A program made the position numbers and the translations under genes. From the NCBI RefSeq assembly GCF_029227915.1, contig NC_079880.1:19778501-19842500 (forward strand): a DNA stretch of 64,000 nt, in the 5' to 3' direction. The notes under the pieces are model-generated. The model was not told where the DNA came from, made no database searches, and worked only from the letters and a program-made list of their open reading frames with translations. Numbering within the stretch: the first letter of the stretch is position 1; every line of letters begins with the position of its first letter. Origin of the DNA: Hydractinia symbiolongicarpus (taxonomy: Eukaryota > Cnidaria > Hydrozoa > Anthoathecata > Hydractiniidae). Shown here in pieces: positions 1 to 64,000 of the stretch.

Positions 1-300
1 TATTTTTATGTGCTACTTGAAAAGAAAAACTTCCGCATAAACTCAAAACATCTTTACAACGGACTACAATCTTGGACAAAAAATGTATAGACTTTTTAAT
101 TTCTCCTTTTCCCCCAACTTCTAGGTTGAATTATGAAGGTCAATCACTGTTTTGGCTCCAACAATGAGCTTTGGGGAAAGGGGGTGTTAAAATTTAATAC
201 TTTTCCACTAATTTATGTTCAGCATTGTAGAATAACACGCTAGCACAAAGTAAACACAAAAAATCGTACTTATTAAAGTTGAATTTTCTTTTTGTTGTAG

Positions 301-3300
301 TGTTCCTATTTATAACACGTCCTCAAGATGTGACACAATTTCTCCTGCAAGCATATGATCTTGGCTTGATTAACAAAAACTACGCCTTCATAACTATGGA
401 TTACGCTTTACCGAAATCACATAGAAATGAAAGAGATCACTTGTATAAGAACGTCCTACAAGGCCTCATAACTGTAAGTGCCACAAGTCCAGATACTTCG
501 ACACAAAAATATAAAAATTTCCAAGAAGATTGCCGAAGAAGAGTGAAACTTTCTCCTTTTCTTGATGTCAAACTGAAAAACGATACATCGGTTAGTAAGA
601 ATTTTTCTTTTGTTTTGCTCAATAAAAAAGTTACATCGGTCAATAAGATAAAGCTGCGTTTATTTTATTGACCGATGTAAACAATATTGCTCGAGATTGC
701 GAGGGCTTTATGTTGACAATATTTGACAGTAGTATTCGAAATAAACAGTTACTATATACATTACTACATGCCTTTTGTTGTGTTTTTAATTCTAAATTAA
801 ATTAAAGGAATTAGGAAAGCTTGGCCTGAGTAAGCCTTTTATCTAAAACTAAACAAAGTAATCAAACTTTAGTTATCTCAGGAGAATAGCTTGTTTGAAT
901 AGAGTTTTGAACTGTTAAACAAAACTATTAGAATTCTAAACAAATTTCAACATTGAAGATATTACTATTATTCCACAGAAATATCAACATGATTCAGACC
1001 ACAAAGTTAAAGGTGATCTTTCACCATATTTAACCAAACGTGTTGTTTTCAATAAAATGTCACTGGTGTTTTGTAAAATGACATTAACCTTAAAATATCC
1101 AGTTGTTGATTTGCTGATACATGCCATTTTTTAAACTTTGTTTATTATTTTTGAGAATTGAAGTTACCATACCTAAATTTGATATTCGCGGGCAATAATT
1201 CCTCTTTAACTAATCAGGACTGCTTAATTTGATTATAATCGCCTCTTATCCTAAATTTTTCTTAGTTCACCGAGATAATATTGTGAGTTACAGGTCTGGA
1301 ATAGGTCTCGAAGGATAACCTATAATTTTGAAGTTAAATTATCACTGTCAGTTAGTGCTGAAAGTAGAAAACACGGGTTGTTTAATAAAAATTCTTGTTT
1401 CCATCATTTTATATTTATTTATGAGACAAATCAACACAAAAAAATTTAGTTATATTACAGATAGTCTTTTTATCGATACTTATTACGCTCTTTGTGACAT
1501 TTTTTTACACAGATTTTATCGATAGCTGCATATCTTTATGACGCAACAATGGTATATGCATTAGCTGTTGACAGAATGGTGAAGGATGGTAAAATAGATA
1601 GAAACTACATCGATTCAAAACTTCTGTTTCAGTATATCAAAAACATCTCATTTGAAGGTATTATTACTCTTTTGTGATTCTAGAATATACTGTCATTGCC
1701 ACAGCTAAGAGTTTGATTTAAAGAGATGACTTAGTGATTATGTGAAAAATATGAATTTTTTTTTTAAAAATGATGTGAAAAGTATGCATCATGTCAAAAT
1801 TAGGTGAATATTATACAAAAATTAGTGAAAATTATGTGTAGATTATGCAAAAATTATGTAAAAATTATGCGAAAATAGTTTTGAAAATAACTTAACTTCT
1901 TTAGGTATGTCTGGCCACGTGCAGATGGATCAAAATGGTGACAGAATCCCCTCATTTCAAATCATCAACATCAATAATGAACGTGTTGTTATAGCGACGT
2001 ACAATCCACTTTACAACAAGTCGATTGTTTTAAATCGAAAAACTGTAATCCGCTTTCCGGGTGGCTCTAAAAATCCACCGCTAGATATGCCCACGTGTGG
2101 ATTTTATGAAGAAAAATGCGGTAAGCTGCTTAATTTCGCAGTTTGATGCAGAAAATCTTTTAATAGGTTGCGGCTTCCTCTGTTGTCTTCATTTATAGTT
2201 TTGTCGGTGTGTTTTGGAGAAATCTGCGAGTTCGCCTGTTCTTTTTATACCGCATTTTATGCGTCTTACTACTTGTGTTACCATTTTGCGTGACAGACAG
2301 ACGTACACAGGCATTATAAATTTGATGCTTTTTTAGAAAGTAACACCAAGAGTTACTTATGGTTAATGATCGTACCAATTCTGCTGTTAATGCTGCCTAT
2401 GCTGGCAATATTTGTTCGTAGGTAAGTTTGAGGAAATACTTTATCTGTCTTATTTAACCATACGCAATAAACTGTAAAAGATTGATTTACACTCTATTGT
2501 AAACAAGAGAAATTGAATTCAAGTTATAGAATTCTTTAGGTGTCATTTTTTTCCCCGTGTATTTTTTGTTTACTTTTTTTATTCAAAAAAAAAGATAAAT
2601 GACTTTTAGTAACACAATTTACGGCAGGTTTTTTGTTGTTGAGTAAGTCAGAGAACATTTCTTCTTTAAAAACAATTCAAAACGGTTCTTAATTTAAGGC
2701 TGGTCCCCACTTGTTGAATTAGTTCCCGGACAAGAAAAGCTTTCAACATGAACATGCGTATTAAAATAAGTTTTCATAATTATCATGGAATTTTCAATTT
2801 TTTTAGAATTTTTCTCAAAAAATAATTTTCTCCAGCCAATAAAAATGCGAGAACTACATAACGTATAAAATAAACATTGAAGAAAATGTGAAAAGCATTG
2901 CATTCAGAATGGCGGCTGATATAAATTAAAATTTTCCTGCCCGGGAAAAATATCTCAAGTAAATTTTTCTGCACCTGTCTGTTTTTTCCCTTTCTTTGCA
3001 GTTACCACTTTCACTATGATCGTAAATGGATTTTTTAAGGACTCTTGGAATGTGTTAATGCAGTGCGGTCCTACCTATAAGTGACTAAACTTTATGTTCT
3101 CTTGGAATGCGATAAAATATTGAGAAAAGATTACCATCCGTTTGTATACTTTTATTTTTAGGAAAAGAAAGTTAGAGTACGAATTCTTGAGCAATGATTT
3201 GGTCATAAACATGAATGATATTGTATTTCCTAAAAATAACGATGGGGTTGAAAAAGATCTATTTGGTGTAAGCGAATCTTTAAGTTTAATTAAGCGTGTA

Positions 3301-6300
3301 AATCACTTAGGTGGCGAGTTCGAAATAGCGAGTGTGGGTTGGCGAGTTTAAAGTGGCGAGTGTTAAGTGGTGAGATTAAAGTGGCGAGTGGTTCAAACTG
3401 TTTTCAACAAGACATTTTATAGCAATTCTCAGGTTGACATTGTTTTTACCGCGTAGATATGATTTTTTTTAAATAGAATGCGTTGTTTTAGAGATAAGCC
3501 AGTAGCAACTCGCTAGACACTACTATTATTAGCGGGAAAATTTCTTTTAAAATAGAAATGATTCAAAATTTAAATATTTATTTTCAGAAACTTTCCCAAT
3601 CCAATGAAGGTACTCATAACGGAACAAAAACTAACAGCTATGCAGTCTACAAAAGTCGAAAGATAGAATTAAAAACGTTGCATCATTACAAAATCGAATT
3701 GACAAGAGATGTTCTGATCAAAATGAGACGTGTAAGCCCATCAGAAATTTCAATTTACACCAAACAACTCATAGTGTATCCTATTTGTTCTTATTTTCAT
3801 TACTTTTTTCATAGATGGAATCTTTTTTGCAATTTCTTTTTGTTTGTTGTAATAAAGGATGGATAGCAATCAGAATTGAAATGACTGGTCCTGTAAAAAC
3901 ACAGTCAGGATTATATCATTACAAATGCTGCCCTCTACGAGTTTTCTGGTTTCCCGTTATAGCTAAAAGACATAAATCATAGTAACGTCGATGCATTCAT
4001 TGGAGTTATTAAACAAACAGATGGCTTGCATTTCGTCTGGTCGCACAGTTCTAAGGGTTGCTTACAGGTTTGCTATAAATTAGTGCATTTACCACAAGCC
4101 TTTGTTCCAGCACAGTTTTTACTCTTAGGGAGTATGACATATTGATTGCTTTTTTCATTTCATTTTCAATACAGCAAGTGTTACAAAACGATGTTAGCAT
4201 AGACAGAATGTTTCAATTGTCATTTGCAGACGATATTGCAAAGGTAATGCATTTGTAAACTATATCTCTGACACTTAAAATGAAACCATTTTCAGCTGTT
4301 GACGAGGATATCTTTACAATAATACTGCGAAACCAGTCCATCACATCCGAAAATTTATACACCTCTATTTGTTCCCTCCACTGGTTTCTTTATCGACCTC
4401 TGACGTTTTGGGAGTTTATAGAACATACTCTGCAGAACCAAATGATCCATCCCCTCATGCATACCCACCTCAAGTTGCTTATTTCCAAATTTGACCCACC
4501 TCCACCTCCCCCTTCTCTTTTGTTAATTTATTAAGACGAGCAAAGTATTTAACTCATTTTGCTGTTTAACTTTACCTGTAATCAAATTGCAACAGTATGT
4601 CTTAATGCAAGTAGTCCAGAGACAATAATCAAGAACAATGCTGCACTGCAATGACGTGTCATTTAATTGAATGAAGCAACCATAAAGGCTTTTCTTGTCT
4701 ATTTTGCAGGGATTAGCATCAATCCATAGAAGTCCAATCGAATTTCATGGTAATCTGTCATCATTGACATGTGTGATCGACCACAAATGGGTCTGCAAAC
4801 TGACAGATTTTGGGATTTTTCATTTCATGCCGGATCTGGAGGCCAATTATCATGATTCTTTTAAAAAGTGTGATTCCGGAAAAAAAGGTGACTAATTTTA
4901 CCAACTTGGTCTATAAAATGCTTTTAACTGCTTTTAGAGTCTAGACATTGCTTTATCTATCTGTGCACGAGATTTACGCGTAAATGTGAAGACAATACTG
5001 CTGATCCTCATGTTCAATTTTGCCTTTTAGAACAACTATGGTGGGCACCTGAAGTACTGCGTGATAAAAGATTCCGTAGACGTGAGTCTGACATATACAG
5101 TTTTGGTATGATCTTGTATGAAATTTTTACTAGACAGTATCCATACAAGAATGAAATGGACAAAGAAGGAAAAAGGGTAAAAGGTCAGTATCATTTTCGT
5201 CTTAGCTTTTTACCGAGCTACTGTCCTTAAGAAGCTATAATACCGAACAAAGTTAAAGTTTGTCTTCCCAAGTATTTGCATGGGCTATTTCTATATGAGA
5301 TTCACAGTGGACTTAACAGGGTACTAATGTATTTAAAACGTGATAATTTCTATTGACGTCGGCATAAATTGGTTTGACCTGCTTGAGAAGAGGCCAAAAA
5401 TATTAACACAACAGAAGTTTTTGGCCTTTTCTTAAACATGGTTGAATGGTCAGTACTCTGCGGCCAGGGAAATAAAATTGCAATATTTACAGACCAGTAA
5501 GTCAGGCATGCCAAAGATGTCACACTTTCTGACGCGCACTTCACGGAATAATCATTGACAGACGATACAAATATTCAAGGTTGTAGAACCAATTGCAAGT
5601 AAAATTGGCGCTAGGAATTTAAAACGAAGTTACTCAGTCTTTAAAGTAAAATGCATTATTGACTGAAAGAAACAAAGAAAAGTATATTTGTTCGCGAAAA
5701 AAAATCTTCCAATTAACCTTAACAAAAAGAAGAATGCTTCCTGCCATTAATTTTAATCATTTTTCGCCCATTTCGTATTTTTTTTAGATATTACCAAAGA
5801 AGTAATGTTTAATAATCGACGTCCAAAATTTCACAACGAAGATGACCCACCTATTTTTATAAGAAGCTTAATTGAACAATGTTGGGAGGATAATCCAATC
5901 GCAAGACCAACCTTAAAAGAGATCACCAAAGCTATTCGAATGTTAAACAGAGATCATTACTCGTAAATCTCTTTTTTCTTTTATTTCCGAATTAATTTTC
6001 TTATTTGGTTACTTTTAAATACTTAAAGAAGGGGAAAGGGAAGAAATTTTTGCAGTAGAAATTTTTGCCAATTCGTGGGTAATTTAAGAAATTGTATATC
6101 ACGAACTTTACACGCAATTTCCAAAATTTATTCCCTGGGATGAAGCTTAAAATTGAGATAACAAATAAAAACATTTGATAAACACATGATTTTCATATTC
6201 TGAAAGAATGTAAAGTTCTAAAAAAGTGAATTTTTAGGATTTTTAATTTTTTATTGAAATTGTAAAAGGACGACTCAGTAAAAAGCCTGAAGAATAAACT

Positions 6301-9300
6301 ATTGAAAAAACCGACTGCTTAAAATATTAAATGCACCAAGCTTCTTCCCCAGTTACTTTTTAAGCATTGCATATCTAAAGAATGTCGAGTTTAAAGAAGA
6401 CCTTACTTTCGTGTTTGAGGAAGTACTATAAATTTCAAATTAACGCCTCATCATGAAAATAAAGCTAAGAAAAGGATGAAAAAAGCATGTTGTTGCGATT
6501 CGTGTTTTTAGAAGTGAAAGCTTGGTGGATCATATGCTGCAAATGATGGAAAAATACACTGAAAATCTAGAAGAGACAGTAGCACTTCGAACGAAACAGT
6601 TGGAAGAAGAAAAACGGAAAACAGAAACCTTGCTTTATAAAATGCTACCAAGGTGAGATTTGGGTCAAAAAGTAGGTAACAGTTCAGCAACTGACCAGGC
6701 TGGGAATCAGAACATTTGGCAACTAAGTCGTTAATCTGAATAACATGACAAGCAATTTACAAAAGAGTTCATGAGCAATCTTATCATACTGATGAGCAAC
6801 TGCTGAAATCGTCTGCAATAGGAATATGATTGCTTAGCTTTTCAGAATGTTGCATTAGCAAAGAATGACATAGAAACTGGAGTTGATTATATAAATGTGT
6901 AGTTTAGATTGTTTTTATGTTCCCAAGATCTGTAGTTTTCTCTTGGTGCATGGGGTAGAATCGTATATATATATACCTAGATTTACTATAAAATAGAAAT
7001 CTATTCAATAGGAAATATATCATAAAAAGATGTATAGACGTGTGTATTGTGTCCTATGTATATTTCAATATCAATGTACTTTTCTAAATCAGGATAATTG
7101 ATAAATTTTAGATCTGTGGCAGCAAAATTGAAAGAGGGTCAAGAAGTGGTAGCAGAGTATTTTGAATCAGTGACCATCTTCTTTTCTGATATTGTTGGCT
7201 TCACATCGTTATGTGCAGATAGTACACCATTAGAAGTTGTAGAAATGTTGAATGATTTGTACAGTTGTTTTGATCAGTGTGTGGATGCTCACGATGTTTA
7301 TAAAGTGTGTGTTATTGTTTGTTTGTTTGGTTATTTGTTTGGTTATTTGTTTATTTCTTTGTTTGCATTGCCCAATTAGATGCTTTCGTGCACTCTGTTT
7401 TGCTAAGACAGATAGCTATCGTATATGCTGAGTTTTTATATATTTATCTGACTCTATCTGGCAACATAACTTAATTTTATCAGGGAGGGGGTACTTTCTA
7501 AAATACACTGACCCAAATATTTTGGCCAAAAAGTCGTGAAAAATCGTATTTTCGGAATATTTTATGCATTTTATTATAAGAAATATATAAAAATCGGAAG
7601 ATATATTTTTTATTTCATGCTCAGAAAACTCTTTCCAAAAAGTTATTGGATTTTAGTGGTATTTTGGACGAATTTCAAGCTTTCTGATGACGTCATAAAT
7701 AAGTGCTGACATAAACAAATTTCTTTTATGACGTACTATAGTTGTGCCAAGTTTGACTTCATTTGTGCAAGCCTATCAATATTTATTCCGTCATAAAATG
7801 TTTAAAATAACTCGGATCGAATAGGGTTAAGAACTGTTTATGAATAATAAACTGGTAAAAACGTTACACAAGAACTTAGAAGTAATTTCCAGCACACTCT
7901 TTCTATTAGGTGGAAACAATAGGAGATGCATATATGGTTGCTTCTGGACTACCGTTACGTAATGGAATCAGACATGCTGGAGAAATTGCAACATTGTCGT
8001 TAGATCTATTAAAATTTGTTGAAACGTTTAAGATAAAGCACAGACCGGAAATGAAGATCCGAATGAGAACAGGAATACATACGGGTAAGTAGGCGATTAA
8101 AATCATAGGCCTTCGGGACTTAATTATACCCGCAGAATTTCCTCTAAATTTGACTAATTCTTCCTTTCTTTGCGGTTGAAAATCTGGATAACATTGTTCT
8201 AACTTATTTTTCTACTATACAACGTGGTTCGCGTTCGGTAGAAGATTCCGCATGGATTTACAAAACTCTACATTTAAAATGGCCATTATAAAAAAATTAC
8301 TTTTTCAGAAATTCAATCAAGACCCTAACAAAGCTGTGCTATTTTCTAAATTGTAGTAAAGAATTGAAAAACCTAAGGTTTAAATATTTTGTTTTTAACG
8401 TGTTTCTTTGACTGTAACGCGGGGTGTCAAAATAACCTGAATTATTGCATTTATTTTTGATCTAGGTGTTTGCGGGAGCATTGTGTTTGCGATAAAGCGC
8501 TAAAATAAGTGCATGTGAAAGTTTTTGCGAAAGAGGTACTGATATTAACAATGTGAATTCGACTGCAGAAATATGGAAAAAAAAATATTATTTTTACAGG
8601 ACCATGCGTAGCAGGCGTAATTGGACTGAAAAGACCACGATATGATTTATTCGGTGACACAGTTAATTATGCATCCCGAATGGAATCAAACGGGATACCG
8701 GGTCGTGTTCATGTTAGTCCTGAATGTAAGCAACTTCTTGATGAATTAGGAGGTTACTTGTTAGAAGAGAGAGGTGTAGTCAGTATGAAGGTAAGGAGAA
8801 CGTACATTTGCTTTTTCTTATTTTTTACAATATGTGACTGTGTTAGAATGCCGACTAATTCATTTGCTTGACAAATGTTATAAACTCTGGTAATCATTAT
8901 TTAAAATTTGTTATTGTTGTGATCCTTCGAGAAGGATGAAGAGAAATAATATAGGTTTTACCATGATTCGGTTCAAGAGAAACATACTATTGTGTCCCAA
9001 CTCCCTTTGTTTTTTAAACAAGACTTTTAAAATATGAAGGGAATGAAAATTAACCCTTTGAAAAAAATTCAATTGTTTTTCACCGAAAATCTGTCAGCTT
9101 TAAACCGGCTTTCTGGCCAGCTCCCCACTTAACAATAGTGAATGTAAGAACTGCAAGATAGAAAATGTAATTCTCTTTCATACGGTTCCTCTATCTTGAT
9201 ATCTCGAACTTAAGGAATCACGAGTTATAGCCAATAGACTGCATGCTGCCATTTCGCCCTTCGTGGCGAGGTCAATTTGTGTACTATACGGTCTAGTGAT

Positions 9301-9569
9301 TAAGTGTTTTTTCTACATCGCCGCACGGACTTTTTAGATTTTTATATTGGGACGGAAATATCAAAACCTAAAAAGAACTGGGGACGAGGATGCATTTTAA
9401 ATATTTTTGCGAAAATCAACTATAAAAAAGTGTTTTTTTTATCTCTTTTGTTAACGTTAGGTTATTTTTTGTTTTTCTCTTTTTTAATAAAAATTTCTAT
9501 TTTCTTTTTTAGGGAAAAGGAGATATCAAAACATTCTTTCTCAATAAAAAAGAAATGAGTTGTGTATGA
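301..9569 (+). CDS. Receptor guanylate cyclase (natriuretic-peptide-receptor type), 5' end outside window
   Basis: Single-pass membrane receptor that should make a cyclic nucleotide from an NTP when a ligand binds outside the cell. Exons: 301-594, 1526-1657, 1905-2120, 2337-2421, 3162-3267, 3588-3731, 3963-4067, 4175-4243, 4710-4887, 5031-5183, 5788-5962, 6512-6652, 7112-7304, 7910-8084, 8600-8790, 9513-9569. All GT-AG phases agree and give about 803 residues. Order: membrane-proximal half of the ANF-receptor domain (residues 1-215, e.g. [13 protein letters not shown]), one hydrophobic helix (about 218-236), a kinase-homology domain with HGN in place of the catalytic HRD but DFG kept (300-535), a coiled linker (540-597), and the cyclase domain with [16 protein letters not shown] and [12 protein letters not shown]. 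The start codon, signal peptide and first receptor lobe lie left of the window. One odd residue: PRYD instead of PRYC (see findings). Family sure; ligand and orthologue unknown. Confidence 0.93.
1733..1885. repeat. Degenerate AAAATTATG(T/C)G short repeat in a cyclase intron
   Basis: About ten imperfect 10-13-bp units of the type AAAATTATGTG fill the 3' half of the intron before the exon at 1905. The repeat stops about 20 bases before the acceptor. Probably a decayed minisatellite with no coding content. Confidence 0.6.
2279..2325. repeat. Fragment of the GACA-microsatellite interspersed repeat
   Basis: TTACCATTTTGCGTGACAGA followed by CAGACGTACACAGGCATTATAA matches the 3' half of the repeat at 32739-32845. 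It lies in the short intron just before the membrane-helix exon of the receptor cyclase. Confidence 0.6.
3310..3393. repeat. GTGGCGAGT minisatellite in a cyclase intron
   Basis: Units close to TGGCGAGTTTAAAG recur about five times (cores near 3312, 3340, 3353 and 3381), starting some 40 bases after the donor at 3268. It is more G-rich than the rest of the intron. Confidence 0.6.
7112..8790 (+). other. Class III cyclase catalytic domain, exons 13-15
   Basis: Three exons of the receptor cyclase carry the catalytic domain. The first metal-binding Asp lies in SDIVGFT (exon 7112-7304). The purine-selecting Glu and the second metal Asp lie in VETIGDAYM (exon 7910-8084). The transition-state Asn and Arg lie in TVNYASRM (exon 8600-8790). 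In guanylate cyclases the second purine contact is Cys in PRYCLFGD; here codon GAT reads Asp, as in adenylate cyclases. The last exon (9513-9569) adds the family-typical GKG(D/E)..TFFL ending and a short tail to a TGA stop. Confidence 0.9.
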
Positions 9570-9796
9570 ATTGCTTTGATAAACTTGTATATATACATTC
9601 CAGTGCATATTTTGAAAACTTAGCTTTTTTCACGAATCTTTCTATCATCATTTCCCTTCGACAAATGCAGACTTGTCCCAAGCTACTTTAATTATGTTGA
9701 AAAATATTAGAACATAGGGCGAGGTATCTGTTGCTTACAACCAAATCCACACCCAATGCAAGCTTTTATATTTATATCTATATTATAATAACCGTA

Positions 9797-9829
9797 TCCG
9801 TCCGTCCGTCCGTCCGTCCGTCCGTCCGG
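9797..9829. repeat. (TCCG)n microsatellite
   Basis: Seven or eight TCCG units directly follow an AT-rich TATATTATAATAACCG segment. The same order (TATTATAATA next to a tetranucleotide tract) recurs at 32800-32845, so this is probably part of an interspersed repeat and not an isolated microsatellite. Confidence 0.8.
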
Positions 9830-10336
9830 ACTCATGTTAAAAATACAATCCAAAATACTCTAAATAAGCTCCAGTGCTTCATTAGGCGCCGGTCCAATTA
9901 ACCGCTTACCCTTAAGATCGCGAAATTAAATTAAGAGCCTAGAGCAATTACGATACAGTTTAATATTTTGTTCACAAGGATTATTTAAACCTTTTTTGTA
10001 TCTGAAAATTCATCACTAATAATTCATTGCTCCTTTTTCAAATTTAATTTTATTGATGGAAGTCAAATGGCACAAAGATGGTCGAAAGAACAGGCTACCA
10101 AAAAGAGGACATAACTATTATCAAAAATAAGTATGTCTGTTAAAGAAGCAGCACTTTCTCTGGTAATTATGAAAGTCAACAATCAATTATGACTCTTACG
10201 TAATCACCATTAGCACTTATGTGGAAATCAGTCAGTCTATACTAAATTTTACAAGCGAAATTACAGAATTCTTCCTAAGGTCGCCTTGGTTTAGTCTTTT
10301 GATTGCTGATTTGCCACTAAATTTACGTTAAATAAA

Positions 10337-10464
10337 ACTTGCTTAAACAACCTCATCCCCAGGGCTTGTTAGGCTTTTTATACTTCAGGCCGTCCAAATA
10401 TAAAAAGCCTAGCCTTGGAGGTCCAAAGCCTAACAAGCCCTGGGGGTAAGGTTGCTTGTTTAAA
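10337..10464. repeat. Fold-back inverted repeat, about 40-bp arms
   Basis: The left arm (10337-10378) and right arm (10425-10464) are near-perfect reverse complements, each holding AAGCCTAACAAGCCCTGGGG in one orientation, with about 46 bp between. It looks like a small fold-back or the paired ends of a short non-autonomous element. Confidence 0.7.
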
Positions 10465-11978
10465 ATTATTGACACAGTTTAAACTGTCAATGCAATATAA
10501 AGGCTGAAAGATTTTTAACTCGTTTTGAATTTTCCATTGTTGAAACTCTTATACATTCCTAAAGGTTTGTTCATATAAAAAATATTAAGGTGTACTAAGA
10601 AATAGCAATATATGTAGATATGTTTCTTGTGCAACGCAAAAAGTAAAAAACAAGATAGACAGTAAAATTGATAGAGTACCTTGGCACCATTTTTATAGTG
10701 AGATGTATTTTTGTCTTAATAAATACTGTTTTTTGCTCAGGTTATGTAAACTAATCACGCGTTAGAATACATGTCTGCATTTGCGATATAATAATATAAT
10801 ATCTAGAAAAGTCGCGGCTACGCTTTTCCCTTAATACACTTCACGGGGTAAATGGATGCTTGAATTACGCATATCAATATTTTCTATAGAATCAACCGTC
10901 AGACAACCTGTTAACATGCAGTGTCCGTTATATGATCGTTACGTGATTCGAGCAGGGTTTTTTGTTATTGAAGTATATCCATAGAAGGGGCTAGTGAAGG
11001 TGATGCTTTAGAAATGGCAATATACGCAATTGTCTCAACTTTTTTTGATATGTGAAAGGTAACAATCAACACAAAGATGATATCTCCTGCGGACGTTGTC
11101 ACTACAGTTTGAACGTGAGAAACATCGAAAATATGATTTGCAACAAATACAGACCAGTTGGACCAGTGCGTAAAAATGTGTCTGATGGACAAAAAGAAAA
11201 AAAGAAGCCAGGGAAGCTGTGCATCGAATTAGTTAACTAGCCTACCATTAAATAACATCGGATATGGCTCAAATAAAGAACAGTTTCAGGATGCATTACG
11301 GTATAGATACAACTGAGCCATTCCAAGACTAAAGCTGAATGTGTATGTGGTAACAAATTTAATATTGTATTCTGATCCTCTTGTGGAAACAAGGAAGCTT
11401 CGTCACACTACGCCACAACGAATTAGAATCTTTTAAAAGAAGTGTGCCGAAATTTGGGAAGAGTAATTAAAATGTACAATTACTACAACCAATGGCGAAT
11501 AGACAAGAGACACTTCTGGTCATAAGCATAGCAGGATTTTGGAATATTGAGTATTTATCAGAACGACAAAAGATACAGGGGTTTGGAACTTTAAGAAATG
11601 TTTTTTAAAGAGAAACAAGGACGAAAATAAACTTTCTTACAACAGACAATAATTTATAAGTGAAAATTATTGTATTATCTCCTTTTTGTTATTGCGATTG
11701 ACATTAATTATATTACTTGTATACGAGTACCCTGATCTTTCATAAAAGATCATGATTGAACAAGCATGTGGAGGTTACTAACATTTGACAACTTGACTAA
11801 AAGTGTGTTTATATCATATGTGTGTTAGTTCGTTTGATTATGCCACTTCAATAGTTTAAATATAAAAAGTTGTTGTAAGAAGAAAAGAGAAAAAGAGAAC
11901 GAAATTTTATTGTAGTAAATATAGCGATAATGACATGGTCAATGTAAAAAAGGCTGATAAAAAAATTTATTTGTAAAA

Positions 11979-12476
11979 CAGTGGAATCTCTCTTGGTGGA
12001 CGTGGTCTTAAGCGGACACCTCTATATTTCTTTCTCACAAGAAAATCTCTATAAGACGGACAATTATAAGGCGGACACTTTATAAAAGGGACACTTTTTT
12101 GCACCAAATAACATTTTCCCTTAGAAAAGCTTTGTGTAAAGCAGACACATAAAAATACTTAAATGTCATCAGTTACGAAAAAATCTTTAAATATCAAAAA
12201 GTAAGCAAACTTCAATCCGAGATTTCTTTGAGTAGATTATAAAACACAATGTATTTGTTAGTTAATATTTGTTTTTGTCTATATAACAGTAGAGCGTATG
12301 AATAATACAAGTGTCTCATTTCCTTGATTTAAAAGTAATAGAACAAAGAAAAAACGCATATAAACAAAAAGTCATATTTCCGGCAAAATTTTGTTCTGAA
12401 AGTGATTTTTGGACACAATCTTTATAAGACGGACACTTTTTTTTGCAATGGTGTCCGCTTTAGATTGATTCTACTG
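11979..12476. mobile_element. MITE-like element with pogo/Tigger-like ends, 498 bp
   Basis: The left end reads CAGTGGAATCTC and the right end, reverse-complemented, reads CAGTAGAATCAATC. Both are followed within 30 bp by copies of AAGCGGACACC. Units such as AAGACGGACA recur inside. This resembles non-autonomous pogo/Tigger-type DNA transposons, whose ends often start CAGT. No transposase frame is present. I could not fix the target duplication, so the family call is tentative. Confidence 0.5.
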
Positions 12477-12756
12477 TAGTTTTATGGAATTTTTTTGGCA
12501 AAAAATAATTAAAATAGAAATTTGGCTGAAATTATGGCTCCTTTATTTGTTTTTGTAACAAGATATCTGGCAATATCAAATTTTGCGTCCGATGATGGTG
12601 CGCGACCGCTATTTCACAACCTCGCTCTAAGGGTAGTTAGTATTAGAGGACCCTGGAAACGAGGATAGCTATTTCAGTTAGAGATGTCCTTTGGACTAGG
12701 TTGCTTTCAAGTTTTACGCACCACTATTGATTATTCAAGGTGCAGTAAAAATGAAA

Positions 12757-15234
12757 CGAAGTGTCTGCTGCATCGGTACCGGAATCGTACATCGAAAAAC
12801 TACTGAACCAGTACCGGATTCGTAGAGTTAAAACTGCTGCACCAGTAATGAACCTTTACTACCGGACCCCATATTTGTAAATCTAGTGCACCGGTACAGG
12901 ATCTTAACTTAATTCCTAGCTTTCTTTGTTGCCTTTTTGGACGAGGATTATCAAAATAAAGTAAGGAAAAATAACGTGTTTTATGCAGCGATAACTACTG
13001 TTTCTTTTTTGCGAAAAAACAATCTACAAAGTTCGTTGTTTTAGCAATCAATCGAGTAAAAAATAAATATAATAAAAAAATATAAGTTCGCAAACAACAA
13101 TTGGTTAAAAGGTATAAACATAACGGAATGCTTGTTTAAACTTGACTGGAGTTTAGAAATTTAAAATTGTGAGAAGCTCCGTTCGCAGCGATCAGGCGAC
13201 TAGAAACGCGCCATTATGTCTATACCTTTTTCATCTCTTAATATGTTAAGAGCAGTTTGGGTATCTTTGAAAAAAAAACTGATATCCAGCATGCTCCATT
13301 AGATATTCACGACTTTGTCTGTATTCGTCGTCATCTTCAAATTCCATTGGGTCTCTTAGTGCTTTTAATACATTTTTGTTGCAATTCTTTGTCTTCACTG
13401 GTTAATACTAGTGGCCTGTTATGTTAGCATACGCCATTTGTTGAAAAAGGGACAACAGTGATTCAACTTTCGCTTGAGTAACGCCCATTTTCGCGACAGT
13501 GACTTCTCTTTTAAATGCCTTTAATGCGTGGAAGAGACATATTAATACTTTTACACCAGGAAATGTAACTTTTATTAGTTCTCTTTTATTCAAATCCTTG
13601 TCCGCCATAACCACGCAAAGATTCTCTGAGGAAGGATTGTTTTGTTTAAAAGTTTCCAAAAACCAGGACAATGTTTCCTTATCTTCCATAGCAAGAAGTG
13701 CCACTCCAACAATTTTTACTTTGCCTCATCGAATCTTCCACTAACATGATGTAAACTGGAATTCTTAGCTCAGTTAGTTTATAGGTAGCATCAACACAAA
13801 TCAATTCTGGATATGCTTCATACGCATCCTTCATTTCCTCATCTTGAAAAATAAACCCTTGAAATTGTCGTTAACGTCACTGCATAAATGAACTGAGGAA
13901 TCTAGAAAAAAATGCGAGGAATGGTAAACACACAAAAATACTATCTCAGTGAGCGCTATTGACGTCGTCGTTTTAACCTTAACGACGGCCTCAAAATAAA
14001 AGCAAAGTGACAGGGCTGTAGATAATCGTCATTTACTGTATTTATCACATAACACAGTTTCAATTCCATCTAAATCATTGCGGCTTTTTCCTTTCTTCGC
14101 TTCCTGAGCCATATTAGAGATATTTTTCAGCAAAATAACCTTCTTCGTTTCGGACATAATTTTTTTGCTGCAACACTTTTTTGTTGACATCCATCTTCAG
14201 GAGGTCTTTCATCTTTTCTTTTTCATCGTCATTTAGCTTTCTCTGGTTAGGTAAATGCCTGTAAAAGCTCCTAGAGGTAACAAAAAAATAATTTATATTA
14301 TGATTTTAATCTTGTTATATATTCAATGAAACTATATAACTATTAATAAAGGTAGATGAGTCTCGGATAAGTGATGATTAGAATTGCCTACCCTATTTAA
14401 TTCGTGATTATGGTCTGCCTGAAATTCTTTGACTTCTAAAAATTGTCCAGACTCATATACTCCCAAAGCGAACGAAAACTTGCGGTCTTGCTTTATAGTA
14501 CTAAAGGAATTATAAAAAAATAATGTAAACAAAATACGTACTGAACAGCTCGTTGTCCACAGCCTTTTCCTTTGAATTTTCTTCCACCATGAACACAAGC
14601 ATATTTTAATTCATAGTACTGAAGCTTGGGTTTTATTATTTTCGTTAATCTTTTTTGTGAAGCCTTAACAGTTCGACTATCTCTAACGTAGACATCAAAA
14701 AAATTCTTCTCTAATTTTGTTTTCAATTCTTGAAAAGTCGAAATTTTTTCCCCAACAACAAAAGTAATCGACGTAGTGAATTTATGCCTATCGAGATGCC
14801 GTATCAAAACTATATAATTCTTCAGCGAAAAAGAATATCTTCTCCGCGTATGAAAGCAGTACAGCTGGTTTCTTCAAGAAAACTTCAAGCTTCTTGTTAT
14901 CTAGGCTCTTACTTATTTAATATGTAAGGGTTTGTATCCACGAAATAAAAACCAGGCTTTTGCTTCTTTGAAACGAAACGTTCCAAACGGTCAAGGGATT
15001 AAACATGTATTTCGCAAGAACCTCTCTAGGTTGATTTTTCAGGGTATGAAAAATTACTATTTCTAGTAATACTTATTTTATCGTCTTCGTTGTCAAAATA
15101 AAATTTTACACAAAAAACTAGGAAGTTTGCTGAAAAATCCTGTGCCGGTTCACTAGCTGTGAGCCGGAGAATTCCGGTACCGGTTCAGTAGTTTTTCGAT
15201 GTACTATTCCGGTACCGGTGCAGCAGACACTTCG
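12757..15234 (-). mobile_element. Mutator-like DNA transposon (MULE), 2,478 bp, decayed
   Basis: The ends are inverted repeats of about 60 bp starting CGAAGTGTCTGCTGC and containing ACATCGAAAAACTACTGAAC, with about four mismatches. The element is flanked on both sides by the same 9-bp sequence AAAATGAAA (12748-12756 and 15235-15243), the target duplication length typical of Mutator-like elements. Inside, on the minus strand, are remains of a ZSWIM-type MULE transposase. Its right part, from 14714 on, is repeated at 20825-21345 because the tandem duplication starts inside it. The coding part has at least two frameshifts, so the copy is dead. Confidence 0.88.
13385..14807 (-). pseudogene. ZSWIM-like MULE transposase, frameshifted
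   Basis: Reading down the minus strand: a FAR1-like N-terminal domain (14807-14550, motif YACVHGGRKFKGKG), a probable ~50-bp intron, its second half ending ADHNHEL (about 14395), then a frame with KGKSRNDLDGIETVLCDKY (about 14095-14040). Next come PELICVDATYKL (about 13800, first catalytic Asp) and a block with VVMADKD and ICLFHALKAFKREVT (13704-13408, second Asp). The order matches ZSWIM1/ZSWIM3-type proteins and their parent transposons. One-base frame breaks lie near 14170 (an A7 run) and 13725. The third acidic residue and a SWIM finger were not found, so the copy is also truncated or too decayed to read. Confidence 0.8.
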
Positions 15235-15529
15235 AAAATGAAAGTGTGTGGACAAATCAAGGGATAGGTATATTTCGTTTGTTTTGGGTTTGTATTAGTC
15301 ATTTGTTTATCTATATTAACTGGGTCAAGGTTTTATTTTTTATATATTCAATTTTTACGTTTCTCTTAGGCAAAAAGTTTATTAGTGCAAAAGCCCATTA
15401 ATTTAGTCAGCTACAAAATGGCAGCACAACTGTGTTTTCTGACCTAACATGCAGAGATGATAGATGTGCATATTTTACATGGCTAGCCTCACAAATATCG
15501 AGGGATATACCCTGTCTATTATTTCCAGA

Positions 15530-15801
15530 AGGGGCCATGGCGTAGATGGAGAGTCCTAGAGTATTTAATGCTCATTTTGAGCTACGCAGACCCAATTAGA
15601 GCCCGCGCTCTACTAGACAACTCCCGGCAACATCCAACGGCCCACACAGTGTGCCATCTTCCCAATTTCCCTCACATGGCTTGGGTTAACCCAGGGCTAT
15701 GGTAACATTCACTCGCCCATGTTGAATCGCCGTCAAGAGGAATCGAACCCCGGTCTTCCGCACAGAGTACGAGAGCTATAACCACTAATCTACGGCGCCA
15801 C
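15530..15801 (-). mobile_element. tRNA-derived SINE (copy 1)
   Basis: Read on the minus strand from 15801, the first ~75 bases resemble a tRNA: GGCGCCG at the 5' end, an A box TAGATTAGTGG (15782-15792), a perfect B box GGTTCGATTCC (15739-15749) and a closing GACGGCG. A ~195-bp unrelated body follows. This is the layout of a polymerase III SINE. The 3' boundary and target duplication are not clear. Confidence 0.8.
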
Positions 15802-17345
15802 ATCGATTATCGTGTTGCTTACAGACATGAATTTATAAGAAATCATATGGTCTTCGAATTTTTCTATCTTATATAAATTTTTTTGGGTGATAAATTTGAA
15901 TATGCCATTCATTTTTCTCAAAAGTTTCTAGTTTCCTTTTTCAATATAATGTTATTAATCTGGATCTGAGAATACAACGAGAAACATTTACCATAATTTA
16001 TTCTTGTAATGTCGAGCGGTGGTAGTGAAAGAGTTCTGAAAAGAACTGTTTTTTATATCTTATATATTCGATAAATAGCTGTAATAAAATTCCACAAATA
16101 ATAAATTGAGAGTACAACGACAAAATAGCACCTTCCTTCTTCTCCACAAAATTTAAATGAGAACAATAAGCTCGTGCGCGTTGCATTTCGGGCAGTATGG
16201 GACCGGCCCACACTTTTCCATGGGGTTACACACAAAAGCATTGAAAAAACCCAGAAAAACGCCTGCAACCCCCTTACATATACGGTGCTTTTTGGCAACT
16301 CGGCACCGTCTTGAATACAACATTCTCTGTTATCTGCAGGCTAGAAACCAGCTAGCTAACAAATTCTTTATATATATATAATCCACAATATTTCATCCAT
16401 TGCAGAAAAATTGACAATGAACAAGACAAATTTTACCTAAGTAATAGACAAAGTATATATAACTTAAATAATCATAACAGCAGAATTTTCATATATAATG
16501 GGGCTTTACCTTTATTGAACAATTAATTACCAGGTTTTTCACGATAGCCCAGAAACATAAACATAAGTTATTTCCTTAGTCTATTGTTTATGGGAAAAGT
16601 GTGTTTTGTTTATTATCAATGCTTCTCCCTTACATGGTCAAATTTGTTTTAGATACTTTGGTAATATGCCATACATTAGAGTAATACACTGCTGACATTG
16701 AGTCTTTTTTAAAAAGTAAGGCTATGAGGGGGAGATGGCGGTAACAAGCAGAAAACGCTTCCTATGCCTCTGTTACAAAATTGGAATTTTGAATGAGGCA
16801 AAACCAATTAAAATAAAAAAGAGTTTGTGCATCAAATATTAATTGCACTAGGTGCGCAAGCACTACAAATTTTGGGCCAACAGGAAGGTCATTTCTTCTT
16901 AAAAAAACTTGACCTAAACATCCAAAACAACCCCAACATTCTCTCTAGGGCTCTTGCAACCATTATTTTACATAACTGTCAGGCATTCTGCATTTTTTTT
17001 TTTCAAATGGCTAATGGTTTATCTCTAACTAAAACCTGTGCATTGTGAGCTATATTATATTTTATATTTTATTTTAATTTCAAATAGTAACTGTTTGATA
17101 TTTTATGTGACAAAAAAAGAGCTTTGCGAACAAAGCGAAATTGTGGAGCACGTTTGCTACACGAGAATTATTGAGATTCTCAAAATTTCAATAGAAAAAA
17201 AATCATATAAAATCAGTGTAAAGAAATAGGACTGATATTTTTGCACATAAAGCTAGGGTATTTTTTTTTCTAATAAAACAAATAAGTTTGGACCGAGGGG
17301 TTAAAGTATAAGTTTAGTAAAAAATGCAATAAGTACGGCTCGTAC

Positions 17346-17377
17346 TCCCCCCCCACCCCCGGGTTTTGACCCCCCCG
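17346..17377. repeat. C-rich homopolymer tracts (copy 1)
   Basis: Two runs of C flank GGGTTTTGA. On the minus strand this gives G runs that could form a four-stranded structure. The same place in copy 2 is longer (23449-23487), so the tract is unstable. Confidence 0.7.
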
Positions 17378-20300
17378 TCTTTTGGTCCGGATTATACGTC
17401 CGCCGAACTTGAACACACAAAGAGCAATATGCCGTGAACAAGACACGGTAGTCGGCATTTTAGACACTTATATTTTACAGACCCAAAATATGCCTTATTT
17501 TTTTGTATTATAGCTAATTATTGTATAAATAATTAATTAATTATTTTGCAATTTTGCTTCTAATACTATTATAGTTGTATTTTAATGAAACATAATAGTA
17601 TTAAAACGGTTTTCTTCTTTTGAAATAATTTACTGCTAGTCCTGTTTCTAATCGACTTTACTGGTGTATTTTAAGCTTTTTTGTTGCTGTGCTTTTTCTG
17701 GAGATTTTAGTTGGATTGGAAAGCTCCTGTGTAAGGTACCCTTTCCTAAAGAAATATTGAAGTAATTTGTACAATTATTACGCGCCGAGCTGTGTTTTAT
17801 TTTATTGTTTCTAAGAAGATGTAAGAATACAATATTATCAATTTTAATTGGTTTTATCCAAATCAAGGTAAGGCTTAATCACACGAAAGGTAGCTAGAGC
17901 TCAGTTTTGTATAAAAGAATTGAAAGTAATTTGTAGAATGCATATGGAGAAGCTGTATTACTACCTAACTGATAGCCAGATATAGGAAAACCTGTAGCTA
18001 GGGCACAGACAAAACAAATAGCTCTGGGCGCTAGAGTGAGCTGACCAACCTTTTTTATCACAGTTTTTTATTTATTATATAAGTAACCTGTTACAGTAAC
18101 TAAAAAAAATATCCACCTTTGCTATCAAACCAACAGCAATGTAATTCTCAATAGAAATTAGTTCTCCGTACACCCTCCCTGAGAACAAGGTTTAAAACGA
18201 TATTAAAACTGTCATTAAACAGAACTTCAAGGATGCCCGAGCCACACACGTCCTCTAAACGGCGTGGGCATCTTCGAAACTGCTTGTAATTTTAGAACAA
18301 GGCGTTTTTGGGCAAGTTTAGCGTTTAGCAAAAAAATTGAAGTATTATCCCGAAAAAACCTGCATAGACCATAAAATAAACTATGTGGTAGTAAAGTTCT
18401 TAAAAGAACTGTTTTTGATGGTTTTTGATAAAATTTACTTGATAAATAACTTTTAAACTTTATTAACTTCTTTCACTTAAAGCATTTTTTTCCAACTATC
18501 GTCCACAAGGTATGTTACAAGGAAATGAATTTTGGAAATGCTCCAGGCAAGTTCGGGAAAGTGCGGGCGGTTTTGAAAGACAATTACTAATTTAATTGCA
18601 AAATGTGCCCGAACTCGCCCTTATATATGTGGCCGTTTGCAGCTTATTGACACCCTCTTATTTTAGAATATTCTCAGGAATAATAGACCAAGAGAAATTA
18701 CATCACAGTTTCTTGTCCACTGCCCATGTGTGTTTGAGAACAACCCACATAACAAAGTTCATTATTTTTTAAATTATTTGTGTAAAAATTACTATTTCAT
18801 TCACGATAAACCAATTGTCAGTCATTTCATTCATCCAACAAAGAATCCTATCCAAGGTGCTTTTCTATTAGTGCTGAATTTAATAATTGTCATGATTCAG
18901 CATAGTTTTTAAAAGGGTCTGATTGCAAAATATGATTGCCATAGTTCAGCACTTGTAATATTTTTGTATTTGTGAACTCAGCTTCTAAAACACACACAAG
19001 AGACATTATAATTTCCTCTTGGTGATTACATTAATGTTGGTTGAAAAAAACTGAATGATGAGAAGCATATGTTTTTGAATGGGTCTAGGACAATAAACTT
19101 ATTTAATTTCCCTTGGCCTTGCATCAATCAAATTCTGAAAAAATAAACACTTCTAAAATGATTTTGTCAGATTTGGAAACTGTTGGTATGGTTGGAACTT
19201 TGCATATAAAATTAGGAAAGTTGCCAAATTCTTTAGTTTTTTTCTTTTATACTTTTCCGAATTAGCCTTAATTATTTATGAGATGAAAAACAGTGCTTTC
19301 AATTCCATTGACTTGGCCATCCCTTAAAGGCACTGGAAGCTTCACTATATGAAAATGTTTTCTTTTTCTTTAAGATTGTGTACAATGGGAGTGAGTGATG
19401 TAATCTTCTAATGCGTGTGGTGAAAAGAAGGCGAAACCGTTATTGTTTTTCTGCCCAAATTTGAAGCTATTTAATAAATCTTGATAAAGTTAAAAAACTG
19501 TTTTGATTTGTTTGCTTTGGTTTTAATTGTTTCCCGTGAGTTTTCGAAATTTGTTCCAGCAGATTCTGTGGCTTCTACTGCCGGTATTTTTACGTGAAAA
19601 AAATACTGTTTTTTTGTGAGGTCATTTACGAAATCGTTAACGTTAGGACCAACTTCTGCGGGTTGTACAACTCGATGTATTACATATCTTTCGGAATACT
19701 GCTAAAAGTGTAATTTTGTATTGCGCTCTTTACTTTTATCATTCTGTGGGAAAAGGCGGTACAAAGTTTTAACACGCGTTATTCGTTTTTGTTAGTTTCG
19801 CGTAATCTAATTTTCTCGCACATTTTGAAAAGAATATCCCACGCACATCAAATACTCGCGCAGTCTTTTCGCAAAAAAAAAAAACTGTTTTTGCGCAACG
19901 AATTGTTCTGCAGATCGTTCATTTTCCTACCTCGTCCCCAGGGTTCTTCTATATGATATTCAATTTTGATGTATTTCGGAAGATGTTAGCGCCAAAGAAA
20001 CAAGAAGCGCTAGGGACAAAGTATTGAATAGTTTAATATTGCTTGCAAGTTTCGAAAATGAAAGTGGGTTGATATGATATTTCCCGTTTTTCCTTTTTTT
20101 TAATAAATACAAGTTTCGCATGGAAAGTTTCATAGTTTAGTGGATCTGTTATTTTAATAGCGCAAGATTATGAAAGTTTTCTAGCATATATTTTATCTAC
20201 ATTATAACTAGCTAAAATAACACTCTACAAACATTAGAAAGACAGTATTTGCCTATTGTAGCAAAAACATCTCATAACACTGTCCATCAAATCAAATTAC

Positions 20301-20824
20301 CAGAAAATAGGATATTTTTAAGCTGAAATTATTGATTTAAAAAGTATTCCACTTCACATCTGCTTGTAATTTAAAATTTCGCAAAAAAACGTTCTTCATC
20401 CAAATTAACTGAGAGCTAATCTTCTCCAGAAAAGACTTTTTAGCTCCACATCTCCACACATATACCAGCAACATCGCGCTACAAAATTTCACTGATTACC
20501 GTTCAGCATGGGAGTAAATCTCTTCACAATTAATTAGTTGCACAAATATATTGAATTTCTTGTTATGTTGTTTAGTATTTTATTTTTGTTGCAAAAATTA
20601 TTATTTTTATTAAAAAATTAAGCTTCATTTGATTATGTTTTTAACGTTTTTTCACAGGGCCTTCCCCAGAATGAAATATTTTCGACGTATGTTATTAACT
20701 AGCCGTCTAGTTGTGTCTGTAACATGCTAGAAGCAACTGAACGTAATTAGACGCCTAATGAGCACCAAGCCTAAACAATCCTAAAAACAGCACAGCCTTT
20801 AACAGCCTTTGACATTGGATTATT

Positions 20825-21345
20825 ATTTTGTTTTCAATTCTTGAAAAGTCGAAATTTTTTCCCCAACAACAAAAGTAATCGACGTAGTGAATTTATGCCT
20901 ATCGAGATGCCGTATCAAAACTATATAATTCTTCAGCGAAAAAGAATATCTTCTCCGCGTATGAAAGCAGTACAGCTGGTTTCTTCAAGAAAACTTCAAG
21001 CTTCTTGTTATCTAGGCTCTTACTTATTTAATATGTAAGGGTTTGTATCCACGAAATAAAAACCAGGCTTTTGCTTCTTTGAAACGAAACGTTCCAAACG
21101 GTCAAGGGATTAAACATGTATTTCGCAAGAACCTCTCTAGGTTGATTTTTCAGGGTATGAAAAATTACTATTTCTAGTAATACTTATTTTATCGTCTTCG
21201 TTGTCAAAATAAAATTTTACACAAAAAACTAGGAAGTTTGCTGAAAAATCCTGTGCCGGTTCACTAGCTGTGAGCCGGAGAATTCCGGTACCGGTTCAGT
21301 AGTTTTTCGATGTACTATTCCGGTACCGGTGCAGCAGACACTTCG
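20825..21345 (-). mobile_element. Truncated right end of the MULE
   Basis: 521 bp of the Mutator-like element, from inside the transposase to the terminal CGAAGTGTCTGCTGC repeat (on the minus strand), followed by the right-hand AAAATGAAA. There is no left end and no matching target duplication on the left, as expected if this copy arose by duplication and not by transposition. Confidence 0.9.
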
Positions 21346-21640
21346 AAAATGAAAGTGTGTGGACAAATCAAGGGATAGGTATATTTCGTTTGTTTTGGGT
21401 TTGTATTAGTCATTTGTTTATCTATATTAACTGGGTCAAGGTTTTATTTTTTATATATTCAATTTTTACGTTTCTCTTAGGCAAAAAGTTTATTAGTGCA
21501 AAAGCCCATTAATTTAGTCAGCTACAAAATGGCAGCACAACTGTGTTTTCTGACCTAACATGCAGAGATGATAGATGTGCATATTTTACATGGCTAGCCT
21601 CACAAATATCGAGGGATATACCCTGTCTATTATTTCCAGA

Positions 21641-21912
21641 AGGGGCCATGGCGTAGATGGAGAGTCCTAGAGTATTTAATGCTCATTTTGAGCTACGCAG
21701 ACCCAATTAGAGCCCGCGCTCTACTAGACAACTCCCGGCAACATCCAACGGCCCACACAGTGTGCCATCTTCCCAATTTCCCTCACATGGCTTGGGTTAA
21801 CCCAGGGCTATGGTAACATTCACTCGCCCATGTTGAATCGCCGTCAAGAGGAATCGAACCCCGGTCTTCCGCACAGAGTACGAGAGCTATAACCACTAAT
21901 CTACGGCGCCAC
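21641..21912 (-). mobile_element. tRNA-derived SINE (copy 2)
   Basis: Same SINE as in copy 1, carried along by the segmental duplication and not an independent insertion: A box at 21893-21903, B box at 21850-21860, and identical flanks. Confidence 0.8.
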
Positions 21913-23448
21913 ATCGATTATCGTGTTGCTTACAGACATGAATTTATAAGAAATCATATGGTCTTCGAATTTTTCTATCTTATATAAATTTTTTTGGGTG
22001 ATAAATTTGAATATGCCATTCATTTTTCTCAAAAGTTTCTAGTTTCCTTTTTCAATATAATGTTATTAATCTGGATCTGAGAATACAACGAGAAACATTT
22101 ACCATAATTTATTCTTGTAATGTCGAGCGGTGGTAGTGAAAGAGTTCTGAAAAGAACTGTTTTTTATATCTTATATATTCGATAAATAGCTGTAATAAAA
22201 TTCCACAAATAATAAATTGAGAGTACAACGACAAAATAGCACCTTCCTTCTTCTCCACAAAATTTAAATGAGAACAATAAGCTCGTGCGCGTTGCATTTC
22301 GGGCAGTATGGGACCGGCCCACACTTTTCCATGGGGTTACACACAAAAGCATTGAAAAAACCCAGAAAAACGCCTGCAACCCCCTTACATATACGGTGCT
22401 TTTTGGCAACTCGGCACCGTCTTGAATACAACATTCTCTGTTATCTGCAGGCTAGAAACCAGCTAGCTAACAAATTCTTTATATATATATAATCCACAAT
22501 ATTTCATCCATTGCAGAAAAATTGACAATGAACAAGACAAATTTTACCTAAGTAATAGACAAAGTATATATAACTTAAATAATCATAACAGCAGAATTTT
22601 CATATATAATGGGGCTTTACCTTTATTGAACAATTAATTACCAGGTTTTTCACGATAGCCCAGAAACATAAACATAAGTTATTTCCTTAGTCTATTGTTT
22701 ATGGGAAAAGTGTGTTTTGTTTATTATCAATTCTTCTCCCTTACATGGTCAAATTTGTTTTAGATACTTTGGTAATAAGCCATACATTAGAGTAATACAC
22801 TGCTGACATTGAGTCTTTTTTTAAAAAGTAAGGCTATGAGGGGGGAGATGGCGGTAACAAGCAGAAAACGCTTGCTATGCCCCTGTTACAAAATTGGAAT
22901 TTTGAATGAGGCAAAACCAATTAAAATAAAAAAGAGTTTGTGCATCAAATATTAATTGCACTAGGTGCGCAAGCACTACAAATTTTGGGCCGTTTCTTCT
23001 TAAAAAAACTTGACCTAAACATCCAAAACAACCCCAACATTCTCTCTAGGGCTCTTGCAACCATTATTTTACATAACTGTCAGGCATTCTGCATTTTTTT
23101 TTTTTCAAATGGCTAATGGTTTATCTCTAACTAAAACCTGTGCATTGTGAGCTATATTATATTTTATATTTTATTTTAATTTCAAATAGTAACTGTTTGA
23201 TATTTTATGTGACAAAAAAAGAGCTTTGCGAACAAAGCGAAATTGTGGAGCACGTTTGCTACACGAGAATTATTGAGATTCTCAAAATTTCAATAGAAAA
23301 AAAATCATATAAAATCAGTGTAAAGAAATAGGACTGATATTTTTGCACATAAAGCTAGGGTATTTTTTTTTCTAATAAAACAAATAAGTTTGGACCGAGG
23401 GGTTAAAGTATAAGTTTAGTAAAAAATGCAATAAGTACGGCTCGTACT

Positions 23449-23487
23449 CCCCCCCCCCCCCCCCCCGGGTTTTGACCCCCCCCCCCC
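23449..23487. repeat. C-rich homopolymer tracts (copy 2, expanded)
   Basis: Counterpart of 17346-17377 with both C runs longer (about 18 and 14). This is the largest local length difference between the copies apart from the 12-bp loss. Sequencing error in the homopolymer is possible. Confidence 0.7.
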
Positions 23488-26400
23488 GTCTTTTGGTCCG
23501 GATTATACGTCCGCCGAACTTGAACACACAAAGAGCAATATGCCGTGAACAAGACACGGTAGTCGGCATTTTAGACACTTATATTTTACAGACCCAAAAT
23601 ATGCCTTATTTTTTTGTATTATAGCTAATTATTGTATAAATAATTAATTAATTATTTTGCAATTTTGCTTCTAATACTATTATAGTTGTATTTTAATGAA
23701 ACATAATAGTATTAAAACGGTTTTCTTCTTTTGAAATAATTTACTGCTAGTCCTGTTTCTAATCGACTTTACTGGTGTATTTTAAGCTTTTTTGTTGCTG
23801 TGCTTTTTCTGGAGATTTTAGTTGGATTGGAAAGCTCCTGTGTAAGGTACCCTTTCCTAAAGAAATATTGAAGTAATTTGTACAATTATTACGCGCCGAG
23901 CTGTGTTTTATTTTATTGTTTCTAAGAAGATGTAAGAATACAATATTATCAATTTTAATTGGTTTTATCCAAATCAAGGTAAGGCTTAATCACACGAAAG
24001 GTAGCTAGAGCTCAGTTTTGTATAAAAGAATTGAAAGTAATTTGTAGAATGCATATGGAGAAGCTGTATTACTACCTAACTGATAGCCAGATATAGGAAA
24101 ACCTGTAGCTAGGGCACAGACAAAACAAATAGCTCTGGGCGCTAGAGTGAGCTGACCAACCTTTTTTATCACAGTTTTTTATTTATTATATAAGTAACCT
24201 GTTACAGTAACTAAAAAAAATATCCACCTTTGCTATCAAACCAACAGCAATGTAATTCTCAATAGAAATTAGTTCTCCGTACACCCTCCCTGAGAACAAG
24301 GTTTAAAACGATATTAAAACTGTCATTAAACAGAACTTCAAGGATGCCCGAGCCACACACGTCCTCTAAACGGCGTGGGCATCTTCGAAACTGCTTGTAA
24401 TTTTAGAACAAGGCGTTTTTGGGCAAGTTTAGCGTTTAGCAAAAAAATTGAAGTATTATCCCGAAAAAACCTGCATAGACCATAAAATAAACTATGTGGT
24501 AGTAAAGTTCTTAAAAGAACTGTTTTTGATGGTTTTTGTTAAAATTTACTTGATAAATAACTTTTAAACTTTATTAACTTCTTTCACTTAAAGCATTTTT
24601 TTCCAACTATCGTCCACAAGGTATGTTACAAGGAAATGAATTTTGGAAATGCTCCAGGCAAGTTCGGGAAAGTGCGGGCGGTTTTGAAAGACAATTACTA
24701 ATTTAATTGCAAAATGTGCCCGAACTCGCCCTTATATATGTGGCCGTTTGCAGCTTATTGACACCCTCTTATTTTAGAATATTCTCAGGAATAATAGACC
24801 AAGAGAAATTACATCACAGTTTCTTGTCCACTGCCCATGTGTGTTTGAGAACAACCCACATAACAAAGTTCATTATTTTTTAAATTATTTGTGTAAAAAT
24901 TACTATTTCATTCACGATAAACCAATTGTCAGTCATTTCATTCATCCAACAAAGAATCCTATCCAAGGTGCTTTTCTATTAGTGCTGAATTTAATAATTG
25001 TCATGATTCAGCATAGTTTTTAAAAGGGTCTGATTGCAAAATATGATTGCCATAGTTCAGCACTTGTAATATTTTTGTATTTGTGAACTCAGCTTCTAAA
25101 ACACACACAAGAGACATTATAATTTCCTCTTGGTGATTACATTAATGTTGGTTGAAAAAAACTGAATGATGAGAAGCATATGTTTTTGAATGGGTCTAGG
25201 ACAATAAACTTATTTAATTTCCCTTGGCCTTGCATCAATCAAATTCTGAAAAAATAAACACTTCTAAAATGATTTTGTCAGATTTGGAAACTGTTGGTAT
25301 GGTTGGAACTTTGCATATAAAATTAGGAAAGTTGCCAAATTCTTTAGTTTTTTTCTTTTATACTTTTCCGAATTAGCCTTAATTATTTATGAGATGAAAA
25401 ACAGTGCTTTCAATTCCATTGACTTGGCCATCCCTTAAAGGCACTGGAAGCTTCACTATATGAAAATGTTTTCTTTTTCTTTAAGATTGTGTACAATGGG
25501 AGTGAGTGATGTAATCTTCTAATGCGTGTGGTGAAAAGAAGGCGAAACCGTTATTGTTTTTCTGCCCAAATTTGAAGCTATTTAATAAATCTTGATAAAG
25601 TTAAAAAACTGTTTTGATTTGTTTGCTTTGGTTTTAATTGTTTCCCGTGAGTTTTCGAAATTTGTTCCAGCAGATTCTGTGGCTTCTACTGCCGGTATTT
25701 TTACGTGAAAAAAATACTGTTTTTTTGTGAGGTCATTTACGAAATCGTTAACGTTAGGACCAACTTCTGCGGGTTGTACAACTCGATGTATTACATATCT
25801 TTCGGAATACTGCTAAAAGTGTAATTTTGTATTGCGCTCTTTACTTTTATCATTCTGTGGGAAAAGGCGGTACAAAGTTTTAACACGCGTTATTCGTTTT
25901 TGTTAGTTTCGCGTAATCTAATTTTCTCGCACATTTTGAAAAGAATATCCCACGCACATCAAATACTCGCGCAGTCTTTTCGCAAAAAAAAAAAACTGTT
26001 TTTGCGCAACGAATTGTTCTGCAGATCGTTCATTTTCCTACCTCGTCCCCAGGGTTCTTCTATATGATATTCAATTTTGATGTATTTCGGAAGATGTTAG
26101 CGCCAAAGAAACAAGAAGCGCTAGGGACAAAGTATTGAATAGTTTAATATTGCTTGCAAGTTTCGAAAATGAAAGTGGGTTGATATGATATTTCCCGTTT
26201 TTCCTTTTTTTTAATAAATACAAGTTTCGCATGGAAAGTTTCATAGTTTAGTGGATCTGTTATTTTAATAGCGCAAGATTATGAAAGTTTTCTAGCATAT
26301 ATTTTATCTACATTATAACTAGCTAAAATAACACTCTACAAACATTAGAAAGACAGTATTTGCCTATTGTAGCAAAAACATCTCATAACACTGTCCATCA

Positions 26401-26986
26401 AATCAAATTACAAGAAAATAGGATATTTTTAAGCTGAAATTATTGATTTAAAAAGTATTCCACTTTACATCTGCTTGTAATTTAAAAATTCGCAAAAAAA
26501 CGTTCTTCATCCAAATTAACTGAGAGCTAATCTTCTCCAGAAAAGACTTTTAAGCTCCACATCTCCACACATATACCAGCAACATCGCGCTACAAAATTT
26601 CACTGATTACCGTTCAGCATGGGAGTAAATCTCTTCACAATTAATTAGTTGCACAAATATATTGAATTTCTTGTTATGTTGTTTAGTATTTTATTTTTGT
26701 TGCAAAAATTATTATTTTTATTAAAAAATTAAGCTTCATTTGATTATGTTTTTAACGTTTTTTTACAGGCCCTTCCCCAGAATGAAATATTTTCGACGTA
26801 TGTTATTAACTAGCCGTCTAGTTGTGTCTGTAACATGCTTGAAGCAACTGCATGTAATTAGACGCCTAATGAGCCCCAAGCATAAGCAATCCTAAAAACA
26901 GCACAGCCTTTAATCTTCTGACATTGGATTATCATCTCATTCCCCATAGTTTTGCGCATTCTAATCTAATAAATTTTACATTATAT

Positions 26987-27001
26987 TTTTGCATGTTTTA
27001 G
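26987..27001 (+). promoter_or_regulatory. Splice acceptor just before the SURF1 start codon
   Basis: A T-rich stretch ends in TAG six bases before the ATG. Either an untranslated first exon lies upstream, or this is a spliced-leader acceptor; trans-splicing is known in hydrozoans. I see no clear donor exon nearby. Confidence 0.45.
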
Positions 27002-27007
27002 ACAAAA

Positions 27008-27853
27008 ATGAATACTTTTAGAAGGTACATGGTGTCTTCACTTCGACGTGCAGCGAATCTGTACCAGAGGCGTTTCATGTCCATTGAAGCACAATCGAAG
27101 TCTTCGAAAGGACAACACCTTCTGTTAATCATACCAATTGCATCGTTTGGTCTTGGAACATGGCAAGTTCGAAGGTTAGAATGGAAAAAAGGTCTTATTA
27201 AAGAAATGGAAGCAAAAACACAAAAAGAAGCTGTCCCTTTGCCACATGATATTCTCACACCAACCAGGATGGAAGAAATGCAGTACAGACGAGTTATTGT
27301 CCATGGTAAGTTTGACCACAGCAAAGAAATTTACGTTGGTCCTCGCTCTTTGAATGCAGATAAAGAAAGTAAAGGAGGACTGGTTAGTGGTAAACCAACA
27401 AGTGGTTATCATGTTGTGACGCCCTTTGTATTGGATTCGGGTGAAAGAATACTGGTTAACAGAGGTTGGGTGCCTAAGGGAAAGAAAAAACCTGATACTA
27501 GAACTGAAGGACAGGTTATTGACGCTATGCAGTTGACGGGTTTCGTTCGAAAAGGAGAAAAACGTCCGCCTTTTGCGCCAAAATCGCGAGAGGACGGTTT
27601 TGACTGGCATTATTGCGATGTGGAGAACTTCTCAAAGTTGTTAAACACTACACCGTTGTTGATAGATGCTGATTCCGTTTCCACTTCACCGGGCGGTCCA
27701 CTTGGCGGGCAAACACGAGTAAGCATACGCAATGAACACATGCAGTATATTATCACATGGTATTCACTTTCAGCTGCTACTTTTTTTCTGTATTATCAAA
27801 TGAGAAGAAAGCCTGGTGCAATGTTTAGAGCTGGCCCTACTGCGCGTGAATAG
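27008..27853 (+). CDS. SURF1: SURF1-family cytochrome c oxidase assembly factor
   Basis: SURF1 (Shy1 in yeast) is an inner-mitochondrial-membrane protein that helps assemble complex IV, around haem A insertion into COX1. The 281-residue frame has the family layout: an Arg-rich presequence (residues 1-25), a first membrane helix running into GTWQVRR (50-56), a large intermembrane-space domain with NRGWVP (151-156), and a second helix QYIITWYSLSAATFFLYY (246-263). Length is close to the human protein (300). The gene is a single uninterrupted exon, though vertebrate SURF1 has nine. The ATG lies six bases after TTTTGCATGTTTTAG, a good splice acceptor, so the mRNA start is likely made by cis- or trans-splicing. 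No frameshift or lost motif; it looks functional. Confidence 0.95.
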   Translation: MNTFRRYMVSSLRRAANLYQRRFMSIEAQSKSSKGQHLLLIIPIASFGLGTWQVRRLEWKKGLIKEMEAKTQKEAVPLPHDILTPTRMEEMQYRRVIVHGKFDHSKEIYVGPRSLNADKESKGGLVSGKPTSGYHVVTPFVLDSGERILVNRGWVPKGKKKPDTRTEGQVIDAMQLTGFVRKGEKRPPFAPKSREDGFDWHYCDVENFSKLLNTTPLLIDADSVSTSPGGPLGGQTRVSIRNEHMQYIITWYSLSAATFFLYYQMRRKPGAMFRAGPTARE

Positions 27854-30800
27854 TTTATTTTATATAAAACTTTGTTCTCTTTGGGCTGACATGTAGAAAG
27901 AGCTGGTGATTAGAGGAGTATTGTGTGAACGGTAACAGACACAATCCTGTACGTAATACACAATATCAATGTTAATTTGAAATTTATTTATACTAAGCGA
28001 ACGCGCGCACTTTTAATTTTCACGCTAGTCTAATTTTCGCGCTCGTTACAAGTAGTGCGCTAAAAGAAGCTTTGTGTACGCATTAATATATTACGCATGT
28101 TTTAGAATTAAACTATATAACATTAAATTTTATTTTGTGCCAGGATTTCTTTCTTATTGCAAATCTTGGACTAATAGCCAAATGCGCTTAACACTAATTT
28201 TCCTCAGCCAATTGCAGCGACTCTGTGCGAAAATTGGATGTTCGCGAAAATTTAATGAATTAAGGTAGTCGATTATTTATTTAGTTGACGTCTACAACAG
28301 CTTATCTGTATCTGATCTCAAACTAAATTTCGATTAAGTAGACAATTAACATCCATAGAACTGATATCCTCCACTTAAATTCGTTTTCTACAATAAATAA
28401 CTTTTCCTTACTAAAAGTCTTCCGAAGGAAAACAAGTTTTAGCTATACCTTATCAAGGAGAATTGTAATCTGCAAAAACTTACGGCATTGGCAGATAATT
28501 GCGGTAAGCTTTGCCAGACGAAATTTTACTCGATAACGTGTTCCGGGAACCTATTGATGAACTAGTATTTCAAATTTTAAAGTGCTAAATAAAGAAATTG
28601 TATTTGTTGACTTAAATACAAGGTGTTTGTTCAACACCAAATTTTAGTAGAATTTTTTAAAATTGAAGAGTTGTCGTTTTTCACTGTGTTACAATAATAA
28701 TGTACAGTCTTTGTCTGCTAAACGCGAGGAAAAATAAAGGATTGCCAACTTCAGCGGACTTATTCTCGCGCGCTTCTAATGCATATTCCAATTTTCATTT
28801 GGCGAATATTTAAATTCGCGGCTAGGCTCACCTTGTTCCACACTAATTTAAATTTACGGAATACCAAGATGATTAGCTTATTTTATTGATTTTATAGATT
28901 ACTTAAATGATCAACTAAACGCCTAAAAAATCTTGAATATTTTATTTGAATAGGTTGATTTTATTAAAGTTAGTATCGTACGTCGTTCTTCGTTTATATT
29001 CACTAACGAAAACTGTTCGTGCGTAATATTTCATTTTGTGTATCAATGGATATTTATAAAGAAAAAAAAATGTAAAAACTCCCAACATTGCACTTTTTGC
29101 AATAAACAGCCTCTTCGGATAATAGTATCTCCTTGACCTAAACAAAAGCGCAAAAAGTAAAATTAATTTTTCTTAGTAAACGCCTTCGGTGTTGTTAAAC
29201 TGGACAAAACATAAAATTTTTTAAAGCAAACAATTTCGGACAGATTTAAATTCGCGAAGATAATTTGCGTAATACGCAAAAATTTATTTACTTAATGCAA
29301 GTCTCTTTTTGTGACTCCTGCACTAACACTAGTCTGTGCGTAATTAATATTCCTCCATTTTTGTATTTCAGTCTGACTGACTTGTTTTTCTTGTATTTCT
29401 GTCACTAAAGATAAACTCGCTTTTCTCTCGAAGAGAGATCCGAACGTTATATCGAATAGGCTAGAACTTGGAGGTACCAGCTAATTTTTTTTTGTATTAT
29501 TTAATGAAGTAATGTTTTATCAGCTTTATTACTTTCTCATTTTTTACCTTTTTTTCCATCAGCCTTGTTCTCAACTTTCTCTATAAATCGCGGAATCTTT
29601 ACCATCTACAATGGGAGCAAAATTAACGAAACGCCAAACAAAATTCCCTCCCTTTACTTCATTATTGCCTGAAAGATGTCGGTTTGGTTAAAAAAAATTG
29701 TATTGTATTATACCAACATTGACAAAGGGGAAATGAGAGAATATCAACAATTTTCACGTAACATCTATTTTGCTGTGAGTTTTATTTCGTTCTCGATTAT
29801 GAAATAGGCAAGGCATTTGGCGTATCTCCAAATTTTGTGTGCCAGACTTTTTTCAGCTTTCTTAGTGTTTCTGGAAATCCGAATATCTTGGTGATATTTG
29901 ACAGCCCTCTTTAAATGTGACTTGGAAAAATCTTAAATTTTGTCGTTCTACGAAATTTTCCGAATAAATTTTGTGTCATAAAAGCGAAACAATCTTGTGG
30001 CTCATGAGTGGCCTTATTTTTTTGCGCGATTATACCTTTGCGATCTTTTCGAACACCGTAAACGACGCAAAATTTTCTCCCGCGAACTTATTCTTTCTTT
30101 AAAGTAGAAAATTCTTTTTATATTTGCCCATCCAACCAGCATCATATCCTCGGAGTTCAGGGTAAAAAATGTATGGAAACGAGTTGGGAAATAAAGACAA
30201 AATATTTTGCAAACAAGTTGCGTTTTTTTTAAACATTTAAAATACAAATTAATAAGCTAATAACTTAATTTCTATAAATAACTCCAAGAAAAAAGTACCC
30301 AAGTTCAAAAACAAAATTTCACAATAAAGCTCTACATAATATCTTAATTTATTTAAATTTATACAATAAATTAGCGTCTATTTTAAAAAGTAACCCAATA
30401 AAATTTCACAAAAGTACCACAGCGGGTCCCTTTTATTTTGTTTACATCAGTATGGTGCCAGACATATCTATGTATCTCAAAAGGGAGGCTAGGCACGAGC
30501 TAAATAAATTATAAATTCTACGAGAATTTCTATTGTAAAAACACACTAACAAATTTATTTAAAAAACTTTGTTAAAAGTAACGCATAAAACCGGATTTTT
30601 AAGAAGAAATACAACGTATCGTTCTTTGATACGCAAACTACGTAAAAATGTCGTATTTAATCCTACTTTTTGCAGTATTGAGCAACAAATCAAAATTGTC
30701 TAACCAGATCTGCTGATTTCGGTACGATACGTATATCATTTTTTCATTAAAAATCCGGCTTAAATGCGGAGAGCTTGTATCCTTCACGATAACACTTTTT

Positions 30801-31036
30801 GTATAAATGGAAAATTTCTGTTCAAGCTTAATTTAAGTGATTGCAGATTAAAGGCATGGGAATGTTTCCGTTATGATCTAGATTTAATTTTACTCACACA
30901 AGTTTTCACAAACATATAAACAACATTTTACAATACTAAAAAAATGTCTTTCGAACTTAAAAATATTAATATTTACGAACAGTCGTAACTGTCGCACCAC
31001 TTCTTTGTTACTGGTTGCGTCTAATTTTTAAATCAT
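27854..31036. other. Intergenic, no gene seen
   Basis: AT-rich DNA between the SURF1 stop and the stop of the giant coiled-coil gene on the other strand; both 3' UTRs lie here. It contains many short TTCGCG / CGCGAA words in an AT-rich background (e.g. near 28000-28050, 28230, 28760, 28820, 29250) and a few small open frames with no support. Confidence 0.5.
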
Positions 31037-31520
31037 TTACGAGCTGGTGTGGAATTCTTCCTTCATTCTCTTTCTTCTACTGCGGGATTGTTCCAAGATA
31101 TATTTGAGCTCGTCATCTTCTTCTTCCTGTCCTGAAGCTTGCTGTGTAGTGTAAGGTGAAGACGTACCACTGCGACTTGCCCCTGTCATACCGTATGGAG
31201 ATGAAGTTCGACCAGTCTGCATTTGATAGCTGCTTATACCACGTTTCTCAACCGTTGTGGTGATCACCTGTTCGGAGGTAGTGGTTTGACCAATCTCTCT
31301 TTCGCTGCTGCCACTGGTGCTACCACCGACGCGCATTTGGTATTCGGACACACCACGTGTTTGAGAAACTGTTCTTTCTTCAGGTTCTGTGGTCGTATCT
31401 CCTACTCTGATTTGATATTCCGAGAATGTCCGTGGTTGCACGCCTGTTGTTCGAATGCTGGTTGAACTGACTTGACGTTCTTTTTGAACTGGTGAGCTGC
31501 TATCTCTGTAATCATACGAT
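31037..31520 (-). other. C-terminal tail exon with repeated SxYQ motif
   Basis: The last exon codes for about 160 residues without heptads. It carries FSEYQIRVG, VSEYQMRVG and ISSYQMQTG at protein positions about 4637, 4662 and 4700, separated by Ser/Thr/Glu-rich spacers, then an acidic EEEDDE stretch and a basic helix to the stop. The motif looks like a short binding or phosphorylation repeat; I do not know it from a named family. Confidence 0.85.
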
Positions 31521-34500
31521 CTAAAATTTCAATTCATTAGTTGGTAAGTATACTAATTCTTGACTATTCCTTCTAAGGCGAAGAATGTAAGAATGCATTT
31601 CATTTGGTTACTCAAAAGACAACAAGGAAAACTGCTTTTACTGCTTTTGCATAAAATAATATTAAGACAATCGTTTATGATATCAAAATAAATTCATGCT
31701 TCTATTTTATCAGTTTGATGTTAAGAAAACTTCAAGCTATGTTATATTTACAATAAATTTTTTTACCTTCTTTCTTCTTTTGGTTGCTGAACACCAAGCA
31801 CGACATCAACTGTTCCTAAATCTTGACCAGTTTTCATCGATGCAGTGGAGCGGTAGAAGGAAGAAGAATACTGTTTCTTTTCTGCTTCCTTATCTTTCTC
31901 GGTTGCATCAAGGTACACTTCTGTTTCATATCGCTGCTGTGGTGTAACATGAATGGTTGTTTCATGACCTAAAAATACAAATTTGTTTTTTTGAAATGAT
32001 TGCAAAGTGATGCTAAAATGCTGTGATAATACCAGGCGTTATTTTTTAGGGTTGTATGCAGGAGAAGGGAATTTCAGCAGTCAAGAACATAGCCTTTTGC
32101 TTGTTGTCTTATAAATCTTATAAAGGTGAGTAAAATTCTACTCCACTTTGATTTTTGGACCTTTGTTTATTATTTTTTAATGTTTTATTTTTGTTTTGTT
32201 TGATTAAAGATGTTAGCCCTAATTGTGCTGACCCGAAGCGAATGATGCCTTTTATAACGCATGTCGGGAGGAACTTTGACTTTGGTAGTTTAGACTTTTA
32301 AACTTTTTGAATTTTTAAGAAGCCGATATAAACTACTTACTATGTTGCTCGTGATGAAGTGGAATCTGATGTTCGACTAAAGGTTGTTTAGGTTTGAAGA
32401 CAATAGAAGATGAGTGACTAGATTGCGATTGTTCACGAATTTGCTTCAATAGATCTTCAATTTCTCGTCTCAATCTTCGAATCTCACTTTCTTGACTTGT
32501 AATGTTAGCTTTAAGTTTTTCGATTTCAATCGAGCGATCGTAGAGTTGTTTGCGCGATTCTTCTCGTTCTTGCTGAATGGTGATTTGCAATCGTTTGTAT
32601 CGTTCATCTTGATCGTATTGTTGGTTCTCGACAGTTGTTTTCAATTCGTTTTCAACCTAAAGAAAAATAATGATTGTTTTTACACGATATAATAAAGATG
32701 GGTAATCATGTTGTTGAAAGATTTTTAAACACTAGTCGTTAGAGCCCGTGGAAAAATCCATGGTTTCGCCCGTCGCAGCTAAGCTACCATTTTGCGTGAC
32801 AGACAGACAGACAGACAGACGTACACGGGTATTATAATATAGATTTGTAATTGCAGCAACAACTCTTAAGAATATGAACATTCTAACCAGGCTTGTTATT
32901 ATTCTCTATTGCTCTAAACAATTGCCCTATACTTTTTATTCTTAAATCCCAGCCTGATATTCTTATAAAGCATATTCTTATAATAAAAAAAGGCTCGCAT
33001 AAAAGAAAAAGCTTGTTCTAGGATACAAATGCTGTTGTATCTTATAACAAAAATATATTCAATTGGTGGATCTCAAGACAACTTACTCTGGTCAATTTAA
33101 TATGAGTTTCTCGAACTTCTTTCACGTATTTCTCAATGGTGATCTTGTACTCTTCTTCAATTAAGATCTTAGCATGTTTTATTTCTTCACAAGTATCTTG
33201 TAACTCTTGAATCATTCTGTTGGAGTCTTGGTAATCTTGTCTTGATTGATCTCTCTCGCGTTGGGCCTAATTTATAAAAAAAATGTTTGGGTAACTAAGG
33301 AATTTATTACTTTATTTTTTTAATTATTTATTTACTTATTTGCTTTTATTTATGATTTCTAAGCGGAAAATGTCGTTGGTACATATGAGACTAAGCTTTA
33401 AGATTTTGATTTCTATCTTGTTATACCAAGCTGCCTGAAAAGAAATCCGAAGACCAAAAAACTAAAACTCTATTTGCTCGCAAATGTTAATTTTAAATTT
33501 TATTGGGCAACAACTATATTTGTGTCGTTGAACACAGAAAACGTACTTTCTTTAGGTCATCTTTTTGTTTGTTCAAATCTCTTCGAAGTTGTTCAATGTC
33601 AGCTTCCAATGCAGCTCTCTTTGATTTCAACTCCTCAATCAGCATGTCTTTCTCATGAGCGTTCTTCACATGACCATCAATAGATCTTTGATGCTCACGA
33701 AGTTGGCGATCAAACTCTCGCTTACTGTTTCTACCACGTTCTTTTTCATCGTTCAATTCGTTCTTAAGCGTCGAGCATTCTCTTTGTGATTGGTCAACAC
33801 GTTGTTGCAGATCCCGAATGTTTTGGCTGGTTTCTTGGTAACGAGATTCAGTGCTGTTGTATTTCTGTTCGTAATCGTAGATAGTTGTTTTGGTGGTCTG
33901 TAGTTCTTGCTCATATGATACACACTGATCTTTTTGGACTTTGTAATCGCGATCGAGGTCGTCGTATTTCGACTGCATTGTGTGCCAGTCGTCTGTTAAT
34001 CTCTTCTTATCGTTCTCAAGCGCTTGACATTGATATTGGATGGAATCAAGTCTATGCTGCAAGTCATCAATCTCTTTCTGCATGTTAGCTTTGTCTTTCT
34101 TCTCTTGTTCATTTTGATCCTCAAGATATTTACATTTGGTTTGTCGCTCTTGGAATTCGCGTTCACATTTGTCGATGATGAACTTAATGTCGTAAAAGGA
34201 TTTGTCATAGTCATTTACACCTTCGTGTTCGCGAACACGGTCATCTTTGGTGGTGATGTGCGTCATCTCAATGTTGATCAGTTTCTTCACAATGTTCTGA
34301 AGCTCCTGTTGGATGTTGCTCTTTCCACGAGCGACTTCTTCATACTGTTCTTGAGTCTGACCGATTTGCGATCGTAGACCTTCAGCTTCTCTTTCTAACA
34401 TTCTTAAATTCGATTTCAATCGTTCAATTTCGCTATCTTTCTCGTGAATGGTATTATGAAGTTCGTTGCTGAGTTTCTCATTATCACCACCAGCCGCTCG

Positions 34501-37500
34501 TATTTGTCGTTGCAATGCAGCTATTTCGTTGTTGAGTTTATCAACCGTGTTCTTTGATTGGTCCAATTGATCAGTAGTCACGGTCAGATTGTTCTTTTCT
34601 GTACGTAACTCCATCTCTAGTTTGGAAACTTGAGATTTCATGGCATTGATCTCATCCTTTAGGTTTTTGTTCTCATCATCTGAGTTACGTAATTGTGACA
34701 ATCTGCTTTCATATTCACGAATGGTCGTTTGCATTCGTGTCGTTTCATGCGTGTAAGTCTCACTTTCGGTCTGCTCTCGTTGCAGTTGGCTTCTTGCGCG
34801 ATTCAATTCGGCCTCCAATTCAGCAATCTTTGCACGAGCGTTTCCTAAGTCATGATCCATATGTTCGATACGCATTCTTGAATCTTCAACTTCTTTTTCT
34901 AGCCTTTCTTCCTTCTCAATCGAGCGTTGATACGATGCTTCCATCTTAGTGAATTGCTTGTGGCTTTGTAAAATTTCTTCTTGAAGAGAGTTAGCTTTTG
35001 TGTTGTAGGTCTCGAATCCATTTCTGTATTTATCGAGTTCGTCTTGTATTAATCGCAATTGGTTTTCGAGCGATTTCTTTTCTTCTTGTGTTGTTTGAAG
35101 GAGAACTGTGATATCGGATGACTTTCGATGGGTCTCGAGTAATTCCTTCTGTAATCGGTCTCGTTCACGTTCACATGTGATGTAGTTTTGCTCTGATTTC
35201 TGACATTTTTGAAGAATTGTTTCGTAATCTCCTCTATATTTTGTGAAGTCACCTTGAGTGGTATCGTATTGCGATTTAAGGTTGTCCAACTGTTCTCGAT
35301 ACTTATCGGAGTCCGACTTGTATCGATCACGTTCTGTTCGACAGCTATCGTAAGAGCTCGTCAATTCAGCAATTTTGCGATGAAAAGCAGCGAGTTCTTC
35401 ACGTAGTTTACCTTTGTCACCCAAACTACTTTCATAGTTTTCCTTTAATCTACATACAGATGAGTGAGACGCGATCATGTCCTGTCTGATCTTTTCTTTT
35501 TCTTCTTGAACGGCCAAGAATTCAGCTTCGAGTTCAGCGAATTTCTTTCTCAGGTTATCCAGTTCTTCTTGTAGAGCTTTCTTCTCATTCTCGACGCCTT
35601 CAATTTCATACTGTTTATTTTCTAAATCTCTCTTGCACGATTCAACCTCTCCTTCTAAAACAGTCTTCCGACTTCTGAGATCATCAATAATGGTACTTTG
35701 ATGGGAAATTTCCTTCATGTAAGAATCACATTTACGTTGGATCTCCAAGATTTGCCTTTGCAGGGCCATTAGATCGTCTCTGTCTTTCGCAGCCTTTTGA
35801 CGCGCATCCTCTAATTGACTATCAACGTAGGATTTATCTTTGAGAGCTTGAGCAAGTTTATTCTCAAGTCTTGACACTTTGTTGTTTAATGTTTGAATTT
35901 CAGCAACAAGTTGTTCTTTAGAGTTCTCATGTAGTCGGTATGTTTCTCTCAATTCATCGTACTTCCTTCTCATGGCTTCTAATTCGGAAGTTAAATCTTT
36001 GTTCTTGTCGTCGCTCGTTTCTAAGGCAACTTCAAGTTCTGAAATACGTTTTTGAGCATCCATTAACTTGTCCTTTAGTTCATTGTTTCTGTCTTCCATT
36101 GTCTTCAATGTTCTCTCCAATGCACTGATCTTGTCACGGGTTGAGTTGACTTCATGTTCTAAAATAGTGATCTTCTTATGTGCCGCCAACATATCGGTTT
36201 GAAGTTTAGACTCTCTTTCTTGACTTCGTTTGTAGGTTTCTTCAAGTGTACGTAACTTGGCAAGAGTTGTATCAAGTTCCTTCTGTAGATCGTCTCTTCT
36301 GCTGCATGCCATCTCATGTTCACCTTCTAATTTGGTGAGCTTCTTGTGTAATTCCATTAATTCTGATTGAAGTTTGTTCTTTTCATTTTCCAACGTTTCA
36401 GTTGTTAATTCGAATTTATCTGCCCTAGCTTTAGCAGCATCGAGGTCTCGTTGAAGTTTGTCTTTTTCTTGTTCAAGCTGCTGGATGAGAATGTCGCGAT
36501 CAGCCAGATCATGTTCAAGCTCTTTAACTCGATTATAGAAATCTTTTTTCTCACCGTCACACGTATTGTAGGTAATCTTTAGCTCTCTTAGTTCTTTGGT
36601 GATCTGCGTAATCTCTAATTGCAAGGCATCGCGGTTTTGTTTCAATGAGTCGTAATCAGTTGGTCCACCTCCAGAGCGGCGGGTAAGAACATTGATTTCA
36701 TGTGTCAGACGTCGATTTTCACTTGTCAAGCGAGAGTTGTCATCTGTCAGTCTTTCTAATTCGCGTTTTAAGTTATCAATTTCCTTGTTCAACCGATCAA
36801 TTGTATCATGAAGCATGGCATGCTCAGATTCCAATTCCATTACTTTAGTGCTTAAGCTGTGATTTTCTTGTTGCAAGCTTCGGTTGTCTAATCTTAGACG
36901 GTCTAATTCTGATTTGACTGATGAAAGTTCTTGTTTCAATGCATCTACGTCATTTTCTAATGTATTCTTGTCTTGAGTCAAACGATCTATGACGGTTTCT
37001 TTCTCACTGATATCTCGTTTCGCGTGATCAAGCTCACGCTGTAAATCTGACATCTTTCTGTTCATTTCAGTAATGTCATCCTTTAAGGTCTTGTTGCGAG
37101 CATTCATTTCGTCAAGCTGTCCTTTCAGTTGAGCATACTTTGTTGCCTCATCGTGCAATTTTCGCTCTAAATCTTCAATCTTTTGGTCTCTGTCTCGAAT
37201 TTCATTGACAGCTTTTTCGTGTTCACCTTTGATGATTTGGTATTGGGATTCTAAGTCAGCAACGTGGCGCCTTTCGTCAACCAGTGCTTGTTGAAGTTGT
37301 TCAATTGTGGAATCCTTTTCATCAATGGATGCTTCAACTTGAGAAAGTTTTTGGTGAAGATCGTTGCTTTCATGGACAAGTTTGGCAATTCTTTCATCAT
37401 AATTTGCCTTATCAGCTTCTGCTTTGCTTAATCTAACCTTCAGAAGAACAATTTGCTGTTGCAAACCAGTGACATCATTATGTAATGCAAGTAATTCTTC

Positions 37501-40500
37501 TTGCAATTCCTTTTCACGATCACTCAGTCGTCCGTTGATGCCTTCTAATTCCCTTATTCTTCTTTCAGCTTCAGTTAAGAGTCTCTTATATTCATCACGC
37601 TTGTTGACAGCGGCTTCCAGTTCAACTTCAAGTTTAGAAATACGTTTATGCAATTCAATATGTTCTTGTTGGAAGTTATCTCTCTCTTTTTCAGCGTCTC
37701 CTCTCAATGATAAAGCATTCTCCAATTGGATCTTTAACTCATTGTACTCATGGATGGAGATATAATCTGCATCATCTCCACGACCATGACCAACTTCAAT
37801 TTCAGTGTGTTGAGTGATATTTTGTTCCAATGTGCTCTTCTCACGTCTGAGTTGATCAATGGTGTTTTGCAGGTCGTTGATTTGACGTTTGAGTGAAGCT
37901 ACTAATTGTTTCAATTGATCATTTTCAGCGTTCACGCCTGCATTCATATTTTCAAGCTCTTCGATTCTCTTGTTGGCAAAATTCAAGTCATCCTTGATTC
38001 TGTCATGATCACGGATAAGATTGTTGTATTTGTTCTTTAAGTCGTGGTGATCTCTTTCCAACTCTTGATAAGCTTCGTGTAACCTATCTTTCTCATCCTT
38101 TAAGGTTTCGTTGAGTAAAGTTAAACTGAACACCTTAGCTCGGAGTTGTTGGACTTCACTCTCCAGATCATGGTAATCCTTTAAGACTCTTTCTAAGTTA
38201 TCCTTAACCTTCTGTAATTCTTTCTTCAGGCTACCATTTTGTGATTCAAGGCTTTTTATCCTTGAATTCAATCCATCGATAGTGCTCTGTTTATCAGCGA
38301 CATCATGAGTCAAATGATCAATTGTGGATTTGAAGTCGGAAATTTGAGTAAGTAATCGGTTGATTTCATCTTTTTGTCTTTGAATACGCGATTTAGCTTC
38401 TTCTAATTCTCCTTTCAGTCTTGCTTCGTTTTGTTGTGACTTTCTCAAATCGCTGTCCATTGCAACCAAGCGCTCATGATGATCTTTCAAATGTCTAAGC
38501 AGGTCGTCTCTTTCTTCCTTGGTTGCATTGAGTAGATTTTCCAACTCAGCAACTTTCTTTCTATTTTCAAATAGGTCACGCTCAACTTCCTCTTTACGTC
38601 TTTGAGTTGCATCCAAGAGAACATGAAGGTTATTCAAAGCTTCGTTTAGTCCTTCATTCTCTTTCTCCAAAGTAGCTTTGTCAGACTTTAATTTCTCAAT
38701 CAGCGCATCTTTATCGTTCAGTTGTTTTGTCATGGATTCGATCAACCTTGTTTTTTCATTTATCTCTCTCTGGTAGTTACTTACTTCAGATTTTATTTGC
38801 TCTAATTCCCGCAATGCTTCTTCAAGATCTTTTTCCAGCTGAGATTTATGCTTTTGTAGATGTTCTACCATTGGTTCAAGGCGTGAAATCGTGCTTCTTG
38901 CATCTTGAAGTTCTTTGAGCAATTGATCTCGTTCGTTTTCTAGATTCCTGTTTGATTCTCTTAGTTGGGTAAGTTCATCGTTAGCTCTTTCTAATTGGTG
39001 TTCTAGATCGTGATTCTTTCGTTTTACTTCTTCGAATAGCTGTGTGATCTTAGTGAGTTTTGACTCCGCAAGCGATAATTTATTTTCAAGATCATTTTCA
39101 TTGTCGCGACTCTGTTTCAAGGCAGATTCTAAATCAGTGATCTTGTTCCTCAATTCAATTATTTCATCTTCCTGTCTTCGGATCTTTTCCTTGGATGCTT
39201 CATACGCAGGCTCAATTTCTGCAAGTTTCGTATTTAATACTAAAACTGTGCTTTCTAATTCACGAATCTTGCTGTAAAGGTCATCGATTTCGCGATCTTT
39301 ATCGCTTAATTCGTGTCTCAATTGATCGATCTCGTTTTCTAGTTCAGCGCGCAATTGTCTTAACTGGGAAATTAACTCATCCTTCTTTCTTATCTCATCT
39401 CTCATCTTTTCGTTGTCTCTTCTCAAATCTTCAAGTTCTTTTTCAAGACGTGAATTATCCTCCTTTAAGTTCATGGTTTCATTTCGAAGCTCTCTGTTTT
39501 CGCGAAGTAAAGCGTCACGTTGCTTTGTGAGATTATCAACTTCGGACTCTAAGGCAGGTATCTTGGCCAGGGCTTCGTTCAATTCGCGTTGTAACTTTTC
39601 ATTCTCTAATTCTGCTCGTTGCAATTTAGATTCTAAGTCGGCAAGTTGTTGTTGCAGTCTTACGATATCTTCTTGTAGACGAGCCTGTTCTCTCATGCTC
39701 CTTTCGTAATCTGACCTCAATTGAGTGACTGTTTGTTTTAGATTATTCAATTGCCTTTCCAGACTGGTAACTTTAGCTCTTAGTTCATCAATAATATCGT
39801 TCTTCTCGTTCAAGTCTTTGATAGCATCGTCATATTTGAATTTGTAGTCGGAGAGCTCTTGTTCGAGACGCTGATGATCATCTTTTAATTTGTTGTATTG
39901 ATTTCTAAGTGAATCCAATTGATCTCTTAAATCCCTATTCTCGTAGATTTGCTTATCCAGCTTAGTTCTCAGGTCAACTATAGTGCTATTTGCATCTCGA
40001 AGTTGATCCTTCAATTCTTTGTTGGTGGCGACTACTTTGTTGTATTTGTTTTCCAGGTCCCTGTATTTCACTAGGAGATTCTTGTAGTTTCGCTCAATGT
40101 CATTCTTTTCTCTTAGCAGCTCCTGGTAGCTTGTTTCTAACAATTGGTATTTGTTGACTAAAGCATCCAAATCTTGTTTTAACTTGTTTTCACGCTCAAT
40201 GCTTCTCTTCAGTTGAGTCTCAATCTCTACCAACCGTTTCAACGCTGTTTCAGCTTTGTTTTTATACTCATCGCGCTCATATTTTAGATTTTGACAAGTT
40301 TTCTCAATCGTAGTCAATTTGTAAACATATGATTGGATTTCATCTCTTAAAGTCTTCTCAACATCTTTACCTTGGTTGCACACATTACGAAGTTGGCCGT
40401 TCTCTTTCTTTAATGTGTCGCGTTCATTTTCTAGCGTTTGTTTGATCACAGTAAGGCGTTCGATGATTGTAGTTTTCTCAACCAATTCTTTCTGATAAAT

Positions 40501-43500
40501 TTCAACAGTCCTTGTAACGTCTCTCAAGTTGTTCTGACATTTTGAGTAATCCTCCTTTTCTGCTCGGATGTCATCATAATGACGGTCAATGTCATTCTTT
40601 ATGTCATCTCTTTCACGTGCGATCATATTACATTGTGTTTCCAAACCTCTGCACTTGTTGTAGTACGCTTGGTAGTTGCGTTCAACCTCTCCTTTCTCTG
40701 TAATAATCTTTTCAATTCTTGTTTCCAATATGGTTATTCTTCCTTCATAGTTTTTGATTTGAAGTTCCAAATCTCTCCTTGCTTCTTCCAGACTGTCAAT
40801 GATGACCTCCTTGCTGACCAATTCATTTTTTAAGTTTTCAATTTCAATTTCCATTGCCTTTCGTTTGGTATCCAATTGTTCAATGATTCTCTCTTTTCGA
40901 TAGATCTCCTGCTGAAGAGATTCGATAGTCCTTTGCAGTTCGCGGATTTGTCCTTCTAACTTCATGATTGTTTCTTTTAGTCTCATCATTTCGTTTCTTA
41001 ATTCTTCTAGCTGCGATTGCAAGTTGTTTCGTTGTTTAGTTAAATTATCAACTTCGGTTTCAAGCGTGATAACTTGTTGACGTAATGAATTACGTTCTTC
41101 TTCTAAGAAGTTTTTCTCTTGCTCCAATCCTTGAATGATGCCTTCTAATTCTTCAATGCGACGTTGAAGTGTTAACAGTTGTTGTTTAAGATCGTCGTTT
41201 TCAGCTCTTAACCGTTCCAGCTCATTCTCGCTATCATTCAGCTGTCTCTTAAGATCATCAATGGTGTTTTCTAATTCGTGGATGTAGTCCTTGAGACGAT
41301 CATTTTCGGCCTCAAGCTCTCCATTTTTCTTCTTTTCATTTGTGTACAGATCTTCGAGTTCTGTAATCCTGTTCAACAAATCTTGAATGCGTTTCTTCAA
41401 ATCGTTTTCTCGATCACTGCATTTCTTGTGAGCACTCTCCAACGTGAAGTATTTCTTATTGAGATCGTGCAATTCGGCTTGCAACTCGTCGCGTTTGTTT
41501 CTCGCTTGCTCGTAAAGCTCTTCAAGTTCTTTAATTCTGTTTAATGTTGTATGCAATTGGTTATGAAGACTTCTCTTGTCTTGTTCTAAAGCATCATTAC
41601 TTGCTCTAAGGCGATCTACTTCCTGTTGAAGATTGACGTTTTCTGACTCTAAATGATTAATTTTGTGCTTCAGCTGCTCAATAACGCTGTCTTTTTCGTA
41701 TATTTCCTTGGCTTGCGCCTCTTTAATTCTCTGAAGGTCCGCAATCTCTTGTTTCATATATCTATTCTCTTCTAAAGCATTTCGTAGCTCGTCAGCTAGT
41801 CTTTCCACTTGAATATTAAGCTCCGAGTTTTCACGCAAGATTTGTTGAAGCTGTGGCTCTAATTTTGCTAACCTTTGCTCATAAGCCATAGCTTGTCTTT
41901 GACTTTCCAAACGATCTTGTTCAGATTTGTCATACTTGATTCTCAATTCGGTATACTTACTGTTAAAAGCAATTAGCTCTTCGTTTAACTTTTCTTTTTC
42001 TGCGGACAAGATTTGGTTGGCAGATTCTAAATCTCCTACTTTCTGTCTCAGCCTTAACAGCTCTTCCTGGATAGCTCTTTTTTCATCGATCAGCATTTCA
42101 TTCTCATGTTGCTTATGAGCCAATTCATCCTTGACACTTTGTAGTTGTCCGACCAAGGTAAGGATCCTTGCACGTAGCTCTTCCAGCAAACTATCTTTGT
42201 GTCGAATCTCTTTCTTATATTGTTCAACAGCTCTTTGGGCATCTGTTAACTGTCTCTGAGCGTTAAGTAATTCTTCCTTTAGATCTTGCAGTTTCCTTTT
42301 GCAGCTCTCATACGCCTCCTTGTATTCGTCACGCTGTTTTAATGCCGTCTTCAATTGTGGTTCTATTTTTAGTAATCTATGTTTGGTGGCTGCAAGCTCA
42401 GATTCGATCTGTTGAGCTTCATGAATTACCTTATCCAAGTTCTTTCTGAGTTCGCTGATTTGTCGCTCAGCATTATCCAATTGAGATCGCAAGTCGTCTT
42501 TTTCTTGTTCAGATAAATCAAGAGCTGATTCCAACTCGCTAAGCTGTCTTCTTAAAGCATGATTTTGTTCTTGACTTTCATGAAGTTCCTGCTGCAGACG
42601 GTCGATAATGGAATCACGGTCACCGATCAAATGACGGATCGATGATAATTCAGTTTCCAAGCTCGTAATCTTGCTTCGCGCTTCTCTTAAAGCGTCTTCC
42701 AATTCTTTAATCTTTTCTTTCAAAATTCTATTTTCCTTTTGAGCTTCATCCAATTTCATTTCATAAACACTAACTTCTCTTTCCAACTCAGCCAACTTCT
42801 TCTTCAAGTAGTCATTCTCAGCTTCAAGATCACGAATCCTGTGTTCGGCAGCATCTAATTTTTCCAAAGCTTTGTCCTTTTGTTGTTCTGCTACTTGTTG
42901 AGCTGTCTGCGCTTTTCTTAGTTGCTCTTTCAAGGTATCAATCTCTGTTTCAAATTTATAGATTTGATTCTTCAATTCATCAATGATACGATCGCGTTCC
43001 AAAATTTGATCAGCATATCTCTCGCATATCTTTTGATGTTCAAGATATTCTCGTTGCACACGTTCATATTCATCTTTGTACTTCTGCGACAGTAACCTCT
43101 CTGCTTCCAGCTGCTCGTTGAAGTAATCACGATCTTTAATAATGATGTCGATTTGCGATTCAAGTTTCGCAACCTTTGCTTTGTACGATCGACTTTCCTT
43201 CTCAGATTCTCGTTGCAATCCTTCATAATCGGATTCAAGCTCCGACAGTTTTCGGTGAAGATCGGTCAAATCTCGTTGAAGCTGATCCTTTTCTTCCTCA
43301 CTATGTTTGTACAATCCTTCTAATTCATACAAACGTTGTTTGATGTCATTCAAATCTTCCACCAACTCTTGTTTCTCTTCGTTTGTTCTTTCCAGCAATG
43401 TCTTTCTGTTTTCTGATTCATGTCGGATATTTTCCAACTCGCTTTGTGCATTATTTAGCTCTTGTCTTAATCGCTCAATAATGCGATCTTTACCGGTTCC

Positions 43501-46500
43501 ATCGCTATTCATACTATCCCATTTGCTTTGAAGATCTTCCAATTCTCTCTGCACACGTGTGTACTCTTCTGTAAACTTCTTGTTACGTTGTCTTGCTTCA
43601 TTCAATTGGTTCTTTAGGTCGTTATTTTGACGTTCTGATGTCGTCAATTGTTCTTCAAGTTGTCGGCACTTGTTGTCGACGTCTCTCTTCAATGTTTCGT
43701 TCTCACGTTGAGCCATCTCTAGCATTGCTTCAAGTTCAAATACCCTTCGGTGCGAGTCCTCAAGTTCTTTCGTCAGACCATCATATTTGTCTTCATACTG
43801 TCCAATATGAGTGTGGAGTGTGGAACGCTCCTCCTTTGTGACTAAGATTTCTTTCTCCAAACGTACAAGACTAGATTTGGCAGTGTTGGCTTCTTGAGCA
43901 AATCTACTTTCATTGGCTTGATGTTTTTGGAGTGCTTCCTCCAAGGCAGGTACACGTGATTCATAGGAGCTAAGGTCTTTTCGGCATTGCATGTTCTCTT
44001 CTTGGATTCGTTGAATAAAAATCTCATAGTCAGTTATCTTTCGTTGACAGCTATTGTTTTCTTTTGTCAATCGGTCCTTCTCTCGAATGGTAGAATCAAG
44101 GGTTGATTTGCAACTTTCGTAATCGCGTCCATACTTTTCACAATCGCGTCTGTAATTTTCTTTCTCGTTACGTAGCTGTACAATGGTGGCATCCTTTTGT
44201 TCTATATCCTTAATTGTGCTGTCCAGTCGTCTCTGTAGGTCAGCAAGCAATGATTTTAAGCGATTTAATTCATCTCTGTTCTTAAATGCTTCGTCCAGTT
44301 GGGATTTCAGTTGCGCTTCCCTTCGCTTTGCATCTTGGATAATCGCGTCATGTTGTGCCAATCTGTTTCTAGAAGATGTTAATTCACGGTCCATTTCTTG
44401 GTTTTCTCTTGACAAACGATCATTTTCCTTTTCAATGTTTCCATACTTCTTTTGCAAGCTGTACAGTTCTCGTTCACAGTCCTCTTTATCTTGCTGCAAC
44501 TTGTGACTCAGATCTCTGAGCTCGCCCACAAGCCTCTCCATGTTGGCGAGGTCTCTTTGAATTCTTTCCTTTTCAATTTTCGTCTTCTGCCAGTATGATT
44601 CGGTTTCATGAAGACGTTGTTGACAACCTCCATAGTCTTGTCGAAGCTTCTCATTATCACGTTGACAGTTTCTCAACTCATTCTGCATCTTTTCCAAATC
44701 AGCTTCGCAAGTCTTCAATTCTTCTTCCAACGATCTTCTCTCTTGTTTAAATTTCTCAACAAAAGATTCTCTTTGGATGGATTCGCGTGTAGCTGCTTCA
44801 AACTTGTATTGGATCTCTTCAATTTGTCTCTGTCTACCAAGAATCTCATCGCGACTAGATGCTAATCTTCTGTTTGCCTCATCGAGTTTATTTTTTAAGA
44901 TGGCATACTGTTTTGTTGCTTCATCCAACTCGATATCACATTGAGCAACGCGTCGCTTGCAAGTTTGAACTTCAGAAAGAATCTCAGTGCGGTCTTGTTT
45001 CAGTTGATCGTTATCATTCTGCAGATCTGCACAACGTTTCTGATAACCAATAAGCTCAGTCTGTATGTGTTCTTTCTTCTGTTGCAAGGTCTCATAAGCT
45101 GCGCGCATCATGGAAAGTCTTTGAGTCGCTGGAGCAAGTTCTTGTTGTAGCTCCAGTTTCTCTTGTTGACTCGCCTCGTAAGCAGCTTCAAGACGCGATA
45201 TTCTCTTGTGAGCATTGAGAACCTAGAAGAAAGAAGTTTGCATTAAAAAAGAGCTTTTAAGAAATTGTTATTTGGTCTTAATACCACTTCCTTTATTTAT
45301 TCAAGTATGTTCTTAATAAGCAAAATTTACATTCTTAGTTTTTGTCCAAATTTAAGCCTTAAATCAGTTTAAGTACAAACCAGTCAATCGTATGTGGTAA
45401 AAAAGCCTCAGTAAATATGTGTAAAAAGTTTGAAAAAACGAGACAAAAGTTCTAAAGCCAACCAACCTCGGTCTGAAGCTGCGACTTGACTTGATTATTT
45501 GTGTCTTCGCCGCTTGCCATTCGACCAACTTGCGTTTTGAGTTCAGAGAGTTCTTGCTGAAGACCAACCTTTCGGTGTTGCATCTCCTCGAATGCATTTT
45601 CCACTTCAATCATTCGATCATGACGATCCTATCACACATAAATTTACATATTAATTAAAGGTGTACCAATGCAGACGAAGTAATTATGTTAAATTATGCA
45701 TATTTGGGTAGTTTTGGTAATAATGACAAAAATTTAACTTTAGAAAGTAACATAACTGTCAATATTGAATAATATATTTTCATTTTCAGATTTTTTGTTT
45801 ATTTGTTTGTTTCTTAGTTTGTCCACCGCTAAATATATTGTAGGTACAAAATGCAAATCTATATAAACCCCAAACCTTCAATTCCCTTTCAACGTCAAGT
45901 TTTTGTTGCTGTAAGCTATCTCTTGAAATTACACATTGACTGTATTCTTGTCTGCAAGCCTCAAAATCATCTTCCAAACTATGAATTTTCAATTTGAGCT
46001 GTTTATTCAGGTTGTCTTTGTTGGATATGTCACGTGCCATTGAATCCATCTTTCGTTGAGTTTCTCTCAACTGAGCTTCAATGTGTTGGTAATCGTCCTT
46101 GCCTGAAAAAGATTATACGATCAGTTTTTTGTAACATTTTTTTTTTGGAAAAAGTTGTTATTATTTCCCCAAGGCTTTCCTGCACCTGGAACGAGGTTGT
46201 GATAGAAGTTGACGTTAAATAAAAAAAAGAGAGAAATATCAATAAATTGCTCTAATAGCTGGTTTTGATTTTATTTTAGTTGTAATTACTCCATCTTTTA
46301 AAACAAGTCATGAATGTAAGGTTTCTTTCCAGGATTTTTAGGTTGTTTATAAAAGAAATCCTGGATACAATATTTTCTAACAAAAACTTTCTTTAAATAA
46401 TTTTTTTTAAAAACTTTTGCTATTTATTTGATACAACATTTAGCCTAAGAATAATCTGGAGGAAAAAAATTGACTAAACAAGTCTAAAATCGTGTTATGT

Positions 46501-49500
46501 TTCGCCTCAATTAACACAATGTATCAGAATTTGAAAGAAGTGACAAACCTTTTGCGCTGTTTTGAGCAATGACCTCGACCTGTTGTTTCATGTAATTTCG
46601 TTGTTTGATTGAATTTTCCAATTGGACTTCAACTTTTGTCACGTGGTTTCGTACTGTATTCAATTCCGATCGCAATTCTGTATTCTCATTGGATAATTTA
46701 TCATTATGTTCACGAAGATGATGGTTTTCTCGTGTCAGTTGTTCCAGTTCTTGATCCAAAGTAAGTTTCGCTTCTTTGAGTCTTTCAATCAATGCGTCTT
46801 TTTCTTTAGCCTCTCTTGCGTAATTTTCATGGACGCGTTTTAAATCGTAAAGTTGAGTTTGAAGTTGTTTGAATTCTCGCATCAGTTCTTCCTTTTCCTT
46901 TTGAAGTTGGATATCCTGTTGAGTTAAAGCATGTCGGTAGCCTGTAAGAGAAAGTAACGCATAATAGTATAAGTTCCTACGTGATCGGAACATAAATGAA
47001 AAATGTTGTTAGCCTTAGTTCACGCAGAAAACTTGATTATTTTAACTAAAAGATAATTCTAGTTCCAGGTCCCTGTTACAAAAAGCGAAAAGAAAATGCT
47101 TAAACCTGTTCCAAATTTTCATCAACTTATAAATAAAAAACCTATTATACTTCCCTTCGTTTAAATATAATCCTTGGCAACGTTTTTAAAATAGCATTCT
47201 TTTATTATTTTCAAGTAAATCTTAAAAAAATTTGCAACTTGTCTATTTCAGGTAGCGTCATGTTAAATTAAAGTCACCTTTTCTTTAATTAATTTCGACC
47301 TATTAAATCCATAAGGCCTTGTATTCGGGGAAACCAAAAATCCTGACTGGAGTTAAATTAGTTAAACCTCACCCAGGTAAAACGAAAAAGGGGTATGAGA
47401 ACTAATTTACCTTTTTCAACTTGCTGAAAGTGTTGATCAATGGGTTGCATGCTACTGTCTGAGTGGTATTCTTCAACATGAGTTTGAGTGTCGCCGTCAT
47501 ATCCAGTTGTTGTCGTACGTTTGATGGTAGTTCTTGTTGCTGATGACGATGATACTTTAGTTGATCCGCCATAATCAGTAGCGTCACCGCCCTGTTCGTA
47601 ATTTTTCACCTAAGATGGCGGAATAAGTTTAATAAACATAGAAGCGTTGAAAGAAAAAATATTTTTAAACTTGATCCTTGTAATTAATGTTTGTAAGGAC
47701 GTATTTTTGACATAAAAATTACAGGGTATTTATCGTGATTATCATAAAAGGGCGTTTGACTAAACAGAGGTTGTAAAGAACGTATATTTCTTAACTGTTC
47801 TTTTAAAGAAAACACAACATAAAATGAAGAAGGATAAAAAAAAATGTGCTTGAACATATCTGTTAAGGCTCCGTGAAGGGGGGAGTATCAATGTGAGGTC
47901 AAATCATACTCGCTTACTCGTTTAAACCTTACGAACTTTTACATCGATGTTGTGATTCATGTTGATAAAAAAATACGAACTTTTTTTTCTTGCTGATATA
48001 ACAGTTGTTGAAAAAACAATTATTACCACTAAACTAATGAACATGCGAACGAGGTTATACAAAAAATAGTCACTAACCTTATCACAGACCCACTGATAGT
48101 CAAACTCCAAAGCAGATTTTTCATTTTGAATCTGTCTCATCTTATCCACACAATAAAGTTTCTCTTTTTGTGCTTGCTCCAACATATCATGCAAGTTGTG
48201 AAGTTCTTGTTGCAAGCGACGAATGGATTGGTCCTTTGTTTCACGGTCCACTCGGTAACTAATAATAAAACAATATGATTGGTTTAAAAAGTAAAACCGC
48301 GAAAACACAAGTGATTGATTAAAATGGTTGAAGTGTAGTGAAATTCATTGTTTGTTAAATGCTTTTGCATATAAACAATCTTGTGAAACAAAATATTATT
48401 TCCCGCCAATGTGAACGCTTTATTCATAAGAATAAAGATTGTTACAGGGGACTTGATATAGAAAAGATTAAAACAACACTTGTAAGTAAGCAAAAAATGT
48501 TTCCTTTTTTGATGACAAACTTGTCGACTTTTCGTGTATATTTTTTTGTAAATTTTGCAGTTGCACTTTTTTTCTTTAAAGAATATTGCATAAGAACATT
48601 GCAGATAAAAATATCGAAGCAAAACATGGATAGACTGACTTTTAGCATCATCTTTTTTCAATGTTCGTCAGGAAAATGTTGGTTGAAAATAAATACATAT
48701 ATTTTAGCCGGGACTATTTTTTTATTAAGAACCTATAGACAACATTAAAAATTTGGAAGAACATGCAGAACGGAAAATATTGTTAACATTTTAGCAATCA
48801 GAAAGTCCGTCCGTCAAACAGTGAAATCTAATTTAAGAAAAATAAAAAAATAAGATTGATTTCAATATAAAGCTTAATTAAAATTTTGTTGTTCATATAA
48901 AAAATATTTCAATATTTATTTGCGTGTATAGTTTAAACGCGTTGTGTTATAATTTTTGTGAATATTTTTAATTTTCAACGCTAAGTAAATTTTTAATAAA
49001 TACTTTGTATTTCATTTTAAAAACAAGTGGTTGATTTGGTTAAATTTAATTTGTTACTTCGATTTAATATGCAAATCTATTGAATTTGTGAATACCTATA
49101 GGTTGAATGACATAATATTTGATTGACAATTGAAAAGTACGTAATGACACAATCGAAGAAAAACTTAGGGCACCGTTTTTTTAATTTGCATATTATTTAA
49201 TTAATTAATTAATTAATGACTTTAATAGCGTACGCATGTGTGGGTTATCTTGTGGGGTGGACGCATTTACCATGTAATAAATAATTAAGAGATTTTGACC
49301 AAGTGAGGAGCTTGCAAGTGAGATTTTTCTAAATCAAAGTTAATCACGAAAAAGTAAAAATAAAAACGAAAACAAAAACATAAAAAAATGGAAAACACCA
49401 ATATTTATCAAAAAATGGATATAAAAAATATTAAAAAGTAGGGGGACAACATAGAGGAAATTTTGCATGCTTACAATGGAGCACCAAACAAAAGTAAAAA

Positions 49501-50357
49501 AATTCATTTTTATGATTTTTTGTCAAAAATGTCATTTATGTTCTTTAGAAACTTGAATGTAGACCAAAGAAAAATTGAATTTGTAGATTGGATACTAAGT
49601 TAAGAAACATATATGAGATGTACAGGTCAGAAAAGTTCCGATTAGCCAGTTAGGACATACATATAAAAAATATGCCAAAACAGCTAAAAAGTTGTGAAAG
49701 CTAGAAAGAGGATTGAGTACTTGTTTAAAAAATGAAACAGATTAAAACACGTAGAGGCGAAAGTGTTAAATTAAAAATTAAACAATAGACAACTCAAAAT
49801 GATGTTTATATAGAAGCAAGCTATTAGAAACTTGGGGACGAGTTTGAATTTAATAAAAAACGTCGTTTTAAGAGCTAAATAATTTTTAGTGTGACGGTTT
49901 TTAGCATTCTCGTTCCCAATGTTTTTTTGTTTTGTTTTTCTACTTTTTAATATGTCTAGCGCGAAGAATCGAAGCTCTGGAATTCAGGTTTTCTTTTAGG
50001 ATTAATATTTGTAATAGCAGAACAGAGAAAATGTTAGATAAAGAATGTGAATAAAATTTAAAGTTGTAGCAGGACCTACCTTTCATATTTCTTATAAATC
50101 TCTTCGATGTTCTGTTGTGAAGCCGTCAATTCATTTTTTAGATGCTGGATAGTAAGATCTTTCCCTTCAACTTGTTCTTTTAAATCCATGCATTGCTGTT
50201 CTCGACCTAAAATTTCCACCTCTGCGGTGAAGTCCCGAGCTTTGTGGACATTTCGTAGATCTTCTGAAATACGATTGATTAACTCTTCTTGGCTATCTAC
50301 TGTTGCTTGTAGCTCGAGGTTTTCAATTTCAAGAGTCGCAGTAGTTTGCTGACTCAT
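31037..50357 (-). CDS. Giant coiled-coil protein, 4,765 residues
   Basis: Unrecognised very large structural-type protein. Exons (high to low): 50357-50080, 48258-48078, 47609-47411, 46941-46549, 46102-45876, 45628-45467, 45222-33547, 33266-33087, 32656-32341, 31968-31767, 31520-31037. All junctions are GT-AG, phases agree, and the sum is exactly 4,765 codons plus stop. Start chosen at MSQQTT because the frame upstream has no other ATG. Layout: short coil, a Ser/Thr-rich non-coil linker (exon 3), an almost continuous coiled coil from exon 4 through exon 9, then a non-coil tail with three SxYQ motifs and a final charged helix (DDELKYILEQSRSRRKR). No motor, kinase or membrane segment. Rootletin-, myosin-rod- or trichohyalin-like by composition only; a cytoskeletal filament role is inference. 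Confidence 0.9.
32739..32845. repeat. Interspersed repeat with GACA microsatellite
   Basis: GCCCGTGGAAAAATCCATGG, then CGCCCGTCGCAGC, then CATTTTGCGTGACAGACAGAC and GTACACGGGTATTATAATATAG. A shorter copy of the second half lies in a cyclase intron at 2279-2325. The order of small hairpin, tetranucleotide tract and fixed AT-rich end resembles DINE/Helentron-type elements, but that is only a likeness. It lies in the intron between the exons at 32341 and 33087. Confidence 0.55.
33547..45222 (-). other. 11,676-bp single exon of the giant coiled-coil gene
   Basis: One open frame of 3,892 codons, bounded by CTTCTAG at the acceptor and AAAGAAA|GTACG at the donor. Nearly all is heptad coiled coil rich in Glu, Lys, Arg, Leu, Gln and Asn. 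A motif close to (E/D)KDxxIexLKxxxxxLExE recurs more than 20 times. The two clearest breaks are GHGRGDDADY and RRSGGGPTDY (about residues 2441 and 2811 counted from the Met codon at 45111). The frame is fully open although the exon is extremely long, so it must be under selection. Confidence 0.93.
48259..50079 (-). other. Intron 1 of the giant coiled-coil gene
   Basis: 1.8 kb of AT-rich intron. It includes a (TTAA)n run near 49195-49215 and one CTTGGGGACGAG motif at 49831. Open frames on both strands at 48284-48748 lack any domain and were not called. Confidence 0.55.
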
Positions 50358-50664
50358 GATGATGTTGCAGTTAGAATTTGTGTCAAGCACAATCTATGCA
50401 AGAATGTTTTTCGTCTTTTAACCCTTCTTCGCAAAAACTGTTAAAAAGTTATCGATGACAAATAATAACAACAATTTTGATGTAATGTCCACTATGCTAT
50501 TATTCCGTTAAATAAACATATAAAGCAGCGAAATGAAAAACACTAAAGGTGAAGCAGAAGCTAACAAATCTCCCCAATAGATCGTCTGGCACGAACTGAT
50601 TTTTGCAGCTCAAAAGCGTCGCTTTAAATTCTATCAATTATTCGTAAATAGCAAATTAACCTGA

Positions 50665-50750
50665 ATATCCAATCAGCTCAACTCTGTTTAGATTTGACAG
50701 ATGTCAGTTTTGATTGGCTGAATTTAAATTTACTTTCATTTCATTGGTTT
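50665..50750 (-). promoter_or_regulatory. Possible promoter of the giant gene with CCAAT boxes
   Basis: Within 85 bp, about 310-390 bp upstream of the start codon, there are three CCAAT words: one on the plus strand (CCAATCAG near 50668) and two on the minus strand (CAGCCAAT near 50713 and AACCAATG near 50742). No clear TATA box. Spacing and strand suit an RNA polymerase II promoter, but this is weak evidence. Confidence 0.3.
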
Positions 50751-53414
50751 AATTTCGATGTATCAATATATCTATGATTGGTTGACTGTTGCAGAAGGGT
50801 GGGCGACCAGCTGGGTCATAATATCATCAAGCTTTGAATTATTTATTTATTTATTCATCGTAACGAGGTTTCCTGTTGAATTATGGTATACTACTTTCTT
50901 TCGACGCATCGAAAATCTGAATTGGTATTTGCAACATGTGTTATTTTTGAATACTTTCAACAAATTTAAACAAATGTTGTAAAAAGAATTTGGGAAGGTT
51001 CTGTTTTGTTTTTGATTTTCATGTCTGACTATTTTCTCCTTTATTTTCCTAAAAAAGTTTTTTATTTTTATTTTTCAACATTTAAGCCTTGATAAAAAAC
51101 TCGTTTAGATTACTCTAAATACCTTTAGAGTTGAAACCAACTCTGCTCTAAATTAAAAGATCTGGGAACGAATCTGTTGGCTATTTTGATTGTGCAATTC
51201 ACTGTTTTAAAAGAAGAAGAAAAAAAAACACAACAAGAAAGGTCACGATAAGAAAGATATTTGACAAAAACAGAAAATCTTTTTTCTTAAAAAATGTTTT
51301 TTTATTCAGAGGATACAATTTCTGTGGTCACATTTTTTAGAATTAAATCTGAATATTTGATACGTTATAGTACATCGAGGCTACTTCAGCTGTAAATACG
51401 ATAAGTTATTATTGGGATTTGTGACTCTAGAAAAATTGGACTGCGATCTAATATTAAACGCCTTTTTTTCTTTTTTTTTTAAGTTTAAAAAATATAGTGT
51501 TATATGGTTTCTTCTTAGAGACAATTTTTTGTCTTTAAAAAAACTCCATTTATCGGACAGTTAAATATGAGATATCTTTTTTTTGACTCAGGCCTTTTTA
51601 TATTCAGAAATTCTGCTCCAATTAACCTGTGCTTTAAATATGTTTAAAAACGTTTTTTACTGGATAATTTTAAATTATCAGTTGACAATTGGCGGACCTA
51701 AATCTTTGAATTCCTAAACCTTAATTAACTTTCTGAAAGCAATTGCAGCTCCATGGTATAAAATTAAAAAACATGCGATATACTTTCAAATGTTTTCATT
51801 CGTCACTCTTTCAGCGTTTTGATTTACAATATCTGTCATGGAATTCTAGATGACACTTTAATTAGTTGAATTAGATTGGCTTAATTAAAATTTGATATTT
51901 CGGCGAACAATAATTACGGCTGGTGAATACATGATCAATTTTTTTGACAGCCTACAAATAAAATCAAAATTTGTGTTTATAACTGAAACAGATGTTAAAA
52001 GTTGCGAGCAGGAAGTGCCATTATGAATAATTAACTTACATTATTCAACAATTTTCGCTACAACGCGTCGCGTGAATAGTTTTCACATTTTGACATAATT
52101 TAAGATGATTGATGGAATGTTAAATGACATAAATTAAATATTATTATGTACATTTGACATAATTAGGGTGTTAATTATTCATGGCGTCCTTTTTCGGTCT
52201 TCACGTTTTTCTAATAATGAAGAAACGTCAGACGTATTCACTTTATAGATAGTAAAAAGATAAAAATCTTGCTTCGATTCCTTGCCGAGCATTGGTAACA
52301 ATAAGTGCAAAAAAATTAAAACATTTCATTTACTCGTCATCAAATAATTGTGAAATATTTTTTCAAATTGTTTTCTTTTTTATTCGCAGCATGCAATGGA
52401 ATTAAAGTATTTTCATCGCTTGTATTTTTTATAACAAACCGGTAAAGCAGGTTTATTGTGACAATTAGTTACCAGTCTTCAGATAGCAGTATTAAAGAAG
52501 TTATGCAGTAAAAACTAGACAAATTTTAATAAATATTTAAGTTGTCTCAGAAAATGGAGAATACAATATTTTAAAAAGTTTCTTTCAACAGGAATTTTAG
52601 TAACATGATAGGAGTAAAGTTTTTAACAACCTTAAACCCGGCTCTCTTTGTCTCTGAGACGAAATTCTCGCCACCTTGATATAAAAAGAGAGAAAAAAAC
52701 CTGGGTTCCAGGTTCAAAAGGAAAGTCATGAAACAAGTATTTTGATTCTCAGGATTATAAAAAAAAACTTTTTTCATTTTAAGTAATATCGAAACTGGTG
52801 GTTTTATGGGGCTGGGGAGGGCTAGTTAAACTTAAAGGCTCCGTTTTTTTGTTTTTTTTGGCAGTAATCATCAACCACGATCTAAGATCTCATTGCATTT
52901 TTTCACATGGAGGATATGCGTGTAATAACTAAAACACATATTAAAGAAAAATGGAATTACACATTCGGTAGCTATTTCACTATCTAAAGATAAATATATA
53001 AATATGACCGTTTCTTTCGAATATTTTTAGAATCTTATAGGACCAAAAGATAATAATAAGAAAATATTTAAAAAAGCTCTAGGAAAAATCCAGTCAGATT
53101 GCCTTAAAAACTTTGCTTGTCAATGATGGAATTGGTAGATGGTTAAACCATTTTCTAAAAAGGCAGTCATATCTTGCGACTAATGTGAGCGTAAATGGAA
53201 GCTATATACAACTTCATCCCAATGCCCTTTAGTACGAGAAAAAGAAAAAAGGCTGTAGGCATGAGGTTGTTTTGTACAGTTAAGTATACGTCACTGTTAC
53301 AAAATCTGTTTAAAACTTATATTTATACAGACGACGCATTACAGCTGTTTACATCATGACCAATTGTTATTAGTATTTAATTGCTTTTAATTAGATAGCG
53401 TCGGAATTTTGCTG

Positions 53415-53487
53415 ATGTCAGCAATATTTAATCTCATCTTTTTAACTCGTTTTATTTTGTGTTCAAAAATTATTGCTATCGTACAAG
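53415..53487 (+). CDS. Possible first exon coding for a signal peptide
   Basis: ATG opens a 24-residue frame, MSAIFNLIFLTRFILCSK and on, that is hydrophobic like a secretion signal and ends at a good donor, CAAG|GTGAGT. No following exon could be recognised before the transposon at 55236, so this may be chance. Confidence 0.2.
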
Positions 53488-55067
53488 GTGAGTCTTTTCG
53501 TGTTCATTTTTTCTTATTATTAAGTACTATTTATTAGTTCGCGTTAAAAGCCTCCACTGAAACATGTTTTGCTGTCTACTGTTGTCATGGGAACGACGTC
53601 AACCAACCACTTTTGGGAGAATTGCCCTCGTGAAAAACAAAAACATTTTGTATAAAGAAAAAACATACATCTTTAACTTTTTTTTTTACTTTTTTTTTAT
53701 TTATTTATTTTTTTTTTTTAAAAAACATATTTGAAAGTTAGCTTTGACCTTCGTTATTTTTGGGGGAAAGTCTCAAAATATCCTGTTCATTATTATTTTA
53801 TTGCTATTGAAAATGTTACCACCACTGTGGAGATATTTGTGACGTTGTTGCGGTTTGAAAAGCGGTGTGGCTAGAAGGAGGGTTAAATTTGAAACAACTC
53901 ATATCAACGCTGAATTAAGCATGAGTGAACCCACTCAGCCTATATCGTGTATTTTGTATTTAAGAATTATTTAAACAAACAAAGCATCTTTTATGATGCA
54001 TTTTCAAGCAAGTATCGAGTAGTAATTTTAAAAGTTTCCAAAAAATGAGGATTATCGTTACGAATTTATTTAGGTAATCGCCAACATTTTCCGATCTCTT
54101 TGCGACTGCTGGTCAACTGATAACCGAAGTGGTTATTTGTTCAAATTTAACGAATTTTGTGTTAAATCCGTTTTTGCACTTTAGAAATATTGAGTCAATT
54201 AGTTTATTTTACATATTTATGTTGGACAAAAATTGTGAACCAAACATTTCTCGTTTTCCTGAAAATATAAACAATGAGAAACATTAAAAAAAATTCCGCG
54301 TAATTCGCAAAGAAAGGGTCCGGGCACGAGTTTTCACACGTCTCTATTACACTGTTAAAATAACTCAATGAACACATTTCGTATGTGTTGTAACTTGTAA
54401 CTTCATAGATTCCAAATGCTTTTTCAAGTGTTTAAAAAATTTGTAAGCCCTAAAAAGATCCGGGACGAGGTTGGTTTTCTTGCTGTCCCAATTAAATGAA
54501 GAAATAAAGCAAAAACGTAACAAACTCGATTCATTGTATCAAACATGATATATTAGATTTTTACCATAACGAAATCAAAGTTCTGACGTAAAACATTCTT
54601 AAAATGAAAAAAATAGAGAATATAGGCAAGTTTTATTCACTTAGTACCCTTGCCTTGTATGAAAGTTTGCGCCAGTGTAAAACAAGTCTTAATGCAAGGT
54701 GTTTAAAATTCAAAACAAAAATTTCTGTTCCATTTTATTTCAAAACAACAAAAAGATAATATAATTAAAAAAAACCCAGATTAATCAAATTAGTAACATT
54801 ATACATAAACTAATTACAATATTTATTTACATATATACATGATTATGCTTTCTGCGCATGCGTGTTTATAAATTTTAAGTTTCCTACATTGAATACCATA
54901 TTATATGTCAGAAAAGAGGAAAAAAATTAAACGTTTTAAAGAATAGATTTTTATTTATTTATTTGGTAAATATTGTTTATAAATCACAGCAAAAGAATCA
55001 ATGACGTCATATTAAAACTATTTTAAACTTCTATAAAATAATTGTAAAAACTAAAATGAACATTAAG

Positions 55068-58000
55068 TTATTGGCTGCCATCTTTGTTTTCGATTGTATG
55101 TTCTCGTAACTTTTCATTTTCCTGTAACAAATTTTGTATTCGTATTTCGTTCTCATCTAATTTTCCCGCCATTCTTCGCAATTTGACTTGATATGTCAGT
55201 TTATCTTTGCATGTTTGTTCTAAATCACTCTTTAACTCTTTCTATACCGCCCCAGCTAAAATCAGTCCTGTGGGACTGATGACTTCAAAATCGAATTGTG
55301 AAACAACCACTGGTCGTCTCGCAGGCTATAAAAGCTCAAAATACGGCTTTTGAATCAGCCAATCAGATTCAAGTATTTTCGTTTCCGTGTGAGTTGTAGA
55401 TTCGGGCCAGCAACATCACAAACATTCAAAAAACAAAATGGCGAAGGCTGGAAGCTCAAGGAGAATTTCTCTTGAAGATGCTGTCAATTATATGCTTGAA
55501 ACTGATGATTCTGACATCGATTCATGTCATGGGGGCCTCAGTAGTGACGAAGAAGAAAGAATAGATAATGCTTTATTGGGTTACTACTCGGATTGGGATG
55601 AAAAGTAAGTGCTTTATCGTCCTTTTTCTGTGCTTATGCGTTTCTCGCTTGGAACCTGTCTTGTAATTATTTTATGTAACATACTTGATGTCTACTTTTA
55701 AACAGTCTCAATAAAAGGTGATGGTAAGACTTTTCTCAGGGTGATTGCTTCCTTTTATTTTTAGTGATCCAAATGCTGATGTTGAAAGCAATCTTGTCGG
55801 TCGCTCATCACCGCCTCCTTCTTCACCGCCACCGCCGCTGTCCACAAACTCGACTGAAACGTTGAACAATGAAAGTCAAGTAACTGCTCTAAATTCTGCT
55901 GTTTCTCTAACATTCTGTGCCAATAATAATGTTCCTGACCATGCCACAGTCACTAATGAGCCCAGTACGAGAATTTCTCGTCGCACGCGCCTTCCTCGAA
56001 AACAGGTTATTGATTTGGGGTCAACCGATGATGACTGCGATAACAAAGAAAACATTTGCGAGAAACATACCTCTACAAAAAAAGGTAAAAAGAAGCCAGC
56101 TAACAAGAAACCAGCCAATAAGAAGCCAGCTAATAAGGAGCCAGTAGCACATAAGAATACCAAGAGTTATGATGATCCAGATACTCCAAACATTCTACCA
56201 GATTTTACTCCGACACGTGACCCAGGATTGCATTGTGATGTTCCATTGATACGCGGCGTTCAAGAAATTGATTTTTTCCAACTATTCTTTAGTGAGGAAT
56301 TGATTCAGGATATAGTGAAGCATACTAATACATATGGCTGGAGAAACATCAGCAAAAAGAAAAGTTGTGCAAAAAAAGATGGGTCATGGAAAGAAACCTC
56401 TGTCCACGAGATGAAGCAATTTATCGCTTTACTTATGTACATGGGTATCGTGCGGCTACCGCGACACGACCGATACTGGAGTGTCAAATCACTGTTTCAT
56501 GGTTTATGGGCAAGGGAGATGCTGTCCAGGAGTAGGTTCTACGCTTTGTTGTCCATGCTACATGTTGTGGATCCTGAGGAGGAACAAGGTCATAAGCTAT
56601 ATTTAGATACACGTCAACACATATTTGCCCTATATTTTACATGCAAAAATGTGTAAAACGTCAAAGAATCAAAGTTGACTAACCTGAAACTCCTTTGTGG
56701 ACATATAAACCACCTCCTTTTTCACCTCCTTCATTGCCTCCATTGTCTCCATTGTCCTCACAATTTTCCGCCTAAAGTATTTCAAAATGCTACTGAATGA
56801 CATCTTTTTATTCACACATTGTTAATCGAATTCTTTTTATTTACTTACATCCTTGCATGGTTCACAAGGTTTGATAGGATCGTATACAAACCCTGTGGGA
56901 CAGCGGCAAACTGTGTCTTTCGTCGCTGAACATTTTTCTTTCACAATCTCATTCCTTTTGCATGACTGGCACCTGTTAAAGAATCAGTAAAATTAACAAC
57001 AGAGTGTCTTTTAATTTAATTTATCGAAAAAAAAGCTTCCTTGCTTATATAACAGATATTTTTATCCAAAATTTTATGTCGGTGAAAATCACACTGCACA
57101 TTTATAAGACTTAAGTACTACAATAACTTCCAAGCTCCCATTGATAAGAGATATAACACTGAACATATGCCGGTATTCACCGAAGAGAAACGAAATTGTA
57201 AAGTCTGTTACGCAGAGTTGAAGAAGCAAGTCCGTGTTTACACGAAGTGTTCTGCTCCACAATGTGATGTTTATTTGCACTTTACAAAAGAAAATAATTG
57301 TTTTCAGAAGTGGCATACAACATTCAAACACTAGGAAAAACATTCATTTGTGCAAATTTTCTTTTGTTTGTATTCCTGTTCTTTATTAGGATTTGAACCG
57401 ATTATTCGTCGGTTTACGATAATTCTCTAAATAGGAGGAGGCTGCTTCATGTGACCATATCTCCGGAACTAATTGTCTTTTGGACGTGAAATTTTTTGCA
57501 AGGTGTCAGAATTTTAATGGGGTACAACTTTGTTAGCAAAAATATCACTCTAAAACCAAGTGGAAGTCATTTTTTGATCAAATAATTCATTTTTACGCAC
57601 AATTTTGAAGAAATTTTCACAGCTTTTCCGCCATTATGGATTTCAATGGGTTTAGATTTTCTTTTTTTTCTTCAAAATTAAATCTTTGATACATTACCTT
57701 TCTTTTGAGGGGTCATTGACTTTCTAGGAACTAGTAAGTATTATGTTATTAGACTTTATTTAGGGTACACTTTTCCATTTTTTATGAATATTTTACGGTT
57801 ACATTTTTACTAAAATAAGAAACCGGCTTAGTTTGACCATATCTCCGGAACTAATAGTCCTTTGGACCTGAAATTTTTTGCAAAGTGTCAGAAATATAAT
57901 GGGGTACAACTTTGTAAGCAAAAACATCACTCTAAAACCAAGTGGAAGTCATTTTTTGATCAAATAATTCATTTTTACGCACAATTTTGAAGAAATTTTC

Positions 58001-61000
58001 ACATCTTTTCCGCCATTATGGATTTCAACCGGTTTAGATTTTCTTTTTTTTTTCACAATAAAAATCTTTGATACATTACCTTTCTTTTGAGGGGTCATTG
58101 ACTTTCTAGGAACTAGTAAGTATTATGTTATTAGACTTTATTTAGGGTACACTTTTCCATTTTTTATGAATATTTTACGGTTATATTCTTACTAAAATAA
58201 GAAACCGGCTTAATTTGACCATAACTCCGGAACTAATAGTCCTTTTGACCTGAAATTTTTTGTAAAGTGTCAGAAATATAATGGGGTACAACTTTTTAAG
58301 CAAAGAAATCACCCTACAACTATGTGAAAACAAGTTAGAAACAAGAGAATATAAAAACTTACCATTTTCTCTAAAAATTTCAACAGCTTTTCCGCCATTA
58401 TGGATTTTGGCCATTATGAATTTTGAAATTTTTTTTTTTTATTTGGAATCCTTGATCTTTTACCTTTCTTTTGAGGGGTCATAGATTTCCTAATAATGTT
58501 TCAATCAAAAGATATGAGGCTTTTTCAAGGGCTACCAAATTTACCATGAAATTCACGTGGTATAGAAAGAGTTAATGAAAACACATGCTCGGCTTTTAAG
58601 TTGAGCAATGTTGACTTCAAGTGTTCCATCTCGACCTCGTGTCTTTTTACTTGTATTGCGAGCTGGTCTTTTAAACGGGCGTTATCTGTTCTGTATTGCG
58701 ATAATTCTGATGTTTTGTTGCTAGTCAAGCCTGTAACAGAAAATAGAAATTTATATGATAACATACACTTATTTTGATGCCTCTAAGCTAGCTGTATGCC
58801 ATCGAAACTCCTCTTAAAAAATAGCGCATTCTGTTTGTCTGTTGGTGCGCGAAAAGAACGTTGTGTTACGGAAACACGAAATATGCGATAAATAAAGAAC
58901 GGCCGACCCAGTGGATTTTTTCATGGGACCCTGACTAGTCTATAAAACTACCCGTATTCTGCCTCTCTGCTCAAAATGGTTACGTCGCAGCTTCATTTCG
59001 GATCTCGCGAAGAGTAATTCCATTACTCATGCTGACAGGCGAACAAAAACGCATGAACTACGATAGGATAATATTGTTGTGACGGGCGAATTCACGTAGA
59101 TGTTTTTACGGGCTAACAACCGTAAACTCGTAGATAGTATATTATTGTCGGCGTTAAGCGTGACGAATTACGATCGTTTTCGTAAAGATTTTTCTTACCG
59201 TCAATAACCTATCATAATACATATCTGCAGCGTTGAAAAATAGGTTTTTCGTCAGAAATATGATCAGTTAACTCAATTTTTTAAATATTTGCAAACTGGT
59301 GGTGGTTACCTTTAAGCTAAGTGAATGCCTTCTGTTATTCTTTTTGAAATGGTGTCAAGCCTCACATAATATTCACCACTTTTCTAATTTGAACTACAAA
59401 AGTCTTTATTACGAAGTTTTTTATACATGAAAACAGCGTGGTTGTTGTTTCGGGGCAGCCATTATTTATTTTATCGTGCACGTGCGTGTGACATGTTTTT
59501 GTCAGTTAAACGTACCGTTATTGTCAGATGTCGTCATGTCGAAAGAATCTTGTCTCAGGTTTTTGATTTCATCTTCTTTGAGGGCTAACTCGTCTTCCAT
59601 TTTTAAAATCTCGTGCATTAATTCTTCAATCTTTATTTCATGTTCCTCTTTCAAGTTTTTGTTTTCTCTTTCTAAATCTTTTTTCTCACCAGATAATATT
59701 TTCATTTTAGATTCTAGCCCATTGATTTGGGCTTTAAAGTAAAGATTTTCTTCCTGCTGCTTTAAACTCAATTCTTCAAGTCTCTTGATTTTATTCTGTT
59801 TGTTTTGTTTTTCATTATTCTCTTCTTCGTTTTCTTCGTCCAGCAAGTACGTTCGGTTACCCTGCTCGTTAATTCCGACAATACTCGGTGTTATCGTTTC
59901 TTCGAGAACGAGTGTTGAAAAACTATTAGTCGTTAAGGGTGTGATCTCAGATAAATCTGAATTTTCTTCATTAGTGTATAAAAACCTTTCCTTCAACGAT
60001 TTATCTTGCTCTAGAAGGCTTTTTTCAACATCTTTAAACCTACCGACAACTTTAACAAGTTCGTTTTGTATATAATCACAATGTTTCGTTTTACTCATCA
60101 ACCCGTTTCTTAACTCGGTAAGCTGGTTTTGTAAAACTCGTTCGCATTCTTCTCGTTCCTCGAGTTCTTGCACTAAGCTCTTTATATCATTCGAATGCGT
60201 GCATTCAGATTTGTGTTCTAATTGGCCCTTATGATCAACCAATGAATCTTTGGTATTTTGTTGCCGTATTTCCTTTTCTAACGATTCAATTTCGAGGTCT
60301 TTGATCTCCAGTGACATTCGAAGTGTTGCGATTTCAATGGATCTTTCTCGTAGTTCTTTATACGCGCTGTAAAGTTTCGCTTTCATGGCCACTGCTTTAT
60401 TTTCGTCCCCAAAACTAACATCGGGCGACTCTTGCATTATTGTGCGTAATTCTTTTAATTTTGTTTTCACATCGTCCAACTCAACTTCCAAGAGTTCACA
60501 CTTGTTTTCTGCTTGGCTCTTTTCTTTTCCAACCTGCAGGACTTTTCTTCGACAATTTTCTAAATCAGTATTTAAGCGGTGATTTCGTTTTCGCGTTGAC
60601 GAAAGCAGTTCCGACAACGAATTAAAAGCACGTGATTGATCATCCTCTACTTCCTTAACATTTTTATTTTGTAACGCAAAATCCTCCCCTAATTCAATAT
60701 CTAACTCGATATCTTCAATAGAATTATCAGAAAGATTTAAAGACGTTTCTGTAACATCGAGTGAATTTGATTTTAATTTAAACATCAATTTTCGTATTAA
60801 ATCTTCTTTACTATCAAGCTCATTCTGCATTTTATCTTGCATTGAAATAAATGTTTTCGATTCATCGCGACGTCGATTTAATGCCGACAAAACTTTACTA
60901 TATTGTTCTTCTTTACCTTGCAGTTCAATTTGTAAATTCTTCACTAAACTATTTTTATTTTCAATTTCCGTTTTCAAGATATCAATCTGATTGGACCACA

Positions 61001-64000
61001 CATATTTGTCGTTACATTGGTTGGCTAAGAAATAACCGTCCCCATTTTGATTGGCTTCGCTCTGGCTGATGAGCTGATCTTGTAAACGGTTCATTTCTTC
61101 TGTTTGCGAGGCTGATTTCTTTATCCACTCATCAATGGCAATTTTCAAAGTTTTGTTTTCTTTGCTCTTTTCCTTATTCTCATACTGCGACCAATCTAAC
61201 TTGTTGGTTAAATCATTAATACTATTATTAAGTTTAAAAACCTCCTCGCTTTGCTGCTGTTGGTATGCTTTAAAAGACATTTCCAAAATCTCTCTTGCTT
61301 TTTTATTGTACACTTGCGACTGCTCGTGTTCAGTAGCCTTCGATTGAATTTCCTCCTCCAAGTCGTTGACAACTGATTCAAGCTCTTTGATGCTTTTATC
61401 ATGAGCTATTTTATCTTCATTAATGATTTTATCTCTTGCCTTAAGCTCCTCTTCTAGTTGGTCCATTACACTTTCCATCTCTTCAATCATATTGCCATTT
61501 TTGTCGATTGTAACCTTTGCATTTTTTAACTCATCCTTTAGCTTTTGTAATTCGCCTTCTTCTTTAAATTCGTTATCTTTCTCCAGAGTTAACATTTTGT
61601 CTTTTAAATCTACATTCTCCTGTTCCAGTGATGTTATCTTTGCCTGAAACTCGGTTTTGGTATTCTTTATGAATTCATTTTCCTCTGATAATTCCCTTAA
61701 ATATTCCAAAGTTCTTCCCAAATCATCTTGCACTTGCTTGACCTCTTTTTCACGGACTACATTGTCTTCTTCAAATACTTTTATTTTGTCTTGTAGTTCC
61801 TCAACTTCTTTCTCCAGTTCTTCATTGCATCCTCTTAAGATTTCCATTTCAATTTCGAGCTCCATATTCCCTTCAAATCCATCGGTATCATCAATGGGAT
61901 CTGTTTGTAAAGAACTTTCAACAAGTGTTGATTTCTCTTCAGACAACAAATCATTTGTGTGCGTTAATACAACGTTTTGGTTTTGCAAATCTTGCAACCT
62001 ATGGTGCTGTTTCTGATGTTGACGCTTCAGTTCCTCCAGTGAGGATTTCGTTTGCGATAACTCCTCTTTCAAACTGCTAATTTCGTCTTTGTTTGTTCGT
62101 GTTAATTCATGTCTTTGTTGAAAAATTTCAAGTTCTTGTTGTTTCTGTTTTATTTCATTCCTTAGGGTGGAGTTCTCGTTTTTTGTTAAGTTTAATTCTG
62201 AAGTTGTAGAAGCACTTTCTTCTAAGATGGTTTTGTACTCCTTACATTGCGTTTCAAGATTTGCTATTTCCTCTTTTAAATTCTCTTCACTTTCTTTTGA
62301 CGATTTACGAAGAACTTCTAATTCGGTTCCAAAGTTTTCGATAATTTCGTTCTTTTTCACTAAAGCCTTTTTAAGTTCCTCTTTCACCTCGTCAAAGGCA
62401 TTCTTTTCGTTGGCTCTTTCAGTTGAAATTTCGTCGACGATTTTTTTTAGTTCTTCATTTTTGTTATTCTGGTGTGTTAATTTTGATTTGGCTTCCTCTA
62501 AAGCTGACTCAGCATTCTTTAATACTTTTTCGTATGTTGCTTCTTTCGTTTCAAGATTTTCCTTTAACTTGTTTATTTCTTTTTCCCTCTCATACAAATG
62601 TTTTTTAAAATCAGTATTTTCAGAGCGCAATTTTTCTAACATAAGCCCCTCACTGGTTAAACTGTTGTTAAGGGCATTGATTTCCTGGTTTGAATAATCG
62701 AGGTTAGTATCTATTTTGTGTCTCAGTGAATGCAGTTGACTTTCCAAATCTTCAATTACTTTTTCCTGAGTTTTGACTTTTTCTTCTTCTGCATGTAATT
62801 TTTCTTTTACTTGCTTTAAATTCAGGTTTAATTTAATTTTGTCCTTTTGAGTGTTCTTTCCATTCTCTTTTATTTGCTTCTTCAGTTCTCGATTTTCTAA
62901 TTTCTTCTCCTTCATCTCTTTCGTCGCTGCATCTTTATACTTTTCAAGTCTAGCTTTATTATCAGTAATATCTTTCTTTAATGTTCTTATCACAGCTTCT
63001 TGGCTTTTTACATTCTGTGATTGGGTTTCAAGCAAGTCCTTAAGCGTTTTATTTTCGTCAATGTTAAGTTCAAGTTTTTCTTTTAAAACTTGATTGGACG
63101 TGTTAGCATCACGTTCCCCAACATTTCCCTTTCGAAGTTTTTGTTGCTGATCTGGTAATGTCATTTCTTGTAGTTTATTTTGTAATTTTTCGTTTTCATT
63201 CCGAAGGTCGTCAATGTCGTCTTGCAGTTGTGCAATATCGTCAGAATTTCGGGAATATATTTGATAGTCAATTAGGCTATCAAAAGCGTCGCGTCCGAGA
63301 GTTTGTAAAGTGTCGTGTTCTGTCAGTCCTACGTTTAGTCGGAGAATTTTAAGTTCGTCTTGAATAAATATTTCATGAGGTTTTACCTGAGGTGTCTTCT
63401 TCTTTGTTACAGCAGTTGTTTTCTTTTCATCTTTTGGCGTACTTTTTACATCAATAGGTACTACATAACCTCCACCATCTTGTTTTTGATCTGTAGGTTC
63501 AGGCATACGCTTTCTTTTGTTAGGGGTGACAGGTATACGTGTGGGTATTTGCGTTTTCTTTACTGCATCTGCTGAACTTTTTTTCTTTTCTTTTGGACTT
63601 TCTGGAATCATGACTTCATAAGGCATTAATTCTTCATAGAAAGGTTCGTCCAGGTTGATTAGATCAGTATTGGTGTAATTTGGTTGCTCAGATTTGGTAT
63701 GATTTTTTGGTGTCATTGCAAATCCACTGTCAGTGTTTCGTTGACTTTGTGGAGTAGTGGCTACAGTTGATGATTTATTATACTGGTTGACTGCAGTTTT
63801 TGGTGACATTTTGTCAAGATAGCCATCCGTTGGTGTGTTACCACTTCTGGTTGGAGTCATGCGATTAAGGTACAAATTTTGGAATTTGTCATCATCATTT
63901 GACAATGCTGATTGCGTTGCCTTCATCCTTTGTAATTCCTTATCATTTTCGTCACACTTTCTTTTCAGTTCTTCCATTTCTTTATCTTTTTTGTTTAATT
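55068..64000 (-). CDS. Large coiled-coil protein gene, interrupted by piggyBac, 5' end outside window
   Basis: Unrecognised coiled-coil protein. The main exon runs from beyond 64000 down to 59516 and is open throughout (over 1,490 codons). The last exon starts at 58730 (acceptor TGTTACAG), phase matching the donor at 59516. It begins GLTSNKTSEL and continues as coil to 58572, where a piggyBac element starts. The frame resumes beyond the element at 55231 and ends at TAA 55070-55068; removing the element and one TTAA gives 107 full codons in frame. Layout: coil, a Pro/Ser/Thr-rich basic region (TPTRSG, IPTRIPVTPNKRKR; residues about 40-190 from the Met at 63977), a short ordered stretch near 200-240, then coil to the end. 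With the element present the protein gains about 15 foreign residues and loses about 56 of its own. Confidence 0.85.
55438..56656 (+). pseudogene. piggyBac transposase, N-terminal part
   Basis: Exon 1 55438-55604 (MAKAGSSRRISL, acidic DSDIDS and SSDEEER) joins exon 2 at 55765 across a GT-AG intron and restores Asn. Then comes a low-complexity region (SSPPPPSS-like prolines; KKPAN repeated three times at 56090-56140) and the conserved entry to the PGBD domain: EMKQFIALLMYMGIVRLP, YWS and SRSRFYALLSMLHVVD. Shortly after HKLYL the likeness ends and TAA stops the frame at 56654-56656. The catalytic Asp residues of the family lie downstream in normal relatives and are absent here. Confidence 0.88.
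56684..56972 (-). pseudogene. Captured TNF-receptor-like exons inside the piggyBac element
   Basis: Two exons on the strand opposite to the transposase. Exon A, 56972-56849, is bounded by TTTAACAG and GTAAGT and reads CQSCKRNEIVKEKCS, then DTVCRCPTGFVYDP and CEPCKD; the Cys spacing and DTVCxC are those of a TNF-receptor cysteine-rich repeat. Exon B, 56771-56684, follows in frame after a 77-bp GT-AG intron and codes for a Gly/Asn/Glu-rich stalk (AENCEDNGDNGGNEGG, then LYVHKGVSG). No signal peptide, membrane helix or death domain is present. It is a fragment of a receptor gene, most simply a host fragment picked up by the transposon. Confidence 0.75.
57090..57334 (+). pseudogene. piggyBac transposase, C-terminal cysteine-rich domain
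   Basis: The plus-strand frame reads NNFQAPIDKRYNTEHMP, then RNCKVCYAELKKQVRVYTKC, CDVYLHFTKENNCFQKWH and a TAG stop at 57332-57334. CxxC, the paired Cys and the CF..(W/Y)H ending are those of the zinc-binding C-terminal domain of piggyBac-type transposases, which in known members recognises the element ends. It is cut off from the N-terminal part by the captured fragment and by stops. Confidence 0.82.
57453..58524. repeat. 382-bp tandem repeat, nearly three units, in the piggyBac right arm
   Basis: GACCATATCTCCGGAACTAA starts a unit at 57453 and, with small changes, again at 57835 and 58217, an exact 382-bp step. Units 1 and 2 are very similar; unit 3 is diverged and shortened. It contains no frame that holds. 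It lies directly inside the right terminal repeat. Confidence 0.9.
63977..64000 (-). other. Open reading frame continues past the window edge
   Basis: Upstream of the Met codon at 63977 the same frame stays open (LNKKDKE) to the last base, so this Met need not be the start and the gene goes on to the right. Confidence 0.8.

Follow-up and report, generated by a model that had tools for sequence, protein, structure and literature searches.

A young piggyBac element in Hydractinia symbiolongicarpus carries 519 bp of a TNFRSF16-like gene in place of its transposase core

How does a piece of a receptor gene come to lie inside a DNA transposon, in the very place where the catalytic part of the transposase should be? 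This question is raised by a locus in the window, a stretch of 64,000 nucleotides (G000:C6:19778501-19842500) of the Hydractinia symbiolongicarpus assembly (480.9 Mb, 76 contigs). The initial annotation had described there a piggyBac element with TNF-receptor-like exons in place of its catalytic core. That observation is real: the locus has the inverted ends, a duplicated TTAA, the N- and C-terminal pieces of the transposase, and two exons on the reverse strand that are bordered by splice sites. Its interpretation as a gene capture was also supported: the segment is foreign to the transposon family, and a matching receptor gene exists elsewhere in the genome. The best explanation, to which a probability of roughly 0.87 can be assigned, is that a young piggyBac element acquired 519 bp copied from a TNFRSF16-like gene on contig C10 during the repair of a break, and that it represents an animal Pack-TIR.

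The whole element, including both TTAA copies, occupies 55232..58575 on the plus strand and measures 3336 bp from one terminal inverted repeat (TIR) to the other. The matching terminal repeats reported earlier are indeed present as 13-bp inverted ends that agree in 13 of 13 positions, the left one at 55236..55248 (plus strand, preceded by TTAA) and the right one at 58559..58571 (minus strand, followed by TTAA), so that the copy has perfect ends and a TTAA target-site duplication. Transposase exon 1 (55439..55608, plus strand) starts with MAKAGSSRRISL and corresponds to the start of the annotated P0001; its splice end was placed by eye. Exon 2, whose start was likewise placed by eye, runs as the N-terminal part of the transposase over 55764..56599 (plus strand) to the left junction. 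The captured segment follows, and the Cys-rich C-terminal part of the transposase is resumed at the right junction (57119..57334, plus strand), where its first four bases, TACA, also occur in the donor. Both transposase pieces thus flank the insert, as had been proposed. The right arm contains a 382-bp tandem repeat in 2.7 copies (57444..58489, plus strand), which is part of the element family. A shorter repeat, with a 15-bp unit encoding KKPAN-like residues, is found within the transposase at 56086-56144.

An exact search of the assembly for TTAA plus the 13-bp end gave 22 matches, 11 per direction, which form 11 pairs; the reversed control pattern gave none. Such a pattern misses elements with altered ends. 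A similarity search, the counts of which are lower bounds and in which 19 of 19 first-look candidates were scored, recovered these 11 elements; apart from them, it found nothing but the donor. Five of the 11 elements (L028-L031 and L034) have an intact open transposase exon 2 of 661 codons. L028-L031 are 3731 bp long each and L034 is 4112 bp long; the excess of 381 bp is about one unit of the 382-bp tandem repeat. In L033, a 50-bp deletion breaks the transposase frame, and the core is absent from the remaining five (the window copy, L032, L035, L036, and L037). Compared with L028, the ten other copies are 99.7-100% alike over long common stretches, with the exception of L033 and L035 (98.6 and 98.8% with gaps counted) and of L034 and L037, the repeat-bearing right parts of which align at 93-99%. 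L037 also contains a 4.55-kb insertion (L037:1181-5732) with inverted ends TGTTCCGTACG and, by eye, integrase-like reading frames; this is probably another, nested DNA transposon.

The window element and its ten relatives belong to the piggyBac superfamily, as indicated by the TTAA sites, the inverted ends, and the DDE_Tnp_1_7 domain. The L028 product covers positions 3-349 of the 349 positions of this Pfam profile (E 1.4e-87), and the full-length product matches the structures of the piggyBat (1.5e-51 in PDB) and piggyBac transposases. An annotated H. symbiolongicarpus transposase in the protein database is 99% identical. The C-terminus aligns with that of piggyBat, and its match to zf-Tnp_2 (E 0.023, 15.7 bits) is below the cut-off of 24. 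The catalytic triad of piggyBac is D268/D346/D447 (PMC2533014). Aligned through the structure matches, aspartates 313, 393, and 509 of the full-length transposase, which lie in AVDER, FFDNF, and GVDKSD, are its presumed counterparts.

Exactly this region is missing from the window copy. Relative to L028, element positions 1-1367 are kept, and the sequence resumes at 2280. The 912 bp lost correspond to exon residues ~287-590 and thus to each of the three presumed catalytic aspartates; of the 349 positions of DDE_Tnp_1_7, the piece before the gap matches only 3-103. The catalytic middle is therefore absent where the receptor exons sit, just as the initial annotation had it, and the full-length sister copies with the same 13-bp ends hold a normal transposase core at this place.

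The gap is filled by 519 bp on the minus strand (56600..57118), antisense to the transposase; the ~400 bp first assigned to the segment (56645-57060) proved too short. The transposase frame stops 18 codons into the insert. In donor order, the captured DNA consists of a portion of the intron preceding exon B, exon B itself (56972-56849, minus strand, 124 nt), the B/C intron, exon C (56771-56684, minus strand, 88 nt), and a portion of the intron that follows, and the two properly spliced reverse exons had been located correctly from the start. Exon B encodes the latter portion of one TNFR repeat and some of the following one, and exon C encodes the juxtamembrane stalk. Together, they amount to 212 nt, a length that is not divisible by three and would shift the frame if the pair were used as a cassette. 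Of the 70 residues encoded, 67 are identical to an annotated TNFRSF16-like protein. The fragment covers positions 18-39 of the 39 in the TNFR_c6 profile and scores 21.1 bits against a cut-off of 29.4. The six-Cys repeat starts in an upstream donor exon outside the captured segment. For this reason, the earlier description of a TNF-receptor-type repeat plus stalk holds for the stalk and the receptor identity and fails for the whole repeat; the frame is not Cys-complete because the repeat is split between exons A and B, and the captured segment contains only the portion in exon B.

The presence of introns shows that the segment is unprocessed, which means that a gene fragment was captured at the DNA level; a retrocopy was rejected for the same reason. 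The possibility that the 519 bp are a regular part of the element was also rejected, since none of the other ten copies matched the segment. No second copy carrying the insert was found in the assembly.

The donor could be identified. When used as a DNA query, the insert matched one other place in the 481 Mb (E 1.2e-204; both of the two candidates were scored, one being the insert itself), where it is 97% identical to a receptor gene at C10:24951.5-24953.9 kb. This is the parent gene with the same intron that the initial annotation had proposed to look for. Seven donor exons spliced by hand, with one small exon skipped, give one open frame of 289 aa that is 96% identical over its full length to 'tumor necrosis factor receptor superfamily member 16-like isoform X2'; a partial donor protein of 150 aa had no match in the protein database. 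The hand-spliced protein passes the curated cut-offs for TNFR_c6 (33.9 bits against 29.4; residues 34-73) and for Death (27.7 bits against 22.6). A hydrophobic membrane stretch can be recognized by eye between these domains, and the best PDB chains for the death domain are those of TNFRSF16. The predicted protein, with its Cys-rich repeats, membrane stretch, and Death domain, places the donor in the TNF receptor superfamily. The annotated donor protein has 12 matches in the genome, i.e., seven donor exons on C10, two in the window copy, and three others on C5, C3, and C12 with an identity of 32-36%. A donor paralogue in the assembly was rejected as the source, the next best place being only 36% identical. 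On the donor side, similarity to the window element stops at the capture borders, and the donor does not lie within a TIR transposon of the family.

The junctions give some insight into how the segment could have been joined. The left junction (56599/56600) is blunt, with 0 bp of overlap against the reference donor, and the right one has a 4-bp microhomology, TACA, common to donor and element. On the whole, the microhomology is weak; the chance of an overlap of at least 4 bp is 0.024 per junction. Among the five core-deleted copies, host DNA fills the gap in the window copy alone; L032, L035, and L037 show 1-bp overlaps, and L036 has a 5-bp filler. The right breakpoints of all five fall within 71 bp (element 2210-2280), a clustering that was not equalled in any of 200,000 uniform draws, if independent events are assumed. 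The left breakpoints form two groups, at 959-995 and 1367-1405. Taken together, the loss of the core in 5 of 11 elements, the nearly common right breakpoints, and the short filler point to errors of repair or replication inside the element. Hairpins were considered as the cause of the break sites; the comparison was post hoc and its outcome mixed, and the folding-energy ranks among 182 span high to low (2, 21, 21, and 53 for the right-breakpoint windows; 32, 67, 130, 173, and 182 for the left).

It can be proposed that a break or stalled synthesis occurred within the transposase gene of a young piggyBac element. A template switch during repair would then have copied ~519 bp from the TNFRSF16-like gene on C10, and this chromosomal sequence would have been joined to both arms of the element, bluntly on the left and through the 4-bp microhomology on the right. 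The product would be non-autonomous, with both ends retained and with unprocessed receptor exons in antisense orientation relative to the transposase; intact sister copies could presumably still mobilise it. Gap-filling and fork-stalling schemes of capture have been presented by Tan et al. (PMC8277862). The excision of piggyBac is described as being repaired by the annealing of TTAA overhangs, without DNA synthesis (PMC3878927). For this reason, template switching at a break or stalled fork within the element is preferred here to the repair of an excision gap; such a break or stall then has to be assumed.

Age can be estimated separately for the element and for its insert. The arms, compared with L028 over 1364 + 1453 bp, show two substitutions and indels of 3 bp and 1 bp (~0.1% divergence), and the capture is recent. 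An alignment of the insert with the reference donor (524 columns) contains 14 substitutions and one gap (2.7%). Were half of this divergence younger than the capture, ~35 changes would be expected in the arms; the probability of two or fewer is 3e-13, and the divergence of arms and insert differs with a Fisher p of 2e-9 (13 of 519 was used for both values). Most likely, then, the difference predates the capture, with another donor haplotype as the template. A template from a haplotype other than the reference is plausible, and its fit to heterozygosity is not tight: at the published mean of 1.33% for Hydractinia (PMC11067881), which the divergence of the insert exceeds, the probability of at least 13 differences in 519 is 0.025. 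Error-prone repair synthesis is another possible origin of these differences. The initial annotation had offered recent capture or selection to account for the open frame; recency is confirmed and sufficient, and selection is not needed.

When the flanks are joined with one TTAA, an open minus-strand frame is restored that ends ...LKAEHVFSLKSDLEQTCKDK...TIENKDGSQ and a stop. Upstream on the minus strand, at least 1498 codons form an open coiled-coil reading frame; the flanking gene stretches lie at 55071-55231 and 58576-63998 of the window (minus strand). The two frames would appear to be one large gene with the element in its last coding exon. In this haplotype, the element removes the last 54 residues from the C-terminus of the coiled-coil gene, which in Pfam gave only Spc24 and Fib_alpha, both below the cut-off. 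The segment may have been captured elsewhere, after which the finished Pack element jumped into the coiled-coil gene; any further copies of it would have disappeared or be missing from this haplotype. The perfect ends, the TTAA duplication, and the nearly unchanged arms fit such a course of events, and the intact sister copies could have supplied the transposase. However, the assembly holds no second insert-bearing copy, and the site is equally consistent with capture in place; this order of events is a realistic option at somewhat below even odds.

A role for the captured piece has to be considered as well. The receptor exons are open, have splice sites, and are oriented opposite to the transposase and in the same direction as the disrupted coiled-coil gene, so selection might keep them as part of a chimeric transcript or as a source of antisense RNA against the donor receptor. 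This seems improbable, as frames in an element of such youth can be open without any selection, the captured Cys repeat is incomplete, and the exon pair would not keep a reading frame. Similarly far-fetched is the broader idea of a live Pack-piggyBac whose antisense small RNAs dampen the death-domain donor receptor and whose break-prone site spawns derivatives. If it were true, the intact sister copies would still mobilise the Pack-piggyBac, and a transcript of the transposase strand would be antisense to the mRNA of a single donor. Most likely, the window element does nothing for the host beyond shortening the coiled-coil gene in this haplotype. Least probable of all is an assembly artefact, with sequence from the other C10 haplotype misplaced into the element: the divergence between the insert and the C10 reference is about what might be seen between alleles, and haplotype separation has troubled published Hydractinia assemblies (PMC11067881), but the borders lie inside the transposase, the right one has a 4-bp overlap, 912 bp of the element are lost, and nearly the same stretch is absent from four sister copies.

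Capture by repair within a young piggyBac element is thus retained as the best account, and this case is unusually complete. A single assembly provides the donor, the recipient family, its intact relatives, and both junctions, and the family is a young one. As Hydractinia colonies are open to genotyping, the haplotypes are directly checkable. The excision of piggyBac, described as synthesis-free, set against 519 bp of copied DNA and four sister deletions whose right breakpoints nearly coincide with that of the window copy, raises the question of how piggyBac elements lose their cores and gain filler.

The window element is a Pack-TIR of the piggyBac superfamily. Like the animal Pack-TIRs described by Tan et al. 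(PMC8277862), it has non-TE DNA between the arms of a TIR transposon, an identified parental copy, and a single copy in the genome; a multicopy type, in which movement after capture is evident from several copies, would need more than the one copy found in the assembly. The inserts in that study are short (median 224 bp), and the 519 bp found here are also short. Microhomology, with a median of 2 bp, was reported there for 190 of 281 cases, at either breakpoint or at both; here, it is seen at one junction. There are also differences (PMC8277862). Of 370 Pack-TIRs, 323 were hAT or TcMariner and 47 were neither, and the word piggyBac is absent from the main text of that paper. Their TE copies were mostly old (median divergence 18.3%), whereas this family is nearly identical and has intact copies. 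Their breakpoints were a median of 4.6% of the TE size apart, whereas 912 bp, about a quarter of the element, were lost here. Among the open-access papers listed, judged by title and the beginning of the abstract, none describes host-gene capture inside piggyBac, in agreement with the earlier remark that such capture is rarely reported for this group; no claim of a first case is made.

Other systems are similar in part. In Ds-type derivatives of abortive gap repair, the core is lost and the ends are kept, and L032, L035, L036, and L037 have the same form; in contrast, the window copy has 519 bp from a host gene in its gap rather than 0-5 bp. Pack-MULEs and gene-capturing Helitrons also carry fragments of host genes, with unrelated transposases (PMC6431247, PMC8277862). 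According to Tan et al. (PMC8277862), 481 of 1337 rice Pack-MULEs are multicopy, whereas here there is one copy with a replaced core. Teratorn, a fusion of piggyBac and a herpesvirus, carries a virus genome (PMC6431247), whereas the window element carries a piece of a host gene. Finally, in CSB-PGBD3, a host gene took up a piggyBac element, and in Hydractinia the reverse has taken place.
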